A stretch of 64,000 nucleotides of DNA, taken from contig NZ_CP009754.1 of NCBI RefSeq assembly GCF_000772045.1, positions 3,162,001-3,226,000 of the forward strand. The letters run 5' to 3'. Each line of letters starts with the position of its first letter. Positions within the stretch are counted from its first letter, which is position 1. Below, in pieces: positions 1 to 64,000 of the stretch. The notes below the pieces were generated by a model that saw only the letters and a list, made by a program, of their open reading frames with translations, ran no database searches and was not told where the DNA came from. A program made the position numbers and the translations under genes. Source of the stretch: Streptomyces sp. CCM_MD2014. GTDB lineage: Bacteria; Actinomycetota; Actinomycetes; Streptomycetales; Streptomycetaceae.

Positions 1-1
1 C

Positions 2-898
2 AAGCGCGACCGCACGGGCGTCATATCGGCGTGCATCGTGATCTTCTTCTTCGTGATCGCGCTCGCGGCGCCCCTCATCGCCAAGCTGTACGGCAAGGAC
101 CCGTACACCACGTACGCCAGCCAGCGACCCGAACTGCTCGACGCCTTCTCCTACCCGGCCGGCCCCAACGGCGGTATGAGCTCGGAGTTCTGGTTCGGCA
201 TCGAGCCGCAGCTCGGCCGGGACGTGTTCACCTTCCTGCTCTACGGCATCCGGACCTCGCTGGGTCTCGCGCTGGCCGCCACGGTGGTCACGGCCATCCT
301 CGGCGTCGTCATCGGCACCACGGCGGGCTACCTCGGCGGCAAGACGGACTACTTCGTCGGCCGGGTCATCGACATTCTGCTGTCGTTCCCGTCCACGCTG
401 TTCTTCATCGCGTTCATGCCGGTCATCTACGGCCTGTTCGTCGCACCGGACGAGAACATTCCGACCTCTCTGCGCGCCATCTCCCTCATCATCGTGCTGT
501 CCGGCTTCGGCTGGGCCTCCCTCGCCCGACTGCTGCGCGGTCAGGTACTCGGGCTGCGCGAGCGGGAGTTCGTGGAGGCCGCGAAGGTCACGGGAGCGTC
601 TCCTTGGCGCATCGTCTTCAAGGAACTGCTGCCGAACCTCTGGACTCCGATCATCATCCAGACCACGCTGATGCTGCCGATGTTCGTCACCGCGGAGGCG
701 GGACTGGCATTCCTCGGCGTCGGCATGATCGACCCGACGCCGGACTGGGGCGTCATGATCCAGCGCGGCGCCCAGTTCTACACCGAGGACCTCACCTTCA
801 TGCTCTTCCCGGGCCTTTCCATGGTGATCTTCGTCCTCGCCTTCAACCTGCTCGGCGACTCGGTGCGCGACGCGCTCGACCCGAAGACCAAGCGCTGA
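2..898 (+). CDS. Oligopeptide/dipeptide ABC transporter permease, DppC/OppC type (5' end outside window)
   Basis: Membrane permease of a peptide importer in the cytoplasmic membrane. The reading frame is open from the first bases of the window, so the true start lies upstream and about 298 residues are visible. A first membrane segment is followed by a long extracytoplasmic loop. The inner-membrane component (EAA) loop reads EFVEAAKVTGASPWRIVFKE and contacts the ATPase. It ends GDSVRDALDPKTKR, typical of DppC/OppC. It is first in an order permease C, binding protein, permease B, ATPase D, ATPase F, which mirrors the minus-strand operon at 6.1-12.4 kb. The family is certain; the substrate is not shown by sequence. 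Confidence 0.93.
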   Translation, partial: KRDRTGVISACIVIFFFVIALAAPLIAKLYGKDPYTTYASQRPELLDAFSYPAGPNGGMSSEFWFGIEPQLGRDVFTFLLYGIRTSLGLALAATVVTAILGVVIGTTAGYLGGKTDYFVGRVIDILLSFPSTLFFIAFMPVIYGLFVAPDENIPTSLRAISLIIVLSGFGWASLARLLRGQVLGLREREFVEAAKVTGASPWRIVFKELLPNLWTPIIIQTTLMLPMFVTAEAGLAFLGVGMIDPTPDWGVMIQRGAQFYTEDLTFMLFPGLSMVIFVLAFNLLGDSVRDALDPKTKR

Positions 899-976
899 TC
901 CGTTCTGTCCCCGGTCCGTACACAGGAGTCCGGCCGGCCATCTCCGTCCCGTATGACCACCCTTGGTAGGTTCACC

Positions 977-2740
977 ATGGCTTTCTCCCGCAGAAACTTC
1001 CTCATAGCGACCGGTGTCGTCGCGGCCTCCTCCTCGGTCCTGACCGCCTGTGGCGGCAGTGACAACAAGGGTGGCGGCGGCAAGAGCGAGGCCCCGAAGG
1101 TCTCCGGCTCCAAGGCCGTCGAGATCCTGGTCGGCACGAAGGCCGACTCCACCGGTCCGGCGCCCGAGGTCAAGGGCGCGGTGAAGGGCGGGATCGTCCA
1201 CTCGCTCGACCAGTTCGACATGGACCACATGGACCCGGCGCAGATCTACGTCTCCACCGAGGGCGCCATCACCGTGCCGATCATGCGCGGTCTGACCGGC
1301 TACAAGCTCGACGACAAGGGCGGCTGCACCCTGGTCGGCGACGTCGCCACCGACGCCGGCACGGTGAAGGACGGCGGCAAGACCTGGTCGTTCACCATCA
1401 AGGACGGCGTGAAGTGGGAGGACGGCTCCGACCTCTCCATGGACGACGTCCGCCACACCTTCGAGCGCCTCTTCGCCGACTTCGTCACCGAGGGCCCGCG
1501 CTACGTGCAGCAGTTCCTCGTCGGCGGCGACAAGTACAAGGGCCCGTACGAGGGCAAGCACCTCGACTCCATCGAGATCGACGGCAAGACCATCACCTTC
1601 CGCCTCAACGAGCCCCGCGCCGACTTCAACTTCACGCTGGCCATGCGCGGCTTCTCCCTCGTGCCCAAGGCGAAGGACACCAAGCAGAAGTACGACCAGC
1701 GCCCGTTCTCCTGCGGTCCCTACAAGATCAAGGAGCGCAGCGTCGGCAAGTCCCTGACCTACGTGCGCAACGAGCACTGGGACCCGAAGACGGACGCGAT
1801 CCGCAACGCCTACCCGGACGAGTACCGCTTCCGGTTCGGCTACCAGCCGCTGGCCGCCACCGACCGCTTCATCGCCGACTCGGGCGAGGACCAGCAGGCC
1901 ATGGCGATCTTCAACGAGGTCGCGCCGGAGCGCATCGCCAAGGTGCTCACCGACCCGAACCTGAAGAAGCGCGTCCTCACCGCGGTCGACACGGTCACCT
2001 ACTACTGGCCGATCAACACCACCCGCATCAAGGACGTCAAGGTCCGTCAGGCCATCAACTGGGCCTGGCCGCACCAGCAGCTGCAGACGATCCGCGGCGG
2101 CGCCTCCTCCAGCGAGCTCGCCACCACGATCCTCAGCCCGGTGACCCCCGGCTACCAGGACTTCGACCTGTACGGCGTCGAGAAGAAGCCCGGCGGCGAC
2201 CCGGAGAAGGCCAAGGCGCTGCTGAAGGAGGCCGGCAAGGTCGGCCAGAAGCTGGTCATCGCGTACCAGACCTCGGACAACGCGCTGAAGCAGGCCGTCG
2301 CGATCAAGAACGCCCTGGAGGCGGCGGGCTTCAAGGTCGTCAACAAGCAGCTCGACAAGTCGACCTTCTACACGCAGATCGGCAAGATCGACAACGGCTA
2401 CGACCTGTTCGCGGCCGGCTGGAGCCCGGACTGGCCGAACGGCTACTCGGTCTTCTACCCGTGCTGGAGCGGCGAGAACATCGGCAACGGCCGCAGCAAC
2501 TACGCCCAGCTGGACGACCCCAGCGTGAACAAGGCGATCAACGCCGCGTCCAAGATCGAGGACGCGGAGGAGGCCAACAAGGCCTGGGGCGCCATCGACC
2601 GCCAGATCATGGAGCTCGCGGCGGTCGTGCCGGACTACCACTCGATCCGCAACTGGATGTACGGATCGAAGATCGGCAACGTCGTGTTCGACTACGGCAA
2701 CACCTGCATCGCGCTCTGCAAGCTCTACGTCAAGAAGTAA
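977..2740 (+). CDS. Peptide ABC transporter substrate-binding lipoprotein (SBP family 5), Tat-type signal
   Basis: Extracytoplasmic receptor that delivers peptides to the permeases on either side. I start it at ATG 977, preceded by a GGTAGG-like ribosome site; an ATG at 953 is in frame but lies before that site. The 587-residue protein begins with a twin-arginine motif (SRRNFL, residues 4-9), a hydrophobic stretch and a lipobox LTAC with Cys25, so Tat export and lipid anchoring are likely. A short Gly/Lys-rich linker leads to a family 5 solute-binding fold. An unusually strong hairpin follows at 2755-2789 before the next permease gene. Substrate unknown; oligopeptide inferred from context. 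Confidence 0.93.
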   Translation: MAFSRRNFLIATGVVAASSSVLTACGGSDNKGGGGKSEAPKVSGSKAVEILVGTKADSTGPAPEVKGAVKGGIVHSLDQFDMDHMDPAQIYVSTEGAITVPIMRGLTGYKLDDKGGCTLVGDVATDAGTVKDGGKTWSFTIKDGVKWEDGSDLSMDDVRHTFERLFADFVTEGPRYVQQFLVGGDKYKGPYEGKHLDSIEIDGKTITFRLNEPRADFNFTLAMRGFSLVPKAKDTKQKYDQRPFSCGPYKIKERSVGKSLTYVRNEHWDPKTDAIRNAYPDEYRFRFGYQPLAATDRFIADSGEDQQAMAIFNEVAPERIAKVLTDPNLKKRVLTAVDTVTYYWPINTTRIKDVKVRQAINWAWPHQQLQTIRGGASSSELATTILSPVTPGYQDFDLYGVEKKPGGDPEKAKALLKEAGKVGQKLVIAYQTSDNALKQAVAIKNALEAAGFKVVNKQLDKSTFYTQIGKIDNGYDLFAAGWSPDWPNGYSVFYPCWSGENIGNGRSNYAQLDDPSVNKAINAASKIEDAEEANKAWGAIDRQIMELAAVVPDYHSIRNWMYGSKIGNVVFDYGNTCIALCKLYVKK

Positions 2741-2754
2741 GCGCGCAGACGCAC

Positions 2755-2789
2755 AGGGGGGCGGCCACCACCCTTATGGCCGCCCCCCT
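2755..2789 (+). terminator. 13-bp GC hairpin between binding-protein and permease genes
   Basis: Perfect inverted repeat with arms 2755-2767 and 2777-2789 and a 9-base loop, starting 15 bases after the binding-protein stop. It lacks a clear U tract. It lies inside an evident operon, so it more likely acts as an attenuator or 3' stabiliser that keeps binding protein in excess over membrane subunits than as a full stop. Confidence 0.75.
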
Positions 2790-2845
2790 GAGGCCCACCC
2801 CCCTCTCACCCCGGCGACGGCGCCCCGTCCGGAAAGTCACGCCCC

Positions 2846-3826
2846 ATGTTCCGCTTCCTAGTCCGCCGAGTCTTCGGTGCGTTGGTCATCCTGCTGATCA
2901 TCAGCGCCATCACCTTCTGGCTCTTCTACGCCGTACCGCGCGACCCCGCCATGATGTCCTGCGGCAAGAACTGCACGCCGGAGAACCTTGAGCAGATCCG
3001 GAAGAACCTGGGCATCGACGAGTCGATCGTCATGCAGTACTGGCACTGGCTCTCCGGCATCTTCGCGGGCCGCGACTACGCCGGCTACGGCTACTGCGAC
3101 GCGCCGTGCCTCGGCTACTCGTTCGCCAACAGCCAGCCCGTCTACGGCACGATCATGGACCGGCTGCCGCTGACCCTCTCGCTCGCCTTCGGTGCGGCCG
3201 TCTTCTTCCTGATCATCGGCATCGGCGCCGGCATGCTCGCGGCCTCGAAGCAGGGCAAGTTCCTGGACAAGTTCGCCAGCTCCGTGTCGCTGCTCGGCTC
3301 CTCGCTGCAGATCTACTTCGTCGGCTACATCGCGATGTTCTTCCTGGTCGGTGAGCTCGGCATCCTCAGCCAGCCGTCGTACACGCCGCTGACCGACGAC
3401 CCGGTCGCCTGGGTGTCCGGCCTGCTGCTGCCCTGGCTGGTGCTGTCGATCATCTTCACCGCCAACTACACCCGTATGACGCGCTCCCAGATGGTGGAGC
3501 AGCTCAGCGAGGACTACGTGCGCACCGCGCGGGCCAAGGGCCTGTCGAAGCGCAACGTCTTCTTCCGCTTCGCCTGGCGCGGCGCGATGGGCCCGATCGT
3601 CACCATCTTCGGCGTCGACCTCGGTGTCCTGATCGGCGGCGCCATCATCACCGAGACGACCTTCAGCCTCCAGGGCATCGGCCGGCTCGCGATCGAGTCC
3701 GTGTTCAAGAGCGACCTGCCCATGCTGCTCGGCGTCACCGTGCTGGCGGCCGGCGCCATCGTGATCTTCAACATCATCGTCGACGCGGTCTACGCCCTCA
3801 TCGACCCGCGGATCCGGCTCGCCTGA
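2846..3826 (+). CDS. Oligopeptide/dipeptide ABC transporter permease, DppB/OppB type
   Basis: Second membrane subunit of the plus-strand importer, 326 residues, normal for the family. It starts MFRFLVRRVFGALVILLI, the N-terminal membrane helix characteristic of DppB/OppB. The EAA loop EDYVRTARAKGLSKRNVFFR faces the ATPases. The extracytoplasmic loop carries two cysteine pairs, around SCGKNC and YCDAPC. It ends IDPRIRLA, as in its paralogue at 8342-9319. It lies 105 bases after the binding-protein gene, with the hairpin in the gap. Confidence 0.93.
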   Translation: MFRFLVRRVFGALVILLIISAITFWLFYAVPRDPAMMSCGKNCTPENLEQIRKNLGIDESIVMQYWHWLSGIFAGRDYAGYGYCDAPCLGYSFANSQPVYGTIMDRLPLTLSLAFGAAVFFLIIGIGAGMLAASKQGKFLDKFASSVSLLGSSLQIYFVGYIAMFFLVGELGILSQPSYTPLTDDPVAWVSGLLLPWLVLSIIFTANYTRMTRSQMVEQLSEDYVRTARAKGLSKRNVFFRFAWRGAMGPIVTIFGVDLGVLIGGAIITETTFSLQGIGRLAIESVFKSDLPMLLGVTVLAAGAIVIFNIIVDAVYALIDPRIRLA

Positions 3827-3896
3827 CCTCCGCCGTAGTCGCCACCTCCCACCGCCCCACCCGGCTACCCCCCGCATCACCTCCTGGAGCGTCCCC

Positions 3897-4934
3897 GTGA
3901 CGAGCACCGAACAGCAGCCCTTCCTCTCCGTCAGGGACCTGAAGGTCCACTTCTCCACCGAGGACGGCATCGTCAAGGCCGTCGACGGGCTCTCCTTCGA
4001 CCTCGCCAAGGGCAAGACGCTCGGCATCGTCGGCGAATCGGGCTCCGGCAAGTCGGTCACCAACCTGACGATCCTGGGCCTGCACGACCGGGACCACACC
4101 TCGATCGAGGGCGAGATCCTCCTCGACGACAAGGACCTCCTCACCGCCACCGAGCGGGAGCTGGAGCGGTTGCGCGGCAACAAGATGGCCATGATCTTCC
4201 AGGACGCGCTGGCCTCGCTGTCGCCGTACCACACCATCGGCAAGCAGATCGGCGAGACGTACCGCAAGCACACCGGCGCCTCCAAGAAGGAGGCCCGGGC
4301 GCGGGCGATCGAGATGCTGCGCCGGGTGGGCATCCCGCAGCCGGAGGTCCGGGTGGACGACTACCCGCACCAGTTCTCCGGCGGTATGCGCCAGCGCGCG
4401 ATGATCGCCATGGCCCTGGTCTGCGACCCCGAGCTGCTCATCGCGGACGAGCCGACCACGGCCCTCGACGTGACGGTCCAGGCGCAGATCATGGACCTGC
4501 TCAAGGACCTCCAGCAGGAGTTCGGCACCGCCATCGTCTTCATCACCCACGACCTCGGCGTCATCGCCGACATCGCGGACGACGTCCTGGTGATGTACGG
4601 CGGCCGGTGCGTGGAGCGCGGGACGAAGGAAGAGGTGCTGCGCGACCCGCAGCACCCCTACACACTGGGGCTGATGAGCTCCATGCCGAGCCTGGACGGA
4701 CCGGTCGACGTGCCGCTGGAGCCGATTCCCGGCTCGCCGCCCTCGCTGCTCAACCCGCCCACCGGTTGCCGGTTCCACCCGCGGTGCGCCTTCGTCGAGA
4801 AGGTCGGGGGCGGGCTGTGCTCCTCGGAGCAGCCGGTGCTCGCGGTCCTCGACGGCCGCGGGTCCGCCTGCCACCTGCCCAAGGAGCAGCGCAAGGAGCT
4901 GTTCGCCGAATCTGCCGCAATCCGGCACAACTGA
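3897..4934 (+). CDS. Peptide ABC transporter ATP-binding protein, DppD/OppD type
   Basis: Cytoplasmic ATPase, 345 residues, GTG start with CTGGAG upstream. Walker A is GESGSGKS near residue 43, the signature motif is FSGGMRQR and Walker B is [12 protein letters not shown] with ITHD as switch. The Q-loop reads IFQDAL where most DppD proteins, including the paralogue at 7271-8332, have IFQDPL. The C-terminal extension has the oligopeptide-transporter cysteine set (CRFHPRC plus two further Cys). OppD of M. tuberculosis is known to bind a [4Fe-4S] cluster in this region. It is followed 26 bases later by the DppF-type gene. Confidence 0.93.
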
Positions 4935-4960
4935 CGTACAAGAGACAGGACTTCACCATC

Positions 4961-6001
4961 ATGAGCAACGCGGAAACGCTCCTGGACGTCAGCGGCCTGA
5001 CCAAGCACTTCCCGATCAAGGGCGGCTTCCCGATCTCCCGCACGGTCGGTGCGGTCCGGGCCGTGGACGGCCTCGACTTCACGGTGGGCGCGGGCGAGAG
5101 CCTGGGTCTGGTCGGCGAGTCCGGGTGCGGCAAGTCGACAACCGGCCGGCTGATCACGCGCCTGCTGGAGCCCACCGGCGGCAAGGTTCTCTACAAGGGC
5201 CAGGACATCACGCACGCGGGGCGCCGGGCGCTCGCGCCGATCCGGTCCGAGATCCAGATGATCTTCCAGGACCCGTACGCGTCCCTCAACCCGCGCCAGA
5301 CGGTCGGCAAGATCATCTCCGGTCCGATGGAGATCAACAACATCAACCCGGCCGGCGGCCGCGAGAAGCGCGTGCGCGAGCTGCTGGAGATCGTGGGTCT
5401 CAACCCCGAGCACTTCAACCGCTTCCCGCACGAGTTCTCCGGCGGCCAGCGCCAGCGCATCGGTGTGGCCCGGGCCCTGGCCCTCGACCCGAAGCTGATC
5501 GTGGCCGACGAGCCGGTCTCCGCGCTCGACGTGTCCATCCAGGCCCAGGTCGTCAACCTGCTGCAGAAGGTGCAGCGGGAACTGGGCATCGCGTTCGTCT
5601 TCATCGCCCACGACCTCGCGGTCGTACGCCACTTCTCGCAGCGCGTCGCGGTCATGTACCTGGGTAAGATCATGGAGATCGCCGATCGCGACGACCTCTA
5701 CGACAACCCGCGTCACCCCTACACGCGCGCCCTGCTCTCCGCCGTGCCCGAGGCCACGGTGGAGGACACGCCCCGCGAGCGCATCCGGCTCGTCGGCGAC
5801 GTGCCCTCGCCGATCAACCCGCCGTCGGGCTGCCGCTTCCGCACCCGCTGCTGGAAGGCGACGGAGAAGTGTGCGTCCGAGGCTCCGCCGCTGGTCCAGG
5901 TGGAGGGCAACAAGGCCGGGCACCTGACCGCGTGTCACTACCCCGAGACGGATGACGTACCCTCTCCCCGTCTCACCAAGAGCCCCGGGGCGGCCGCCTG
6001 A
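4961..6001 (+). CDS. Peptide ABC transporter ATP-binding protein, DppF/OppF type
   Basis: Second ATPase of the plus-strand importer, 346 residues. I chose ATG 4961, ten bases after an AGAGACAGGA ribosome site; the frame is open far upstream but that part overlaps the DppD gene. Walker [10 protein letters not shown]-loop IFQDPY, signature FSGGQRQR, Walker [13 protein letters not shown] and IAHD switch are all intact. The C-terminus has the CRFRTRC cysteine motif and later Cys residues. It is the last gene of the operon, ending before the strong bidirectional terminator at 6088-6122. Confidence 0.93.
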
Positions 6002-6087
6002 CAACACCCCTTTTCTGTCGGCACCGCCCCCGGAAGGGATCGTCCAAGGCCCATTGACCCGAGCCCGGACCGTCCGCTTCCAGGGAA

Positions 6088-6122
6088 CCGAGGGCCCGCG
6101 CCTCCCCGGCGCGGGCCCTCGG
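6088..6122. terminator. Bidirectional terminator between the two convergent peptide-transport operons
   Basis: Perfect 15-bp inverted repeat, arms 6088-6102 and 6108-6122, loop TCCCC, in the 141-base gap between two convergent operons. It can serve both strands. There is no long T run on either side, common for Streptomyces hairpins. Confidence 0.85.
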
Positions 6123-6142
6123 TCTGTCCCGCTGCGGCGGTG

Positions 6143-7258
6143 TCAGTCCTTGCCCGGGTCCTCCAGCGCGGTGAGCGCCGGGTCCAGGACGATGTCCTCG
6201 TCGCGGGCCGCGGTCGTCGGCTCCTCCGGGAAGTGGCAGGCGGTCAGGTGGCCCTCGTGGTTGCCTTCGAGGCGGACCAGGGGAGGCACCTCGTTCGCGC
6301 ACTTGTCCTGCGCCTTCCAGCAGCGGGTGCGGAAGCGGCAGCCGGAGGGCGGCATGATCGGTGAGGGGACGTCGCCGGCGAGGCGGATGCGCTCGCGGTC
6401 CTCCGGCTCGTCGACCGTCGACACCTCGGGCACCGCCGACAGCAGGGCGTGGGTGTAGGGGTGCCGGGGCCTGCTGTAGATGGAGACCCGGTCGCCGACC
6501 TCGACCACCTTGCCGAGGTACATGACGGCGACGCGCTGCGAGAAGTGCCGTACGACGGCCAGGTCGTGGGCGATGAAGAGGAAGGCGATGCCGAGTTCCT
6601 GCTGCACCTTCTGCAGCAGGTTGACGACCTGGGCCTGGATGGACACGTCGAGCGCGGAGACCGGCTCGTCGGCCACGATCAGCTTCGGGTTGAGGGCCAG
6701 GGCCCGGGCCACACCGATGCGCTGGCGCTGGCCGCCGGAGAACTCGTGCGGGAAGCGGTTGAAGTGCTCGGGGTTGAGACCGACGAGTTCGAGCAGCTCG
6801 CGGACCTTCTTGTCCCGCCCGCCCTTCGGGTCGATCCCGTTGACCTCCATGGGCGACTTGATGATCGTTCCGACGGTCTGCCGGGGGTTCAGCGAGGAGT
6901 ACGGGTCCTGGAAGATCATCTGGATCTCGGACCGGACGGGCGCCAGCTGCCTGCGCGAGGCGTGGCTGATGTCCCGGCCGGCGTACTCGATCTTCCCGCC
7001 GGTCGGTTCCAGGAGCCGGGTGATGAGCCGGCCCGTGGTGGACTTGCCGCAGCCCGACTCGCCCACCAGGCCGACGCTCTCGCCCGCGCCGACGGTCAGG
7101 TCGACGTCGTCCACGGCCTGGACGGCGCCGACCTTGCGTTTGATCGGGAAGCCCCCGTAGACCGGGAAGTGCTTGGTCAGACCCTGGACCTTCAGCAGTA
7201 CCTCGGGCGACGCGGAGGCCGGGCCCTGCTGTGCGGGAAGGGTGAGTTCGTCGCTCAT
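6143..7258 (-). CDS. bldKE: Peptide ABC transporter ATPase, probable BldKE (DppF/OppF type)
   Basis: Last gene of the minus-strand importer operon; 371 residues. It has Walker [10 protein letters not shown]-loop IFQDPY, signature FSGGQRQR, Walker [13 protein letters not shown] and the C-terminal CRFRTRC motif. It is highly similar along its whole length to the plus-strand DppF at 4961-6001, with a longer C-terminal tail. The gene symbol rests on position: in S. coelicolor the bldK operon has this subunit order and, as I recall, lies next to typA. BldK imports oligopeptides and is needed for aerial growth on rich medium. Family certain, bldK identity inferred. Confidence 0.85.
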   Translation of the reverse strand: MSDELTLPAQQGPASASPEVLLKVQGLTKHFPVYGGFPIKRKVGAVQAVDDVDLTVGAGESVGLVGESGCGKSTTGRLITRLLEPTGGKIEYAGRDISHASRRQLAPVRSEIQMIFQDPYSSLNPRQTVGTIIKSPMEVNGIDPKGGRDKKVRELLELVGLNPEHFNRFPHEFSGGQRQRIGVARALALNPKLIVADEPVSALDVSIQAQVVNLLQKVQQELGIAFLFIAHDLAVVRHFSQRVAVMYLGKVVEVGDRVSIYSRPRHPYTHALLSAVPEVSTVDEPEDRERIRLAGDVPSPIMPPSGCRFRTRCWKAQDKCANEVPPLVRLEGNHEGHLTACHFPEEPTTAARDEDIVLDPALTALEDPGKD

Positions 7259-7270
7259 GTCTCGGTCTCC

Positions 7271-8332
7271 CTAGCGCAGCCGGGGCTGGATCTTGTCGAT
7301 GAAGATGGTCTGCTTCTGCTGCGCCGTCAGGTGGCAGGCCGCGGCGCGTCCCTCGCCGAGTGGGGGGCGCACCGTGGCGCACCGGTCGCCGCCCACCTCG
7401 CCCGAGAACGCGCAGCGCGGGTGGAAGGGGCAGCCGGACGGCGGGGTGAGCATGCTGGGCGGCGATCCCGGGATCGGGCTGAGCGGTTGGTCGAGGCTGC
7501 CGCCCAGGCGCGGCATCGAACTCAGCAGGCCCCAGGTGTAGGGGTGCCGCGGGCTGCGCAGCACCTCGGCGGCGCTGCCGCGCTCCACGGCCCGTCCCGC
7601 GTACATCACGAGCAGGTCGTCGGCCATGTCGGAGATGACGCCGAGGTCGTGGGTGATGAAGACGATGGCCGAGCCGAACTCCTGTTGCAGGTCCTTGAGC
7701 AGGTCCAGGATCTGCGCCTGGACGGTCACGTCCAGGGCGGTGGTCGGCTCGTCGGCGATCAACAGGTCGGGGTCGCAGACCAGGGCCATGGCGATCATGG
7801 CGCGCTGGCGCATACCGCCGGAGAACTGGTGCGGGTAGTCGTCCACCCGGGACCGCGGCTGCGGGATGCCGACCTTGGTCAGCATCTCGATCGCCCGTGC
7901 CCGCGCTTCCTTCTTGGAGGCGCCGGTGTGCTTCATGTACGGCTCGGCGATCTGCCGGCCCACCGTGTAGTACGGCGACAGCGCGGTCAGGGGGTCCTGG
8001 AAGATCATGGCGACCTTGTTGCCGCGGAGCTTCTCCAGCTCCTTCTCGGTCGCCGTGACCAGTTCCTTGCCGTCGAGGACGATCTCGCCGTCGACCGTGG
8101 TCGTCTTGGGGTTGTGCAGGCCGAGCACGGTGAGGTTGGTGACGGACTTGCCGGAGCCCGACTCCCCCACGATGCCGAGGGTCCGGCCGCGCTCGACGTC
8201 GAAGGACAGGCCGTCGACCGCCTTGACGATGCCGTCCTCGGTGGAGAACCGCACCCGGAGGTCGCGGACCGAGAAGAAGGACTCCGGCCCGGTGGGGGCC
8301 GGCGTGCCTTCGGTCCTGGTCGAAGTGGTCAC
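7271..8332 (-). CDS. bldKD: Peptide ABC transporter ATPase, probable BldKD (DppD/OppD type)
   Basis: Cytoplasmic ATPase, 353 residues. It shows Walker [16 protein letters not shown]-loop, FSGGMRQR signature, [12 protein letters not shown] Walker B and a C-terminal cysteine set beginning CPFHPRC. It sits 12 bases upstream of the BldKE-type gene and 9 bases downstream of the permease, so tight operon coupling is likely. It closely resembles its plus-strand counterpart at 3897-4934. The D and F subunits are expected to work as a heterodimer. bldK assignment is by gene order and neighbourhood. Confidence 0.86.
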
Positions 8333-8341
8333 GGATTTCTC

Positions 8342-9319
8342 CTAGCTGAGCCGCACGCGCGGGTCGATGTAGGCGTAGGCGAGGTCCACGACGATGTTCA
8401 GGATCAGGATGAAGAAGGCCCCGAACAGCATGACGCCCATCGTCACCGGCAGGTCCTTGGTCAGCGACGAGTCGACCGCGAGCCGGCCGATGCCGGCGAG
8501 GTCGAAGGTGAACTCCGTGACCACCGCCCCGGACAGCAGCGCGCTGAGGTCCACGCCGAGAATGGTGACGATCGGGATCAGCGAACCGCGCCAGGCGTAG
8601 CGGAAGAAGACGTAGCGCTGCTTCATTCCCTTGGCCCGTGCGGTGCGGACGTGCTCCTCCTGAAGCTGTTCGATCATGGTCGAGCGCGCCATACGGGTGT
8701 ACTGGGCGGTGAAGATGGTGGCCATCACGCACCAGGGGATGATCATGCCGACCATCCAGGCGATCGGGTTCTCCGTGAACGGCTCGTACCTCGGGTTGTC
8801 CATGATCCCCGACTGGTAGACGAAGATGCCGAGGACGATCGGGCCGAGGAAGTAGATCTGGAACGAGCTGAGGACGATCGAGGCACCGCTGACGGCCTTG
8901 TCCACGACGGTGCCGCGCTTCCAGGCGGCCAGCAGACCCGAGCCGAGGCCCAGGAACAGGAAGATGACCAGTCCGCCGAGCGTCAGGGAGAGGGTGAGCG
9001 GGAACCGGTCCAGGATCGAGTCCCAGACGAACTCTCCGGTGTCGAAGGACACCCCCAGGCACGGCGCGGAGCAGTGCCCCTGGCTGAAGTCCCGGCCGTT
9101 CACGATGCCCGCCATGAACTCCCAGAACTGGGAGGTGATGGGCTTGTCGAGACCGAGGTTCTCGCGGATCACTTCGATGTTCTGCGGGGTGCAGTTTCGG
9201 CCGCAGGACAGCTCGGCGAAGTCCTGCGGGATCGTATAGAACAGGAAGAAGGTGAAGGCGCCGATCAGGAAGATGATCACACATGCGCCGATCAACCTGC
9301 GAACGAGGAACTGAAGCAT
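8342..9319 (-). CDS. bldKC: Peptide ABC transporter permease, probable BldKC (DppB/OppB type)
   Basis: Membrane permease, 325 residues, starting MLQFLVRRLIGACVIIFLIG. The EAA loop reads EEHVRTARAKGMKQRYVFFR. The extracytoplasmic loop has paired cysteines (SCGRNC, HCSAPC) that align with those of the paralogue at 2846-3826. It ends IDPRVRLS. It lies 104 bases downstream of the binding-protein gene, with a hairpin in that gap, and only 9 bases upstream of the D-type ATPase gene. Confidence 0.86.
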   Translation of the reverse strand: MLQFLVRRLIGACVIIFLIGAFTFFLFYTIPQDFAELSCGRNCTPQNIEVIRENLGLDKPITSQFWEFMAGIVNGRDFSQGHCSAPCLGVSFDTGEFVWDSILDRFPLTLSLTLGGLVIFLFLGLGSGLLAAWKRGTVVDKAVSGASIVLSSFQIYFLGPIVLGIFVYQSGIMDNPRYEPFTENPIAWMVGMIIPWCVMATIFTAQYTRMARSTMIEQLQEEHVRTARAKGMKQRYVFFRYAWRGSLIPIVTILGVDLSALLSGAVVTEFTFDLAGIGRLAVDSSLTKDLPVTMGVMLFGAFFILILNIVVDLAYAYIDPRVRLS

Positions 9320-9372
9320 GGCAGGTGGATGCTCTCTTCGGGAACGCGACGGCGGACGGAGACGACCCCCGT

Positions 9373-9402
9373 GGGGGTGCGCCCCGGTCGGCGCGCACCC
9401 CC
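9373..9402 (-). terminator. Hairpin after the minus-strand binding-protein gene
   Basis: Perfect 10-bp inverted repeat, arms 9373-9382 and 9393-9402 with a 10-base loop, 22 bases downstream of the binding-protein stop and upstream of the permease gene. It has the same position as the 2755-2789 hairpin of the plus-strand operon, so a shared role as intra-operon attenuator or mRNA 3' barrier is likely. Confidence 0.65.
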
Positions 9403-9423
9403 GCGGTCAGCCGGGCCGGCGGG

Positions 9424-11235
9424 CTACGGCTGCTTCAGGTACAGGTCGTTGATGTCGATGTAGCTCGACTCGTTGCTGTACCGGGCACCGCCGATGTTCG
9501 ATCCGTAGAGCTGGATCTGCTTGGAGTAGTAGACCGGGGCCGCCGGGTTGATCTCCTCCACGATCCGGTGGTGGGCCTCCTCCCAGGTCTTGGCCGCCTC
9601 CTCGGGCTCCTGCGTCAGGGCCTTCTTGATCAGCGCGTTGACCTCGGCGTCGTTGATGTGCGAGTAGTTGGACGCGCCGTCGGCGACCAGTTCACCGTCG
9701 TAGACCGGGGTGATGACCGTGGAGGCGCTGGGCCAGTCCTGGCCCCATCCGGTCATGTAGAGGTCGTACGGGTTCTTCAGCTTGCCGACCTGCTCGTAGA
9801 AGCTGGCCCGGTCGATCTCCTTGGCCTGGACATCGAAGCCGATCTTCGCCAGGGCGTCCTTGATGATGACCATCTGGGCCTGGCCGCGCGGGGTGTTGGA
9901 GTAGGCGTAGGTGAGCTTCGTGCCCTCCTGGACACCCGCCTCCTTCAGCAGCTGCTTGGCCTTCTCCGGGTCGCCGTTGGGCTTCTTGAGCTTGCCGAAC
10001 GGGTCGTACTTCGGGTCGAAGTTCGGCAGGGTCGGCGCGAGCAGGCCGCCGGCGACCTCGCCGCCGTAACGGCCGCCGTCCGCCTGGACCATGGACTCGT
10101 TCGGGATCGCGTAGGTGATCGCGTCGCGGACCTTCTTGTCCTTCAGGCGGTCCAGGTTGAAGGTGAGCTGCCACACGTAGACCTGGTAGCCCTGGATGGT
10201 ACGTTTCTTCGTCGCCGGGTCGCTGATGACCTTCGACATCTGGGCCGGGTCGACCGAGTCCGTGAACTGGATGGCGTTCTTGGCCTCGCCCTGGTCGGCG
10301 ATGAGCCGCTTGGTCTGGCTGGCCTGGTCGATGGTGCTGGTGAAGTTGTAACCGTCGACGTACTGGTGCCGCACCGAGTCCGTCTTCGGGTCCCACTGGT
10401 CGTTCTTGACCAGTTTCATCGACTTGCCGGGTTTGTACTCGGCGATCTTGTAGGGGCCGAGGGACGCGGGGGCGTCGTCGTACTTCTCCTTCGTGTCCCG
10501 CTTCTCGGGCACGATGGCGTAACCGGCCATGGCGAGGGCCTGCGGGAGGTCCGGGCGCGGCTGGTCGAAGTGGAAGACGACCGTCTTGTCGTCCGGCGTC
10601 TCCAGCACCGAGTCCGGCAGGTGCTTGCCCTTGTAGGGGCCGTCCGGCAGCGCCTTGCGGTAGTCGTTGCCGGAGAGCCAGGACTGGATGTAGGTCGGAC
10701 CGTCGAAGATCACCTTCGAGTACAGGCGCTCGATGCTGTGCCGGACGTCCGCCGAGGTGATGGCGTTGCCCTGGTCGTCCTTGATGTTGTCCTTGAGCTT
10801 GTACGTCCAGGTCTTGCCGCCGTCGGAGGACTGGCCGGAGTCGGTGGCGAGGTCGCCGACGACCGTCAGGTTGCCCTTCTCGTCCTCCTGGTAGTTCGTC
10901 AGGCCGCGGTGGATCAGGTTGGCGAACTGGCCGGCGTCGCTGACGTAGATCTGGCCCGGGTCGAGGTGGGTCAGGTCCGACTGCATGTACACGTTGATGA
11001 ACCCGCCGGGCTTCGCGCCGGGGACGTCCTCGGCCGGACCGTTGGACGCGGCGGCGTCGCCGTAGGACACGGGGTCCTGCTGCTCGGCGGCGTCCTTCTG
11101 GTTCTTGGCGTCGCTCTTGCCCTTGCCGCCGCCGTTGTTGTCGCCGGAGCAGCCGGTCAGCACCAGCGCGCCGGCCACGATGGCCACGGCTATGGCGCGC
11201 GTCGTGCGCGTGGTGCGGGTTCTGATGGGCTTCAT
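9424..11235 (-). CDS. bldKB: Oligopeptide-binding lipoprotein, probable BldKB
   Basis: Receptor of the minus-strand importer; SBP family 5, 603 residues. Start chosen at ATG 11235, just after AGGTGG. The N-terminus is basic, then hydrophobic, with lipobox LTGC and Cys29 as lipidation site, so it looks like a Sec-type lipoprotein, unlike the Tat-type partner at 977-2740. A Gly/Lys/Asp-rich linker precedes the binding domain. In S. coelicolor BldKB binds an extracellular peptide needed for development. Here that role is inferred from operon order and the typA neighbour. Confidence 0.85.
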   Translation of the reverse strand: MKPIRTRTTRTTRAIAVAIVAGALVLTGCSGDNNGGGKGKSDAKNQKDAAEQQDPVSYGDAAASNGPAEDVPGAKPGGFINVYMQSDLTHLDPGQIYVSDAGQFANLIHRGLTNYQEDEKGNLTVVGDLATDSGQSSDGGKTWTYKLKDNIKDDQGNAITSADVRHSIERLYSKVIFDGPTYIQSWLSGNDYRKALPDGPYKGKHLPDSVLETPDDKTVVFHFDQPRPDLPQALAMAGYAIVPEKRDTKEKYDDAPASLGPYKIAEYKPGKSMKLVKNDQWDPKTDSVRHQYVDGYNFTSTIDQASQTKRLIADQGEAKNAIQFTDSVDPAQMSKVISDPATKKRTIQGYQVYVWQLTFNLDRLKDKKVRDAITYAIPNESMVQADGGRYGGEVAGGLLAPTLPNFDPKYDPFGKLKKPNGDPEKAKQLLKEAGVQEGTKLTYAYSNTPRGQAQMVIIKDALAKIGFDVQAKEIDRASFYEQVGKLKNPYDLYMTGWGQDWPSASTVITPVYDGELVADGASNYSHINDAEVNALIKKALTQEPEEAAKTWEEAHHRIVEEINPAAPVYYSKQIQLYGSNIGGARYSNESSYIDINDLYLKQP

Positions 11236-11336
11236 GATGCCGATCCACCTGCCTGTCGATAGTTGTCCACGAGTGCTGCCTGACGGTCCGGAAGCCCGGC
11301 ACGGGGGTGGCAGCGCCCCCACCCACCAATGGACGG

Positions 11337-12371
11337 TTAGCGTCCGGTCTTGGGGTCGAATGCGTCCCGGACGGAGTCGCCGAGAAGGTTGAAGGAGAGG
11401 ACGAAGACGACCAGCGCCACTCCCGGGAAGAACATGAACATCGGGTCCTGCTCGTACACGTCGGCACCGATGGCGAACATGCGGCCCCAGTCCGGGGTCG
11501 GTTCGACGAAGCCCACACCGATGTAGGACAGGAAGGCGATGGACAGGATGGTGCTCGGGAGGATGTAGGTGGCCTGCACCAGGATCGGTGTGACGATGTT
11601 CGGCAGGATCTCCTTGCGCACGATGCGCCAGGGAGAGGCCCCGGACACCTTGGCCGCCTCCACGAACTCCCGCTCACGCAGGGTCAGTACCGATCCGCGC
11701 ACCAGCCGGGCGAGCCCCATCCAGCCGAGGAACCACATCACCAGGGTGATGGCCACGGCTCTGAGGTAGGTGGGGGTCTCGTCCTGCGGGGATACGAACA
11801 TCGCGGTCACGACGGGCATGAAGGCGATGAAGAACAACTGCTGCGGGAAGGCCAGGAAGAAGTCGGTGACGCGCCCCAGCCAGTAGTCCACCCGGCCGCC
11901 GAAGAAGCCGCTGACCATCCCGATGAGCACGCCGGTGACGACGCAGAGCGTGGTGACGAGCACGGCCATGTACAGGGAGGTGCGCATGCCGTACAGCAGC
12001 ATGGTGAACACGTCGCGGCCCAGCTTGGGTTCGACGCCGAACCAGAAGTCGCCCGACATGCCGCCGAACGAGCCCGAGGGCATGGCGAAGTCGTCCAGGA
12101 GGAAGGGGTATTCGGGCTCCCGGGAGTACAGCGTGTAGGGGTTCTTCCCGTACGCCTTCGCGATGAGCGGGGCGAGTGCGGCGACGACGAAGTAGAGGAG
12201 CACGACGCAGGCGGAGACCACCCCGGTGCGGTCGCGTTTGAACCGGAGCCACATCAACTGCCCTGGTGACCGGCCTTCGTGACCCTTCTCCTCCCCCGTC
12301 TTGGCGGGCTTGGGAGCATCGTCGGCGACGGCTGCGGTTCCGCCGTCCTCAATGTCGATTGGACTTGTCAC
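11337..12371 (-). CDS. bldKA: Peptide ABC transporter permease, probable BldKA (DppC/OppC type)
   Basis: First gene of the minus-strand operon, GTG start, 344 residues. A cytoplasmic tail of about 50 residues rich in Asp, Ala and Lys precedes the first membrane segment (VSACVVLLYFVVAALAPLIA). The EAA loop is EFVEAAKVSGASPWRIVRKE. It ends GDSVRDAFDPKTGR. It aligns throughout with the permease at 2-898. A 627-base gap upstream probably carries the operon promoter. BldKA identity is by synteny recalled from S. coelicolor. Confidence 0.86.
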   Translation of the reverse strand: MTSPIDIEDGGTAAVADDAPKPAKTGEEKGHEGRSPGQLMWLRFKRDRTGVVSACVVLLYFVVAALAPLIAKAYGKNPYTLYSREPEYPFLLDDFAMPSGSFGGMSGDFWFGVEPKLGRDVFTMLLYGMRTSLYMAVLVTTLCVVTGVLIGMVSGFFGGRVDYWLGRVTDFFLAFPQQLFFIAFMPVVTAMFVSPQDETPTYLRAVAITLVMWFLGWMGLARLVRGSVLTLREREFVEAAKVSGASPWRIVRKEILPNIVTPILVQATYILPSTILSIAFLSYIGVGFVEPTPDWGRMFAIGADVYEQDPMFMFFPGVALVVFVLSFNLLGDSVRDAFDPKTGR

Positions 12372-12998
12372 AATTCGTCCGTTTCACAGGTGTGGGTGTG
12401 CCGAACCGGCGACTGGCGCGGGGTGTGCGCCATCGCGGTACGGATCATGAAGAAGCGTCGGGACGTTCCGGAGGACACCGGAAACCCGCAGCCGGACGCG
12501 CGTAGCCGGATGCCCGGACTTCAGCGGCCGGCCCGCTCCTCAGAGTCGGTCGCCGTCCGACGGTGCGCAGTTGCGGGCGACGGACCGTGTGACCCACCTG
12601 GTGTTCGTGACACCGCGCATGGGACTCCTCCTCATGACTCCACGTGTTCACCGACAGGAGGGGGCGTTCATCCGGCTTCCGACACCCCTGACGGAAGCTC
12701 AGCCGACCCCTGGTGCTCGTGAGTCGGGCACTGTCCCCACAGCGCTTGACCCATTGACCCGAGCGTTACGCGGCTAACTATCTGCCATGAGCAGAAGAAC
12801 CGACCACCGTCTTTAAATCTCAATTCAGTCACAGCTCAGGGGTGGATCTTCCAAAATCTGGACAAACCGTTCGGGACGAGAAGACCGCGAAACGGACGTG
12901 TTACATGGGTATCGGGCGTCGCTCTCCGCGTTTCGGACACAAGGCGCCTCCCGGAGGGTCATCGCGGGGCCTCCGGCGCTCGGAAAACCAGTTGAAAA
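12372..12998. promoter_or_regulatory. Long non-coding region upstream of the probable bldK operon
   Basis: There is no convincing gene in 627 bases; open frames here lack ribosome sites and codon bias. Positions about 12770-12880 are clearly more A/T rich than the surroundings, as expected for a promoter region reading leftward into bldKA. A tandem 8-base repeat, TTGACCCA/TTGACCCG, occupies 12746-12761. On the minus strand 12806-12797 reads TGGTCGGTTC, one mismatch from the AdpA consensus TGGCSNGWWY. These are candidate sites only. Confidence 0.5.
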
Positions 12999-13033
12999 AG
13001 CCCGGGCACCCCCACGATGGGGGCACCCGGGCT
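12995..13033 (-). terminator. Rho-independent terminator of typA
   Basis: On the minus strand a stem of 8 bp plus 5 bp with a 2x2 internal loop (12999-13033, loop ATCGT on that strand) is followed directly by TTTTT. It starts about 30 bases after the typA stop. It is the clearest classical terminator with a U tract in the window. Confidence 0.88.
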
Positions 13034-13062
13034 CCGTTGTGTGCCGCCGTGCGGCAGCCGGA

Positions 13063-14979
<1,917 letters not shown>

Positions 14980-15111
14980 ATGAGGCGTACTCCCGGAGGG
15001 TGTGATGACGGCCCTCGCGGACGTCCGTGTCACGCGGGCCTGCCGGGCGGTACATGCCACGGCCTCACCCAATGGTACGGGGCTCCGGAGACTGCGGCTT
15101 GCCGGGAGGGT

Positions 15112-17346
15112 TCAGGAGGAGGAGGCGGACGAGGAGGACGACGTGGACGGGGCGGAGGGACGGGAGCCCTGGGCGCCCTTCTTGAGGAAGCCCATGTCCT
15201 CGTAGACCGGCGTCTCGAAGCCGAAGGCTCCCGCGTTGGCGAGGTTCTTGCGGGCCACCGTCAGCTCGGGGCGCTGGTAGAGCGGGATGGAGCCGGCCGC
15301 GGCCCAGATCCGCGAGTCCGCCTTGCGCAGCAGGTCCCGGGCCTCCTTCTGGTCCAGGGTGGTCATGGCCCGGTCGAAGAGCTGGTCGACCTGGTCGGTG
15401 CCGACCCGGGTGTAGTTCTGCGCGACGTTCAGGGAGCCGTCGGCGGCCGGGACGGGCTTGGCGTAGATGGGGCGGGCGTCGGTGGCCGGGAAGGCGGAGG
15501 CGGGCCAGGAGTAGAGCGCCAGGTCGTACTCGCCGGCGGCGATGTGGTCCTTGAAGTAGCTCTCGTCCGGCACCTTGGTGATCTCGGTGCCGATGCCGAT
15601 CTCCTTCAGCATGTCCGTGATGCGGTCGGCCACGGTCCGCAGGGTCTCGGAGCCGGGGCCCGAGGGGAGCACGAAGCGCAGGGTGAGTGCCTTGCCGTCC
15701 TTGGCGAGCGGGGCCGCCGCCGAGCCGGCGGGGGCCGCGGTGCCCTTGGGCGCGTAGGCGCCGGGGGCGCCGCCCTGAGCGGTGTTCTTGCCGCTGCTGT
15801 GCTTCTCGCCACTTTCCAGGTCGGCGCCGTCGTCGCTCTTGCGCTCCGCGTTCTTGTTGTCCTCGCCGACGATGTACGTGCCGTCGTCGTCGCCCTCGGA
15901 CTTCTTCTTCTCCTCGTCCTTCTCGTCCTTCTCGGCGCCGGCCGCCTTCTCGCCGTCCTTCTTCACCGGGCCGCCGCGCACCCACCCTGCGTCCGCGAGC
16001 AGGGCCCGGGCCTCCTTGGCGTTCTGCTCGCCCAGCGCGCCGCTGCCGTCGGCGTAGGCGGGCTGGCCGGACAGGGCGAGGTGGCTGCCGACGGGCTCGG
16101 CGGGCAGGCCGAGCGGCTTCAGCACCGCCTCGGCCAGCTTCTCGCGGTCCAGGGCGCGGGCCACGGCCCTGCGGACGCGTTCGTCGGCGAGGGGGCCGCC
16201 GGAGCCGTTGAGGGCGAGCTGGGTGTAGGCGGGTTCCAGGGACTTGCGGACCTCGAAGCCGCTCAGCGCCTTCTGCCGGCGTGCGGCCTTCGCCTCGGCC
16301 TCGCGCCGCTCCTCGCGGGCGAGGATCTCCTCCTCGGCGGCCTCCTCGTCGGAGCCGTTGGCGACGGCCCAGGAACGCAGCGCCTCGGCGGCGGACCCGC
16401 CCGGGGCGCCCGCGGCCGGGGAGCCCTGCGGACCCATCAGCGGGGCGCCGGTGGCCGGGTCCCGGGGTGCCGCGGCCAGGGTGACCTCGTCGGCGGTCTC
16501 CGGGTCGATCTCCGCGAGGTCGAGCTTGCCGGCGACCAGTTCGGAGACGCGCTCGTCGCGGGGTACGGCCCGCAGCACGATCTTGTCCAGCTTCGCCGGC
16601 TCGCCCCACCAGCGCGGGTTGCCGGTGAGGACGACCTGGTCGGCCTTGGTGTCGACCTTCTTGACCGTGAAGGGCCCGGCGGTGACCTTGAGCGACCGCC
16701 GCGCGCCGTCGTTGAAGGCGTCGGGGGTGCCCGTCACGTCCTTCGGGTACAGCGGCGAGAACAGGGCCTTCCAGTCGGCGTAGGGCCGGCTGAAGGTGAC
16801 CTTGACCTCGAGGTCGTTCGCGCCGCGCTCGATCTTCTCGATGCGGTCGTAGCCGGCGTTGCGGGCGGTCCAGTAGGCGCTGTCCTTGCCGGACAGGGCG
16901 CGCCACTGGGCGGCGAAGTCCGCGGCGCCGATCTCCCGGCCGTCGCTCCAGACGGCCTGCTGGTTCAGCTTGTAGACGACGACCTGCTTGGGCTCGGTGT
17001 CGACGACCTCGGCCGACTCCAGGTAGTCGGGGTTGCGCACCGGACTGCCGTTCTCGTCCATCCGGTACATCGAGGGCAGCACGGCCTGGGCGACGCGGGT
17101 CGTGGTCGCGTCGGCGTCCGACTGGAAGGTGTTCAGCGTGTCCGGTACGGAGTCCACGGCCCAGCGCAGGGTGCCGCCGTCGGAGACGGAGGCGCGGGTC
17201 GCGGCGGCGACGTCCTGTGCGGCGAGCGGCTTGCCGGCCGGGTCCTCGGAGGTGCAGCCGGCCAGCGCGGGGACCGCGAGGACACCCGCGGAGAGGAAGG
17301 CGACCGAACGCATGACCGCGCGCGGTCCGACGCCGACGTGGGACAT
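15112..17346 (-). CDS. SBP family 5 lipoprotein with a long charged insert
   Basis: Stand-alone solute-binding lipoprotein, 744 residues, well above the usual 500-600. Start chosen at ATG 17346, eight bases after GGAGGT. Lipobox LAGC gives Cys31. The family 5 fold is interrupted near the middle by about 75 residues rich in Lys, Glu, Asp, Gly and Ala, with runs such as EKDEKDEEKKK, probably a disordered loop. The C-terminus is a Ser/Pro tail. No permease or ATPase gene is adjacent, so it may feed another importer, possibly one of the two nearby, or act as a peptide chaperone or receptor. Three iterons lie just upstream. Confidence 0.88.
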   Translation of the reverse strand: MSHVGVGPRAVMRSVAFLSAGVLAVPALAGCTSEDPAGKPLAAQDVAAATRASVSDGGTLRWAVDSVPDTLNTFQSDADATTTRVAQAVLPSMYRMDENGSPVRNPDYLESAEVVDTEPKQVVVYKLNQQAVWSDGREIGAADFAAQWRALSGKDSAYWTARNAGYDRIEKIERGANDLEVKVTFSRPYADWKALFSPLYPKDVTGTPDAFNDGARRSLKVTAGPFTVKKVDTKADQVVLTGNPRWWGEPAKLDKIVLRAVPRDERVSELVAGKLDLAEIDPETADEVTLAAAPRDPATGAPLMGPQGSPAAGAPGGSAAEALRSWAVANGSDEEAAEEEILAREERREAEAKAARRQKALSGFEVRKSLEPAYTQLALNGSGGPLADERVRRAVARALDREKLAEAVLKPLGLPAEPVGSHLALSGQPAYADGSGALGEQNAKEARALLADAGWVRGGPVKKDGEKAAGAEKDEKDEEKKKSEGDDDGTYIVGEDNKNAERKSDDGADLESGEKHSSGKNTAQGGAPGAYAPKGTAAPAGSAAAPLAKDGKALTLRFVLPSGPGSETLRTVADRITDMLKEIGIGTEITKVPDESYFKDHIAAGEYDLALYSWPASAFPATDARPIYAKPVPAADGSLNVAQNYTRVGTDQVDQLFDRAMTTLDQKEARDLLRKADSRIWAAAGSIPLYQRPELTVARKNLANAGAFGFETPVYEDMGFLKKGAQGSRPSAPSTSSSSSASSS

Positions 17347-17381
17347 CTCTGCTACCTCCGGAAGGCCGCGTTTGCTGCGTG

Positions 17382-17408
17382 GTGCCGTATTTGCCGTATG
17401 TGCGGTAT
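17382..17408. repeat. Three tandem 9-bp iterons upstream of the 744-residue lipoprotein gene
   Basis: GTGCCGTAT, TTGCCGTAT and GTGCGGTAT are head-to-tail with no spacer, 36 to 62 bases upstream of the chosen ATG at 17346. The spacing and position suggest regulator binding sites. The same DNA is open in frame with the gene, which would give a repetitive peptide; the strong ribosome site downstream argues that it is not translated. Apart from these iterons the divergent gap 17347-17672 shows only A/T-rich promoter-like sequence. Confidence 0.6.
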
Positions 17409-17672
17409 TCAAGTTGATCATTTGTATCCGGACGGGGATGCGGCCACTGAAGGGGAAACGGTTCGGCCACGCCGGGAGACACGGCGACGACGGTGCGTAA
17501 GCTCACCCGTGCGGCTCAACACCACCCGCGCTGCGCCGACACGCCCCGGCCAATCGGTGCACGTCCCTTCCCAGCGACCGGTGTGACGCGCGACACTCTC
17601 AGGCGCATGCGCGTCGCCCCCGAGCCCGGCCCGGCGACTGTCTGCCGTGTCCGACGGAAGTGAGGTCACGTC

Positions 17673-17963
17673 TTGTCCGTGCACGACGATCTGTCATCCG
17701 TGCAGCGCAGCCTCGACGAACTGGCCCGGACGGTGACCCGGCTGGAACAGCAGCTGGGCAGCGGCGGCCTGGAAGTCCGCCGGGTCCGCACCGACGCCGA
17801 CCACCTGCGCGAGAGTCTCGCGCTGCTGCGGGCGGCGGCTGCCGCGCCGGACGCGCCGAAGCGTCCGGACCTCGTACCGATCCCCGACACGCCCTACGAC
17901 GGCTCGCTGTGGACGGACTCGGACGACGAGGGCCTCGGCGCCCGCGACCGCCGCGCCCCCTGA
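17673..17963 (+). CDS. Small predicted coiled-coil protein, function unknown
   Basis: 96 residues. I start it at TTG 17673, seven bases after GAGG; a GTG at 17679 is the alternative. Residues 5-30 (LSSVQRSLDELARTVTRLEQQL) show heptad spacing of hydrophobic residues, so a coiled coil is likely. The C-terminal third is acidic and Pro-rich (PDTPYDGSLWTDSDDEG). It precedes the succinate dehydrogenase genes by 28 bases on the same strand and may be the first gene of that operon. I do not recognise a named family; position suggests a conserved streptomycete companion of sdh. Confidence 0.7.
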   Translation: MSVHDDLSSVQRSLDELARTVTRLEQQLGSGGLEVRRVRTDADHLRESLALLRAAAAAPDAPKRPDLVPIPDTPYDGSLWTDSDDEGLGARDRRAP

Positions 17964-17991
17964 ACCCGACCCGACCGACCGGAGTCGCCCA

Positions 17992-18825
17992 GTGGCCACT
18001 GGTACGGAACCCCCAGCCACCGACCCCCGTACGCGTGGCGGCGTGCACACCCCGACGCGCGCCGCCATCCGCGCCCCGCACCTGCGCACCGACCGCTGGT
18101 GGCTGGCACCGGCCGCCACCGCGGCGGGCCTGCTGGCCTTCGTCGTCTACTCGACCTGGCGGGCCTTCGCGGGCGCGGACTACTACGCGGCCCCCTACGT
18201 CTCGCCCTTCTACTCCCCCTGCCTGGCGGAGAACTGCGAGCCGATGCGCTCGGGGCCCAACTGGGAACTCTTCGGCACCTGGTGGGGCATCTCCCCCGCG
18301 ATCGTCATCCTGGTCTTCCCGCTCGGCTTCCGCCTGACCTGCTACTACTACCGCAAGGCCTACTACCGGGGCTTCTGGGCGTCCCCGCCCGCCTGCGCGG
18401 TGGCCGAGCCGCACAAGAAGTACACCGGCGAGACCCGCTTCCCGCTGATCCTGCAGAACGTCCACCGGTACTTCTTCTACGCGGCGCTCCTGGTCGCGGG
18501 CATCCTCACCTACGACACCGTGCTCGCCTTCCGCGACGAGCACTACGCGTGGGGGCACATGGGGCTCGGCACCCTGGTGTTCCTGGCCAACATCGTGCTG
18601 ATCTGGGCGTACACCCTCTCCTGCCACTCCTGCCGGCACATCGTCGGCGGCAAGCTGAAGCACTTCTCGCGGCACCCCGTGCGCTACCGGATGTGGCAGC
18701 TGGCCGGCCGGCTCAACGCCCGGCACATGCAGCTCGCCTGGGCGTCACTGGTGAGCGTGGCGCTCGCCGACTTCTACGTGTACCTCGTCGCGTCCGGTGT
18801 CTTCGACGATCCGCGCTTCTTCTGA
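17992..18825 (+). CDS. Succinate dehydrogenase/fumarate reductase membrane cytochrome b-like subunit
   Basis: 277 residues, GTG start. It has an N-terminal hydrophilic tail and about five membrane segments, with candidate haem-ligating histidines in NVHRYFFYAALL and GHMGLGTLVFL. A conserved motif CHSCRHIVGG lies near the C-terminus. It anchors the flavoprotein and iron-sulfur subunits encoded directly downstream (16-base gap) to the membrane and passes electrons to the quinone pool. Actinobacteria often have two such complexes, and this one matches the type with a single large membrane subunit. Assignment relies on membrane topology and operon context. Confidence 0.85.
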   Translation: MATGTEPPATDPRTRGGVHTPTRAAIRAPHLRTDRWWLAPAATAAGLLAFVVYSTWRAFAGADYYAAPYVSPFYSPCLAENCEPMRSGPNWELFGTWWGISPAIVILVFPLGFRLTCYYYRKAYYRGFWASPPACAVAEPHKKYTGETRFPLILQNVHRYFFYAALLVAGILTYDTVLAFRDEHYAWGHMGLGTLVFLANIVLIWAYTLSCHSCRHIVGGKLKHFSRHPVRYRMWQLAGRLNARHMQLAWASLVSVALADFYVYLVASGVFDDPRFF

Positions 18826-18841
18826 TGAGTGAGGCCTTCTG

Positions 18842-20791
18842 ATGTCCGTGGTCGACCGGCAGGAATGGGACGTCGTCGTGGTGGGCGCGGGCGGCGCCGG
18901 GCTGCGCGCCGCCGTCGAGGCCCGCGAGCGGGGCGCGCGTACGGCCGTGATCTGCAAGTCGCTGTTCGGCAAGGCGCACACCGTGATGGCCGAGGGCGGC
19001 ATCGCCGCCTCCATGGGCAACGTCAACTCCGGCGACAACTGGCAGGTCCACTTCCGCGACACCATGCGCGGCGGCAAGTTCCTCAACCAGTGGCGGATGG
19101 CCGAGCTGCACGCCCAGGAGGCCCCGCAGCGGGTGTGGGAGCTGGAGACCTGGGGCGCGCTGTTCGACCGTACGAAGGACGGCCGGATCTCGCAGCGCAA
19201 CTTCGGCGGCCACGAGTACCCGCGCCTCGCCCACGTCGGCGACCGCACGGGCCTGGAGCTGATCCGCACCCTCCAGCAGAAGATCGTCTCGCTGCAGCAG
19301 GAGGACTTCCGCGAGACCGGGGACCACGAGTCCCGGCTGAAGGTCTTCCAGGAGTGCACGGTCACCCGCGTGCTCAAGGAGGACCGCAGGGTCTCCGGGG
19401 TCTTCGGCTACGAGCGCGAGAGCGGCCGCTTCTTCGTCCTCCAGGCACCCTCGGTGGTGATCGCCACGGGCGGCATCGGCAAGTCGTTCAAGGTGACCTC
19501 GAACTCGTGGGAGTACACGGGTGACGGCCACGCCCTGGCGCTGCTGGCCGGGGCGCCGCTGCTCAACATGGAGTTCGTGCAGTTCCACCCGACGGGCATG
19601 GTCTGGCCGCCCTCGGTCAAGGGCATCCTCGTCACCGAGTCGGTGCGCGGCGACGGCGGGGTGCTGCGCAACTCCGAGGGCAAGCGGTTCATGTTCGACT
19701 ACATCCCCGACGTCTTCAAGGAGAAGTACGCCGAGTCGGAGGAGGAGGGCGACCGCTGGTACGACGACCCGGACCACAACCGCCGCCCTCCGGAGCTGCT
19801 CCCCCGCGACGAGGTCGCCCGCGCGATCAACGCCGAGGTGAAGGAGGGCCGCGGTTCACCGCACGGCGGGGTCTTCCTGGACGTGTCGACCCGGATGTCC
19901 GCCGACGTGATCCGGCGCCGGCTGCCGTCGATGTACCACCAGTTCAAGGAGCTGGCGGACGTGGACATCACGGCGGAGGCGATGGAGGTCGGGCCCACCT
20001 GCCACTACGTGATGGGCGGGATCGCCGTCGACTCCGACACCGCCGCCGCCCGCGGAGTGCCGGGGCTGTTCGCGGCCGGTGAGGTGGCCGGCGGGATGCA
20101 CGGCTCCAACCGGCTGGGCGGCAACTCGCTCTCCGACCTGCTGGTGTTCGGCCGCCGGGCGGGCCGGTACGCGGCCGAGTACGCGGCGGGGCAGACGGAC
20201 GAGGGCACGCGCGCCCGGGTCGACGACGCGCAGGTCGACGCCGCCGCCGCGGAGGCGCTGCGGCCGTTCTCCGCCGAGGCGCACGAGCCCGCCGACGGCC
20301 CGCCGGAGAACCCGTACACCCTCCACCAGGAACTCCAGCAGACGATGAACGACCTGGTCGGCATCATCCGCCGCGAGGCGGAGATGAAGCAGGCCCTGGA
20401 GAAGCTGGCGGAGCTGCGGACGCGGGCCCGCCGGGCCGGGGTGGAGGGGCACCGGCAGTTCAACCCGGGCTGGCACCTGGCCCTGGACCTGCGCAACATG
20501 CTGCTGGTCAGCGAGTGCGTGGCGCGGGCCGCGCTGGAGCGCACCGAGTCGCGCGGCGGGCACACCCGCGAGGACCATCCGTCGATGGACCGGCGCTGGC
20601 GCCCGGCCAACCTGGTCTGCTCGCTGGCCGACCCGTCGGGCGGGCTCGCGGCGACGGACCCGGAGCGCGGCCGGATCGCCCTGGAGCGGCAGACCACCGA
20701 GCCGATCCGGCCCGACCTGCTCGCCCTCTTCGAGAAGGAGGAGCTGGTGAAGTACCTCGCCGACGAGGAACTGGAGGGCCTGTCCGAATGA
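18842..20791 (+). CDS. sdhA: Succinate dehydrogenase/fumarate reductase flavoprotein subunit
   Basis: 649 residues. The Rossmann FAD motif VVVVGAGGAGLRAAVEA lies at residues 11-27. The histidine for covalent FAD attachment is in FGKAHTVMAEGGIAA. Substrate-site residues include the HPTG motif near residue 250 (VQFHPTGMVWP) and the later GGNSLSDLLVFGRRAG segment. It oxidises succinate to fumarate at the inner membrane face. Its stop overlaps the next start (ATGA), so translation of A and B subunits is coupled. Length is in the usual 580-650 range. Confidence 0.95.
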   Translation: MSVVDRQEWDVVVVGAGGAGLRAAVEARERGARTAVICKSLFGKAHTVMAEGGIAASMGNVNSGDNWQVHFRDTMRGGKFLNQWRMAELHAQEAPQRVWELETWGALFDRTKDGRISQRNFGGHEYPRLAHVGDRTGLELIRTLQQKIVSLQQEDFRETGDHESRLKVFQECTVTRVLKEDRRVSGVFGYERESGRFFVLQAPSVVIATGGIGKSFKVTSNSWEYTGDGHALALLAGAPLLNMEFVQFHPTGMVWPPSVKGILVTESVRGDGGVLRNSEGKRFMFDYIPDVFKEKYAESEEEGDRWYDDPDHNRRPPELLPRDEVARAINAEVKEGRGSPHGGVFLDVSTRMSADVIRRRLPSMYHQFKELADVDITAEAMEVGPTCHYVMGGIAVDSDTAAARGVPGLFAAGEVAGGMHGSNRLGGNSLSDLLVFGRRAGRYAAEYAAGQTDEGTRARVDDAQVDAAAAEALRPFSAEAHEPADGPPENPYTLHQELQQTMNDLVGIIRREAEMKQALEKLAELRTRARRAGVEGHRQFNPGWHLALDLRNMLLVSECVARAALERTESRGGHTREDHPSMDRRWRPANLVCSLADPSGGLAATDPERGRIALERQTTEPIRPDLLALFEKEELVKYLADEELEGLSE

Positions 20792-21567
20792 GCGGCTACG
20801 AGGCCCGCTTCAAGGTGTGGCGCGGTGACGTGGAGGGCGGCGGCCTCGAGGACTTCACGGTCGAGGTGAACGAGGGCGAGGTGGTCCTCGACATCATCCA
20901 CCGCCTCCAGGCCACCCAGGCCCCCGACCTCGCGGTGCGCTGGAACTGCAAGGCGGGCAAGTGCGGGTCGTGTTCGGCGGAGATCAACGGACGGCCGCGA
21001 CTGCTGTGCATGACCCGCATGTCCGTCTTCACCCGCGAGGAGACGGTCACCGTCACTCCGCTGCGCGCCTTCCCGGTGATCCGGGACCTGGTGACGGACG
21101 TCGGCTTCAACTACACCAAGGCACGCGAGGTCCCGGCCTTCGTGCCGCCCGCCGACCTGGGGCCGGGCGAGTACCGGATGATGCAGGAGGACGTGGACCG
21201 CTCGCAGGAGTTCCGCAAGTGCATCGAGTGCTTCCTGTGCCAGGACACCTGCCATGTCGTGCGGGACCACGAGGAGAACAAGCCCGCCTTCGCCGGCCCG
21301 CGCTTCCTCATGCGCGTCGCCGAGCTGGACATGCACCCGCTCGACGCCGCCGCCGACACCGGCCTGGACCGGTCGCGCACCGCCCAGGACGACCACGGCC
21401 TCGGCTACTGCAACATCACCAAGTGCTGCACGGAGGTCTGTCCCGAGGGGATCAGGATCACGGACAACGCGCTGATCCCCCTGAAGGAGCGGGCCGTCGA
21501 CCGCAAGTACGACCCGTTGGTGTGGCTGGGGTCGAAGATCGGACGGCGCCGGTCCGACCGGGCTTAG
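20788..21567 (+). CDS. sdhB: Succinate dehydrogenase/fumarate reductase iron-sulfur subunit
   Basis: 259 residues, start at ATG 20788 overlapping the sdhA stop. The N-terminal 2Fe-2S domain has CKAGKCGSC and a later Cys in RLLC. The C-terminal domain has CIECFLCQDTC and CNITKCCTEVCPEG for the 4Fe-4S and 3Fe-4S clusters. It passes electrons from FAD to the membrane subunit. Its stop codon overlaps by four bases the stop of the convergent gene at 21564-22718, leaving no room for an ordinary terminator. Confidence 0.95.
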   Translation: MSGYEARFKVWRGDVEGGGLEDFTVEVNEGEVVLDIIHRLQATQAPDLAVRWNCKAGKCGSCSAEINGRPRLLCMTRMSVFTREETVTVTPLRAFPVIRDLVTDVGFNYTKAREVPAFVPPADLGPGEYRMMQEDVDRSQEFRKCIECFLCQDTCHVVRDHEENKPAFAGPRFLMRVAELDMHPLDAAADTGLDRSRTAQDDHGLGYCNITKCCTEVCPEGIRITDNALIPLKERAVDRKYDPLVWLGSKIGRRRSDRA

Positions 21568-22718
21568 CGCACCCAGCCGTCCCGGTACTCCTTCCAGTTC
21601 GCGTCCGTGGCCGCGAAGTCGATGTACGGGGCGACGCCGAAGAGCTCGCGGTCGGCGTCGGTCCGGGACAGTCCGAGGCGGACGCCGCGTACGGCGGCGG
21701 CGACGGTCTCGGCGTGGCCCCAGTGGTCGAAGTTGCTCTCGTGGTAGAAGGGCAGGCCCATCAGCAGGTGGGTCGTGGGCGGGGTGACCTCGAGGGCGAG
21801 TGAGGTCTGCTGGGCCACGTAACCGCCGTAGGTGCCCTCCAGCGGCTGTGCGGTGTCGTAGGACATCACCGCGATCTGGTCGACGCGCCGGGCGACCTGG
21901 CCGAAGAACTCCTGCGACCACCACTTGGGGTGCTTGGTGAACAGCCCGAAGACGGAGTGGAGGGCCGGCAGCGGGTCGATCTGGTGGGCGGCCACGGAGA
22001 GTTGCGCGTCGCGGGCACGGGTGACGGCGCGTACGTCGTCCAGGAGGGAGAGGTAGTTCCGGTCGCCCGAGTGCAGCGGCTCCAGGTCCAGGTGGACTCC
22101 GTCGTAGCCCACGTCCAGGACCTGGCGGGCGGAGTCGACGACGGCGGCGCGGGTGGCGGCCTTGTCCAGGCGCATGCCGTCGGGGCCCTCGGTGGCCAGG
22201 ACGTCGCCGAGGAAGGCCTGGACGCGGACGCCGGGCAGCTCGCGGTGCACGCCGTCGATCAGCCAGCGGGCCCTGGGGTAGAGGGACTCGGGCAACGTGC
22301 CGTCGTGTTCCATCGGGCCGGTGTGGACGTACAGGTCGCGGATTCCGGTGGTCCTGAGGCTGCGGGCCAGCGCGGTGAGGTCCGCGTCCTTCTTGCGGCC
22401 GTCGACCCAGGCGTGGCCGAGCCACATCGCGTCGCGGTCGCGGGTGTGGGTGCCGTCGGCCGGGTCGCCCATGTAGTTGATGCGAAGGGCGGTCTCGGCG
22501 GTGAGGAGGGGGAGGAGCAGGACGAGGAGGACGGTGAGGGCCGTCCGGCGGGTCCTGCGGAGCCGCTTCTTCTTCTCTGGTTTCCCGCCCGCACCGCCGG
22601 TGCCGCTTTCCTTGTCGCGTGCGGGTGGCCCTTGCGGGGGCTGATCGCCGTCGGCGGCCGTCGCCTCGGTCGTCGGATCGGGCTTCGGTTCGGCGTCTGT
22701 GCGGTCCGTGCCCTCCAC
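21564..22718 (-). CDS. Membrane-anchored GH18-like (glycosidase-fold) protein
   Basis: 384 residues from GTG 22718, which follows GGAGG at good spacing; an in-frame ATG at 22772 has none. A disordered Pro/Asp/Glu N-terminus and a basic KKKRLRRTRR stretch precede one membrane segment (ALTVLLVLLLPLL), giving a type II topology with the domain outside. The fold is TIM-barrel like: GYDGVHLDLEPL resembles the GH18 DGxDxDxE site, with Asp and Glu in place. Later motifs (VAVMSYDTAQPLEG, MGLPFYHE) fit GH18. It may act on peptidoglycan or chitin-type glycans; substrate unknown. Confidence 0.75.
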   Translation of the reverse strand: MEGTDRTDAEPKPDPTTEATAADGDQPPQGPPARDKESGTGGAGGKPEKKKRLRRTRRTALTVLLVLLLPLLTAETALRINYMGDPADGTHTRDRDAMWLGHAWVDGRKKDADLTALARSLRTTGIRDLYVHTGPMEHDGTLPESLYPRARWLIDGVHRELPGVRVQAFLGDVLATEGPDGMRLDKAATRAAVVDSARQVLDVGYDGVHLDLEPLHSGDRNYLSLLDDVRAVTRARDAQLSVAAHQIDPLPALHSVFGLFTKHPKWWSQEFFGQVARRVDQIAVMSYDTAQPLEGTYGGYVAQQTSLALEVTPPTTHLLMGLPFYHESNFDHWGHAETVAAAVRGVRLGLSRTDADRELFGVAPYIDFAATDANWKEYRDGWVR

Positions 22719-22842
22719 GGTGTCCCCTCCCTGTGGTCCGGCCCCGGCTCGCACCGGCCGGAAATCGTGCATACGCTGCGAGCGTGTTGCCTGCGGGGAC
22801 GACTCGAACCGGCGTTCCGGTTGCGGTCAGGGGTGTGCGGGG

Positions 22843-22998
22843 ATGATCTCCGCCGATCTGGTGCCGCCCCTGGTCACGGCCGGGGCGGCCCTGCTGCTGG
22901 CCGGGTACGGGCATGTGCGCCGCACCCGGCGGACCCGTACCCGGACGACTCCGGGCCGGGTCAGAACAGGCTCAGCAGGGCCTCCGCCGGGTCGGTGA
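22843..22998 (+). CDS. Possible 51-residue membrane peptide
   Basis: Short frame with ATG 22843, one hydrophobic helix (LVPPLVTAGAALLLAGYGHV) and an Arg/Thr-rich tail. It starts divergently from the GH18-like gene and its 3' end overlaps by 38 bases the 3' end of the phosphatase gene at 22961-25612. No strong ribosome site (GTGCGGGG only). It could be a real small protein or chance; I give it low weight. Confidence 0.3.
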   Translation: MISADLVPPLVTAGAALLLAGYGHVRRTRRTRTRTTPGRVRTGSAGPPPGR

Positions 22999-25612
22999 GC
23001 TGGGTGTCGGCGCCCGGCAGGGGCAGCTCGAACCAGACCGTCTTGCCGCGCGGCGTACGGCGTGAGCCCCAGGCCGCGCTGAGCAGGCCGACCAGTTGCA
23101 GGCCGCGACCGCCCTCGTCGGTGTCGCGGGCCCGGCGCCGGCGCGGCTGGACCAGGCCGGAGTCCCAGACCTCGCAGACCAGGGTGCGGTCGAGGAGGAG
23201 GCGGAGTCTGATCTCGCCCTCGCCGTAGCGGAGCGCGTTGGTGACCAGTTCGCTGACGAGGAGTTCGGTGGTGTCGACCAGGGACTCCATGTCCCAGGCG
23301 AGCAGCTGGGCGCGGGCGTACTCACGGGCGCGGCCGACGCTGCGCGGCTCGCGCGGCAGGGTCCAGTCGCCGACGGAGTCGCCGGGCAGGCCCTGGACGC
23401 GGGCCATCAGCAGGGCGATGTCGTCCTCGCCGTGGTGGCTGTCGAGGGTGTTGAGGACCTGGTCGCAGACGTCCTCCAAGGGCTGTGCGGGGTCGGTGAG
23501 GGCGCCCACGAAGGCTTGGAGCCCCTCGTCCAGGGGGTGGTCGCGGCTCTCGACGAGGCCGTCGGTGTAGAGGGCCAGCAGGGCGCCCTCGGGCAGTTCG
23601 ACCTCCACCTCCTCGAAGGGCTCTCCGCCGACGCCGAGCGGCAGGCCGGGCGGCACGTCCAGCATCAGCGCGGACTCGCCGGGCTCGACCAGGACCGGCG
23701 GCAGGTGGCCGGCGTTGGCGAAGGTGCAGCGCCGGGTCACCGAGTCGTAGACGGCGTACACGCAGGTCGCCAGGTAGACCTCGGACAGGTCGGCCTCGCG
23801 GGGGCGGCGGGCGGCGCGGGTGGCCTGCTGGACTCCTCCGGGTGCGCCGAGGCCGCGGGCGATCTCGTCCAGGTGGCCGAGCACCTCGGCCGGTTCGAGG
23901 TCGAGCTGGGCCAGGGTGCGTACGGCGGTGCGCAGTTCGCCCATCGCGACGGCGGCGCGCAGGCCGCGGCCCATGACGTCGCCGACGACCAGCGCGGTGC
24001 GGTGCCCGGGGAGTTCGATCACGTCGAACCAGTCGCCGCCGACCTCGCTGGCCCGGCCGGTGGCCGCGTTGCCGGGCAGGTAGCGGCAGGCGATGTCGAG
24101 TCCGGAGGCCTCGGGATCGCCGGGCGGGAGCAGGGAGCGCTGCAGGATCAGCGCGCGTTCGTGTTCGCGGCGGTAGAGGCGGGCGTTGTCGATGCAGACG
24201 GCGGCGCGCGCGGCCAGTTCCACGGCGAGGTTGCGGTCCCGGTCGCCGAACGGCTCGCTGCCCTTGGTGCGGGCGAACTGGACGAGTCCGACGACCGTGT
24301 CGTGGGCCACCATCGGCACGGCGAGTGTGGACTGCACGAGGCCGCCGTCCTCGGCGGGGACGGTGCGCGGCCGGGCGGTGCGCAGGGCGTCCGCGCAGGG
24401 CGAGTTGAACGGGTAGTGGTGGACGGCGCCGAGTTTGACGCGTTCGCCCGTGCCGAGGAACGGGGCGTCGGACACGGCGCTGGAGAAGGCGACGCGGCGC
24501 AGTTCCGCGCTGCCGTCGGCGAGGCCGGGCGGGGTCTCGTCGCCCACCAGCAGGCCCTGGTAGAGGTCGACGGTGGCCAGGTCGCAGAAGCCGGGGACGA
24601 CGACGTCGAGGAGTTCGCGGGCGGTGGTCTCCAGGTCGAGGGAGTTGCCGATGCGGGCGCCGGCCTCGTTGAGGAGGGCGAGGTTGCGCCGGGCGGCCGC
24701 GGCCTCGCGGGCGGCCTGGCGGCGTGCGGTGATGTCGGTGCCGAGCCAGGCGACGCCGATGGGCCGGCCGGAACCGCTGTGCACGCGGTAGAGGTTGACG
24801 GACCAGTGGCGGTGTTCCTCCGAGCCCGGCACGAAGCCCGTGACGTGCATGTCCGTGATGGACTCGCCGGTCTCCAGGACCCGGCGCAGGGTCGCGGAGA
24901 CCCGGTCGGCCTCGGCGCGCGGCAGGTAGTCGTGGACGCCCTTGCCGCGGTGGTCGTCGGGGGTGCCGCCGAAGGTGGAGGCGAACCGCTGGTTGGCGCG
25001 GCGCACCCTCAGGTCGGGGTCGATCAGCAGGAACCCGAAGGGAGACTGGCCGAATATGGCCTGCGAGGCGGCGAGGTCGGTCTCGATGCTGCGCAGGACG
25101 CGGACGTCGACGACGATGCAGACGGCGGCCTTCTCCCCGTCCTCGGTGCGCGTCGGCATGACGTACACCTCGGCCAGCCCTCGCTGTCCGCGCCGGCCGC
25201 CCGCACGCGGCCCGGTCGTCCCCGCCGCGTCGTCCGGCGTCCGGGAACCGCCGGGTGTCCGGATGTCGTCCGGCGTCCGGAAGGGGACCACGCCGGTCCA
25301 CTCCCGGCCGTCGAGGATCTCGGTCATCTTGCGCTGGCCGCGCTCGCGCAGGTCGGGGTCGATGAAGGTCTCGATCGGGTCGGTGCCCACGGCGTCTTCC
25401 GCCCGGATGCCGAGCAGTTGTTCGGCGCGCAGGCTCCACTGGTCGACGAGCCCGTCGGGGCCGATGGAGAAGGAGGCGACCTTGATGTAGTCGTAGATGG
25501 AGCCGGGCGGGCTGCTCTGCCACACCGCGTCACCGAGTGGCGCCTGGTACGACGGGCCCTCGGGCTCCGTGGACTCCGTGGGCGTCTCGGCCCTCGCTGG
25601 TATCTCGCTCAC
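22961..25612 (-). CDS. PAS-GAF-PP2C (SpoIIE/RsbU) phosphatase with C-terminal HATPase
   Basis: 883 residues from GTG 25612, ten bases after GGAGGGG. Order: PAS (about 40-110), second PAS (about 185-285), GAF (about 320-480), PP2C SpoIIE-type domain (about 510-740; GGDWFDVIELPG, VGDVMGRG, YTDGLVE) and a histidine-kinase-like ATPase domain (LVTNALRYGEG, DEGGRGLQLV). The layout matches streptomycete regulators of anti-anti-sigma factors: the phosphatase would dephosphorylate an STAS partner and the ATPase domain could act as anti-sigma kinase. A repeated RTPDD linker interrupts the first PAS region. A free RsbW-like gene follows its promoter side. Confidence 0.9.
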   Translation of the reverse strand: MSEIPARAETPTESTEPEGPSYQAPLGDAVWQSSPPGSIYDYIKVASFSIGPDGLVDQWSLRAEQLLGIRAEDAVGTDPIETFIDPDLRERGQRKMTEILDGREWTGVVPFRTPDDIRTPGGSRTPDDAAGTTGPRAGGRRGQRGLAEVYVMPTRTEDGEKAAVCIVVDVRVLRSIETDLAASQAIFGQSPFGFLLIDPDLRVRRANQRFASTFGGTPDDHRGKGVHDYLPRAEADRVSATLRRVLETGESITDMHVTGFVPGSEEHRHWSVNLYRVHSGSGRPIGVAWLGTDITARRQAAREAAAARRNLALLNEAGARIGNSLDLETTARELLDVVVPGFCDLATVDLYQGLLVGDETPPGLADGSAELRRVAFSSAVSDAPFLGTGERVKLGAVHHYPFNSPCADALRTARPRTVPAEDGGLVQSTLAVPMVAHDTVVGLVQFARTKGSEPFGDRDRNLAVELAARAAVCIDNARLYRREHERALILQRSLLPPGDPEASGLDIACRYLPGNAATGRASEVGGDWFDVIELPGHRTALVVGDVMGRGLRAAVAMGELRTAVRTLAQLDLEPAEVLGHLDEIARGLGAPGGVQQATRAARRPREADLSEVYLATCVYAVYDSVTRRCTFANAGHLPPVLVEPGESALMLDVPPGLPLGVGGEPFEEVEVELPEGALLALYTDGLVESRDHPLDEGLQAFVGALTDPAQPLEDVCDQVLNTLDSHHGEDDIALLMARVQGLPGDSVGDWTLPREPRSVGRAREYARAQLLAWDMESLVDTTELLVSELVTNALRYGEGEIRLRLLLDRTLVCEVWDSGLVQPRRRRARDTDEGGRGLQLVGLLSAAWGSRRTPRGKTVWFELPLPGADTQLTDPAEALLSLF

Positions 25613-25910
25613 GCGAACCGTCCCCTCCAGCTCACCGCGTCCGGCACCGGTCACCGGAGGCGGCTGCCCGCAGTATCCAGCACTACGGCGCCGCACGACA
25701 CGGTGTTCACGATCACAGCACGGTCCCGATGGTTTTCGGTCCGGACCGTGACAACACTTCCAGTCTTCTAACCAGCGGACACGGCATCGAATCACGCAGT
25801 TCCAAACTGCCAGTGGCCTGAACCGCTTGACGGTCCGAGCGTTGGGAGGAACGGGGTCATTTCGGACATCGACCGAGACGACGGCCACGGTGTGTCACGA
25901 AACCGTGGCG
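25613..25910. promoter_or_regulatory. Intergenic region upstream of the PAS-GAF phosphatase gene
   Basis: 298 bases between two minus-strand genes with no supported gene. A perfect 12-base palindrome CGGTCCGGACCG lies at 25737-25748 inside a less G/C-rich stretch. It is about 125 bases upstream of the phosphatase start and may be an operator. No terminator hairpin for the preceding ATPase gene is evident. Confidence 0.35.
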
Positions 25911-26312
25911 TCAGTGCGGCAGGGCGAGTTCGAACCACACCGTCTTGCCCGCCTCACCGGGGCGGGTGCCCCAGCGCCGCGTGGCGGAGGCCACCAGCTG
26001 CAGACCCCGGCCGTCCTCGTCGTCGGGGCGGGCGACGCGCTCGCGGGGCGGGTCGGGCAGCGGGTCGGACACCTCCACCAGCAGGACCCCGGCGGCTCCG
26101 GCGGGCCCGCGCACCACGCGGACGCCGATGGGCCCGGTGGCGTGCCGCAGGGCGTTGGTGACCAGCTCGCTGACGAGCAGGGCGGCGACGTCCACGACGC
26201 TGTCGAGTTCCCACTCGCGCAGGGTGTGCCGGACCAGGGAGCGGGCGGTCCGCACGGCGTCCGGTGCCGCGGGGAAGACCCACTCGGCGCAGTCACCCTC
26301 GTTGTCGCTCAC
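25911..26312 (-). CDS. RsbW-like anti-sigma/HATPase protein
   Basis: 133 residues from GTG 26312, preceded by GGGGAA nine bases upstream; another GTG at 26321 sits too close to that site. It is a stand-alone GHKL ATPase domain: N-box SELVTNALRHATGP, G1-like DEDGRGLQLV and the final KTVWFELALP strand. In Streptomyces such proteins bind or phosphorylate STAS anti-sigma antagonists. The next gene upstream in the chromosome is a multidomain phosphatase with the same ATPase module, suggesting one signalling set. No partner STAS or sigma gene is adjacent. Confidence 0.85.
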   Translation of the reverse strand: MSDNEGDCAEWVFPAAPDAVRTARSLVRHTLREWELDSVVDVAALLVSELVTNALRHATGPIGVRVVRGPAGAAGVLLVEVSDPLPDPPRERVARPDDEDGRGLQLVASATRRWGTRPGEAGKTVWFELALPH

Positions 26313-26381
26313 GCCGATCACTTCCCCGGCCGACGACCCCCACCGGTGTCCCTTTTCATGGGGTTAATGGGCACATACCCC

Positions 26382-26816
26382 TTATCCGGGCCCGGTACCG
26401 CGCGTCGCGCCCCTCGTCTGGAGTCGCAGGTGTGCGAGCACCCGCTCGACGGCCGGCACGTCCTGCTCGAGCCACGGCACGTCCCAGACCTGTGCGGGGG
26501 TCAGCCAGCGCAGGGCGTCGTGGTCCTCGAGGGGTTCGGGGGCGGCGGATGAGGGGAGCAGGCGGGCGGTCCACACCTGGAGGACGAACGGCGCCCTGAG
26601 GGGCCACTGTCCCGGGACGCGCTCACCGGTCTCGGCCGCCACCCCGAGTTCCTCGCGCAGTTCCCGCACGAGCGCCGCCTCGGGCGTCTCACCGGCCTCG
26701 ACCTTGCCGCCGGGCAGCTCCCACCGTCCGGCCAGTTCGGCGGGTGCGCTGCGGCGTGCGGCGAGCAGGCGCCCGCCGTCGACCAGGGCGGCGCCCACCA
26801 CGATCCGTTCCGTCAT
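26382..26816 (-). CDS. Nudix hydrolase, MutT-like
   Basis: 144 residues, ATG 26816. The Nudix box is complete: GGKVEAGE then REL and EELGV (G-x5-E-x7-REU-x-EE-x-G-U), giving Mg-dependent pyrophosphohydrolase activity on nucleoside diphosphate derivatives. The N-terminal MTERIVVGAALVDGGRLLAA is typical of (8-oxo)-dGTP diphosphatases, so nucleotide-pool cleaning is the most likely role. It lies 43 bases downstream of the SPOR-like gene on the same strand and may be cotranscribed with it. Confidence 0.9.
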   Translation of the reverse strand: MTERIVVGAALVDGGRLLAARRSAPAELAGRWELPGGKVEAGETPEAALVRELREELGVAAETGERVPGQWPLRAPFVLQVWTARLLPSSAAPEPLEDHDALRWLTPAQVWDVPWLEQDVPAVERVLAHLRLQTRGATRGTGPG

Positions 26817-26859
26817 GCGCCGGAGCCTACGGCCTGACCGGCCGACGGGCCCCGGTGGA

Positions 26860-27051
26860 TCAGTCCGCCGTGCCCGTGCCCGCCGCACCGAGCCTTTCGA
26901 TCCAGTAGAGCTGCTTGTGTCCGCGACCGTCGAGGGTGTCCGCGATCTTCTGGGCCTCGGCCCGGGTCGCGTACCTGCCCACGCGGTAGCGATTGCCGTT
27001 GTCGTCCTGCCGGAAGACCAGCCAGGGAAGAGTGACCCCGCTGTCGTTCAT
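26860..27051 (-). CDS. Short SPOR-like protein
   Basis: 63 residues, ATG 27051 with GGAGGGG seven bases upstream. The segment WLVFRQDDNGNRYRVGRYATRAEAQKIAD has the shape of a single SPOR repeat (aromatic strand, then helix with AEA). SPOR domains bind denuded peptidoglycan, but this copy has no signal peptide, so a cytoplasmic or other role is possible. Short proteins of this kind are common in Streptomyces. Probably in an operon with the Nudix gene downstream. Confidence 0.8.
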   Translation of the reverse strand: MNDSGVTLPWLVFRQDDNGNRYRVGRYATRAEAQKIADTLDGRGHKQLYWIERLGAAGTGTAD

Positions 27052-27453
27052 GGCGCCCCTCCGCCTCCCGTTCCCGCCGTCCACGGCATCCGCCGCGCCC
27101 CGCCCGCCAAGGAAACCGCAATCCGCATATGCCCGAGCCTACGCCCAACCTTCACGGAGCGAATACGACTTTGCACAAAGAGGTACGCAACCAGCCAGAA
27201 ACGCAGGGGGCGCACGATGCGGAACGCGCCGTCTCCGCACGCCGATGCCTCCGGTCACAGGCATGCCGGGGTCGGGCCGAGCGACCTGCGGGAACGGCCG
27301 GATTCCGGCGCCGTGCGGAGGGCACCTGAGAGGCGACGGGCGTGCGAACGGATGTGCGTCCGGAGGAAAGAGGCGCGGGAGGCGCACGACGGGCGTGCGC
27401 CATCTCACACAGCGGGGCGGCGAACTCCCCCAGGTGGTGCGCGACTTGATGAA
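27052..27453. other. Intergenic region without a supported gene
   Basis: 402 bases between the SPOR-like gene start and the end of the GntR regulator, both on the minus strand. Frames reading rightward lack a ribosome site and their codon bias is weak. The left part (27150-27200) is less G/C rich and may hold the promoter for the SPOR-Nudix pair. The sequence CTACCTGACGGGCAGGTGGTAG (27453-27474) is nearly self-complementary around the regulator stop codon and might form a small hairpin. Confidence 0.4.
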
Positions 27454-28206
27454 CTACCTGACGGGCAGGTGGTAGGCCACCCGGTACCGGTCGGCCGGGA
27501 CGACCACGTCAGCGGTCTCCACCGCGCGCCCCGAGGCGTAGAACGTGCGCTGGACGACCAGCACCACGTGTCCCGGTACGCCGCCCAGCGCGAGCAGCTC
27601 CTCGGCGAGGCCGGGGCGGGCGCCGACCTCCTCGGTGACGTTGTCGACGACGACGTCGATGGCGGCCATCCGCTCCACGACGCCCATGCCGCCGAGCGGC
27701 CCCTCCTCGGGCAGCATCACCGGCGTGCGCCCGGTCAGGTCCAGCGGCTCCCAGGAGGTGGAGAGCATGACGGCCTCACCGGCCTCCCGGAAGACGTACC
27801 GGGTGCACATCACCCGGTCACCGGGCTTGATGCCGAGCCGCTCGGCCACGGCGCCGCTCGCCTCGGCCTGCTCGCTGCGCGACTCCCAGGTGCCGCGCGC
27901 GTCGGCGTCGGCCTGCTCCTGCCTGAAGGGTGTGGCGCCACCGGCGGGCCGGTACCCGGAGCGGGCGACGCGCCTCGGGACGGGCCGCTCGCGCACATAG
28001 GTGCCGGAGCCGGAGCGTCCCTCGACGAGGCCCTCGGCCATCAGCACCTTGCGGGCCTCCAGGGCGACGGTGTCCGAGACGCCGTACTCCTCGCGGATCC
28101 GCGCCTGCGACGGGAGGCGCGTATGGGGCGGCAGCAGGCCGTCGGCGATCTTCTTGCGGAGATCACCCGCGACACGCAGGTACGCCGGCTGCTCACCGAA
28201 TGTCAC
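27454..28206 (-). CDS. GntR-family regulator, HutC/FarR subfamily with UTRA domain
   Basis: 250 residues, GTG start with GGGAG six bases upstream. The winged helix-turn-helix spans about residues 8-75 (LPSQARIREEYGVSDTVALEARKVL, then GLVEGRSGSGTYV), followed by a UTRA ligand domain (about 100-245, ending in VVVPADRYRVAYHLPV). HutC-type regulators are usually repressors released by small metabolites such as sugars, amino acids or fatty acids. No obvious target operon is adjacent. An imperfect inverted repeat, GTTGTACAGACAGCAAC, at 28223-28239 just upstream could be its own operator. Confidence 0.93.
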   Translation of the reverse strand: MTFGEQPAYLRVAGDLRKKIADGLLPPHTRLPSQARIREEYGVSDTVALEARKVLMAEGLVEGRSGSGTYVRERPVPRRVARSGYRPAGGATPFRQEQADADARGTWESRSEQAEASGAVAERLGIKPGDRVMCTRYVFREAGEAVMLSTSWEPLDLTGRTPVMLPEEGPLGGMGVVERMAAIDVVVDNVTEEVGARPGLAEELLALGGVPGHVVLVVQRTFYASGRAVETADVVVPADRYRVAYHLPVR

Positions 28207-28222
28207 TGGCCGCTCCCATCAG

Positions 28223-28239
28223 GTTGTACAGACAGCAAC
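28223..28239. promoter_or_regulatory. Candidate operator of the GntR regulator
   Basis: Imperfect dyad GTTG-N9-CAAC with a TGTACAGACA core, 17 to 33 bases upstream of the regulator GTG. GntR/HutC regulators commonly bind short TA-centred dyads and autoregulate. Only position and symmetry support this. Confidence 0.3.
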
Positions 28240-28353
28240 AGCGTGGCAACCGTAGGTTCGGCCGGGCAAGCAAAGGCCAGAGAATCACTCGAAGTGATGA
28301 CTTGTGCTGCCCGGGGGCTTTACGCAGGCACTTTCTCCCCGCTATGGCCGCCG

Positions 28354-29490
28354 TCACACCTCCTTGCCGGGGCTCTCTCCTCCGCCGTCACCGGGCTCCC
28401 CGTACTCCGGCGGCGTGGAGTCGAGGCCGAGGGACTCGCGGGCGGTCACCGTGGTGTCGCCGTCGATGAGCGCGTAGCCCTGGTAGAGGTGCTCGTAGAA
28501 CGCGTCGGCGTCGGGGGTCACCTCCGCCGCGCCGAACTCCTCGCGTGCCGCCTCCAGGTCGGCGACCAGCTCGGTGACCTGCCGCTCGCTCGCGGACGGC
28601 CAGGTGTGCGCGCCCAGCATCCCGATCTCCTCGGTCAGCGCGTTCTCCACCCGGCCCGCCCAGGCCTGCTGCGCGACCGGGTCGTCCTCGAAGTACTCGT
28701 TCTCCGGCGTCGACTGCAGGGCCCCGTCCAGGACCCGGGCCGCCTCCAGGTACGCGAGCTGGTGTGCGTCGAGCGTCGTGCCGTCGCTGCGCAGCGAACC
28801 CGTCAGGCTCGCCCCCTCGTCCGTGCTGCCGAACAGGCAGGTGACCTCCCGGTCGCCCGACCGCCAGCTGCGCGCGGTCGGCGTCAGGTAGTACACGTCG
28901 ACGTCGGCGGGCAGGGCCCAGGTGTCCATGGCGTACCCGCCCACCAGGCCGTAGCAGCGCGCGTCGGCCGCCGTGGTGACCGCGTGGTCGCCCGGGTAGG
29001 AGCCGCTGCCCGGCATGTCGAACACGGCGAACACCTCGCCGTCGTGCGGGCCTTGACAGGGCACCACGTCGACGTCGTACGTCACCCCCTCGAGGGAGCC
29101 GCCCGGCGTGGTGAAGCACTGGCCCTTCTCGAGGGAGTAGGCGGTCCCCTCGCCGCGTGCGGCGTCGCGGAAGCCGTCCCAGAAGTCGGCGGCGGCGCCC
29201 GTGGAGAGCGTGAGCACCCACAGGGCCAGCCCGACGGAGGACAGCACACAGCCGGCCACCGCGAATCCCTTGCCCCGTTCGCCGCGCTTGCGGATCCCGG
29301 CCAGCGCGATCAGTCCCAGCACGAGCCCGACCGCCGGCACGAAGCACAGGACCCCGAGCACGAACGCGGCGACGGCGAACCCGTTCACGGGGGCCGGCCG
29401 GGGGTACGGCCCGAGCGGATGACCCCACTGCGGGACGTACGGGCCCTGGGGGTACGGCCCTTGCGGACCCGGCGGAGGCGGTATCGACAC
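28354..29490 (-). CDS. DUF4190 membrane protein with C-terminal septum-formation-like domain
   Basis: 378 residues; I start at GTG 29490 because GCAGGG/GGAG precede it, though GTG 29511 is also in frame. A Pro/Gly/Tyr-rich tail (PQGPYPQGPY) leads to a DUF4190 pair of membrane helices (FAVAAFVLGVLCFVPAVGLVLG; GKGFAVAGCVLSSVGLAL). The extracytoplasmic part has cysteines in KGQCF, VPCQGPHDGEVFAVF and VTCLFG that match the septum-formation (Septum_form) type domain found in actinobacterial cell-surface proteins. The C-terminal region is helical and acidic. Function unknown. It forms the left border of the accessory region. Confidence 0.8.
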   Translation of the reverse strand: MSIPPPPGPQGPYPQGPYVPQWGHPLGPYPRPAPVNGFAVAAFVLGVLCFVPAVGLVLGLIALAGIRKRGERGKGFAVAGCVLSSVGLALWVLTLSTGAAADFWDGFRDAARGEGTAYSLEKGQCFTTPGGSLEGVTYDVDVVPCQGPHDGEVFAVFDMPGSGSYPGDHAVTTAADARCYGLVGGYAMDTWALPADVDVYYLTPTARSWRSGDREVTCLFGSTDEGASLTGSLRSDGTTLDAHQLAYLEAARVLDGALQSTPENEYFEDDPVAQQAWAGRVENALTEEIGMLGAHTWPSASERQVTELVADLEAAREEFGAAEVTPDADAFYEHLYQGYALIDGDTTVTARESLGLDSTPPEYGEPGDGGGESPGKEV

Positions 29491-29661
29491 GGGTGCCCTG
29501 CTCCTGTTCACGAGGGTGGTGCGGCGGCGGATGCGGCCTCGCGCATCGTAAGCGCGGCCGGAAGGGAGGGCGGGGCACGGACGCGGACTTGCAGGGCGCG
29601 GTCGTGCCGGGCGCGGACTTGCAAGGCGCGGTCGTACCGGGCGCGGTCGTGCCGGGCGCCG

Positions 29662-29859
29662 TCACTGCTTCCACAGCGGTCCGAGCGCCGCGTTGACCAG
29701 GTGGACACCTCCGAAGGCCACCGCCCGGCCCGCTCTCCCGGACGCGGCCAGAGCGGCGGCCCCGGCACCGAACCACAGCACCTCCAGGGCGACCCGCCGG
29801 CTCCCCCCGCGCCGGGTGTGCCGCAACGCCCCGCCGGTCACCCCGGGCGGCGTCACCAC
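29662..29859 (-). pseudogene. Truncated DUF2568/YrdB-like membrane protein fragment
   Basis: A 65-codon frame whose RRVALEVLWFGAGAAALAAS and AVAFGGVHLVNAALGPLW segments resemble the last two membrane helices of DUF2568 proteins, normally about 110 residues. The first helices are missing and no matching frame continues upstream. It also overlaps an open stretch on the other strand, so the locus looks like gene debris. A short functional protein cannot be excluded. Confidence 0.45.
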
Positions 29860-29980
29860 CCGCCCGGTACGCGGCCTGACGCCCAGCCGTTACGCGCTGG
29901 CCCGGCGCCGTGAGGACGAGGGCCGGGCACCGGTCCGGGACTACGCCGAAGCCTGCCGCCGGGCGGCGGCCGGGGGCTGA
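29860..29980 (+). pseudogene. Possible C-terminal fragment of an unrecognised protein
   Basis: The plus strand encodes a plausible protein tail (RYALARRREDEGRAPVRDYA, then EACRRAAAGG and stop) with good codon bias, but no start, ribosome site or upstream domain. It sits next to the truncated DUF2568 fragment at the edge of the accessory region. I do not recognise the parent family. Confidence 0.3.
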
Positions 29981-29988
29981 ACGGGCCG

Positions 29989-30576
29989 TCAGTCGCCACG
30001 GTCGCGCACGTGTGCGCGCACTCCTTGCAGACCGAACAGCACGAGCAGTTCCACCGCGCCGCCGTCGGCGCTGCCCAGCCAGTGCGGCAGGGACGTGTCG
30101 AACTCGGCCGCCTCACCGGGGGTCAGCGTCAGGTCGCGCTCGCCGACCAGCAGCCGCAGCCGGCCGCTGAGCACGTACAGCCACTCGGAGCCCTCGTGGG
30201 TCTGCGGGGTCGGTTCGAGCGGTGCGGGACGGCTCGGGATGATCATCTTGAAGGCCTGGGTGCCGCCCGGTCGCCGGGAGAGCGGTACGAAGACCATCCC
30301 GAAGCGCTTGACCGGCTTCAGGTGGATGCGCGGGTCGCCCGTGCGCGGGGCGCCGACGAGGTCGTCCAGGGGGACGCCGTAGATCCGGGCGAGCGGCAGC
30401 AGCAGTTCCAGGGTCGCCCTGCGCCGTCCGCTCTCCAGCCGGGACAGGGTGCTCTCCGACACCCCGGTCGCCGCCGAGAGGCGGGCGAGGGTGATGCCGC
30501 GCTCGCGGCGCAGCGCGCGCAGACGGGGGCCCACGGCGCCGAGTACGTCGTCCACGTCGTCCGTTGCGGCGTCCAT
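29989..30576 (-). CDS. XRE-family regulator with C-terminal cupin domain
   Basis: 195 residues, ATG 30576 preceded by AAGGTGG. An N-terminal HTH_3/XRE domain (about residues 14-70; LRRERGITLARLSAATGVSE, then STLSRLESGRR) is followed by a cupin_2 beta-barrel (about 105-185; HEGSEWLYVLSGRLRLLVGE, with DTSLPHWLG). Such proteins are one-component regulators whose cupin domain senses a small ligand. It is divergent from a methyltransferase gene, with a clean inverted repeat at 30585-30601 in the gap, so it probably controls itself and the methyltransferase-DinB pair. Confidence 0.92.
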   Translation of the reverse strand: MDAATDDVDDVLGAVGPRLRALRRERGITLARLSAATGVSESTLSRLESGRRRATLELLLPLARIYGVPLDDLVGAPRTGDPRIHLKPVKRFGMVFVPLSRRPGGTQAFKMIIPSRPAPLEPTPQTHEGSEWLYVLSGRLRLLVGERDLTLTPGEAAEFDTSLPHWLGSADGGAVELLVLFGLQGVRAHVRDRGD

Positions 30577-30584
30577 CGGGCCAC

Positions 30585-30601
30585 CTTGCCACAACGGCAA
30601 G
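30585..30601. promoter_or_regulatory. Inverted repeat CTTGCC-N5-GGCAAG, likely XRE-cupin operator
   Basis: Perfect 6-base arms around ACAAC, nine bases upstream of the regulator ATG and about 90 bases upstream of the divergent methyltransferase. It overlaps the regulator's ribosome-site region, where bound protein would block transcription or initiation. Site and symmetry fit autoregulation; binding is inferred. Confidence 0.55.
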
Positions 30602-30689
30602 ATTCCGTGCCGGACCGTGCGGCCGCTGCCGAGACTGGCCGCATCCGTTGCGCTCGGCCGGCCGGCCGAGCCCGACCGAAGGAGTTCCG

Positions 30690-31316
30690 ATGAGCGCCAC
30701 CGACGCGGTCACGTTCTGGGACGGCGTGTACGCGGCCCGACCGGCGTCCGACGCCCCGCGGCCGAACGTCCGTCTCGTCGAGACGGTCTCCGACCTGTCT
30801 CCAGGCGACGCGCTGGACCTGGGGTCCGGCAGCGGCGGCGACGCGCTGTGGCTCGCCCGGCGGGGCTGGCGGGTCACGGCCGTGGACGTCTCCGGCGTGG
30901 CGGCCGGCCGGCTCGCGGGGCACGCCCGCGCCCACGGCCTCGGCGACCGGGTGGACGCCGTACGGCTCGATCTGCGCGCGTCGTTCCCCGAGGGCCGGTT
31001 CGACCTGGTCTGCGCGCACTACCTCCACACGCCCTTCGACCTGGACCGGGCGGCGGTGCTGCGTACGGCCGCGCACGCGCTGCGACCGGACGGGCGGCTG
31101 CTGGTCGTCGACCACGGCTCGACCGCGCCGTGGTCGTGGGACCAGGACCCCGAGGTCCGGTACCCGGCCCCCGGGGAGGTGGCGGCAGGCCTCGCCCTCG
31201 ACCCGGCGACGTGGCGGGTCGAACGGGCCGAGGCCGCGCGCCGGACCGCGACCGGCCCGGACGGGCGTACCGCCGAGGTCGTCGACCACGTCCTGCTCGT
31301 CCGGCGCGCGAGCTGA
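30690..31316 (+). CDS. Class I SAM-dependent methyltransferase
   Basis: 208 residues, ATG 30690 with GGAG seven bases upstream. Motif I is ALDLGSGSGGDALWLA (about residues 40-55), the acidic residue after strand 2 is in VTAVDVSG and motif IV region is DLVCAHYLHTPF. The later strand RLLVVDHGS fits the fold. The TehB-like short form suggests a small-molecule substrate, possibly a toxic metabolite or oxyanion, but the sequence does not fix it. It is divergent from the XRE-cupin regulator and is followed 26 bases later by the DinB-like gene, probably one operon. Confidence 0.88.
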   Translation: MSATDAVTFWDGVYAARPASDAPRPNVRLVETVSDLSPGDALDLGSGSGGDALWLARRGWRVTAVDVSGVAAGRLAGHARAHGLGDRVDAVRLDLRASFPEGRFDLVCAHYLHTPFDLDRAAVLRTAAHALRPDGRLLVVDHGSTAPWSWDQDPEVRYPAPGEVAAGLALDPATWRVERAEAARRTATGPDGRTAEVVDHVLLVRRAS

Positions 31317-31342
31317 GGGCGCACGCCCGCAAGGAGGCCACC

Positions 31343-31831
31343 ATGTCCCCCACCCGCCGTCGGGACACCCCGCCGCCCCGCACCGGAGACAGTGAGGCCG
31401 GGACCCTGCGCGGATTCCTCGACTACGTGCGGACCTCGCTCGCCGGCAAGGTCGAGGGTGCCCCGGAGCCACAGGTCCGCACGGCCGCGGTGCCGTCCGG
31501 CACCAACCTGCTCGGGCTGCTCAACCACCTGACCCACGTCGAACGAGCCGTCTTCCTCGGGGAGGAGGTGCGGAGCTGGCCGGCGACGTTCCGCGCCGCG
31601 CCGCAGGACGGCGTGGCCGAGGTCGTCGCTCGCTACCGCGAGGCCGTCGACGCTGCGAACCGCGTCCTCGACACCTGCACCGACCTCGGCGCACCGCTCC
31701 CCGGGCCCCGTCCGGGCCGCCCCGCCCCGAGCGTCCGCTGGGCCCTCACCCACATGATCGAGGAGACCGGTCGCCACGCCGGTCACGCGGACATCCTCCG
31801 CGAGCTGATCGACGGCACGACGGGACGCTGA
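31343..31831 (+). CDS. DinB-like (DUF664) family protein
   Basis: 162 residues, ATG 31343 with AAGGAGG upstream. The four-helix DinB fold is indicated by LLGLLNHLTHVERAVFLGEE and the late MIEETGRHAGHADILREL motif, giving the three metal-binding histidines expected for DUF664. Relatives include thiol-dependent enzymes that use mycothiol or bacillithiol, so detoxification is reasonable alongside the upstream methyltransferase. It converges with the M50 protease gene with a 29-base gap. Confidence 0.88.
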   Translation: MSPTRRRDTPPPRTGDSEAGTLRGFLDYVRTSLAGKVEGAPEPQVRTAAVPSGTNLLGLLNHLTHVERAVFLGEEVRSWPATFRAAPQDGVAEVVARYREAVDAANRVLDTCTDLGAPLPGPRPGRPAPSVRWALTHMIEETGRHAGHADILRELIDGTTGR

Positions 31832-31860
31832 CCCGCACGGCCCCGTGCCGTGGCCCTCGT

Positions 31861-33111
31861 TCAGCCCGCGCTCGCGGACCGGCGTGAGCGGCGGTTGCGC
31901 CACCAGGTGACCAGCCAGAGGACGTTGACGCCGCCCAGGACCACCAGCACCGTCACCGCGTCGGCGTTGCCGGCCAGGCCGTGTTCCGGCCCCAGGCCGC
32001 GCACGGCGCGGACGAGGAGGGCGAGGTCGACGGGCAGGGTGACCGCGGCCATGAACGTCAGACAGGCCGCCGTGCCGACCACGAGGACGACGCTGTAGAT
32101 CCGGACGGCCCGCCGCTCGTGCGCGGGCAGCCGGGTACTGGGGTCCTCCCGTGCCGCCTCGGTACGCGGGCCACGCCGCACCGGCCGCACGGCGCGCCGG
32201 AACCTGTACCGCGCGTACGCCAGACCGTCCCCGTACAGGTCACGGCAGCCGGTGAGGTCCTGGAGGACGAAGTACAGGTCGGTGCGGGTGAAGACCATGC
32301 ACTGGAAGGGCAGCGGCAGCAGGGCGAGGAGCAGGGCCGCGGCCAGCAGGCGGTGGGCCGTCGTCCCGGTCTCCGTCGCGGCGAGGACCAGGACGAGGGA
32401 GGACGCGACGGACAGGTTGAGGGCGATACCGGCCAGATAGGCCGTCAGCCGGTGGCGGCGGGGCGCGAGTTCGATGCCGCTGATGTCGGTCTGCATGACG
32501 AGGAACTGCAGCCGGGTGCCCAGCCGCATCTTCCCCGGCACACCCGCCGCCCGGGCGGTGACCAGGTGTGCCAGTTCGTGGGCCAGCAGCAGCGCCCACC
32601 CGGCCGCAGCCCCGCTCAGGAGCACCACGCTGCCGTGGCGGCTCCACAACAGGTCGCGGTAGCCGGGCAGCAGGTCGGGACGGCGCACCAGCACGGCGAG
32701 GGCGGCCGCGAGCAGTGCTCCGACGAGCAGCGGAAGCACCGGGTGCAGGGCGAGGCGGACGTGGCGGGGGCGCAGCCACGGCAGGGACGCCCGGGGCGGT
32801 TCGGCATCCGGGACCGGGCGGTCGCCGATCCGCGCCACGAAGCCCAGCGCGGCCAGGTCCCCGACGAAGTCCGCGATGTCGAACTCCTCCCCGGTCTCGG
32901 CACGCAGCGTCTCTTCGGTGCGTGCCACGCTCCGCCCCGCGCGCAGGAGTTCCACCGCGCGTGCCCCGGCCGCCGGGAGGGCGACGAAGGTCCGGGTGGC
33001 CATGCGGCCCACGATCCACTCGTCGCGGTCCGGTCGTACCGCCAGGTCGTGCAGGACGACGCGGGTCGTCGGCCCGATCCGGGGAGGGACGTCGGCGGCG
33101 GTGTCCGTCAC
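31861..33111 (-). CDS. M50-type membrane metalloprotease with N-terminal PqqD-like domain (RiPP locus)
   Basis: 416 residues. GTG 33111 overlaps the upstream ThiF-like stop (GTGA), so translation is coupled. Residues about 10-97 look like a PqqD-type winged helix (RTFVALPAAGARAVELLRAG, then DFVGDLAALGFVARIG), the module that binds leader peptides in RiPP enzymes. Membrane helices follow, with zinc motif LLLAHELAHLV (His178, Glu179, His182) and a conserved TDLYFVLQDL with Asp278 as likely third ligand. Two helices close the protein. This matches M50 proteases of peptide-modification clusters; it probably cleaves or exports the modified peptide encoded at 34532. Confidence 0.85.
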   Translation of the reverse strand: MTDTAADVPPRIGPTTRVVLHDLAVRPDRDEWIVGRMATRTFVALPAAGARAVELLRAGRSVARTEETLRAETGEEFDIADFVGDLAALGFVARIGDRPVPDAEPPRASLPWLRPRHVRLALHPVLPLLVGALLAAALAVLVRRPDLLPGYRDLLWSRHGSVVLLSGAAAGWALLLAHELAHLVTARAAGVPGKMRLGTRLQFLVMQTDISGIELAPRRHRLTAYLAGIALNLSVASSLVLVLAATETGTTAHRLLAAALLLALLPLPFQCMVFTRTDLYFVLQDLTGCRDLYGDGLAYARYRFRRAVRPVRRGPRTEAAREDPSTRLPAHERRAVRIYSVVLVVGTAACLTFMAAVTLPVDLALLVRAVRGLGPEHGLAGNADAVTVLVVLGGVNVLWLVTWWRNRRSRRSASAG

Positions 33112-34349
33112 GACGGGTCCCGGTCGCCGGAGCCGGAACGCGCGGCCGGTACCGGGTCCGGAACCGGGTCCGATACCGGGACGGGCTCCGCCCGGCGGCA
33201 GGCCGGGCAGTCGGGGCGCCGCCGTGCGCGCTGCATGACGGGGTCGCCCGGCATCATGAGGTTGAGGCCGAACCGGCATCCGGGTTCGACGGGCGGTACG
33301 CCGCACAGGAGCATCAGGGCGGCGTGGGCCAGCAGCCCGCCCGACAGGCCGGCGGTCACGGCGTTGGCCGGGTTCCACGGCATGCGGGGCGAGGCCGCGT
33401 CCTCGTCCTGGCCGGGGCCGAGCCGCAGGTCGCGCCGTTCGACCTCGGCGTCGCGCAGGCACTGCCAGCACGCGCCCCGGCCGGGCGTGAAGACGCCGAC
33501 GCTGACCAGCGGCCCGCGGTAGCCCGCCTCGGCCCACGGCGTGCCCGTGGACAGGCAGACCTGGTTGGCCCACCTGCGGATCGCGGCGGGACGGTCGGCG
33601 GCGAGCAGCAGCGCGTCGTAACCGGGCGCGCGAGCGGGGCCGTCGGGGCTTCCGCTGTTGGCGCCGGTCAGCAGGTCTTCGAGGTCCGCCGGGCCGCGCA
33701 CCTCGCGCCGCTCGCCGGTGACCTCGGTGTCCGGATTCAGCGCGCGCAGGGCGGTGAGCGCCGCGTCGAGCTTCGGCTTGCCGAGGTCGTCCTCGCGGAA
33801 GAGCGTCTGCCGGTTGAGGTTGGACAGTTCGACCACGTCCGGTTCGACGCAGTGCAGCCGCCCCACGCCGGACGCCACCAGGTCCCGGGCGGCGGCCGAG
33901 CCGGTGCCGCCGACCCCGATCAGCAGGACCCGTGCCCTGCGCAGCAGCAGTTGCGGCTCCCAGGCGCTGCTCCTGGGCCGCAGGTCCATCCAGCGCAGCA
34001 GGGTCATGCCCCTGCTGTACCTCTCGCGTTCCCGCTCGGACAGTTCCGCGGGCGGCTCGGCGCCGGCGTCCTCGACGTACCCGGCGTCGGTGAGGTCCGT
34101 CATCGCCTGGGCGATGTCCGGCTCCGGCAGCCGCAGTTCCGGATGGCGTCGGGACACCTCCGCGACGACGTCCGTGGCACTCCGCGTCCCGTCCATGGCC
34201 TGCACCAGGGACCAGACCCAGCCGTCGGCGTCCCGCACCTCGGCTCCGATGCCGTGGACCACACTGCCGATCCGCACGTGACCGTCCACGGTCCGGTAGG
34301 CGCGGTGCTCCGGTTTGATCCGGGGCCGCCGCATCGCGTGCACCGTCAT
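33108..34349 (-). CDS. ThiF/E1-like adenylating enzyme with N-terminal PqqD-like domain (RiPP locus)
   Basis: 413 residues from ATG 34349; an in-frame GTG/ATG further upstream is possible. Residues 15-95 form a PqqD-like domain (DGWVWSLVQAMDGTRSATDV, DLTDAGYVED). The E1-like part has nucleotide loop GVGGTGS (145-151), EPDVVELSNLNRQ with ribose Asp171 and Arg180, KPKLDAA Lys, catalytic Asp252 in LLLAADRP, and a zinc site CWQC (294-297) with CPAC (381-384). All residues for ATP-dependent adenylation of a peptide C-terminus are present. Relatives include MccB, PaaA and TOMM leader-binding ThiF proteins. No YcaO gene is near, so azoline formation is unlikely. Confidence 0.88.
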   Translation of the reverse strand: MTVHAMRRPRIKPEHRAYRTVDGHVRIGSVVHGIGAEVRDADGWVWSLVQAMDGTRSATDVVAEVSRRHPELRLPEPDIAQAMTDLTDAGYVEDAGAEPPAELSERERERYSRGMTLLRWMDLRPRSSAWEPQLLLRRARVLLIGVGGTGSAAARDLVASGVGRLHCVEPDVVELSNLNRQTLFREDDLGKPKLDAALTALRALNPDTEVTGERREVRGPADLEDLLTGANSGSPDGPARAPGYDALLLAADRPAAIRRWANQVCLSTGTPWAEAGYRGPLVSVGVFTPGRGACWQCLRDAEVERRDLRLGPGQDEDAASPRMPWNPANAVTAGLSGGLLAHAALMLLCGVPPVEPGCRFGLNLMMPGDPVMQRARRRPDCPACRRAEPVPVSDPVPDPVPAARSGSGDRDPS

Positions 34350-34531
34350 TTTCGCGCCAACCTCGCCATCCCCACCTACGCGCCCCACAACGGACATTGA
34401 CAACAGTGACCGGGCGAGCGAACGCTGACAAGAGCACAACGTGCCCCTCAGGCCACAGCACGACCGCCCAGCGGCACGACGGCACATCGGCACATCGGTC
34501 ATCACCAGGGTCACCACCGGAAGGAGACGAC
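34350..34531. promoter_or_regulatory. Divergent control region of the RiPP-like locus
   Basis: 182 bases between the ThiF-like gene and the peptide gene. A TTGACA hexamer at 34397-34402 points toward the peptide gene, with only a weak -10 (AACGCT, 34421-34426). The complementary strand has TTGTCA at about the same place pointing the other way. CGGCACAT is repeated in tandem at about 34486-34501. A strong AAGGAG ribosome site (34520-34525) ends the region. One regulator could serve both directions. Confidence 0.45.
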
Positions 34532-34609
34532 ATGGCGAACAAGATCGAGATCCGTCCGCTGGACAAGAAGGAGACCACCGGCGACAGCGGCGGCAACGGC
34601 GGCTCCTGA
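34532..34609 (+). CDS. 25-residue putative RiPP precursor peptide ending GGNGGS
   Basis: ATG 34532 follows AAGGAG at six to seven bases, the best ribosome site in this region. The peptide begins MANKIEIRPLDKKETT and ends GDSGGNGGS. The N-terminal half looks like a leader: alternating hydrophobic and charged residues (IEIRPL) able to form the beta strand that docks on PqqD-like domains. The glycine-rich tail has no Cys and only Ser, Asn, Asp and Thr as side chains. It is followed 13 bases later by the M14 peptidase gene and is divergent from the E1-like and M50 genes. No known precursor is recognised. The frame is open upstream to a TTG at 34397, so a 70-residue form is a weaker alternative. 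Confidence 0.75.
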   Translation: MANKIEIRPLDKKETTGDSGGNGGS

Positions 34610-34622
34610 CCGGACGCGCCCG

Positions 34623-36011
34623 ATGCACCGCTACCCCACGGTCGCGGAAGTCACCGAGGCGGCGCGGCGGCTGGTCTTCCGGTTCCCCGGGGCCTGCCGC
34701 CTGCGCCGTATCGGCACGTCCCGGGCGGGACGGCCGATCCCGATGCTGTCGGTGGGGCACGGGCCGCGCCACGTCCTGGTGGTGGCCCGGCCGCACCCGG
34801 ACGAACCGGTGGGCGGCGCGACGGCGCTGGCACTGGCGGAGCGGGCCGCGGCCGGCGACCGGCACTCCCCGGCGACCGACCCCGACACCGTCACCTGGGA
34901 CATCGTCCTGTGCCTCGACCCGGACGGCGCCGCGCTCAGCGAGGGCATCGAGGCGGCCACGGCCGGCCCCGACCCCGCCCTGGCCCGCTACTACCGAGCC
35001 GCCTTCCGCCCGGTCGCGGCGGAGCAGCCGGAGTGGGCACCGATCGTCGGACGCCGACTGCCCGAGAGCCGCGCCCTGTTCGCGGTGATCGACGAGCTCC
35101 GCCCGGTCCTCCAGTGCTCCCTGCACAATGTCGACGCGGGCGGCACCTGGGTCCAGCTGACCGGCGACCTCCCCGGCCTCGCCACCCCCTACGCGACGTC
35201 CGCCTCGGCCCTGGACATCCCGGTCCAGCACGGCACGTACGACGCCCTCTACTGGGAGAACCCGGCCCCCGGCGTCCACGTCCTGCCGCCGCCGGACAGC
35301 ACCGCCCGCCTGGCGGCCGGCTCCGAGAACATCGCCCTGTCCACCTGGTGCGCACCCCAGCGGTACGGCGGCGTCACGGCGATCGTCGAGGTCCCCCTGT
35401 GGGCCACCGCCCCGGCCGACGACCGGACCCCGCACCCGGACCCCGCCCGTGCCCTGCGCGACCTGTCCGCGCTGGTACGCGAAGGCGGCCGTCAGGTCAC
35501 CGCCGTCTTCGACAAGGCCCGCGGCTTCCTGCCCCCGGCCGAGCACAGCCCGCCCAGACGCGTACTGGAGTGGATGGCCGACGACCTGTACGACCTGGTC
35601 GCCGACGCCTGGCAACCCCTCGCCGACCAGGCACACTCGGCCCCCGGCTCCCCCGCGCTAACGACGGCCGGAATCAGCGCCCTGGAGGTCGTCGCCCGCC
35701 GACAGCCGCTGCGCGCGGCGGGGCTCCTGCTACGCCTCCTGGACGCGGCCGACGACCCGGCGTCCGCCGCCCTCCACCACGAACTCGACGGCCTCTTCAC
35801 CACCTGGTGCACGGACTTCGAGCAGTCCCTACGCCTGCGCCCGGTCCCCGTGCACGCCCAGGTGGAACTCCAGACCCGTACGGTGCTGGCGGCGGCGGAG
35901 TGCGCGCTGGGGCACACCGTCACAGCGGACGTCGCGCCCAGAACAGCGCATGCCCGCCGTTCCCCTCGGGGACGAATTCCTCCTGCTCGACCGTCAGGCC
36001 CGACCGGGTGA
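34623..36011 (+). CDS. M14-family zinc carboxypeptidase-like enzyme (RiPP locus)
   Basis: 462 residues, ATG 34623, 13 bases after the peptide gene and with no strong ribosome site of its own, so coupling is likely. The M14 zinc ligands are visible: HPDE (His58, Glu61) and SLHNVD (His168); the catalytic Glu256 is in AIVEVPLW. There is no signal peptide, so it acts in the cytoplasm. The C-terminal 150 residues are helical. M14 enzymes remove C-terminal residues, and with the precursor ending in Ser after Gly-Gly it could trim the tail before or after adenylation. The last 92 bases overlap the convergent methyltransferase gene. Confidence 0.85.
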   Translation: MHRYPTVAEVTEAARRLVFRFPGACRLRRIGTSRAGRPIPMLSVGHGPRHVLVVARPHPDEPVGGATALALAERAAAGDRHSPATDPDTVTWDIVLCLDPDGAALSEGIEAATAGPDPALARYYRAAFRPVAAEQPEWAPIVGRRLPESRALFAVIDELRPVLQCSLHNVDAGGTWVQLTGDLPGLATPYATSASALDIPVQHGTYDALYWENPAPGVHVLPPPDSTARLAAGSENIALSTWCAPQRYGGVTAIVEVPLWATAPADDRTPHPDPARALRDLSALVREGGRQVTAVFDKARGFLPPAEHSPPRRVLEWMADDLYDLVADAWQPLADQAHSAPGSPALTTAGISALEVVARRQPLRAAGLLLRLLDAADDPASAALHHELDGLFTTWCTDFEQSLRLRPVPVHAQVELQTRTVLAAAECALGHTVTADVAPRTAHARRSPRGRIPPARPSGPTG

Positions 36012-36537
36012 GCCAGGCTCGGTTGGTGTCGGCATCCGCGTGGCTCCACCACATGGCGACACCGCTGTCCAGCCAGTTCTCGTCCGTGCCGGTCCACTCG
36101 TGCTGACCGGTGCTGCAGAGAAACCAGCCACCAGGCCGCAGCCACGACGCAATCCTCTCCAGCAACGGAGGCTGTTCCTCCAGCGGGATATGGATCAGGG
36201 CATAGAGGGACACCACGGCATCGAAGGAACCGTCCGGGAAGTCCACCGCCGTGGCGTCTGCCGTGATGAAGTCGGCGTCGGGCACGAGTTCCCGAGCCCG
36301 GCGGATCTGCACCTCGCTGATGTCGATGCCGGTGACGTGGTGTCCCGCCCTCACAAGGTCACGCGCGACCGGTACTCCGCTGCCACAGCCCAGGTCCAGC
36401 ACCCTGCTGCCGTCCACGAGGCGCGCGTTCAGGCTCGCGATCCACGACGGGTACTTCGTATCGGACCGGTACGCCTCGTCGTAACGCAGCGAAAGCGCGT
36501 CGTACCCGCGCCGCACCAGATCCTTGGGATTCTCCAC
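35920..36537 (-). CDS. SAM-dependent methyltransferase (UbiE/COQ5-like)
   Basis: 205 residues from GTG 36537; the start is uncertain because no strong ribosome site is present. Motif I is VLDLGCGSGVPVARDL, motif II region VTGIDISEVQIRRAREL, and motif IV DGSFDAVVSLYALIH. The C-terminal GGHALFWARRP is common in bacterial small-molecule methyltransferases. It converges with and overlaps the M14 gene by 92 bases. It may methylate the product of the RiPP-like locus, but it is not in the same operon and may simply be a neighbour. Confidence 0.85.
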   Translation of the reverse strand: MENPKDLVRRGYDALSLRYDEAYRSDTKYPSWIASLNARLVDGSRVLDLGCGSGVPVARDLVRAGHHVTGIDISEVQIRRARELVPDADFITADATAVDFPDGSFDAVVSLYALIHIPLEEQPPLLERIASWLRPGGWFLCSTGQHEWTGTDENWLDSGVAMWWSHADADTNRAWLTRSGLTVEQEEFVPEGNGGHALFWARRPL

Positions 36538-36614
36538 AGCCACAGCCAAGAACGCTAGCGCCCTCGTTCTGCGTCCGACGACCCCTTTTTGCCCGGGAAG
36601 CAAAACTGCCGCGT

Positions 36615-38105
36615 TCAGCTCCAGGCCCGCCGTTCCCGGCCGCGGGGGTCGTCGACCCGCGTCCACTCGGCGTCGATGCGCATGGTGGCCCGGCGGTCGG
36701 TGTCGTACGGGTCCCAGCCGGGGTCGCCGGTCCGGGCGAACCGGATCCAGGTCTCGTGGACGCGGCCGGCGAGATCCGCGGGGGCCTCGTCGGGGCCGAG
36801 CAGGGCGCCCGGGCCGTGGAGTTCCGGCCGGTCCGCGAGGTCGAACACGAAGGGCAGTTCGACCGCGTGGGTGGCGCCCAGTTCTCCGTCCAGGGCGTGG
36901 GAGCGCCAGGCGAACTCGTAGGCATAGGTGCCGGACCGCGGGTGGGCGGCGTGGGCGTCGGCCAGCGCGCGGCTGCCCGCGCCGAACAGGGCGTCGGCCA
37001 TGATGGCGGAGCGCAGTTCCGCGAAGGACGCTCCGGGACGTGCCGCGCGGTAGGTCTCGACGAGCCGCGCGGGATCGGGGTGCGAGCGTGCGGCGGCCTC
37101 CTCGACGTCGGCGGCGGTCGAGGAGGCGTACGTGCCCACCGGGACCAGGTAGAGGTTGCCCTCCTCGGCGTTGGTGCCGACGAGCAGGTCGACGTCGGCG
37201 GCGCGACCGGCGGCGACGGAAGCGGCGGGCTGGGTGTCCAGGACCAGGCTGAAGGGGCTGAGGCCGATCAGCGGGTCGCCGTGGGTCCCGGTCCGCAGGT
37301 CGATGCCCGTCAGCTCGGCGGCCGCCTCGACGAGCCGCTCGTCCGGGATGCCGCCGAAGGCGTCCACGCGGGGCTCGATGCCCAGGACCCCGGCCGCGGC
37401 GCGGGTGACACGGGCGGCCTGCTCGGGCGTGAACGCGCCCAGGCCGCTGCCGCTCTGCACGATCGCCCGGCGGAACAGCCCGGCGGCCTCCGGGGTGGCG
37501 AGGACGCCGCCGACGATGGTCGCCCCGGCCGACTGGCCGAAGAGGGTGACGTTGCGCGGGTCGCCGCCGAAGGCGGAGATGTTCTCCCGGACCCAGCGCA
37601 GCGCGGCGACGACGTCGAGCAGACCGCGGTTGGCGGGCGCTCCGGGAACGTCGAGGAACCCGGCCATCCCGAGCCGGTAGTTGAGGGTGACGAGGACGAC
37701 ACCGTCACGGGCGAACGCGGTGCCGTCGTACAGGGCGGCCCGCGTCGATCCGGCGACGAAACCGCCGCCGTGGACGAACACCATGACCGGCAGGGCGTCG
37801 CCTCCGGCGGCGGGCGCGAAGACGTTGACGGTGAGGTAGTCCTCGCCGCGGCTCCAGCCGGTGCCGAAGTAGGGGGTCATGTCGATGTCGCCGAGCCTGC
37901 GCGCGGACTGCGGGGCGTTGGGCCCCGGGACGGTGGCGTCCCGTACGCCGTCCCACGGCTCGTGCGGCTGCGGCGGGGCGAACCTGCCCGTGCCGCGGGG
38001 CGGGGCGGCGTACGGGATGTTCAGGAAGGTGCGGGTGTCGCCCTGGCGCAGGCCGCGGACGGCGCCCTGCGCGGTGGTGACGACGGGTCCGGGGTGCTGG
38101 TTCAT
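36615..38105 (-). CDS. Type B carboxylesterase
   Basis: 496 residues, ATG 38105 (a GTG at 38123 is in frame). Alpha/beta hydrolase of the carboxylesterase/cholinesterase family: oxyanion hole FVHGGGFVAGS, nucleophile in GQSAGA, acidic residue in GTNAEEGN and His in ATHAVELPFVFD. No signal peptide, so cytoplasmic. It hydrolyses esters of small alcohols or antibiotics in relatives; substrate here unknown. It follows the beta-lactamase-fold hydrolase gene on the same strand, separated by 113 bases that hold three 26-base tandem repeats. Confidence 0.93.
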   Translation of the reverse strand: MNQHPGPVVTTAQGAVRGLRQGDTRTFLNIPYAAPPRGTGRFAPPQPHEPWDGVRDATVPGPNAPQSARRLGDIDMTPYFGTGWSRGEDYLTVNVFAPAAGGDALPVMVFVHGGGFVAGSTRAALYDGTAFARDGVVLVTLNYRLGMAGFLDVPGAPANRGLLDVVAALRWVRENISAFGGDPRNVTLFGQSAGATIVGGVLATPEAAGLFRRAIVQSGSGLGAFTPEQAARVTRAAAGVLGIEPRVDAFGGIPDERLVEAAAELTGIDLRTGTHGDPLIGLSPFSLVLDTQPAASVAAGRAADVDLLVGTNAEEGNLYLVPVGTYASSTAADVEEAAARSHPDPARLVETYRAARPGASFAELRSAIMADALFGAGSRALADAHAAHPRSGTYAYEFAWRSHALDGELGATHAVELPFVFDLADRPELHGPGALLGPDEAPADLAGRVHETWIRFARTGDPGWDPYDTDRRATMRIDAEWTRVDDPRGRERRAWS

Positions 38106-38119
38106 GCCGCGTGTCTTTC

Positions 38120-38197
38120 TCACTGGTCGGTCTCGCGTGTCCGTGTCACTGGTCCGTCTCGCATGTCCGTGTCACTGGTCCGTCTCGCGTGGCTGTC
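38120..38197. repeat. Three tandem 26-bp repeats upstream of the carboxylesterase gene
   Basis: Copies at 38120-38145, 38146-38171 and 38172-38197. The first two differ at two bases and the third diverges in its last six. Each starts TCACTGGTC and contains GTCTCGC. The array fills most of the gap between the two hydrolase genes and ends 15 bases before the esterase start. It could be a regulator array or slippage-prone spacer. Confidence 0.75.
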
Positions 38198-38218
38198 TCG
38201 CCATGCCTTCCGTTGGCA

Positions 38219-39139
38219 TCACGCCTGCTCGGCCTCGGTGTACTTGGCGAAGGGCGCCCAGCCCTTGATGGCGAACTTGCTCCCCGCACGGACGACTTCG
38301 GCGGCGCCGTGGCCACCGAGGTGGGCGGGGAAGACGAGGGCGTTGGTGTCGACCGCCGTACCCAGGAGCTTGCGACGGGTGGCGCGGGCTTCGGCGGGGT
38401 CCTCGCAGAAGCAGCTGTTGGCGTCGGGTTCGTGGATCTGGATCGGGCTGTGCATCAGGTCGCCGACGAACAGGGCCCGGTCGGATCCGGACTCCAGCCG
38501 CAGCACCGACGAGCCCGGGGTGTGGCCGGGGGCGAGGTCGAGACGCAGGTGGGAGTCAATCCGGTGGCTGTCCTCCCACAGCAGGGTGAGACCGGCCTCG
38601 TGCACGGGGGCGACGCTGTCCTCGAAGACGTTCTGGTTGCCGCGGCCGAGCAGGGTCTTGATCTCGTTGGCCGGGTTCCAGTAGTCGAAGTCCGCCTTGG
38701 CCATCAGGTAGGTGGCGTTGGGGAAGGTCGGGACCCAGGTCCGCCCGTCGAGGTAGGTGTTCCAGCCGACGTGGTCGACGTGCAGGTGGGTGTTGATCAC
38801 GATGTCGACGTCCTCGGGGCGCACCCCGGCGCGGGCGAGATTGCCCAGGAAGTCGGTCTCCAGGCGGCTCCACACCGGTGCGTACGGCCGGTCCTTGTGG
38901 TTGCCGACGCCGGTGTCGACCAGGATGGTCCGGCCCTCGCTGCGCAGGACCCAGGTCTGGATCGCGGTGTTGACGATACGGGTCTCGGCGTCCAGGAAGT
39001 CCGGCACCAGCCAGGAACGGTGCGCGTCCCACGCCTGAGCCGGGCTGTCCGGGACGAACGCCTCGGGCGTCAGGTCGACGGGACCGTAGTACTCCCGGAC
39101 CCGGGTCACGGTGACGTCGCCCAGGGTGATGGTGTCCAT
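38219..39139 (-). CDS. Metallo-beta-lactamase-fold hydrolase
   Basis: 306 residues, ATG 39139 with GGAG six bases upstream. The zinc motif THLHVDHVGW (HxHxDH), a further His in APGHTPGSS, Asp in FVGDLMHSP and His in FPAHLGGHG complete the dinuclear site. Sequence style (ILVDTGVGNHKDRP) matches the family that includes N-acyl homoserine lactonases and methyl parathion hydrolases. With the downstream esterase it forms a probable hydrolase operon divergent from a LAL regulator. Substrate unknown; a lactone or ester is likely. Confidence 0.92.
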   Translation of the reverse strand: MDTITLGDVTVTRVREYYGPVDLTPEAFVPDSPAQAWDAHRSWLVPDFLDAETRIVNTAIQTWVLRSEGRTILVDTGVGNHKDRPYAPVWSRLETDFLGNLARAGVRPEDVDIVINTHLHVDHVGWNTYLDGRTWVPTFPNATYLMAKADFDYWNPANEIKTLLGRGNQNVFEDSVAPVHEAGLTLLWEDSHRIDSHLRLDLAPGHTPGSSVLRLESGSDRALFVGDLMHSPIQIHEPDANSCFCEDPAEARATRRKLLGTAVDTNALVFPAHLGGHGAAEVVRAGSKFAIKGWAPFAKYTEAEQA

Positions 39140-39358
39140 GGTGCGCTCCAGTTCGATCAGTTCTTCCGCAAGGGTGCGTCGCGGTGCCGGGGCGGCGGTA
39201 TGCGTCACGTGACTGCACCTGACCGCGGCGGCCCGGCGTGCCGGCCCGGCCCGTGCCGTGTGGAACCGGGGCCGGGCGGAACCGCCGCCCCCGCCCCCGC
39301 CCCACGGCCGCGGCACCGTCCCGCTACTGTCGGAGAAATCCCAGTTTCTGGAGCATCT

Positions 39359-42172
39359 GTGGCGAACGGTGGAAGCGCTCGAGCGGCCCGGTATCCGGCC
39401 GAGGACCTCGGTCCGACCGTGGTGGGCCGGGAAACCGAGACCGCGGACCTCATGCAGCGCGTCGCCGCCGACCGGACCCGCAGCGCGGTGCTGGTCGTCG
39501 AGGGCGAACCGGGTGTCGGCAAGAGCACCCTGCTCGACCTCGCCGTACGGCGGACGCGCGGTGCCGGCCACCGGGTGCTGCGAGCGGTGGGCAGCGAGTC
39601 CGAGCAGCATCTCGCCTTCGCCGGTCTGCACCAGTTGCTCCGCCCGGTCCTCGGCGACCTGGACGCACTGCCCGCACGGCAGCGTTCCTCGCTCCGGGCC
39701 GCGCTGGGTCTGGCCGACCGTGCCGCGCCTCCCGACGCACTGCTCGTCGGCCTGGCGGTGCTGACCCTGGTGTCGGATCTCGCGGAACCGGCGCCGCTGC
39801 TGGTGGTGGTCGACGACGCCCAGTGGATCGACCGTGCGTCACTGGACGCTCTCTCCTTCGTGGCCCGGCGCATGGACAGCGAACCCGTGACGCTGCTGAT
39901 GGGCGTGCGCGCCGACGCCGCGCTGCCCGGATTCGACAAGGAGCACGAGCACCTGGTGGTCGGTCCCCTGAGCGGGGAGGCGGCGAACCGACTGCTCGAC
40001 GAGCAGCCGGGACCGCCCACCGGCCGCATCCGGGCCCGGATCCTCCAGGAGGCGGCGGGCAACCCGCTGGCCCTGGTCGAGCTGGCCCGCGCCGCCGCGA
40101 GCGGACAGCCGGGGGACGCCGGGCGGGAGGGCCCGCTGCCCGTCACCGACCGGCTGGAAGGGATCTTCGCGCGGCACCTGCGGCACCTGCCCGACACCAC
40201 CCGCCGCGCCCTGCTGCTGCTCGCCGCCACCGACGCGGCGGACGCCCCGGCGGCCGCACGAGGCCTGCCCGAGGCGCCCGACACGGTGTGGGTGCCCGCC
40301 GAACGGGCCGGTCTCGTACGACGGGACAGCGGCGGGGTCGTCTTCCGCCACCCGCTCGTCCGCTCGGCGGTCTACCACGCCGCGCCCTTCGAGGAGCGCA
40401 GACGTGCCCACCTGGCCCTGGCCCGGCTGCTGGGCGAGGAGCCCGACCGGCGCGCCTGGCACCTCGCCGCCGCGACCGTGCGGCCCGACGCGCAGGTGTC
40501 GGCGGCCCTCCTGGAAACCGCCGGCCGGGCCCGGCGCCGGGGCGGCCACGCGGCCGCGGCCGCCGCCTTGGAGCGCGCCGCGCGCCTCAGCCCGCGCCGC
40601 GCGGACCAGGCGCGGCTGCTGGCCGACGCCGCGGGCACGGCCGTCCTCACCGGCCAGCTCGGCTGGGTGGAGCACCTGGCCGCCGAGGTGCGCAAGCGCA
40701 CCGACGACCCGGCGCTGCTCAGCCGGGCCGCGCTGGCGACGGGGCAGCTCATGACCGTGGGGGCGCACCACACGGCCGCCTTCGCGCTGTTGTCGCGCAT
40801 CGCCGGGGAGGCGGCGGACGCCCGGGCGCCCCACCTGCTGGACGCCCTCGCCGCGGCGGCGGTGGTCCGCTACTACTCGGGCGAGGAGTCCCAGCGGCAG
40901 CGCATCGAGGCGCTGCTCTCCCAGGTGCCGGACTCCCCCGCGGGTGGTGCGCTGCGCGCCTGGACCCTGGCCGTCTCCGATCCCACCGGCGCGGGAGCGT
41001 CCCTGGGACCGGCGCTGCCCCGGCTGATCGCCGCGGCCGGGGACGACGCCGGATCCCTGACCGCCCTCGCCGTCGCGGCCTGGCTCCTCGACCGGACCAC
41101 GCTGGCCACCAGGACCTTCGACGAGGCGTTCGGCCGCTGGCAGGCCCTCGGTCCGCTGCCGGCCGGTCTGGCCTGCGCCGCGGGCTGGGCCTATCTGGAG
41201 CAGGGCCGCTGGGCCGAGGCCCGCACGGTGGCCGCCGAGATCACGGAGGTGGCCTCGCAGGCCGGACTGGTTCACGCCGAGGCGTGCGCACGGGCCCTCG
41301 ACGCGACCGTGCTGGCGCTGCTCGGTGACCTGGCCGAGGCACGCCGGAACGCCGAACGGGCACTGGCCCTCGTCGATCCCTTGGAGAGCCGCTCCGTCGC
41401 GGTCTTCGCCCACCGCGCCCTGGGCCTGGCCGCGGTGGCCGACGGAGACTACGACACCGCGTACGCGCAGTTCCGCTCAACCTTCACCGAGGACGGCGAC
41501 CCGGTCCACTACCACGTCTCCCACACCGTCCTGGCCGAACTCGCCGCGGCGGCCGTCCGCCGGGACCAACGCGAATCCGCCGCGGTCCTACTGGAGCGAT
41601 CGGCACGGCGCCTGGGCACCGGTCTGTCGGCACGTGCCTCCGCGCTGGTCGAACGAAGCCGCGCCCTGCTCGCCGAACCGGAGGAGGCCGAACGGCACTT
41701 CCGGGCGGCGCTGGCGGGCGAAACGGGCGAGCAGTGGCCCTTCGAACGGGCACAGACCCGGCTGGACTACGGAGAATGGCTGCGCCGCCGACGCCGTATC
41801 GCGGAGGCCCGCCCGCTGCTGACCGGGGCCCTCGACACGTTCCGCCGGCTCGGCGCCCGCCCGTGGATCGAACGCGCGAAGGCGGAACTCCGGGCCGCCG
41901 GCGTCGAGGCGAACGGCGTCACACCCGGCGCGCTCACCCGACTCACCCCGCAACAGCAACAGATCGTCCGGCTCGCGGCCCGCGGCCTGACGAACCGCGA
42001 GATCGGGGAGAAGCTGTTCCTCTCCCCCCGCACGGTCGGCTCCCACCTCTACCGCGTCTTCCCCAAGCTCGGCATCACCGCCCGCTCCCAACTGCGCGAC
42101 GTGGTCGACAACGCCCTGCCGGACCCCGTACCAGCGCACTCGCAGCAGCACGCGCCGCACCGAGCCACATGA
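39359..42172 (+). CDS. LAL-type LuxR family transcriptional regulator
   Basis: 937 residues from GTG 39359, five bases after GGAG; the open frame extends far upstream but without such a site. An N-terminal AAA domain has Walker A GEPGVGKST (49-57) and Walker B LLVVVDDAQWID (about 147-158). A TPR-like helical middle follows, and a LuxR helix-turn-helix at about 862-912 (LTPQQQQIVRLAARGLTNRE, IGEKLFLSPRTVGSHLYRVF). LAL proteins are ATP-dependent activators, often of secondary-metabolite or catabolic genes. It is divergent from the hydrolase pair and probably regulates it. The C-terminal position of the HTH is normal. Confidence 0.92.
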   Translation: MANGGSARAARYPAEDLGPTVVGRETETADLMQRVAADRTRSAVLVVEGEPGVGKSTLLDLAVRRTRGAGHRVLRAVGSESEQHLAFAGLHQLLRPVLGDLDALPARQRSSLRAALGLADRAAPPDALLVGLAVLTLVSDLAEPAPLLVVVDDAQWIDRASLDALSFVARRMDSEPVTLLMGVRADAALPGFDKEHEHLVVGPLSGEAANRLLDEQPGPPTGRIRARILQEAAGNPLALVELARAAASGQPGDAGREGPLPVTDRLEGIFARHLRHLPDTTRRALLLLAATDAADAPAAARGLPEAPDTVWVPAERAGLVRRDSGGVVFRHPLVRSAVYHAAPFEERRRAHLALARLLGEEPDRRAWHLAAATVRPDAQVSAALLETAGRARRRGGHAAAAAALERAARLSPRRADQARLLADAAGTAVLTGQLGWVEHLAAEVRKRTDDPALLSRAALATGQLMTVGAHHTAAFALLSRIAGEAADARAPHLLDALAAAAVVRYYSGEESQRQRIEALLSQVPDSPAGGALRAWTLAVSDPTGAGASLGPALPRLIAAAGDDAGSLTALAVAAWLLDRTTLATRTFDEAFGRWQALGPLPAGLACAAGWAYLEQGRWAEARTVAAEITEVASQAGLVHAEACARALDATVLALLGDLAEARRNAERALALVDPLESRSVAVFAHRALGLAAVADGDYDTAYAQFRSTFTEDGDPVHYHVSHTVLAELAAAAVRRDQRESAAVLLERSARRLGTGLSARASALVERSRALLAEPEEAERHFRAALAGETGEQWPFERAQTRLDYGEWLRRRRRIAEARPLLTGALDTFRRLGARPWIERAKAELRAAGVEANGVTPGALTRLTPQQQQIVRLAARGLTNREIGEKLFLSPRTVGSHLYRVFPKLGITARSQLRDVVDNALPDPVPAHSQQHAPHRAT

Positions 42173-42217
42173 CGGAGCCGAGGAAGAGAAGCTGCCCGGC
42201 GACGGGAGCACGGTCCG

Positions 42218-42378
42218 CCCGACGACATCGATCTCGACGTCGCCGGTGCGGGTCCGGCAGCCGCCCACCGCGGCGGCCGCGGGGAGCCGGTCGCCGGTCA
42301 GCACACCGTCCAGCGCCTCGCGGACCGGCGCCTCGCGGATGAGCGGCTCCCTGGTTCCCCGGGTCAGCGAAGTGGTGG
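42218..42378 (-). pseudogene. Possible C-terminal protein remnant between the LuxR gene and ychF
   Basis: The 209-base gap is mostly open on the minus strand and encodes protein-like segments (REAPVREALDGVLTGDRLPA; GDVEIDVVG) without start or ribosome site; the frame begins inside the ychF 3' end. The V-E-I-D-V-V-G ending resembles nuclease-like or DUF234-type C-terminal domains of some ATPases, but I am not sure. It may be debris marking the right edge of the accessory region. Confidence 0.25.
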
Positions 42379-42381
42379 AGC

Positions 42382-43470
<1,089 letters not shown>

Positions 43471-43665
43471 GTTGCGACTTCCCGTACGTGAGATGCGGAG
43501 GGATGGGTGGGATGGGGCCGGGTGGGGCAGGGCAGGCATGGGCCGATCCACCAGTCTACGGGGTGTGCCGTACCGGACCCGCGCGGAGTCGAACGCTTGG
43601 CCAAGGCGCGCCCGACGGCGTGTCTGTCGGGCTATTCGGCACATAAACCGACCTAAGTTGGTCCA

Positions 43666-44268
43666 GTGGAGCAATACAGGACGCGACCTGCGCAGTACGG
43701 ACCGCGACGAAACCGGTCGCCGCTGCCCGCCCAGGGGCGGGGCGGCGCCGCTGCCGCACAGCCTCCGGCGGGGCGGATCGGGCGGCCGGTGCGCCAGCGA
43801 CCGGCACCGGTGCGGGCGGATTCCGGGCCGCCCGGTTCGCGGGTGGCCCGGGTGGTGCGTGCCCTGCGCGGGATGCCCAATCCGCGGTTGACGGGGCTGG
43901 GCAGCGGTCTGTTCTGCGCGGCCGTGATGACCTTGCTGGGCTTCCTCGACGAGCTGTTGTTCGGGGCGTCCCTGACCGTGTACGGGGTGTTGTTCGTGCC
44001 GGTGAGCCTGCTCACCGCGCTCTGGGTGCGCCGGGGCGACCTGCTGACCGCGCCCGTGGTCGTGCCGATCGCCTTCGCCGTGGGGCTGGTCCCCGTGGCC
44101 GAGAGCGGGGACGGTCTCGGCGGGCGGCTGATGGGGCTCGTGACCGCCTTGGCCACGGAGGCGGGGTGGCTGTACGGCGGGACGCTGGTCGCCGGGACGG
44201 CCGTGATCGTCCGCCGGATCCGGCTGGTGCGGCGACGGGCCGCCGCCCGGAACCGGCCCCCGGCCTGA
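43666..44268 (+). CDS. DUF6542-type integral membrane protein
   Basis: 200 residues, GTG 43666. A basic Pro/Arg/Gly-rich cytoplasmic tail of about 65 residues leads to four membrane helices (GLGSGLFCAAVMTLLGFLD, YGVLFVPVSLLTALWV, VVVPIAFAVGLVPV, GWLYGGTLVAGTAVIV) and a short basic tail. This layout is typical of the streptomycete DUF6542 family; function unknown. TAAGTT at 43654-43659 lies six bases before the GTG with no ribosome site between, so leaderless expression is possible. Confidence 0.8.
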   Translation: MEQYRTRPAQYGPRRNRSPLPAQGRGGAAAAQPPAGRIGRPVRQRPAPVRADSGPPGSRVARVVRALRGMPNPRLTGLGSGLFCAAVMTLLGFLDELLFGASLTVYGVLFVPVSLLTALWVRRGDLLTAPVVVPIAFAVGLVPVAESGDGLGGRLMGLVTALATEAGWLYGGTLVAGTAVIVRRIRLVRRRAAARNRPPA

Positions 44269-44304
44269 GCCTCCCCGCGCTCGCGCGCCGACACGGGCTG
44301 ACGC

Positions 44305-45045
44305 TCAGCCCGCCGCGCGCATCGCCGCGCCCACGATCCCCGCGTTGTTCTGAAGCTGAGCGGGGACGATCTCCGCCCGGATGCCCTCGATGCGGGGCAG
44401 GAACTTGTGGGACTTGCGGCTGACCCCGCCGCCGATGATGAACAGCTCCGGCGAGAAGAGCATCTCGACGTGCGCGAGGTACTTCTGGACACGGCGGGCC
44501 CAGTGCTCCCACGACATGTCGTTGTCGTCCTTGACCTTGCTGGAGGCGCGCTTCTCCGCGTCGTGGCCGTCCAGCTCCAGGTGGCCCAGCTCCGTGTTGG
44601 GGACGAGGACCCCGTCGGTGAACACCGCGCTGCCGATGCCGGTGCCGAAGGTGAGCAGGACGACCGTGCCCTTGCGGCCGCGGCCGGCCCCGAAGTGCAT
44701 CTCGGCGACGCCCGCCGCGTCCGCGTCGTTGACCACCGTCACGTCCAGTCCGCCCAGCCGCTCGCTGAACAGGGCGCGGGCGTCGGTGTCGACCCAGCTC
44801 TTGTCGACGTTGGCCGCGGTGCGCACCGTCGCGCCGCCCGTCACGACGCCCGGGAAGGTGAGGCCGACCCGCCCGGTCCAGCCGAAGTGCTCGACGACCT
44901 GCCGGACCCCCTCGGCCACCCCGTCCGGAGTCGCCGGGTGCGGGGTCAGCACCTTGCAGCGCTCCTGGGCGAGGTCGCCCCTGTCGAGGTCCACAGGGGC
45001 GCCCTTGATCCCGGATCCGCCGATGTCCACGCCGAAGATCTGCAT
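44305..45045 (-). CDS. ppgK: Polyphosphate glucokinase
   Basis: 246 residues, the usual length of actinobacterial PpgK. It is a ROK-fold kinase: phosphate loop DIGGSGIKG (7-15), LTFPGVV, the adenosine-type loop [13 protein letters not shown] and the PpgK-specific [19 protein letters not shown] segment. It phosphorylates glucose with polyphosphate, and usually ATP, in the cytoplasm. It is the next gene after ispH on the same strand with a 29-base gap. A 7-base hairpin (44295-44311) overlaps its stop codon and may help ending transcription. Confidence 0.96.
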
Positions 45046-45074
45046 GGCCCTACGTTACGACGGACGACTGACAG

Positions 45075-46082
45075 TCACGCTCCCGCGGTACCCGAACCGC
45101 CCCGCTCCGCCACCAGGGACGCCGCCTCCTCGCGCAGGTCGCGGCGCAGCTCCTTGGGCAGCGAGAAGGTGATCGACTCCTCGGCGGCCTTGACGATCTC
45201 CACGTCCTCGAAGCCGCGCCGCGAGAGCCACTCCAGGACCTGCTCGACCAGGACGTCGGGGACGGACGCGCCGGAGGTCACGCCGACCGTGGTGACGCCC
45301 TCCAGCCAGGCCTCGTCGATCTCGTCGGCGAAGTCCACCAGGTACGCCTCGCGGGAGCCGGCCTGCTTGGCGACCTCGACGAGGCGCTTGGAGTTGGACG
45401 AGTTGCGGGAACCGACGACGATCACCAGCTCGGCCTCGGCACCCATCTGCTTGACGGCGAGCTGACGGTTCTGCGTGGCGTAGCAGATGTCGTCGCTCGG
45501 CGGGGAGATCAGCTGCGGGAACTTGTCCTTGAGGGCGTCGACGGTCTCCATGGTCTCGTCGACGGAGAGCGTGGTCTGGGAGAGCCAGACGACCTTCGAC
45601 GGGTCGCGGACCTCGACCTTGGCCACGTCCTCGGGCCCGTCGACGAGCTGGATGTGGTCGGGGGCCTCGCCGGAGGTGCCGATGACCTCCTCGTGGCCCT
45701 CGTGGCCGATCAGCAGGATGTCGTAGTCGTCGTTCGCGAAGCGGACGGCTTCCTTGTGGACCTTGGTGACCAGCGGGCAGGTGGCGTCGATGGTGGCGAG
45801 CTTCCCGCGCTCGGCCTCCTCGTGGACGACGGGGGCCACGCCGTGCGCGGAGAACATCACGATGTTCCCCGGGGGAACCTCCTCCGTCCGCTCGACGAAG
45901 ATCGCGCCCTTCTTCTCCAGGGTCTGCACGACGTACTTGTTGTGGACGATCTCGTGCCGGACGTACACCGGAGCCCCGTACTGCTCCAGGGCTTTCTCGA
46001 CGGCGATCACGGCGCGGTCCACACCCGCGCAGTAGCCACGGGGGGCGGCGAGCAGGACACGGCGGCCAGGCGAAGCAGTCAT
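45075..46082 (-). CDS. ispH: 4-hydroxy-3-methylbut-2-enyl diphosphate reductase (IspH/LytB)
   Basis: Last step of the MEP isoprenoid pathway; makes IPP and DMAPP. 335 residues from ATG 46082; an ATG at 46091 is in frame but lies within the likely -10 box. The three 4Fe-4S cysteines are in [22 protein letters not shown] and [11 protein letters not shown]; the substrate His residues are in [11 protein letters not shown] and FSAHGVAP. The serine/asparagine motif [10 protein letters not shown] is present. Probable operon with ppgK. S. coelicolor has, as I recall, the same pair. Confidence 0.96.
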
Positions 46083-46089
46083 GGCACCC

Positions 46090-46116
46090 ATCGTAAGGCC
46101 GCGTTCGGCGGGTCAA
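46090..46116 (-). promoter_or_regulatory. ispH promoter, probably giving a leaderless mRNA
   Basis: On the minus strand TTGACC (46116-46111) is followed after 15 bases by TACGAT (46095-46090). The ATG at 46082 begins seven bases after the -10 box and no ribosome site lies between. Start and promoter together suggest transcription begins at or next to the A of the ATG. Confidence 0.5.
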
Positions 46117-46195
46117 AGATCGCGGCGGCGCGGCGTTGCCGGGGAGACTGGCGGGAACGTGTGGAGACGGAGTCCGAGGCGCCGGCGGAGGAACG

Positions 46196-47593
46196 ATGTC
46201 GCAGAGCGGACAGAACGGTACGACGGCCGCCCCGGGGGACGGCGAGGAACACCGGCTGAGGCGCAGTCTGGGCTTCAGGGACCTGGTCGTCTACGGGCTG
46301 CTGTTCATCGCGCCCATGGCGCCGGTCGGTGTGTTCGGCACGCTGGACGCCAAGTCGCACGGTGCGGTGGCCCTCGTCTACATCGTCGCCACGATCGCGA
46401 TGGCGTTCACCGCATTCAGCTACGCGCAGATGGTGCGGGTGGTCCCCCAGGCGGGCTCGGTGTTCGCGTACGCGCGCGCGGGGCTCGGAAACGGGGCCGG
46501 GTTCATCGCCGGGTGGATGGCGATGCTGGACTACGTCCTCATCCCGGCGGTGGCGTACCTGTTCTCCGGCATCGCGATGGAGGCCCTGGTCCCCGAGGTG
46601 TCGCGGTGGGTGTGGACGGCGATCGCGGTGGTCGTGACGACGCTGCTGAACCTGTGGGGGGTGCGGACGGCGGCCCGGGTGGGCTTCCTGGTGCTCGCCA
46701 TGGAGATCGTCGTGCTCGTCGTCTTCGTGGTCACCGCGATCGTGGTGCTGGCGCAGGACGGGACCGAGCGCGACTGGCTGTCGCCGCTGTCCGGGGACGG
46801 CACGCAGGGGGCGTTCGCGCTGTCGGCCGTGGTCGGGGCGGTGTCGGTGGCGGTGCTGTCGTACCTGGGCTTCGACGCGATCGCCACCTTCGCGGAGGAG
46901 GTCACCGGCGGATCGGCGAAGGTCGCGCGGGCGCTGCTGTTCTGTCTGGCGCTGGCCGGTGTGCTGTTCGTGGCGCAGACGTACCTGGTGGCGCTGCTCG
47001 AGCCCGTGTCGTCGGCGCAACTGGCGGCGGAGCCGGAGCGGCAGGGGTCGGCGTTCTACGACGCCGTGGACGCGTCGGTGGGCACGTGGCTGCACGACCT
47101 GGTGGCGGTGAGCAAGGCGATCGGCGCGGCGTTCGCGGCGCTGGCCGGGCAGGCGGCGGCCGGGCGGCTGCTGTTCGCGATGGGCCGCGACCGGCGGTTG
47201 CCGGGAGTGCTGTCGCGGACGGACTCCGGGGTGCCGCGTGTGGCCCTGCTGGTGTCGGCCGTGATCACGATGGCGGCGGCGGTGTGGGCGGCGCGCCGGG
47301 ACGACGGTCTCGACCACCTGGTCTCGGTGGTCGACGTCGGTGCGCTGACCGCGTTCACGCTGCTGCACGCGAGCGTGGTGGGCTGGTTCGTGGTCCGGCG
47401 CCGCGGGGGCGGTGCGGTGAGCTGGTGGCGGCATCTGCTGGTGCCGGTGCTGGGTGCGGCGATCACGATCGCGGTGATCGTGGAGGCGTCCGGGACCGCG
47501 CAGGTGGTCGGGGCGATCTGGCTGGCGGTGGGCCTGGTGGTGCTGGCGGCGCAGTGGGGGCGGCGCGGGGACGCGAAGGCGGCGGGGGCGTGA
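46196..47593 (+). CDS. APC-superfamily amino acid permease
   Basis: 465 residues, ATG 46196 with GGAGG six bases upstream. About twelve membrane helices. The first carries the unwound motif GLLFIAPMAPVGVFG typical of the APC fold, followed by the conserved AFSYAQMVRVVPQAGSVF segment and FDAIATFAEEV in helix 6. It imports or exchanges amino acids or polyamines in the cytoplasmic membrane; the substrate is not evident. It is divergent from ispH and followed by xseA after 80 bases. Confidence 0.92.
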   Translation: MSQSGQNGTTAAPGDGEEHRLRRSLGFRDLVVYGLLFIAPMAPVGVFGTLDAKSHGAVALVYIVATIAMAFTAFSYAQMVRVVPQAGSVFAYARAGLGNGAGFIAGWMAMLDYVLIPAVAYLFSGIAMEALVPEVSRWVWTAIAVVVTTLLNLWGVRTAARVGFLVLAMEIVVLVVFVVTAIVVLAQDGTERDWLSPLSGDGTQGAFALSAVVGAVSVAVLSYLGFDAIATFAEEVTGGSAKVARALLFCLALAGVLFVAQTYLVALLEPVSSAQLAAEPERQGSAFYDAVDASVGTWLHDLVAVSKAIGAAFAALAGQAAAGRLLFAMGRDRRLPGVLSRTDSGVPRVALLVSAVITMAAAVWAARRDDGLDHLVSVVDVGALTAFTLLHASVVGWFVVRRRGGGAVSWWRHLLVPVLGAAITIAVIVEASGTAQVVGAIWLAVGLVVLAAQWGRRGDAKAAGA

Positions 47594-47673
47594 CAGGGGA
47601 GGGGCCGGGCGACGGACGACGGGGGCGGACGCGAAGGGCGTGATTGTCCGACCCGGCCGTTACGCTCGGGCGC

Positions 47674-48882
47674 ATGGCTGCCAACTCGACTCCCGAAAGC
47701 CCGCTGCCCGTGGGCGAGGTGTCCCGGCTGATCGGGGGCTGGATCGACCGGCTCGGCGCGGTGTGGGTCGAGGGGCAGATCACGCAGCTGTCGCGGCGGC
47801 CGGGCGCCGGTGTGGTGTTCCTGACGCTGCGCGACCCGTCGTACGACATCTCCGTGAGCGTCACCTGTTACCGGCAGGTGTTCGACGCCGTGGCGGACGT
47901 GGTCGGCGAGGGTGCGCGGGTGGTGGTGCACGCCAAGCCGGAGTGGTATGCGCCGCGCGGGCAGTTGTCCCTGCGGGCGGCCGAGATCAAGCCGGTGGGC
48001 GTCGGGGAGCTGCTGGCGCGGCTGGAGCAGCTGAAGAAGGCACTCGCGCGTGAGGGACTGTTCGCGGCCGAGCGGAAGAAGCCGCTGCCGTTCCTGCCGC
48101 AGTTGATCGGCCTGGTGTGCGGGCGGGCGTCGGCGGCGGAGCGGGACGTCCTGGAGAACGCCAGGCACCGCTGGCCCGCCGTCCGCTTCGAGGTGCGCAA
48201 CGTCCCGGTGCAGGGCGTCCACGCGGTGCCGCAGGTGGTGCAGGCGGTGAAGGAGCTGGACGCGCTGGACGACGTGGACGTGATCGTCGTCGCGCGGGGC
48301 GGCGGCAGCGTGGAGGACCTGCTGCCGTTCTCCGACGAGCAGCTGGTACGGGCGGTCGCCGCCTGCCGTACGCCGGTCGTCTCGGCGATCGGCCACGAGC
48401 CGGACAGTCCGCTGCTCGATCTGGTCGCCGACCTGCGTGCCTCGACCCCGACCGACGCCGCGAAGAAGGTCGTGCCGGACGTCGGCGAGGAGTACGAGCG
48501 GGTACGGCTGCTGCGGGACCGCGCCCGGCGGTGCGTGGCGGCGTTCGTCGACCGCGAGGAGCGGGGGCTGGCGCACGCGCTGGCCCGACCGTCGATACAG
48601 GATCCGCACCGGATGATCGAGGAGCGGGCCGAGCAGGTGACGGCTCTGCTGGAGCGGGGCCGCCGTGCCCTGCGGCACCACCTCGACCGGGCCGACTCCG
48701 AGCTGACGCACACGCACGCGCGCGTGGTGGCCCTCTCCCCCGCCGCGACCCTCAAGCGCGGGTACGCCGTACTCCAGCGGGCCGACGGCCACGCGGTGCG
48801 CGATCCCGGTGAGGTGGAGCCGGGCGAGACGCTGCGCGCCCGGGTGTCCGAGGGCGATTTCTCCGTACGAGTCGACGCATAG
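47674..48882 (+). CDS. xseA: Exodeoxyribonuclease VII large subunit
   Basis: 402 residues from ATG 47674. An N-terminal OB-fold (about 15-110; [12 protein letters not shown]) is followed by the catalytic domain with [35 protein letters not shown] and [14 protein letters not shown]-like segment [10 protein letters not shown], then a long coiled coil and KRGYAVLQ tail. With XseB it degrades single-stranded DNA to oligonucleotides in repair. It is followed by xseB nine bases later. TACGCT at 47661-47666 lies seven bases before the ATG and may be a leaderless promoter element. Confidence 0.96.
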
Positions 48883-48891
48883 GGTGGGTGG

Positions 48892-49146
48892 ATGACCAGC
48901 GAGGTGGAGCAGCCGACGGCCATGTCCGAGGCGCTCGGGTACGAGCAGGCGCGGGACGAGCTGATCGAGGTCGTCAGGCGGCTGGAGGCCGGCGGTACGA
49001 CGCTTGAGGAGTCCCTCGCCCTGTGGGAGCGGGGCGAGGAGCTGGCGAAGGTCTGCCGGCGCCGGCTGGACGGCGCCCGGGCCCGCCTGGACGCGGCCCT
49101 GGCCGAGGAGGAGGCGGACCCGGAGGACGAGGGCGCGGCCTCCTAG
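48892..49146 (+). CDS. xseB: Exodeoxyribonuclease VII small subunit
   Basis: 84 residues, ATG 48892 after GGGTGGGTGG. It has the XseB helical hairpin: [20 protein letters not shown], then [18 protein letters not shown]. It binds along the coiled coil of XseA in multiple copies. The acidic C-terminal tail ([10 protein letters not shown]) is normal for actinobacteria. It converges with the DUF4287 gene with a 14-base gap. Confidence 0.95.
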
Positions 49147-49160
49147 CCGCCCCTCCTCCG

Positions 49161-49382
49161 TCAGCCCTCCTTCGCCGTGTCCTCGGCCAGCGTGTGGGCG
49201 ACGAGCGCGTTGGCGTGCCCGTGGCCCAGGCCGTGTTCGGTCTTGAGCCAGGTGACCAGTTCCATGTGCTTGGTGAGCGGCGAGGAGCGGATGAGGTCCT
49301 TCCACTCCGCGATCGGGCGGCCGTACTTCTTCTCGATGGACGGGAAGTAGGAAGCGGGGCCCTTCACTGTGCTGCTGCTCAT
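49161..49382 (-). CDS. DUF4287 domain protein
   Basis: 73 residues, ATG 49382 with GGGAG ten bases upstream. Nearly the whole protein is a DUF4287 domain: SYFPSIEKKYGRPIAEWKDL, then LGHGHANALVAHTL, seen in many actinobacterial short proteins. Function unknown. Divergent from the nitroreductase gene across a 235-base promoter region. Confidence 0.9.
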   Translation of the reverse strand: MSSSTVKGPASYFPSIEKKYGRPIAEWKDLIRSSPLTKHMELVTWLKTEHGLGHGHANALVAHTLAEDTAKEG

Positions 49383-49517
49383 GTCGGTGATCTCCCTGGG
49401 TCGGCGAGGGTGCACTGCCGTGTAGGACCGTCGGCGGCCCGGAAAGCGATCGCCCGGCGATGGTGATCCACATCACCATGAAGATGATCATGTGAAGCGG
49501 ATCACCGCGGTCCCGTT

Positions 49518-49540
49518 TTGATTGAAGGTTGAACTTCTTT
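49518..49540. promoter_or_regulatory. Repeat-rich candidate operator upstream of the nitroreductase gene
   Basis: TTGAA occurs twice in direct orientation seven bases apart (49522-49526, 49529-49533) and GAAG-GTTGAA-CTTC (49524-49537) is an inverted repeat, in a locally A/T-rich stretch about 80-100 bases before the nitroreductase ATG. It may be a regulator site or contain the promoter -35 region. Regulator unknown. Confidence 0.35.
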
Positions 49541-49617
49541 GCCGTAGTGTCGTCGTCGTCAACGGCTCCGGCCCCCACGTCACGCGGAGCCGACGCACCC
49601 CGCAAGGAAGATCACGT

Positions 49618-50208
49618 ATGTCTCTCGTTCTTGACCCCGCCGCCCAGGACCTGCTGTTCCGCGAGGCCCGCACCGCGAACACCTTCACCGACGAGCCGGT
49701 GACCGACGAGCAGGTGCAGGCGATCTACGACCTGGTCAAGTACGGCCCGACCGCCTTCAACCAGTCGCCGCTGCGCATCACGCTGGTCCGCTCCCCCGAG
49801 GCCCGCGAGCGCCTGGTGAAGCACATGGCCGAGGGCAACCAGCCCAAGACGGCGGCCGCCCCGCTGGTCGCGATCCTGTCGGCGGACAACGAGTTCCACG
49901 AGGAGCTGCCGCAGCTCTTCCCGCACTTCCCGCAGGCCAAGGACGCGTTCTTCAGCGAGCGCCCGGTGCGTGAGGGCGCCGCCGCTCTGAACGCCGCCAT
50001 GCAGGCCGCGTACTTCATCGTCGGCGTCCGCGCCGCCGGGCTGGCCGCCGGCCCGATGACGGGCCTCGACTTCGAGGGCGTCCGCAAGGAGTTCCTGGAC
50101 GACGACCACACCCCGCTGATGGTCGTCAACATCGGCCGTCCGGGCCCGGACGCCTGGTTCCCGCGCTCCCCGCGCCTGGCCTACGACCAGGTCGTCACCA
50201 CGGTCTGA
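49618..50208 (+). CDS. Nitroreductase-fold reductase, RutE-like (malonic semialdehyde reductase family)
   Basis: 196 residues, exactly the RutE length, ATG 49618 after AAGGAAG. FMN-binding nitroreductase fold: [29 protein letters not shown], and [19 protein letters not shown] with the [11 protein letters not shown] segment. It reduces aldehydes or nitro compounds with NAD(P)H. No other rut genes lie nearby, so pyrimidine catabolism is unlikely to be its only role; stress-related reduction is plausible. Ends before a strong terminator. Confidence 0.92.
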
Positions 50209-50222
50209 GACCGACGAGCGTC

Positions 50223-50257
50223 ACGAAGCCCCCGGTGCACTCCACCGGGGGCTTCGT
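50223..50257. terminator. Bidirectional terminator, 15-bp perfect stem
   Basis: Arms 50223-50237 and 50243-50257, loop CACTC, between the convergent nitroreductase and DUF4245 genes. The GAAGCCCCCGGTG-type hairpin is typical of Streptomyces terminators and can work on both strands. Confidence 0.9.
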
Positions 50258-50305
50258 CGTGTGCGCGGGGGCTCGCGCGAGGAGCCGTGCGGGTACGGCG
50301 CCGGG

Positions 50306-50842
50306 TCAGGCCAGCTTCAGCGCCGCCGCCATCTTGCCCAGCTGCTCGAACGACCCGGTGCCGGCCACGACCGTCGTCGCGCCCTTGACGCCGCCGGTGT
50401 CCTGCAGCACCAGGGCCTCGTACCGGCCGCCCGTGTAACGGGTCCACGTCCGGCCGCCGATCTCCTCGGTGGTCCCGGTCTTCCGCCCGCCCTGGCTGGC
50501 CTCCTCGATGAACTCGGCCGGCTTGCCCGTCGACTGCTCGACCGCCACGTACTCCCCGTCGGGGGCGTGGTAGCCCAGGTGCCAGGCGTTGTCCTCGGCG
50601 CCGCGGTAGCGGACGGAGGTCGGCTTCCACTCCTTGGCCAGCCCCTCGGGCGCCGCCACCGGATACGGTGCGGCGCGGCGCGCGGTGGTCAGCTCGACCG
50701 TGTAGTCCACCCGCTTGATGTCCGGCCCGTCGCCGTCGTCGTGCGGGATGAAGAGCCACATGACCAGTCCCGCGAGAAGGATGACCCCCAGGGACAGCAC
50801 CATGTCCCGGGCTGTCTTCTGCTTGCCTTTCGTACCTGCCAC
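50306..50842 (-). CDS. DUF4245 single-pass membrane protein
   Basis: 178 residues, GTG 50842. A basic tail ([12 protein letters not shown]) precedes one membrane helix ([18 protein letters not shown]), with the remainder outside the cell. The external domain matches DUF4245 ([40 protein letters not shown]). In mycobacteria and streptomycetes this gene commonly neighbours glpX, as here, where it is divergent from glpX. Function unknown. Confidence 0.9.
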
Positions 50843-50968
50843 GCGTCCTATCGTCGCAGGTCCCCCATGTGCTCATACGTGGGGTCCCCTGCTCATTTTG
50901 TCGGACTGACGATAGAGTCGTGGCCACACCCTCATCCGGCCGTCGTCGTATCAGAAAGGTGCGTTCCG

Positions 50969-52000
50969 ATGACCGAGCATCATCTGCCCTCCGAGCTGGA
51001 CGTCCCCTCGGAGGCCCCCGACCGCAACCTCGCCATGGAACTCGTGCGGGTCACCGAGGCCGCGGCGATGGCCGCCGGCCGCTGGGTAGGGCGCGGTGAC
51101 AAGAACGGCGCCGACGGTGCCGCGGTGCGCGCCATGCGCACCCTCGTCCACACCGTCTCGATGAACGGCGTCGTCGTCATCGGCGAGGGCGAGAAGGACG
51201 AGGCGCCGATGCTCTTCAACGGGGAGCGGGTCGGCGACGGCACCGGGGCGGAGGTCGACATCGCCGTCGACCCGATCGACGGCACCACGCTGACCGCCAA
51301 CGGCATGACCAACGCGATCGCCGTGCTGGCCGCCGCCGAGCGCGGGTCCATGTTCGACCCGTCCGCGGTCTTCTACATGGACAAGCTGGTCACCGGTCCC
51401 GAGGCCGCCGACTTCGTCGACATCAACGCGCCCGTGTCGGTGAACATCCGCCGGATCGCCAAGGCCAAGCGCCGCACGCCCGAGGACGTCACCGTCGTGA
51501 TCCTCGACCGGCCCCGGCATCAGGGCCTCATCAAGGAGGTCCGGGAGACGGGCGCCCGGATCAAGCTGATCTCCGACGGCGACGTGGCGGGCTCCATCCT
51601 GGCCCTGCGCGAGGGCACCGGCATCGACCTGCTGCTCGGCATCGGGGGCACGCCGGAGGGCATCATCTCGGCCTGCGCCGTGAAGTGCCTGGGCGGCACC
51701 ATCCAGGGCAAGCTGTGGCCCAAGGACGACGAGGAGCGGCAGCGGGCCGTGGACGCCGGGCACGACCTGGACCGGGTGCTGACCACCGACGACCTGGTCT
51801 CCGGGGACAACGTCTTCTTCGTCGCCACCGGCATCACCGACGGGGAGCTGCTGCGCGGGGTGCGGTACCGGTCGGAGACGGCCACGACCGACTCGATCGT
51901 GATGCGGTCCAAGTCGGGGACGGTGCGGCGGATCGACTCCGAGCACCGGCTGAGCAAGCTGCGGGCGTACAGCGCGATTGACTTCGACCGGGCGAAGTGA
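50969..52000 (+). CDS. glpX: Class II fructose-1,6-bisphosphatase
   Basis: 343 residues, the usual GlpX length, from ATG 50969. The metal-binding motifs [11 protein letters not shown] and DPIDGTT (with VDIAVDP before it) are intact, and the substrate region [11 protein letters not shown] and [19 protein letters not shown] follow. It hydrolyses fructose 1,6-bisphosphate in gluconeogenesis. Streptomyces has only this class, so it is likely essential on gluconeogenic carbon. It stands alone, followed by a repeat and terminator region before the WhiB-like gene. Confidence 0.96.
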
Positions 52001-52054
52001 CTCCGTCGGTTTCGCGGGGCGCCCACTGAGTCGGGCGTGCCTGTCGGGTGGCGG

Positions 52055-52098
52055 GTGCGGCGCCGTCGTGGCTGGTCGCGCAGTTCCCCGCGCCCCTG
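52055..52098. repeat. Dispersed Streptomyces intergenic repeat
   Basis: The core GGTCGCGCAGTTCCCCGCGC (52073-52092) within 52055-52098 matches a sequence I recognise as occurring many times between genes in Streptomyces genomes. It lies in the 240-base non-coding gap after glpX. I see no gene in the rest of the gap except the terminator. Confidence 0.7.
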
Positions 52099-52190
52099 GG
52101 GCCTGTCCCGCCCGACGCCGGAAAGGTGACCGCCGGTCGCGCTCCGGGGCGGGAAGTGCCGTAGGCCTGGCGTGAAGCGTTTTTCGTGTT

Positions 52191-52226
52191 GAAAGGGCAC
52201 CCTCTGTGCGGAGAGGGTGCCCTTTC
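52191..52226. terminator. Bidirectional terminator, 15-bp perfect stem
   Basis: Arms 52191-52205 and 52212-52226, loop GTGCGG. It begins 15 bases beyond the WhiB-like stop on the minus strand and can also end glpX transcripts. AAA and TTT at the stem base and a T-rich stretch at 52180-52184 favour termination. Confidence 0.9.
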
Positions 52227-52240
52227 GTTCGTCTGGGTCT

Positions 52241-52618
52241 TCAGCCGGCCGCGGGTATGCGGCCCGTGGTGCGGGCGGCGTTCTTGAGTTCCACGTCGCG
52301 GCGGCGGCGCCGGGCCAGGACGACGCGGCGTTCGGCGGCGGTGAGGCCGCCCCAGACGCCGTAGGGCTCGGGTTGCAGGAGGGCGTGCTCGCGGCATTCG
52401 ACCATGACCGGGCAGCGCGCGCACACGCGCTTGGCGGCCTCTTCCCGGGAGAGCCGGGCGGCGGTCGGTTCCTTGGAGGGGGCGAAGAACAGTCCGGCCT
52501 CGTCGCGCCGGCACACCGCCTCGGTGTGCCAGGGAGCGTCTTGGTCCCTGTCCCGCACGGGCACCCGCTGGGCCGGAACGGCAGCTACCTGCAGGGACGA
52601 ATGCGGCGGTTGCAGCAC
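52241..52618 (-). CDS. WhiB-like iron-sulfur transcription factor, probably WblI
   Basis: 125 residues from GTG 52618, with AGGAG seven bases upstream. The four cluster cysteines are in AVCRRDE and RVCARCPVMVEC (C-x2-C-x5-C), followed by the GVWGGLT turn and a basic C-terminus (RRVVLARRRRRDVE) for DNA binding. Wbl proteins carry a 4Fe-4S cluster, bind sigma factor HrdB-type region 4 and respond to oxygen or NO. Position beside glpX suggests WblI as I recall from S. coelicolor; the family is certain. Confidence 0.93.
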   Translation of the reverse strand: MLQPPHSSLQVAAVPAQRVPVRDRDQDAPWHTEAVCRRDEAGLFFAPSKEPTAARLSREEAAKRVCARCPVMVECREHALLQPEPYGVWGGLTAAERRVVLARRRRRDVELKNAARTTGRIPAAG

Positions 52619-52723
52619 GGGTCTACTCCTGACGACGGCTTCGCTAGCGAGAGACGATGCGTCAAGGCTTACCCGTTGTACGCGTGCCTATGCACTGGGT
52701 TCCCAACCGCTGCCGGGGCCGCG

Positions 52724-53403
52724 CTACAGGTGCTTGCGCAAGCCCTTCTCGACCCGGCGGTGCACCCGGTCCAGGATGTCCGCGACGATCTTGCCGCGCT
52801 TGGGCCGCACCTCGACGCTGCCGAGCACGGACCAGCCGTCCACGTAGATCACGGGCGCCTCGGCCTCGTCGGAGTCGTGGGTGTGGACCTCGAAGCTGCC
52901 GAGCACGCTGCCGCCCGCGCCGCGCACCGAGACGTTCTCCGGGACGCGCACGTCGACGCTGCCGAAGACCGAGAACGCCTTGATGACGACCTGCTGGTAC
53001 TCGAAGACCGCCTCGCTGAGGTCTATCTCGACGCTGCCGAAGACCGCGTAGGCGTGGACGCGGCGATTGGCCCGCCAGCGGCCCTTGCGGACGGCGCTGC
53101 TGAACACCGCCACCACGTTCTCGTCGGGCTCCGCCGGGATGGCGCCGGCGGTGGGGCGGTGGGGGCCGGGGCGGCGGTGTCCCGGCCGCGGTGGGCGGCG
53201 GGCAGGTCCCGCACGAAGACGTCCAGCTCGCCGACGGTCTTGGCGGCCAGCACGCCCTCGACGCGCTCGGCGTGCTCGTCGGCGGTGAGCCGCCCCTCGG
53301 CGAGGGCTTCGCGCAGCATGTCGGCCACGCGGTCGCGGTCGGCGTCCGAGGCGCGCAGCTCGGAGGTACGCGGTGCGGCGGGGGCGTGCTTCTGAAGGTC
53401 CAC
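52724..53403 (-). pseudogene. DUF1707 / LiaF-like C-terminal domain protein interrupted by a frameshift
   Basis: GTG 53403 opens a DUF1707 domain (RASDADRDRVADMLREALAE, then LTADEHAERVEGVLAAKTVGELDVFVRDLP). In a Pro-rich linker around 53130-53175 the homologous frame shifts by one base. In the next frame the sequence continues GAIPAEPDENVVAVFSSAVR and the LiaF-like/DUF2154 beta-helix (HAYAVFGSVEIDLSEAVFEY, VLGSFEVHT, KGLRKHL) to a stop at 52724. One missing base in a C-rich run would explain it. Genuine mutation, sequencing error or -1 frameshifting are all possible. The original frame stops at 53023 after an unrelated Ser/Arg-rich tail. Confidence 0.8.
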
Positions 53404-53421
53404 GGCCGTAGCGTACCGAAA

Positions 53422-53435
53422 CGCGATAGATCGCG
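53422..53435. promoter_or_regulatory. Palindrome CGCGAT-AG-ATCGCG upstream of the DUF1707 gene
   Basis: Perfect 6-base arms with a two-base centre, 19 bases upstream of the DUF1707 GTG. The ATCGCGAT-like core resembles sites of PadR-type repressors often found with such cell-envelope proteins, but no regulator gene is adjacent. Confidence 0.35.
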
Positions 53436-53443
53436 ACCAGCCC

Positions 53444-53463
53444 TGTGGACAACCTTGTCCACC
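53444..53463. promoter_or_regulatory. Two inverted DnaA-box-like sequences, two bases apart
   Basis: The minus strand of 53444-53452 reads TTGTCCACA, the Streptomyces DnaA-box consensus. The plus strand 53455-53463 reads TTGTCCACC, one mismatch. Together they form an 18-base palindrome with a two-base centre, in the 244-base gap between the DUF1707 and fumB genes. DnaA could titrate here or regulate the flanking genes. Confidence 0.55.
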
Positions 53464-53647
53464 CCGCCGCCACCGCCGGAAGCGACCGACTGAGCCTTAC
53501 CTCACAGGCTCGGCGTCTCGGGCAGGTTCTACGCTGGTTGACGCTGCCAATGGAGGCCAGCCGTCGTTGCTGGGAGAAGCGCCGAGGGATCCGCCGGAGA
53601 TCCAGCGAAGCCCAGTCGCGCGTGATGTCTAGTGAGGAATGGGCGAG

Positions 53648-55315
<1,668 letters not shown>

Positions 55316-55345
55316 CCCGCGTCACGCGTCACGCGTCACGGCAGC

Positions 55346-55375
55346 AGGCCGGTCCGGATCCGTCCGGGCCGGCCT
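55346..55375 (+). terminator. fumB terminator
   Basis: 13-bp stem with one G-T wobble, arms 55346-55358 and 55363-55375, loop TCCG, then TTC. It lies 31 bases after the fumB stop. A tandem heptamer, CGCGTCA three times (about 55319-55339), precedes it. Confidence 0.8.
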
Positions 55376-55576
55376 TTCGCGTGCCCTCCGCCCTCCGTGG
55401 GCCGCTCCGGTCCCCGCCCGCCGTCCGGAGAGCGAACGGCGCGTTCTGTTTTCGGACAACCTGCCCTCCCGGGCGTCCGTTCCATTGACTGTCCGTCCTC
55501 CCGCTGTGAGTCTTTCGCCGCTCCTGCATGGACATGCCATGCGTGGCCACCCCTCAGCCACTTCCGGAGGACCAAG

Positions 55577-56986
55577 GTGAAACGAAGATTCGCCGTGGCG
55601 AGCCTGTCCCTCGCCGTCGTGCTGGGCCTCGGCACACTCCCCGCCGTCGCCGCCGACTCCGCGCCCGCCGCCGTCCAGTCGCCCGACATCGACGTGACGA
55701 AGGTGAAGGCGCACCTGACCGAGCTGAACTCCATAGCCGGACGCAACGGCGGCACCCGCCGCTCGACCGGCCAGGGATACCGCGACTCCGTCGCCTACGT
55801 GAAGGGCAAGCTGCAGGCGGCCGGATACACCGTCACCGAGCAGCCGTGCACCTCCGGCTGCACCAGCGGCGCCGGGCCCAACCTGATCGCCGAGTGGCCG
55901 CACGGCGACGCGGGCAACGTGTCCATGTTCGGCGCCCACCTCGACAGCGTCTCGGCGGGCCCCGGCATGAACGACAACGGCTCGGGCTCGGCCGCCCTCC
56001 TGGAGAACGCCCTGACCCTGGCGCAGCAGAACCCGACGATGAAGGGCCGGGTCCGCTTCGCCTGGTGGACCGACGAGGAACAGGGACTCAACGGCTCCGA
56101 CTTCTACGTCCGCTCGCTCTCCTCGGCGCAGCGGTCCGCCATCACGGCGTACTACAACTTCGACATGGTCGCCTCCACCAACGGCGGCTATTTCATCAAC
56201 CACGTCACCTCGGCCGCCGCCGCGCCGATGAAGGCGTACTGGGACTCGCTGGGCCTGCAGCCCGAGGAGAACACCGAGGGCGCCGGGCGCAGCGACGACT
56301 ACTCCTTCGAGCAGTACGGCATCCCGACCTCCGGCTACGCGATGGGCGCCGGTGCCCGCAAGACCTCCGCGCAGGCGGCCAAGTGGGGCGGCACCGCCGG
56401 GGCTTCGTACGACCCGTGCTACCACCGGTCGTGCGACAACCTCGACAACATCAACACCACCGGCCTGAACCGCGCGTCGGACGGGATCGCGTACACCATC
56501 TGGCAGCGCGCCGTGGACACCGGCGGCGGCGACGGCGGTGGCTGCGACACCGACCCCGTCGTCAACGGCGGTTTCGAGAGCGGCACTTCGCCGTGGTCCG
56601 GGGACACCGGCACGATCGGAGCCCACTCCGGCCAGGCGGCGCACTCCGGAACGCGCTTCTCGTGGCTCGCCGGTTACGGTTCCACGCACACCGAGTCGGT
56701 CGGCCAGACGGTGACCGTGCCGACCGGGTGCACCCGGCTGACGTACTGGCTGCACATCGACACCGACGAGTCGGGGTCGACGGCGTACGACACCTTCAGG
56801 GTGAAGGCCGACGGCACCACGCTCGCCACGCTGTCCAACGCCGACGCCCGCAGCGGCTATGTGCAGCGCACGGTCGATCTCGGCGCGTACGCCGGCCGGC
56901 AGGTGGCCCTCAGCTTCACCGGCAGCGAGGACGGCAGTCTGCAGACCAGCTTCGTCCTGGACGACGTGAGCCTGCGGGAAGGCTGA
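55577..56986 (+). CDS. Secreted M28 aminopeptidase with C-terminal carbohydrate-binding-like domain
   Basis: 469 residues from GTG 55577, seven bases after GGAGG. Signal peptide [20 protein letters not shown] with cleavage near AVAA-DS. The M28 dizinc site is complete: GAHLDSV (His), GMNDNGSG (Asp), TDEEQGL (Glu pair), NFDMVAS (Asp) and CYHRSCD (His), as in the S. griseus aminopeptidase. A Gly linker (GGGDGGGC) leads to a C-terminal beta domain ([15 protein letters not shown], then SFVLDDVSL) of CBM/PPC type. It removes N-terminal residues from extracellular peptides. The cysteine pair TSGCTSG and EQPCTS is probably disulfide bonded. Confidence 0.95.
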
Positions 56987-57011
56987 CCCGCGTCCAGGAA
57001 GGCCGACCCGT

Positions 57012-57041
57012 GACGGCCGGCCCATCCGTGGGCCGGCCGTC
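57012..57041 (+). terminator. Terminator after the M28 peptidase gene
   Basis: Perfect 13-bp stem, arms 57012-57024 and 57029-57041, loop TCCG, 26 bases after the stop. It separates the peptidase from fumC. Confidence 0.85.
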
Positions 57042-57151
57042 TCCGAGCCGCGTTCCGGCCCGCTCCGATCCGTCTCCCGGCCGCGCCGCGGACCGGCACC
57101 CGTTCGGCCCGGTCCAGGAACATCCGTCCCGCCCCGCACGCTGTACCCGTT

Positions 57152-58537
57152 ATGAGCGACTACCGCATCGAGCACGACTCCATGGGCGAGGTCCGCGTCC
57201 CCGCCCACGCCAAGTGGCGCGCGCAGACCCAGCGTGCCGTCGAGAACTTCCCCGTCTCCGGGCAGCGCATCGAGCGCGCGCACATCGAGGCGCTCGCGCG
57301 GATCAAGGGCGCGGCGGCGAAGGTCAACGCCGAGCTGGGCGTGCTCGACGAGGACGTCGCGGGCGCGATCCAGGAGGCGGCCGCCGAGGTCGCCGAGGGG
57401 AAGTGGGACGAGCACTTCCCCGTGGACGTGTTCCAGACGGGTTCCGGCACCTCGTCCAACATGAACACCAACGAGGTCCTCGCCACGCTGGCCACCGAGC
57501 GGCTCGGCCGCGACGTGCACCCCAACGACCACGTCAACGCCTCCCAGTCCTCCAACGACGTCTTCCCGTCCTCGATCCACATCGCCGCCACCGCCGCCGT
57601 CACCCGTGACCTGATCCCGGCCCTCGACCACCTCGCCGGCGCCCTGGAGCGCAAGGCGGAGGAGTTCGCCGACGTGGTGAAGTCCGGGCGTACGCACCTC
57701 ATGGACGCCACGCCCGTCACGCTGGGCCAGGAGTTCGGCGGGTACGCGGCGCAGGTGCGGTACGGCGTCGAGCGGCTCCAGGCGTCGCTCCCCCGGCTCG
57801 CCGAGCTGCCGCTGGGCGGCACCGCCGTCGGCACCGGTATCAACACGCCGCCCGGCTTCTCCGCCGCCGTCATCGCCGAGGTGGCCCGCGTCACGGGGCT
57901 GCCGCTGACCGAGGCGCGCGACCACTTCGAGGCACAGGGCGCGCGGGACGGCATCGTCGAGACGAGCGGGCAGCTGCGGACCATCGGCGTCGGACTGACG
58001 AAGATCGCCAACGACCTGCGGTGGATGGCGTCCGGGCCGCGCACCGGGCTCGCCGAGATCGCGCTCCCCGACCTCCAGCCGGGCTCGTCCATCATGCCCG
58101 GCAAGGTCAACCCGGTGATCCCCGAGGCGGTCCTCATGGTCGCCGCCCAGGTCACCGGCAACGACGCGACGGTCGCCGCCGCCGGAGCGGCCGGCAACTT
58201 CGAGCTGAACGTGATGCTGCCGGTCATCGCCAAGAACGTGCTGGAGTCGGTGCGGCTGCTGGCCAACGTCTCCCGGCTGCTCGCCGACCGGACCGTGGAC
58301 GGGATCGTCGCGCACCGGGAGCGGGCCCGCGAGTACGCCGAGTCGTCCCCCTCCGTCGTCACGCCGCTCAACAAGTACATCGGGTACGAGGAGGCCGCCA
58401 AGGTCGCCAAGAAGGCGCTGGCGGAGCGGAAGACGATCCGCCAGGTGGTGCTGGAGGGCGGGTACGTCGAACGCGGCGACCTGACCGGGGAGCAGCTGGA
58501 CGAGGCGCTCGACGTGCTGCGGATGACCCGTCCGTGA
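57152..58537 (+). CDS. fumC: Class II fumarate hydratase
   Basis: 461 residues, ATG 57152. Aspartase/fumarase superfamily with [26 protein letters not shown], the [17 protein letters not shown] segment and signature [11 protein letters not shown] containing the catalytic Ser loop. Cluster-free and oxygen-stable, it backs up or replaces FumB in the TCA cycle under oxidative conditions. It is a separate unit, preceded by its own gap and the 57012-57041 terminator. Confidence 0.97.
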
Positions 58538-58613
58538 GAGGTGCCGGAGATCCCGGGGGCGCACGCCGGCGTGCGCTCGCGCGATCTTCGGCGCGTCGAT
58601 TGGCCACGGCACC

Positions 58614-58619
58614 TAATAT
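58614..58619 (+). promoter_or_regulatory. -10 element TAATAT for a leaderless mRNA of the DUF402 gene
   Basis: TAATAT ends seven bases before the DUF402 ATG at 58626, so transcription would start at or within a base of the ATG. No ribosome site is present and no good -35 is seen. Leaderless mRNAs are common in Streptomyces. Confidence 0.5.
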
Positions 58620-58625
58620 CTGTCC

Positions 58626-59339
58626 ATGGCAGACGGTGAAGCGGTGAGCGCGGCGACGACGGGGCCGGGAACGGACGGCCCGGCGGGCCCGGCGGACTAC
58701 TGGGCGCCCGGCAGTCACATCCTGTGGCGGTACCGGGAGAACGGCGGTCCGCACGTGCACATCGCGCGCCCCGTCACCGTCGTACGGGACGACGCCGAGC
58801 TGCTCGCCGTGTGGCTGGCGCCCGGCACCGAGTGTGTGAAGCCGGTCCTCGCGGACGGTACGCCCGTGCACCTGGAACCGCTGTCCTCGCGCTACACCAA
58901 GCCGCGCACGGTGCAGCGCGACCGGTGGTTCGGCACGGGGGTGCTGAAGCTGGCGCGGCCGGGCGAGGCCTGGTCGGTGTGGCTGTTCTGGGACCCGGGC
59001 TGGCGGTTCAAGAACTGGTACGTGAACCTGGAGGAGCCGCTGACCCGTTGGGAGGGCGGGGTCGACTCCGAGGACCACTTTCTGGACATCTCCGTCCACC
59101 CGGACCGCACCTGGCACTGGCGGGACGAGGACGAGTTCGCGCAGGCCCAGCGGGACCGGCTGATGGACCCGGCACAGGCCGAACGGGTGCGCCGGGCCGG
59201 CCGGGCCGCGGTCGCGGAGATCCGTGCCTGGGGGTCCCCGTTCACCGACGGCTGGGAGGACTGGCGGCCCGATCCGGCGTGGCCGGTACCCGCCCTGCCG
59301 GGGAACTGGGATCGCACGCCCGCGCACGTGTCCTCATGA
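58626..59339 (+). CDS. DUF402 (FomD-like) protein
   Basis: 237 residues, ATG 58626. DUF402 core about residues 45-215 with WRYRENGGPHVHIARPVTVV, a basic YTKPRTVQRDRWFGTGVLKL segment and WDPGWRFKNWYVNLEEPLTR followed by acidic metal-binding residues (EDHFLDISVHPDRTWHWRDE). FomD and relatives are metal-dependent phosphoanhydride/nucleotide hydrolases, so a nucleotide or phosphate-ester substrate is likely. Followed by a phosphatase regulator on the same strand after about 280 bases. Confidence 0.9.
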   Translation: MADGEAVSAATTGPGTDGPAGPADYWAPGSHILWRYRENGGPHVHIARPVTVVRDDAELLAVWLAPGTECVKPVLADGTPVHLEPLSSRYTKPRTVQRDRWFGTGVLKLARPGEAWSVWLFWDPGWRFKNWYVNLEEPLTRWEGGVDSEDHFLDISVHPDRTWHWRDEDEFAQAQRDRLMDPAQAERVRRAGRAAVAEIRAWGSPFTDGWEDWRPDPAWPVPALPGNWDRTPAHVSS

Positions 59340-59457
59340 GACCCTTGATGTGCCCCCCGGCAGCAAACGTAGGATCGTCCTCCGCAAAGACCGCGGCAGC
59401 GGCAACCGGCACAGTGTGCACTGGGCCTGACCGATCGTCACCGAGGGGCGGCAGGAC

Positions 59458-59640
59458 GTGAGCGAGGGGTACGAGGGCAACACGCCGACGGGCCGCAGAC
59501 GGTCCGCCGGTGGCACAGGAACTGCCTCTGACCACGCGGGAATCCCGTTCCTTGGGCCCGGTTTGCGGGTATCGGGATTTCTGCGGGACGAACTGCACGC
59601 GCCGCGCGCAGTCCCGGACGGATGGATTCGACACGCGTGA
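59458..59640 (+). CDS. Possible 60-residue upstream protein coupled to the phosphatase gene
   Basis: GTG 59458 with GGCAGGAC just upstream, then 60 codons. The first 13 codons have the strong G/C third position of real genes; the rest is weaker. Its TGA overlaps an in-frame GTG (59637) of the phosphatase gene as GTGA, which would couple translation. No family is recognised. The 118 bases before it hold no other feature. Could be a real regulatory peptide or chance. Confidence 0.35.
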   Translation: MSEGYEGNTPTGRRRSAGGTGTASDHAGIPFLGPGLRVSGFLRDELHAPRAVPDGWIRHA

Positions 59641-61895
59641 CGGAGCACCCGACATCCTGCGACCGCCCCTCGACGGGCGCCGACCCCACGGATCCCCGCG
59701 GGGCGCTCCTGCGTACCCCCGTGCCACCGGGGCCCTCCGGGTCGGCGTTACCGGCCCAGGGGTGCGCCGGTCAGACGCCGCCCGACGCGGGCGCGGGCTC
59801 CCCGGGGACGTCCGAGCACTCCCAGCCGGGCGCCGAGCAGGCCGCCGGGGCCGACGGACACCGTCCGCGGCCCGGGTCCGAGGGCGTCCCGGTCCAGCCG
59901 GACGGCGCGCGGTCGGCGACCGGCGTGCGGTCGGGCGACCTGCCGTCGGCGTGCGCCGCGGCCTCGGGTGAGGCGGCCGCGGGAGCTATGGACTCGGGTG
60001 ACCTGGCCCCAGGTGACACGGCCCCAGGTGACACGGGCCCGGGTGAGGCGGCCTCGGACGGCGGGCGGCAGGCCGGCCCGGTGCGGCCGGCGTCCGGGGT
60101 GCCGGCCGACACCGGGGGCCGGCACGGCGGGACTTTGGGGCCGGACCGGCGAACCGGTCAGCCCACCGCGCCCGGGCAGCCCACGCCCATGCGGCGGGAC
60201 GGGGACCGGCTGCGGTTCGTCGGGGCCGCGACCCGGCGGATCGCCCGGGGCATGGACCTCGACGAGATCGTGATGGGGCTGTGCCGGGCCACCGTGCCGA
60301 CGTTCGCGGACGCCATCCTCGTCTATCTGCGCGAGCCGCTGCCGGTCGGCGACGAGCGCCCCACCGGTCCCCTGGTGCTGCGACTGCGGCGCTCCGACCG
60401 CATACCGGCCGAGCGGGACACCGAGGGCGGCTTCGCGCCGGCGGCCCAGCCGGAGCCCTCGGAGCTGGAGACGGTCGGCGCCGAACTGTGCGAGGTGCGG
60501 CCGGGCAGCGCGCTGGCCGAGGTGCTGCGCGGGGTGCGTCCGGTCTTCACGGACACCCCGTCCGCCTGTGCCGCGCTGCCCGAACTGCTCGGGGAGGAGC
60601 GCGACTTCGCCCTGCCCGAGGGACGCCGGGCGATCCTGGCGCCGTTGCGGGGCCGCCGCCGGGTGATCGGCGCGGCGCTGTTCCTGCGCGGCCCGGAGCG
60701 CGTCGCCTTCGAGGCCGACGACCTGCTGGTGGCCGCGCAGCTCGCCACGCACAGCGCGCTGGGCATCGACAAGGCGGTGCTGTACGGGCGCGAGGCGTAC
60801 ATCGCCGACGAGCTGCAGCGCACGATGCTCCCGGAGAACCTGCCGCGCTGCACGGGCGTCCGGCTGGCCTCCCGCTACCTGCCGGCGGCCGAGACCGCGC
60901 GGGTGGGCGGCGACTGGTACGACGCCATCCCGCTGCCCGGCAGCCGGGTCGCGCTGGTCGTCGGGGACGTGATGGGCCACTCCATGACGTCGGCGGCCAT
61001 CATGGGCCAGCTTCGGACCACCGCGCAGACCCTGGCCGGGCTCGACCTGCCGCCGCAGGAGGTGCTGCACCACCTGGACGAGCAGGCCCAGCGCCTGGGC
61101 ACCGACCGCATGGCGACCTGCCTGTACGCCGTGTACGACCCGGTCGCGCACCGCATCACCGTCGCCAACGCCGGCCACCCGCCGCCCGTCCTGCTGCACC
61201 TGGGCGGCGAGGCCGAGGTGCTGCGGGTGCCGGCGGGCGCCCCGATCGGCGTGGGCGGCGTGGACTTCGAGGCCGTGGAGCTGGACGCCCCGGCCGGCGC
61301 GACCCTGCTCCTGTACACGGACGGGCTGGTCGAGTCCCGGCTGCGGGACGTGTGGACCGGCATAGAGCAGTTGCGGGAGCGGCTGGCCGCGACGGCCCAG
61401 CTGACCGGCCCCGACCATCCGCCGCCCCTGGAAGCCCTGTGCGACGAGGTGCTGGACATGCTCGGCCCGGGCGACCGGGACGACGACATCGCGCTGCTCG
61501 CCGCCCGCTTCGACGGCATCGCGCCCAGCGACGTGTCGTACTGGTTCCTGGACCCGGAGGACGCGGCCCCCGGCAAGGCCCGCCGCCTGGCCCGGCGGGC
61601 GCTGGCCCGCTGGGGGATGGAGGACCTGACGGACGCCGTGGAGCTGCTCGTCAGCGAGGTCGTGACCAACGCGGTGCGGTACGCCTCGAAGCCGGTCACC
61701 CTGCGGCTGTTGCGCACGGACGTGCTGCGCTGCGAGGTCGGCGACGACGTGCCGCAGTTGCCCCGGCTGCGGCAGGCGCGGGCGACCGACGAGGGCGGGC
61801 GCGGGCTGTACCTGGTGAACCGGCTGGCCCGCCGCTGGGGCGCGACGCGGCTGAGCACCGGCAAGGTGGTGTGGTTCGAGCTGAACCGCGGCTGA
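59622..61895 (+). CDS. GAF-PP2C (SpoIIE/RsbU) phosphatase with C-terminal HATPase
   Basis: 757 residues from ATG 59622; GTG 59637 is an equally good start and would be coupled to the small frame upstream. The first 190 residues are disordered (Pro, Gly, Ala, Asp), with an imperfect repeat PGDTAPGDTGPGE (about 130-140). A GAF domain (about 205-375), a PP2C SpoIIE-type domain (about 395-600; VGGDWYDAIPLPG, VGDVMGHS, YTDGLVESR, DDIALL) and an HATPase domain (about 615-750; SEVVTNAVRY, DEGGRGLYLV) follow. It is a second copy of the architecture seen at 22961-25612. It likely acts on an STAS anti-sigma antagonist. Confidence 0.92.
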   Translation: MDSTRVTEHPTSCDRPSTGADPTDPRGALLRTPVPPGPSGSALPAQGCAGQTPPDAGAGSPGTSEHSQPGAEQAAGADGHRPRPGSEGVPVQPDGARSATGVRSGDLPSACAAASGEAAAGAMDSGDLAPGDTAPGDTGPGEAASDGGRQAGPVRPASGVPADTGGRHGGTLGPDRRTGQPTAPGQPTPMRRDGDRLRFVGAATRRIARGMDLDEIVMGLCRATVPTFADAILVYLREPLPVGDERPTGPLVLRLRRSDRIPAERDTEGGFAPAAQPEPSELETVGAELCEVRPGSALAEVLRGVRPVFTDTPSACAALPELLGEERDFALPEGRRAILAPLRGRRRVIGAALFLRGPERVAFEADDLLVAAQLATHSALGIDKAVLYGREAYIADELQRTMLPENLPRCTGVRLASRYLPAAETARVGGDWYDAIPLPGSRVALVVGDVMGHSMTSAAIMGQLRTTAQTLAGLDLPPQEVLHHLDEQAQRLGTDRMATCLYAVYDPVAHRITVANAGHPPPVLLHLGGEAEVLRVPAGAPIGVGGVDFEAVELDAPAGATLLLYTDGLVESRLRDVWTGIEQLRERLAATAQLTGPDHPPPLEALCDEVLDMLGPGDRDDDIALLAARFDGIAPSDVSYWFLDPEDAAPGKARRLARRALARWGMEDLTDAVELLVSEVVTNAVRYASKPVTLRLLRTDVLRCEVGDDVPQLPRLRQARATDEGGRGLYLVNRLARRWGATRLSTGKVVWFELNRG

Positions 61896-61916
61896 CCTAC
61901 GGCTGAGAGGGCACAG

Positions 61917-61960
61917 CGCGCGAAGGGGCGCCCGGTGAGCACCGGGCGCCCCTTCGCGCG
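61917..61960. terminator. Bidirectional terminator, 20-bp perfect stem
   Basis: Arms 61917-61936 and 61941-61960, loop GAGC, in the 85-base gap between the convergent phosphatase and penicillin-binding protein genes. It is the longest perfect stem seen in the window. Confidence 0.93.
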
Positions 61961-61980
61961 TCTTGGCGACTTCGGCCGGT

Positions 61981-64000
61981 CTACGGCAGCCGGTCCCCGT
62001 CGGGGAAGTCCGGCTTCCCCGACTCGGTGGACCCACCGCCGTCCGGCGGTGGTTCCGTGGACGGGCTGTTCGACGGCGACTGCGTCGGCGACTCGGGCGG
62101 TTCCTCGGTCGTCGGGTCGTTCGACGGGGGTGCCTCGCTCGTCGGGTCGTCGGACGGGGGCGGTGCCTCGCTCGTCTCCTCCCGGGACGGCGACTGGCTC
62201 GGCGACTCGGAGGTGGTCACCGACTTGCTGGGCTTCACCGCGGCGCCCTGCTTGGTCTCCAGGTCGAACTTGGTGACCTTCTCCATGACGCCGAAGGTGT
62301 ACGCGGCCCAGATCTCCGCCGGGGGGCCACCGCCGTTGACGCGGTAGTCGACGCCGGCTGCCTTGTACATCGGGACCTGCGGGTGCGGCGGCTTGTCGTC
62401 CTCGCCGAACAGGCCGACCGAGGTGACCAGGTTGGGGGTGAAGCCGGTGAACCAGGCCGACTTGTTGTTGTCGGACGTACCGGTCTTGCCGGCCACCTGC
62501 TGGCCGTCCCGCAGCGGGTTCTCCCGTACGGACGTCTTGGCCGTACCGTCGTCGACCACGCCGGTCAGCACGGAGGTCACCGTGTCGGCGGCCTCCCGGC
62601 TGATGACCCGCTCGCCGATGGGGTCGGGCATCTCGATGTTGCGGTCCTTGTGCTCGACCGACTTCACGATCGCCGGGGTGACCTTCTTGCCGTGGTTGTC
62701 GAAGGTGGCGTAGACGCCGGCCATCTCCAGGGGGCTGGCGCCCATACTGCCCAGGGTCTGCGCGGGCACGGCCTGCTCGCCCTCGGTGTCCATGCCGAGT
62801 TCGCCCGCGACCTTCATGACCTCGGTCATCCCGACGTCGACGCCCATCTGCGCGAAGACGGAGTTGACCGACTTGTTCATCGCCTCCTGGACGTCGATCT
62901 CGCCGTAGTCCCTGTCGTCCTCGTTGGGCGGCGCGAAGCCGACCTCCTGGTCGCCGTCCATCACGGGGCGCTCGCTGTCGCCGTCGTACATGGTGTTGGC
63001 CGTGATCGGCACGCCGTCCTGGGTCTCGGCGTCCTGGTCCACGGCGGCGGCGAGGATCACGGGCTTGAAGGTGGAGGCGGGCTGGTAGTCGTCGCGGGTG
63101 GCGTTGTTGGTGAAGTGCTTCAGGTAGTTCACCCCGCCGTACATCGCCACGACGGAACCCGTCTTCGGGTCGACGGAGACGGCGCCGGCCTGCACGTCGG
63201 CGTCGACCTTGCGCTTGTCCGGGTCCAGCTTGCTGGTGAGCTTCTCCTTGACCGCATCCTCCAGCGCGGCCTGCTTCTTCTTGTCGATGTTGAGGGTGAC
63301 GGTGTACCCGCCGAGGTCCACCAGGGCCTTGGCCTGCTCCATGTCCTCGGCGGCGCCCTGGGCGACGAGCTGCTTCTTGAGCGCGAAGTTGGCCGCGTCC
63401 ACCAGGTATCCGGTCTGGCCGTCCATCCCGGCGGCGGCCTTGGGCTCCTTGGGCGTCGGGAACTTCATGCCCTGCCGGTCGCCCGCGTTCAGCCACTTCT
63501 GCTCGACCATGTTGTCCAGGACGTAGTTCCAGCGCTCCTGGACGAGCTTCTTGCCGGTCTCGCTCGCGATCGCCCAGTCGTACTGGTTCGGCGCCTGGAG
63601 CAGGGCCGCGAGGTACGCGCCCTGTTCGACCGTCAGGTCCTCGGCGTCGACGCGGTAGTAGGCCTGGGCGGCGGCCTGGATGCCGTAGGCGCCGCGGCCG
63701 TAGTAGCTGGTGTTGATGTAGCCGGCGAGGATGTAGTCCTTGGACTTCTCCCGGTCCAGCTTCAGAGAGATGACCAGTTCCTTCAGCTTGCGCGAGACCG
63801 TCTGTTCCTGGGACAGGTAGTAGTTCTTGACGTACTGCTGGGTGATCGTCGAACCGCCCTGCGCGCCCTTGCCGGAGAGGGTGTTGAGCACACCGCGCGC
63901 GGTGCCCTTCAGGTCGACGCCCGCGTCCTTGTAGAAGGTCTTGTTCTCGGCGGCGACGAAGGTGCGCTGGACGTCCTTGGGGATCTTGGCGAGGTCGACG
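61981..64000 (-). CDS. Class A penicillin-binding protein (transglycosylase-transpeptidase), 5' end outside window
   Basis: About 673 residues are visible, open to the window edge. The transglycosylase domain has catalytic Glu in VAAENKTFYKDAG, then QGGSTITQQYVKNYYL and the KLKELVISLKLDREKSKDYI helix. The transpeptidase domain has SxxK in PASTFKPV, SxN in NKSVNSVFA and KTG in VAGKTGTSD. The C-terminal about 90 residues are a Ser/Pro/Thr/Asp-rich tail with repeated SEAPP and SDDPTSEAPP units. It builds and crosslinks peptidoglycan at the membrane. Typical of streptomycete PBP1/PonA-like enzymes with a long disordered external tail. Confidence 0.95.
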   Translation of the reverse strand, partial: VDLAKIPKDVQRTFVAAENKTFYKDAGVDLKGTARGVLNTLSGKGAQGGSTITQQYVKNYYLSQEQTVSRKLKELVISLKLDREKSKDYILAGYINTSYYGRGAYGIQAAAQAYYRVDAEDLTVEQGAYLAALLQAPNQYDWAIASETGKKLVQERWNYVLDNMVEQKWLNAGDRQGMKFPTPKEPKAAAGMDGQTGYLVDAANFALKKQLVAQGAAEDMEQAKALVDLGGYTVTLNIDKKKQAALEDAVKEKLTSKLDPDKRKVDADVQAGAVSVDPKTGSVVAMYGGVNYLKHFTNNATRDDYQPASTFKPVILAAAVDQDAETQDGVPITANTMYDGDSERPVMDGDQEVGFAPPNEDDRDYGEIDVQEAMNKSVNSVFAQMGVDVGMTEVMKVAGELGMDTEGEQAVPAQTLGSMGASPLEMAGVYATFDNHGKKVTPAIVKSVEHKDRNIEMPDPIGERVISREAADTVTSVLTGVVDDGTAKTSVRENPLRDGQQVAGKTGTSDNNKSAWFTGFTPNLVTSVGLFGEDDKPPHPQVPMYKAAGVDYRVNGGGPPAEIWAAYTFGVMEKVTKFDLETKQGAAVKPSKSVTTSESPSQSPSREETSEAPPPSDDPTSEAPPSNDPTTEEPPESPTQSPSNSPSTEPPPDGGGSTESGKPDFPDGDRLP

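Follow-up and report, generated by a model that had tools for sequence, protein, structure and literature searches.

What product could be made by four genes in two divergent pairs, one of which encodes a peptide of just 25 residues? Such a cassette lies within our window, i.e., the whole stretch of DNA analysed (64,000 nucleotides of the genome of Streptomyces sp. CCM_MD2014). Few RRE-ThiF RiPP enzymes have yet been investigated, and their reactions all differ. An earlier note had read the cassette as RiPP-like, with an adenylation-based mechanism directed at a tiny peptide and RREs on both minus-strand proteins, and our analysis sustains that reading: an assignment to a minimal RiPP gene cluster is well supported by sequence comparison and structural models, whereas the chemistry of the cassette is one that we infer.

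Organization of the locus

The four-gene coordinates and strands, and a GTGA overlap between the E1-like and M50 genes (33108-33111), are as the earlier note gave them, and the features are as follows:

31861..33111, minus strand: gene for an RRE-M50 intramembrane zinc protease (RRE fold matches, PqqD Pfam matches, invariant motifs)
33108..34349, minus strand: gene for an RRE-ThiF (E1-like) adenylating enzyme of the MccB/PaaA type (PF00899, MccB/PaaA matches, RRE alignment)
34397..34437, no strand: conserved block TTGACAAC ... CTGACAAGAGCAC of the divergent intergenic region (alignment of upstream regions), possibly a shared regulatory region
34519..34526, plus strand: ribosome-binding site GGAAGGAG of the peptide gene (from the sequence, with similar sites 5' of homologue peptides)
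34532..34609, plus strand: gene for the 25-residue precursor peptide MANKIEIRPLDKKETTGDSGGNGGS (kept in close loci; pN/pS 0.18)
34623..36011, plus strand: gene for an M14 zinc carboxypeptidase, an accessory enzyme (PF00246 and invariant residues, see below)

The M14 gene starts 13 bases 3' of the peptide stop, and its frame, ~28 residues longer at the end than its homologues, shares 92 bp with the convergent methyltransferase gene (35920-36666). Convergent neighbors do bound the cassette on both sides, as previously proposed, and neither a RiPP enzyme nor a transporter was found among these flanking genes. The four-gene cassette itself encodes no transporter or regulator, and a promoter scan returned no sigma-70-like site.

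Leader conservation and core diversity

The window peptide consists of a leader, KIEIRPLDKKETT, and a core, GDSGGNGGS. All of the close homologous loci that we read in their entirety encode a near-identical leader followed by a variable tail, and the peptide is under purifying selection (the ratio given above, across a 15-codon block), so that, from sequence comparison, the peptide is a genuine gene. Such a pairing, in which a modifying enzyme is accompanied by the gene of a short precursor whose leader is conserved and whose core varies, is that of a RiPP locus. The GGxGG tail suggested earlier as a search marker had to be dropped because tails vary among relatives, which instead end in NSQGA, NSNGT, SNSVGN or QGSSN.

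Within the cores, variation spans the whole length around a fixed Ser/Cys position, which in the window peptide is Ser19, seven residues from the C-terminus. In a first set, 28 of 35 cores carry Ser or Cys at -6 or -7 (16.4 expected), and in a second set, fetched afterwards, 16 of 28 carry it at -6 (5.9 expected), a form of the rule picked once that set had been seen; none of 20,000 shuffles scored as high in either case, although these counts are not true probabilities because the cores share descent. A rule fixed beforehand (Ser, Cys or Lys at +3/+4 after ETT) gave a moderate enrichment in the second set, with 17 of 28 cores against 11.1 expected. Two close relatives differ by a Ser/Cys swap (NTYSGNSNS vs. 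TTYCGNSNS), while the xLREGG-like cores of one related subgroup (L276-L293) have neither residue at such a position. A nucleophile at a fixed distance from an activated C-terminus is the feature expected of a macrocyclizing ThiF RiPP, and the Ser/Cys at -6/-7, enriched here in two sets of related cores, is a candidate for it; alternatively, such a Ser, lying close to the leader, may instead belong to the protease site.

Two RRE-bearing enzymes and an accessory peptidase

The E1-like protein matches the ThiF family (PF00899, 6.7e-40, Pfam) and comprises an N-terminal RRE (~8-97) and an ATP domain (~130-390). Its closest solved relatives by sequence are MccB (7.7e-46) and PaaA (1.7e-45), which are again the top Foldseek hits, the best structural match being MccB (PDB 3h5n/3h5r). 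The N-terminus, RRE included, aligns with PaaA, and the PaaA-like_N Pfam model matches 29 of 38 homologues. Invariant residues comprise G145/147/148/150, D171, R180, K193 and D245, with R180 and K193 in motifs aligned with PaaA R174 and K187. Zinc-type CxxC pairs are conserved as well, and no further Cys is conserved across the homologues aligned. The protein thus shows an RRE fused to ThiF with an intact ATP site and no YcaO partner, and its proximity to MccB and PaaA places it among the RRE-ThiF RiPP enzymes (PMC12250964, PMC12150305); the earlier statement that known RiPP classes do not fit is contradicted by this affinity in both sequence and fold. PADLOC matches to an E1-E2 defence system stem solely from the common E1 domain, with no E2 and no ubiquitin fold, and this candidate was rejected.

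The M50 protein is organized as an RRE (~15-100), an HELAH motif (178-182) and an RTD motif (276-278), with H178, E179, H182 and D278 invariant among homologues; its PF02163 match (0.00045) falls under the curated cut-off. For its N-terminus, structure prediction gives a beta-alpha3 domain whose best PDB fold matches are RREs, and PqqD Pfam models match 16 of 44 homologues. Both minus-strand proteins hence begin with a PqqD-like domain, as had been proposed (from the PaaA alignment for E1 and the fold matches for M50), each being an RRE at the level of fold with a predicted role in leader binding. The earlier note had named two observations that would count against it, loci without a conserved peptide and the lack of a PqqD-like fold, and neither was made.

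The M14 protein (PF00246, 1.5e-8) has H58, E61, H168 and E256 invariant among homologues, such that the catalytic residues reported as visible in all three enzymes prove to be conserved.

Distribution of the family

Many actinobacteria keep close relatives of the cassette and its peptide, and a wider actinobacterial family retains E1, M50 and a peptide with an "IxIRxLDKxETT" leader; a phylum-wide search gained no further genomes. M14 is missing from most of this wider family, with DUF6879 present instead in many loci and the two never in one locus together. This scarcity and replacement suggest either an accessory role for C-terminal trimming or another function of M14, e.g., turnover or immunity. 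The proposed processing at both ends accordingly fits the M50-M14 pair of the window but not most wider-family loci, where M14 is absent.

In the mostly open literature that we searched, no paper joins RiPP, ThiF, M50, carboxypeptidase and PqqD, although an earlier mention is possible, and neither the leader strings nor DUF6879 are mentioned there. A 2025 ThiF review mentions neither Streptomyces nor M14 or M50, and the supplement of PMC12150305 shows further uncharacterized clusters. On this literature, the four-gene system is an apparently undescribed variant of RRE-ThiF RiPPs.

A proposed maturation scheme and its alternatives

To the scheme that follows, taken as a whole (C-terminal activation by E1, ring closure on Ser/Cys, leader removal by M50, and trimming or destruction by M14), we give roughly even odds. 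The leader strand KIEIRPL would bind the RREs of E1 and M50, and E1 with ATP would adenylate the core at its C-terminal carboxylate. The adenylate would then be attacked by a side chain, that of the conserved Ser or, in some relatives, Cys (one subgroup may use Lys), with a predicted macrolactone, thiolactone or lactam of 6-7 residues as the outcome. M50 would cut after ETT, freeing the core at the membrane, and M14 may trim or degrade peptides whose C-terminus is still free. Precedents are the thiolactone formed by GrcB and the C-terminal indolylamide formed by IndF (PMC12150305). The absence of a transporter or regulator gene from the cassette and the xLREGG-like cores count against the scheme. 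It would yield a cyclic peptide of very small size, which could plausibly serve as a signal or as an antibiotic of narrow range.

A Microcin C-like peptidyl nucleotide is an unlikely alternative, favored by MccB being the best structural match of E1. E1 would here link a nucleotide to the C-terminus, and M14, where present, would either first trim the tail (e.g., GGNGGS) to expose an Asn or act in self-immunity, as MccF does (PMC12250964). MccA ends in Asn, the residue used by MccB (PMC7136475, PMC12250964); the window peptide ends in Ser, and some relatives end in Asn. All M14-type cores contain an Asn, which is C-terminal in 0 of 19 of these vs. 12 of 33 other cores, a contrast that is possibly inherited, and M14 persists in two genomes (L158, L159) where E1 and M50 are lost at the locus. 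However, Asn is missing from several related cores (SFCATEM, TVLCSSSA), the cassette has no nucleotide-modifying genes, and a Nocardia locus (L185) with an SGNGAS tail has no M14 nearby, for which reason exposure of Asn by M14 is kept as a rival only.

The alignment of the RREs and the PaaA-like_N matches would suit activation of an internal Glu or Asp side chain, leading to a bicycle or isopeptide, with M14 stripping the follower, and D11, E14 and D18 are available in the peptide. Yet D18 is replaced by Pro, Leu or Gly in relatives (GPS, GLS and GGS variants), the leader Glu is Gln in L086 and is also common to loci without M14 and with other cores, and the core Glu-Glu pair and PaaB of pantocin are both lacking (no core Glu; no PaaB in the flanks). 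These unconserved acids argue against PaaA-like activation, which we consider improbable, and leave the C-terminus.

There is also a slim chance that the peptide serves as a scaffold that is used repeatedly, its C-terminal residue undergoing activation, modification or extension, with M50 acting as a carboxypeptidase to release a small molecule, since pearlin M50 proteases (TglG, TmoG) clip modified C-terminal amino acids off scaffold peptides (PMC10885120). The extremely conserved leader and short, small-residue-rich cores would agree with this, but the LanB-like peptide aminoacyl-tRNA ligase (PEARL) is absent from cassette and flanks, core variation around the fixed Ser/Cys is not confined to one terminal residue, and tandem precursors bear two different cores.

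Finally, that the peptide is a minimal ubiquitin-like modifier, activated by E1 and removed by M14 or M50, is scarcely credible despite the E1 fold and the GGNGGS tail, as 25 residues are too few for the fold, the tail is not conserved, E1 has no conserved catalytic Cys beyond its zinc-type ligands, and the flanks encode no E2.

Returning to ring closure on Ser/Cys, a broader proposal, to which we lean less, is that of a widespread and so far undescribed actinobacterial family in which RRE-ThiF enzymes close such rings (macrolactones or thiolactones of 6-7 residues), a shared RRE-M50 recognizes the common leader and frees all the products, exchangeable M14 and DUF6879 proteins act on the C-terminus by setting, editing or destroying it, and a second precursor with the core GDSNSQGA, 2.27 Mb off in the genome of the window, is matured in trans. 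The four-gene system is small enough to be rebuilt in vitro, and the scheme predicts both nucleophile and ring type, which the natural Ser/Cys exchanges would allow to be tested. Through the M14-DUF6879 swap, DUF6879, a family without assigned function, would gain a first biochemical context, and a Streptomyces macrolactone of 6-7 residues, if true, would readily suggest itself as a small signaling peptide.

Comparison with known systems

As in the pathway of MccB, an N-terminal RRE and ThiF fold meet a very short precursor and a peptidase partner (MccF in that case), but MccA has 7 residues and an Asn end as opposed to a 25-residue leader-core peptide, and the cassette here has M50 and M14 without nucleotide-tailoring genes or an exporter. 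PaaA likewise is an RRE-ThiF protein, with an alignable RRE and a precursor of ~30 residues bearing an RRE-binding leader motif, but acts on two adjacent core Glu, whereas our cassette has neither a conserved core acid nor PaaB. The streptococcal GrcB and IndF systems are also minimal clusters of a peptide and an RRE-ThiF enzyme (with a peptidase for IndF), and share carboxylate adenylation and then attack by a side chain of the core, a step and ring that are predicted here; their partners are a radical SAM enzyme for GrcB, and an M16 protease and a transporter for IndF, in place of RRE-M50 and M14. EpeP and TglG/TmoG are, like the M50 protein, intramembrane M50 zinc proteases acting on RiPP precursors, but belong to epipeptide or pearlin pathways, while here M50 is paired with a ThiF-like enzyme.

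Organization of the cassette

The window corresponds to C1:3162001-3226000 of a Streptomyces genome. Within it, the cassette spans positions 31861-36011 and comprises four genes in two divergent pairs, at the coordinates proposed in the earlier note, with a GTGA overlap joining the E1 and M50 genes.

Genes of the cassette (window coordinates)
31861-33111, minus strand: M50 protease (Pfam M50 0.00045, weak support)
33108-34349, minus strand: ThiF/E1-like protein (Pfam ThiF 6.7e-40)
34532-34609, plus strand: peptide gene of 25 codons, MANKIEIRPLDKKETTGDSGGNGGS, with GGAAGGAG upstream
34623-36011, plus strand: M14 carboxypeptidase (Pfam M14 1.5e-8), starting 13 bases past the peptide gene

Its neighbors encode a cupin/HTH regulator, two methyltransferases, a mycothiol-S-transferase, a carboxylesterase and a metallo-beta-lactamase-fold protein, with no RiPP enzyme or transporter among them. 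A conserved block (TTGACAAC...CTGACAAGAGCAC, 34397-34437) in the divergent intergenic region, present in most close loci, is possibly the shared control region.

The precursor peptide

Judged from its sequence conservation, the 25-codon frame is a genuine gene. An equivalent short frame sits at the same position, between E1 and M14, in close homologous loci. Distinct peptide sequences share the motif I-x-I-R-P-L-D/E-K-K-E/Q-T-T-x-x-S; over these 15 codons pN/pS is 0.18, and two thirds of the differences fall at third codon positions. Searched as a DNA pattern, IxIRPL[DE]KK[EQ]TT occurred at 30 places in 22 of 296 Streptomyces genomes, and the reversed control had no match in the same search.

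Some loci (L084, L087, L088, L091, L092) encode a GGNGG-type and an NSQGA-type peptide in tandem. The window's own genome carries an orphan NSQGA-type precursor, MAQKIEIRPLDKKETTGDSNSQGA (about C1:928784-928858; L156:7785-7859), next to a GNAT-like gene and 2.27 Mb from the enzymes, and genome G215 likewise has an orphan second precursor beside a GNAT-like gene (L157:6047-5973).

The enzymes

In a profile search with 38 E1 homologues, the nearest solved proteins were MccB (7.7e-46) and PaaA (1.7e-45), ahead of MoeB and ThiF, and the PaaA alignment extends over the N-terminal RRE (PqqD-like domain). The AlphaFold2 model (pLDDT 86.8) predicts a beta3-alpha3-beta domain followed by a Rossmann domain, and its top 26 Foldseek matches are all MccB and PaaA, which bears out the PqqD-like N-terminus proposed for E1. 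Invariant positions comprise the glycine loop, D171, R180, K193 and D245, together with four zinc-type cysteines; no other Cys is fully conserved among the homologues. R180 and K193 sit within motifs aligned to those holding PaaA R174 and K187, both reported to be required for activity (PMC12250964).

A PqqD-like N-terminus had also been proposed for M50, and fold and profile comparisons agree with it. The M50 model (AlphaFold2, pLDDT 93.5) predicts an N-terminal beta-alpha3 domain with membrane helices after it; RREs (TbiB1 with leader peptide, McbB, SkfB) rank top or near top for this domain in Foldseek against the PDB (TbiB1 probability 1.00, with whole-chain E-values >0.1). Pfam PqqD matches 16 of 44 M50 homologues (best 1.1e-5), and a profile-profile alignment pairs the N-terminus of E1 with that of M50 (E = 4.8e-5, probability 68%).

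The catalytic residues read from the sequence proved invariant in all three enzymes, including M50 H178, E179, H182 and D278 (44 homologues) and M14 H58, E61, H168, R129 and E256 (22 homologues). Carboxypeptidases A/B are the closest solved proteins to M14, whose C-terminus in the window is ~28 aa longer than in homologues; its frame extends 92 bp into the convergent methyltransferase gene (35920-36011). On the E1 tree, M14 forms essentially one block plus one plasmid copy (2 changes over 24 rows vs. a shuffled mean of 18.5). Where M14 is absent, DUF6879 (PF21806) is often present, and the two occurred together in none of the loci compared. The loci in which a DUF6879 protein accompanies E1/M50 and SNSxGN-type peptides are L162, L163, L165, L167, L169-L171, L179, L181, L090 and 20 of loci L239-L318.

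Distribution and related loci

The family extends beyond the window's cassette. Of 247 Streptomyces, 38 have an E1 homologue (E <= 1e-60), as do 70 of 201 genomes from a different actinobacterial family and, at class level, 16 of 395 genomes, spread over 9 of 137 genera. Most have M50 close by and a peptide with the leader (the conserved N-terminal part) I-x-I-R-x-L-D/E-x-x-E-T-T; among 80 newly fetched loci (the second set), a fixed rule found no peptide in 31, many with distant E1s. The adjacent M50 is absent from L036 and M14 from L090. L158 and L159 (genomes G293 and G278) have lost E1 and M50 and keep M14 with the peptide or a remnant of it, a natural partial deletion of the cassette; in L159 the peptide is intact and the window's left flanking genes are present.

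Next to a MobF relaxase gene on an Actinacidiphila plasmid (L184, NZ_CP109145.1) lies an E1-M50-M14 set whose peptide, MSKLTKTTAKTPAAAPARIGFRRLERVETTNSPCANAS, is unannotated. Apparently decayed copies in other Streptomyces (L077-L081) retain M50 fragments with in-frame stops, and M14 fragments too in L080 and L081. Two Streptomyces (L074:5726-5670, L075:7287-7343) encode an identical 18-residue peptide, MEIKVRKVEDVKATGLQV, adjacent to E1 and M50 and to a large regulator-like protein. The peptides of Kribbella-type loci (L056-L058) end in GCRNELCG or GCRDATCG, with Cys seven residues from the C-terminus. A separate M50 clade (L065-L069, L071-L073, L076, L082, L099, L100), whose members mostly occur with a TPR-like protein and often also with a flavin reductase-like protein, adjoins peptides of the form MKKIxIRKAGxVRLTSSAC... 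and appears to be a further uncharacterised RiPP family that lacks ThiF.

Core positions and proposed pathway

Of 31 cores in the first set of loci, 29 have Ser/Cys at position +3/+4 counted from ETT (15.3 expected). In the second set, S/C/K at these positions holds for 17 of 28 new cores (11.1 expected), a count reached in 144 of 20,000 shuffles. Counted from the C-terminus, a form of the rule picked only after the new cores were known, the pattern is sharper: 16 of the 28 new cores carry Ser/Cys at -6 (5.9 expected; 0 of 20,000 shuffles), and 28 of 35 first-set cores carry it at -6/-7. Close relatives exchange Ser and Cys (NTYSGNSNS/TTYCGNSNS), as a nucleophile would predict. In one subgroup Lys occupies +3 (QNKAVSR), and another (L276, L282, L285, L287-L289, L292, L293) combines the usual ETT leader with very short cores without Ser/Cys, ending in LREGG, ERDEG or similar, which fit neither position rule nor Lys; given these deviations, chemistry probably differs across the family, including in the LREGG-like subfamily.

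From the established gene content, leader and core conservation and active-site residues, together with the predicted folds, we infer a pathway in which the RREs would bind the leader and E1 would adenylate the C-terminal carboxylate. This choice of group follows MccB and IndF, which adenylate that carboxylate (PMC12250964, PMC12150305), and the lack of conserved acidic core residues (GPS, GLS, GGS variants). The Ser/Cys near the core start would be the likely nucleophile for ring closure, the leader may be cleaved after ETT, and M14 would presumably act in the same pathway.

Comparison with known systems

The window peptide lacks the C-terminal Asn that defines microcin C and the Glu-Glu core that defines pantocin, and the cassette lacks the PEARL of pearlins and the tested defining features of ubiquitin-like systems. 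We found no earlier account of this leader, of the cores or of M50 paired with M14. The earlier suggestion that known RiPP classes do not fit is not supported: with MccB and PaaA as its nearest solved relatives, E1 is one of the RRE-ThiF RiPP enzymes, and the cassette works like them. Since Rajput et al. reported 27,400 RRE-ThiF fusions with several clusters uncharacterised (PMC12150305), the cassette enzymes may already lie within an unlabelled cluster of that network.
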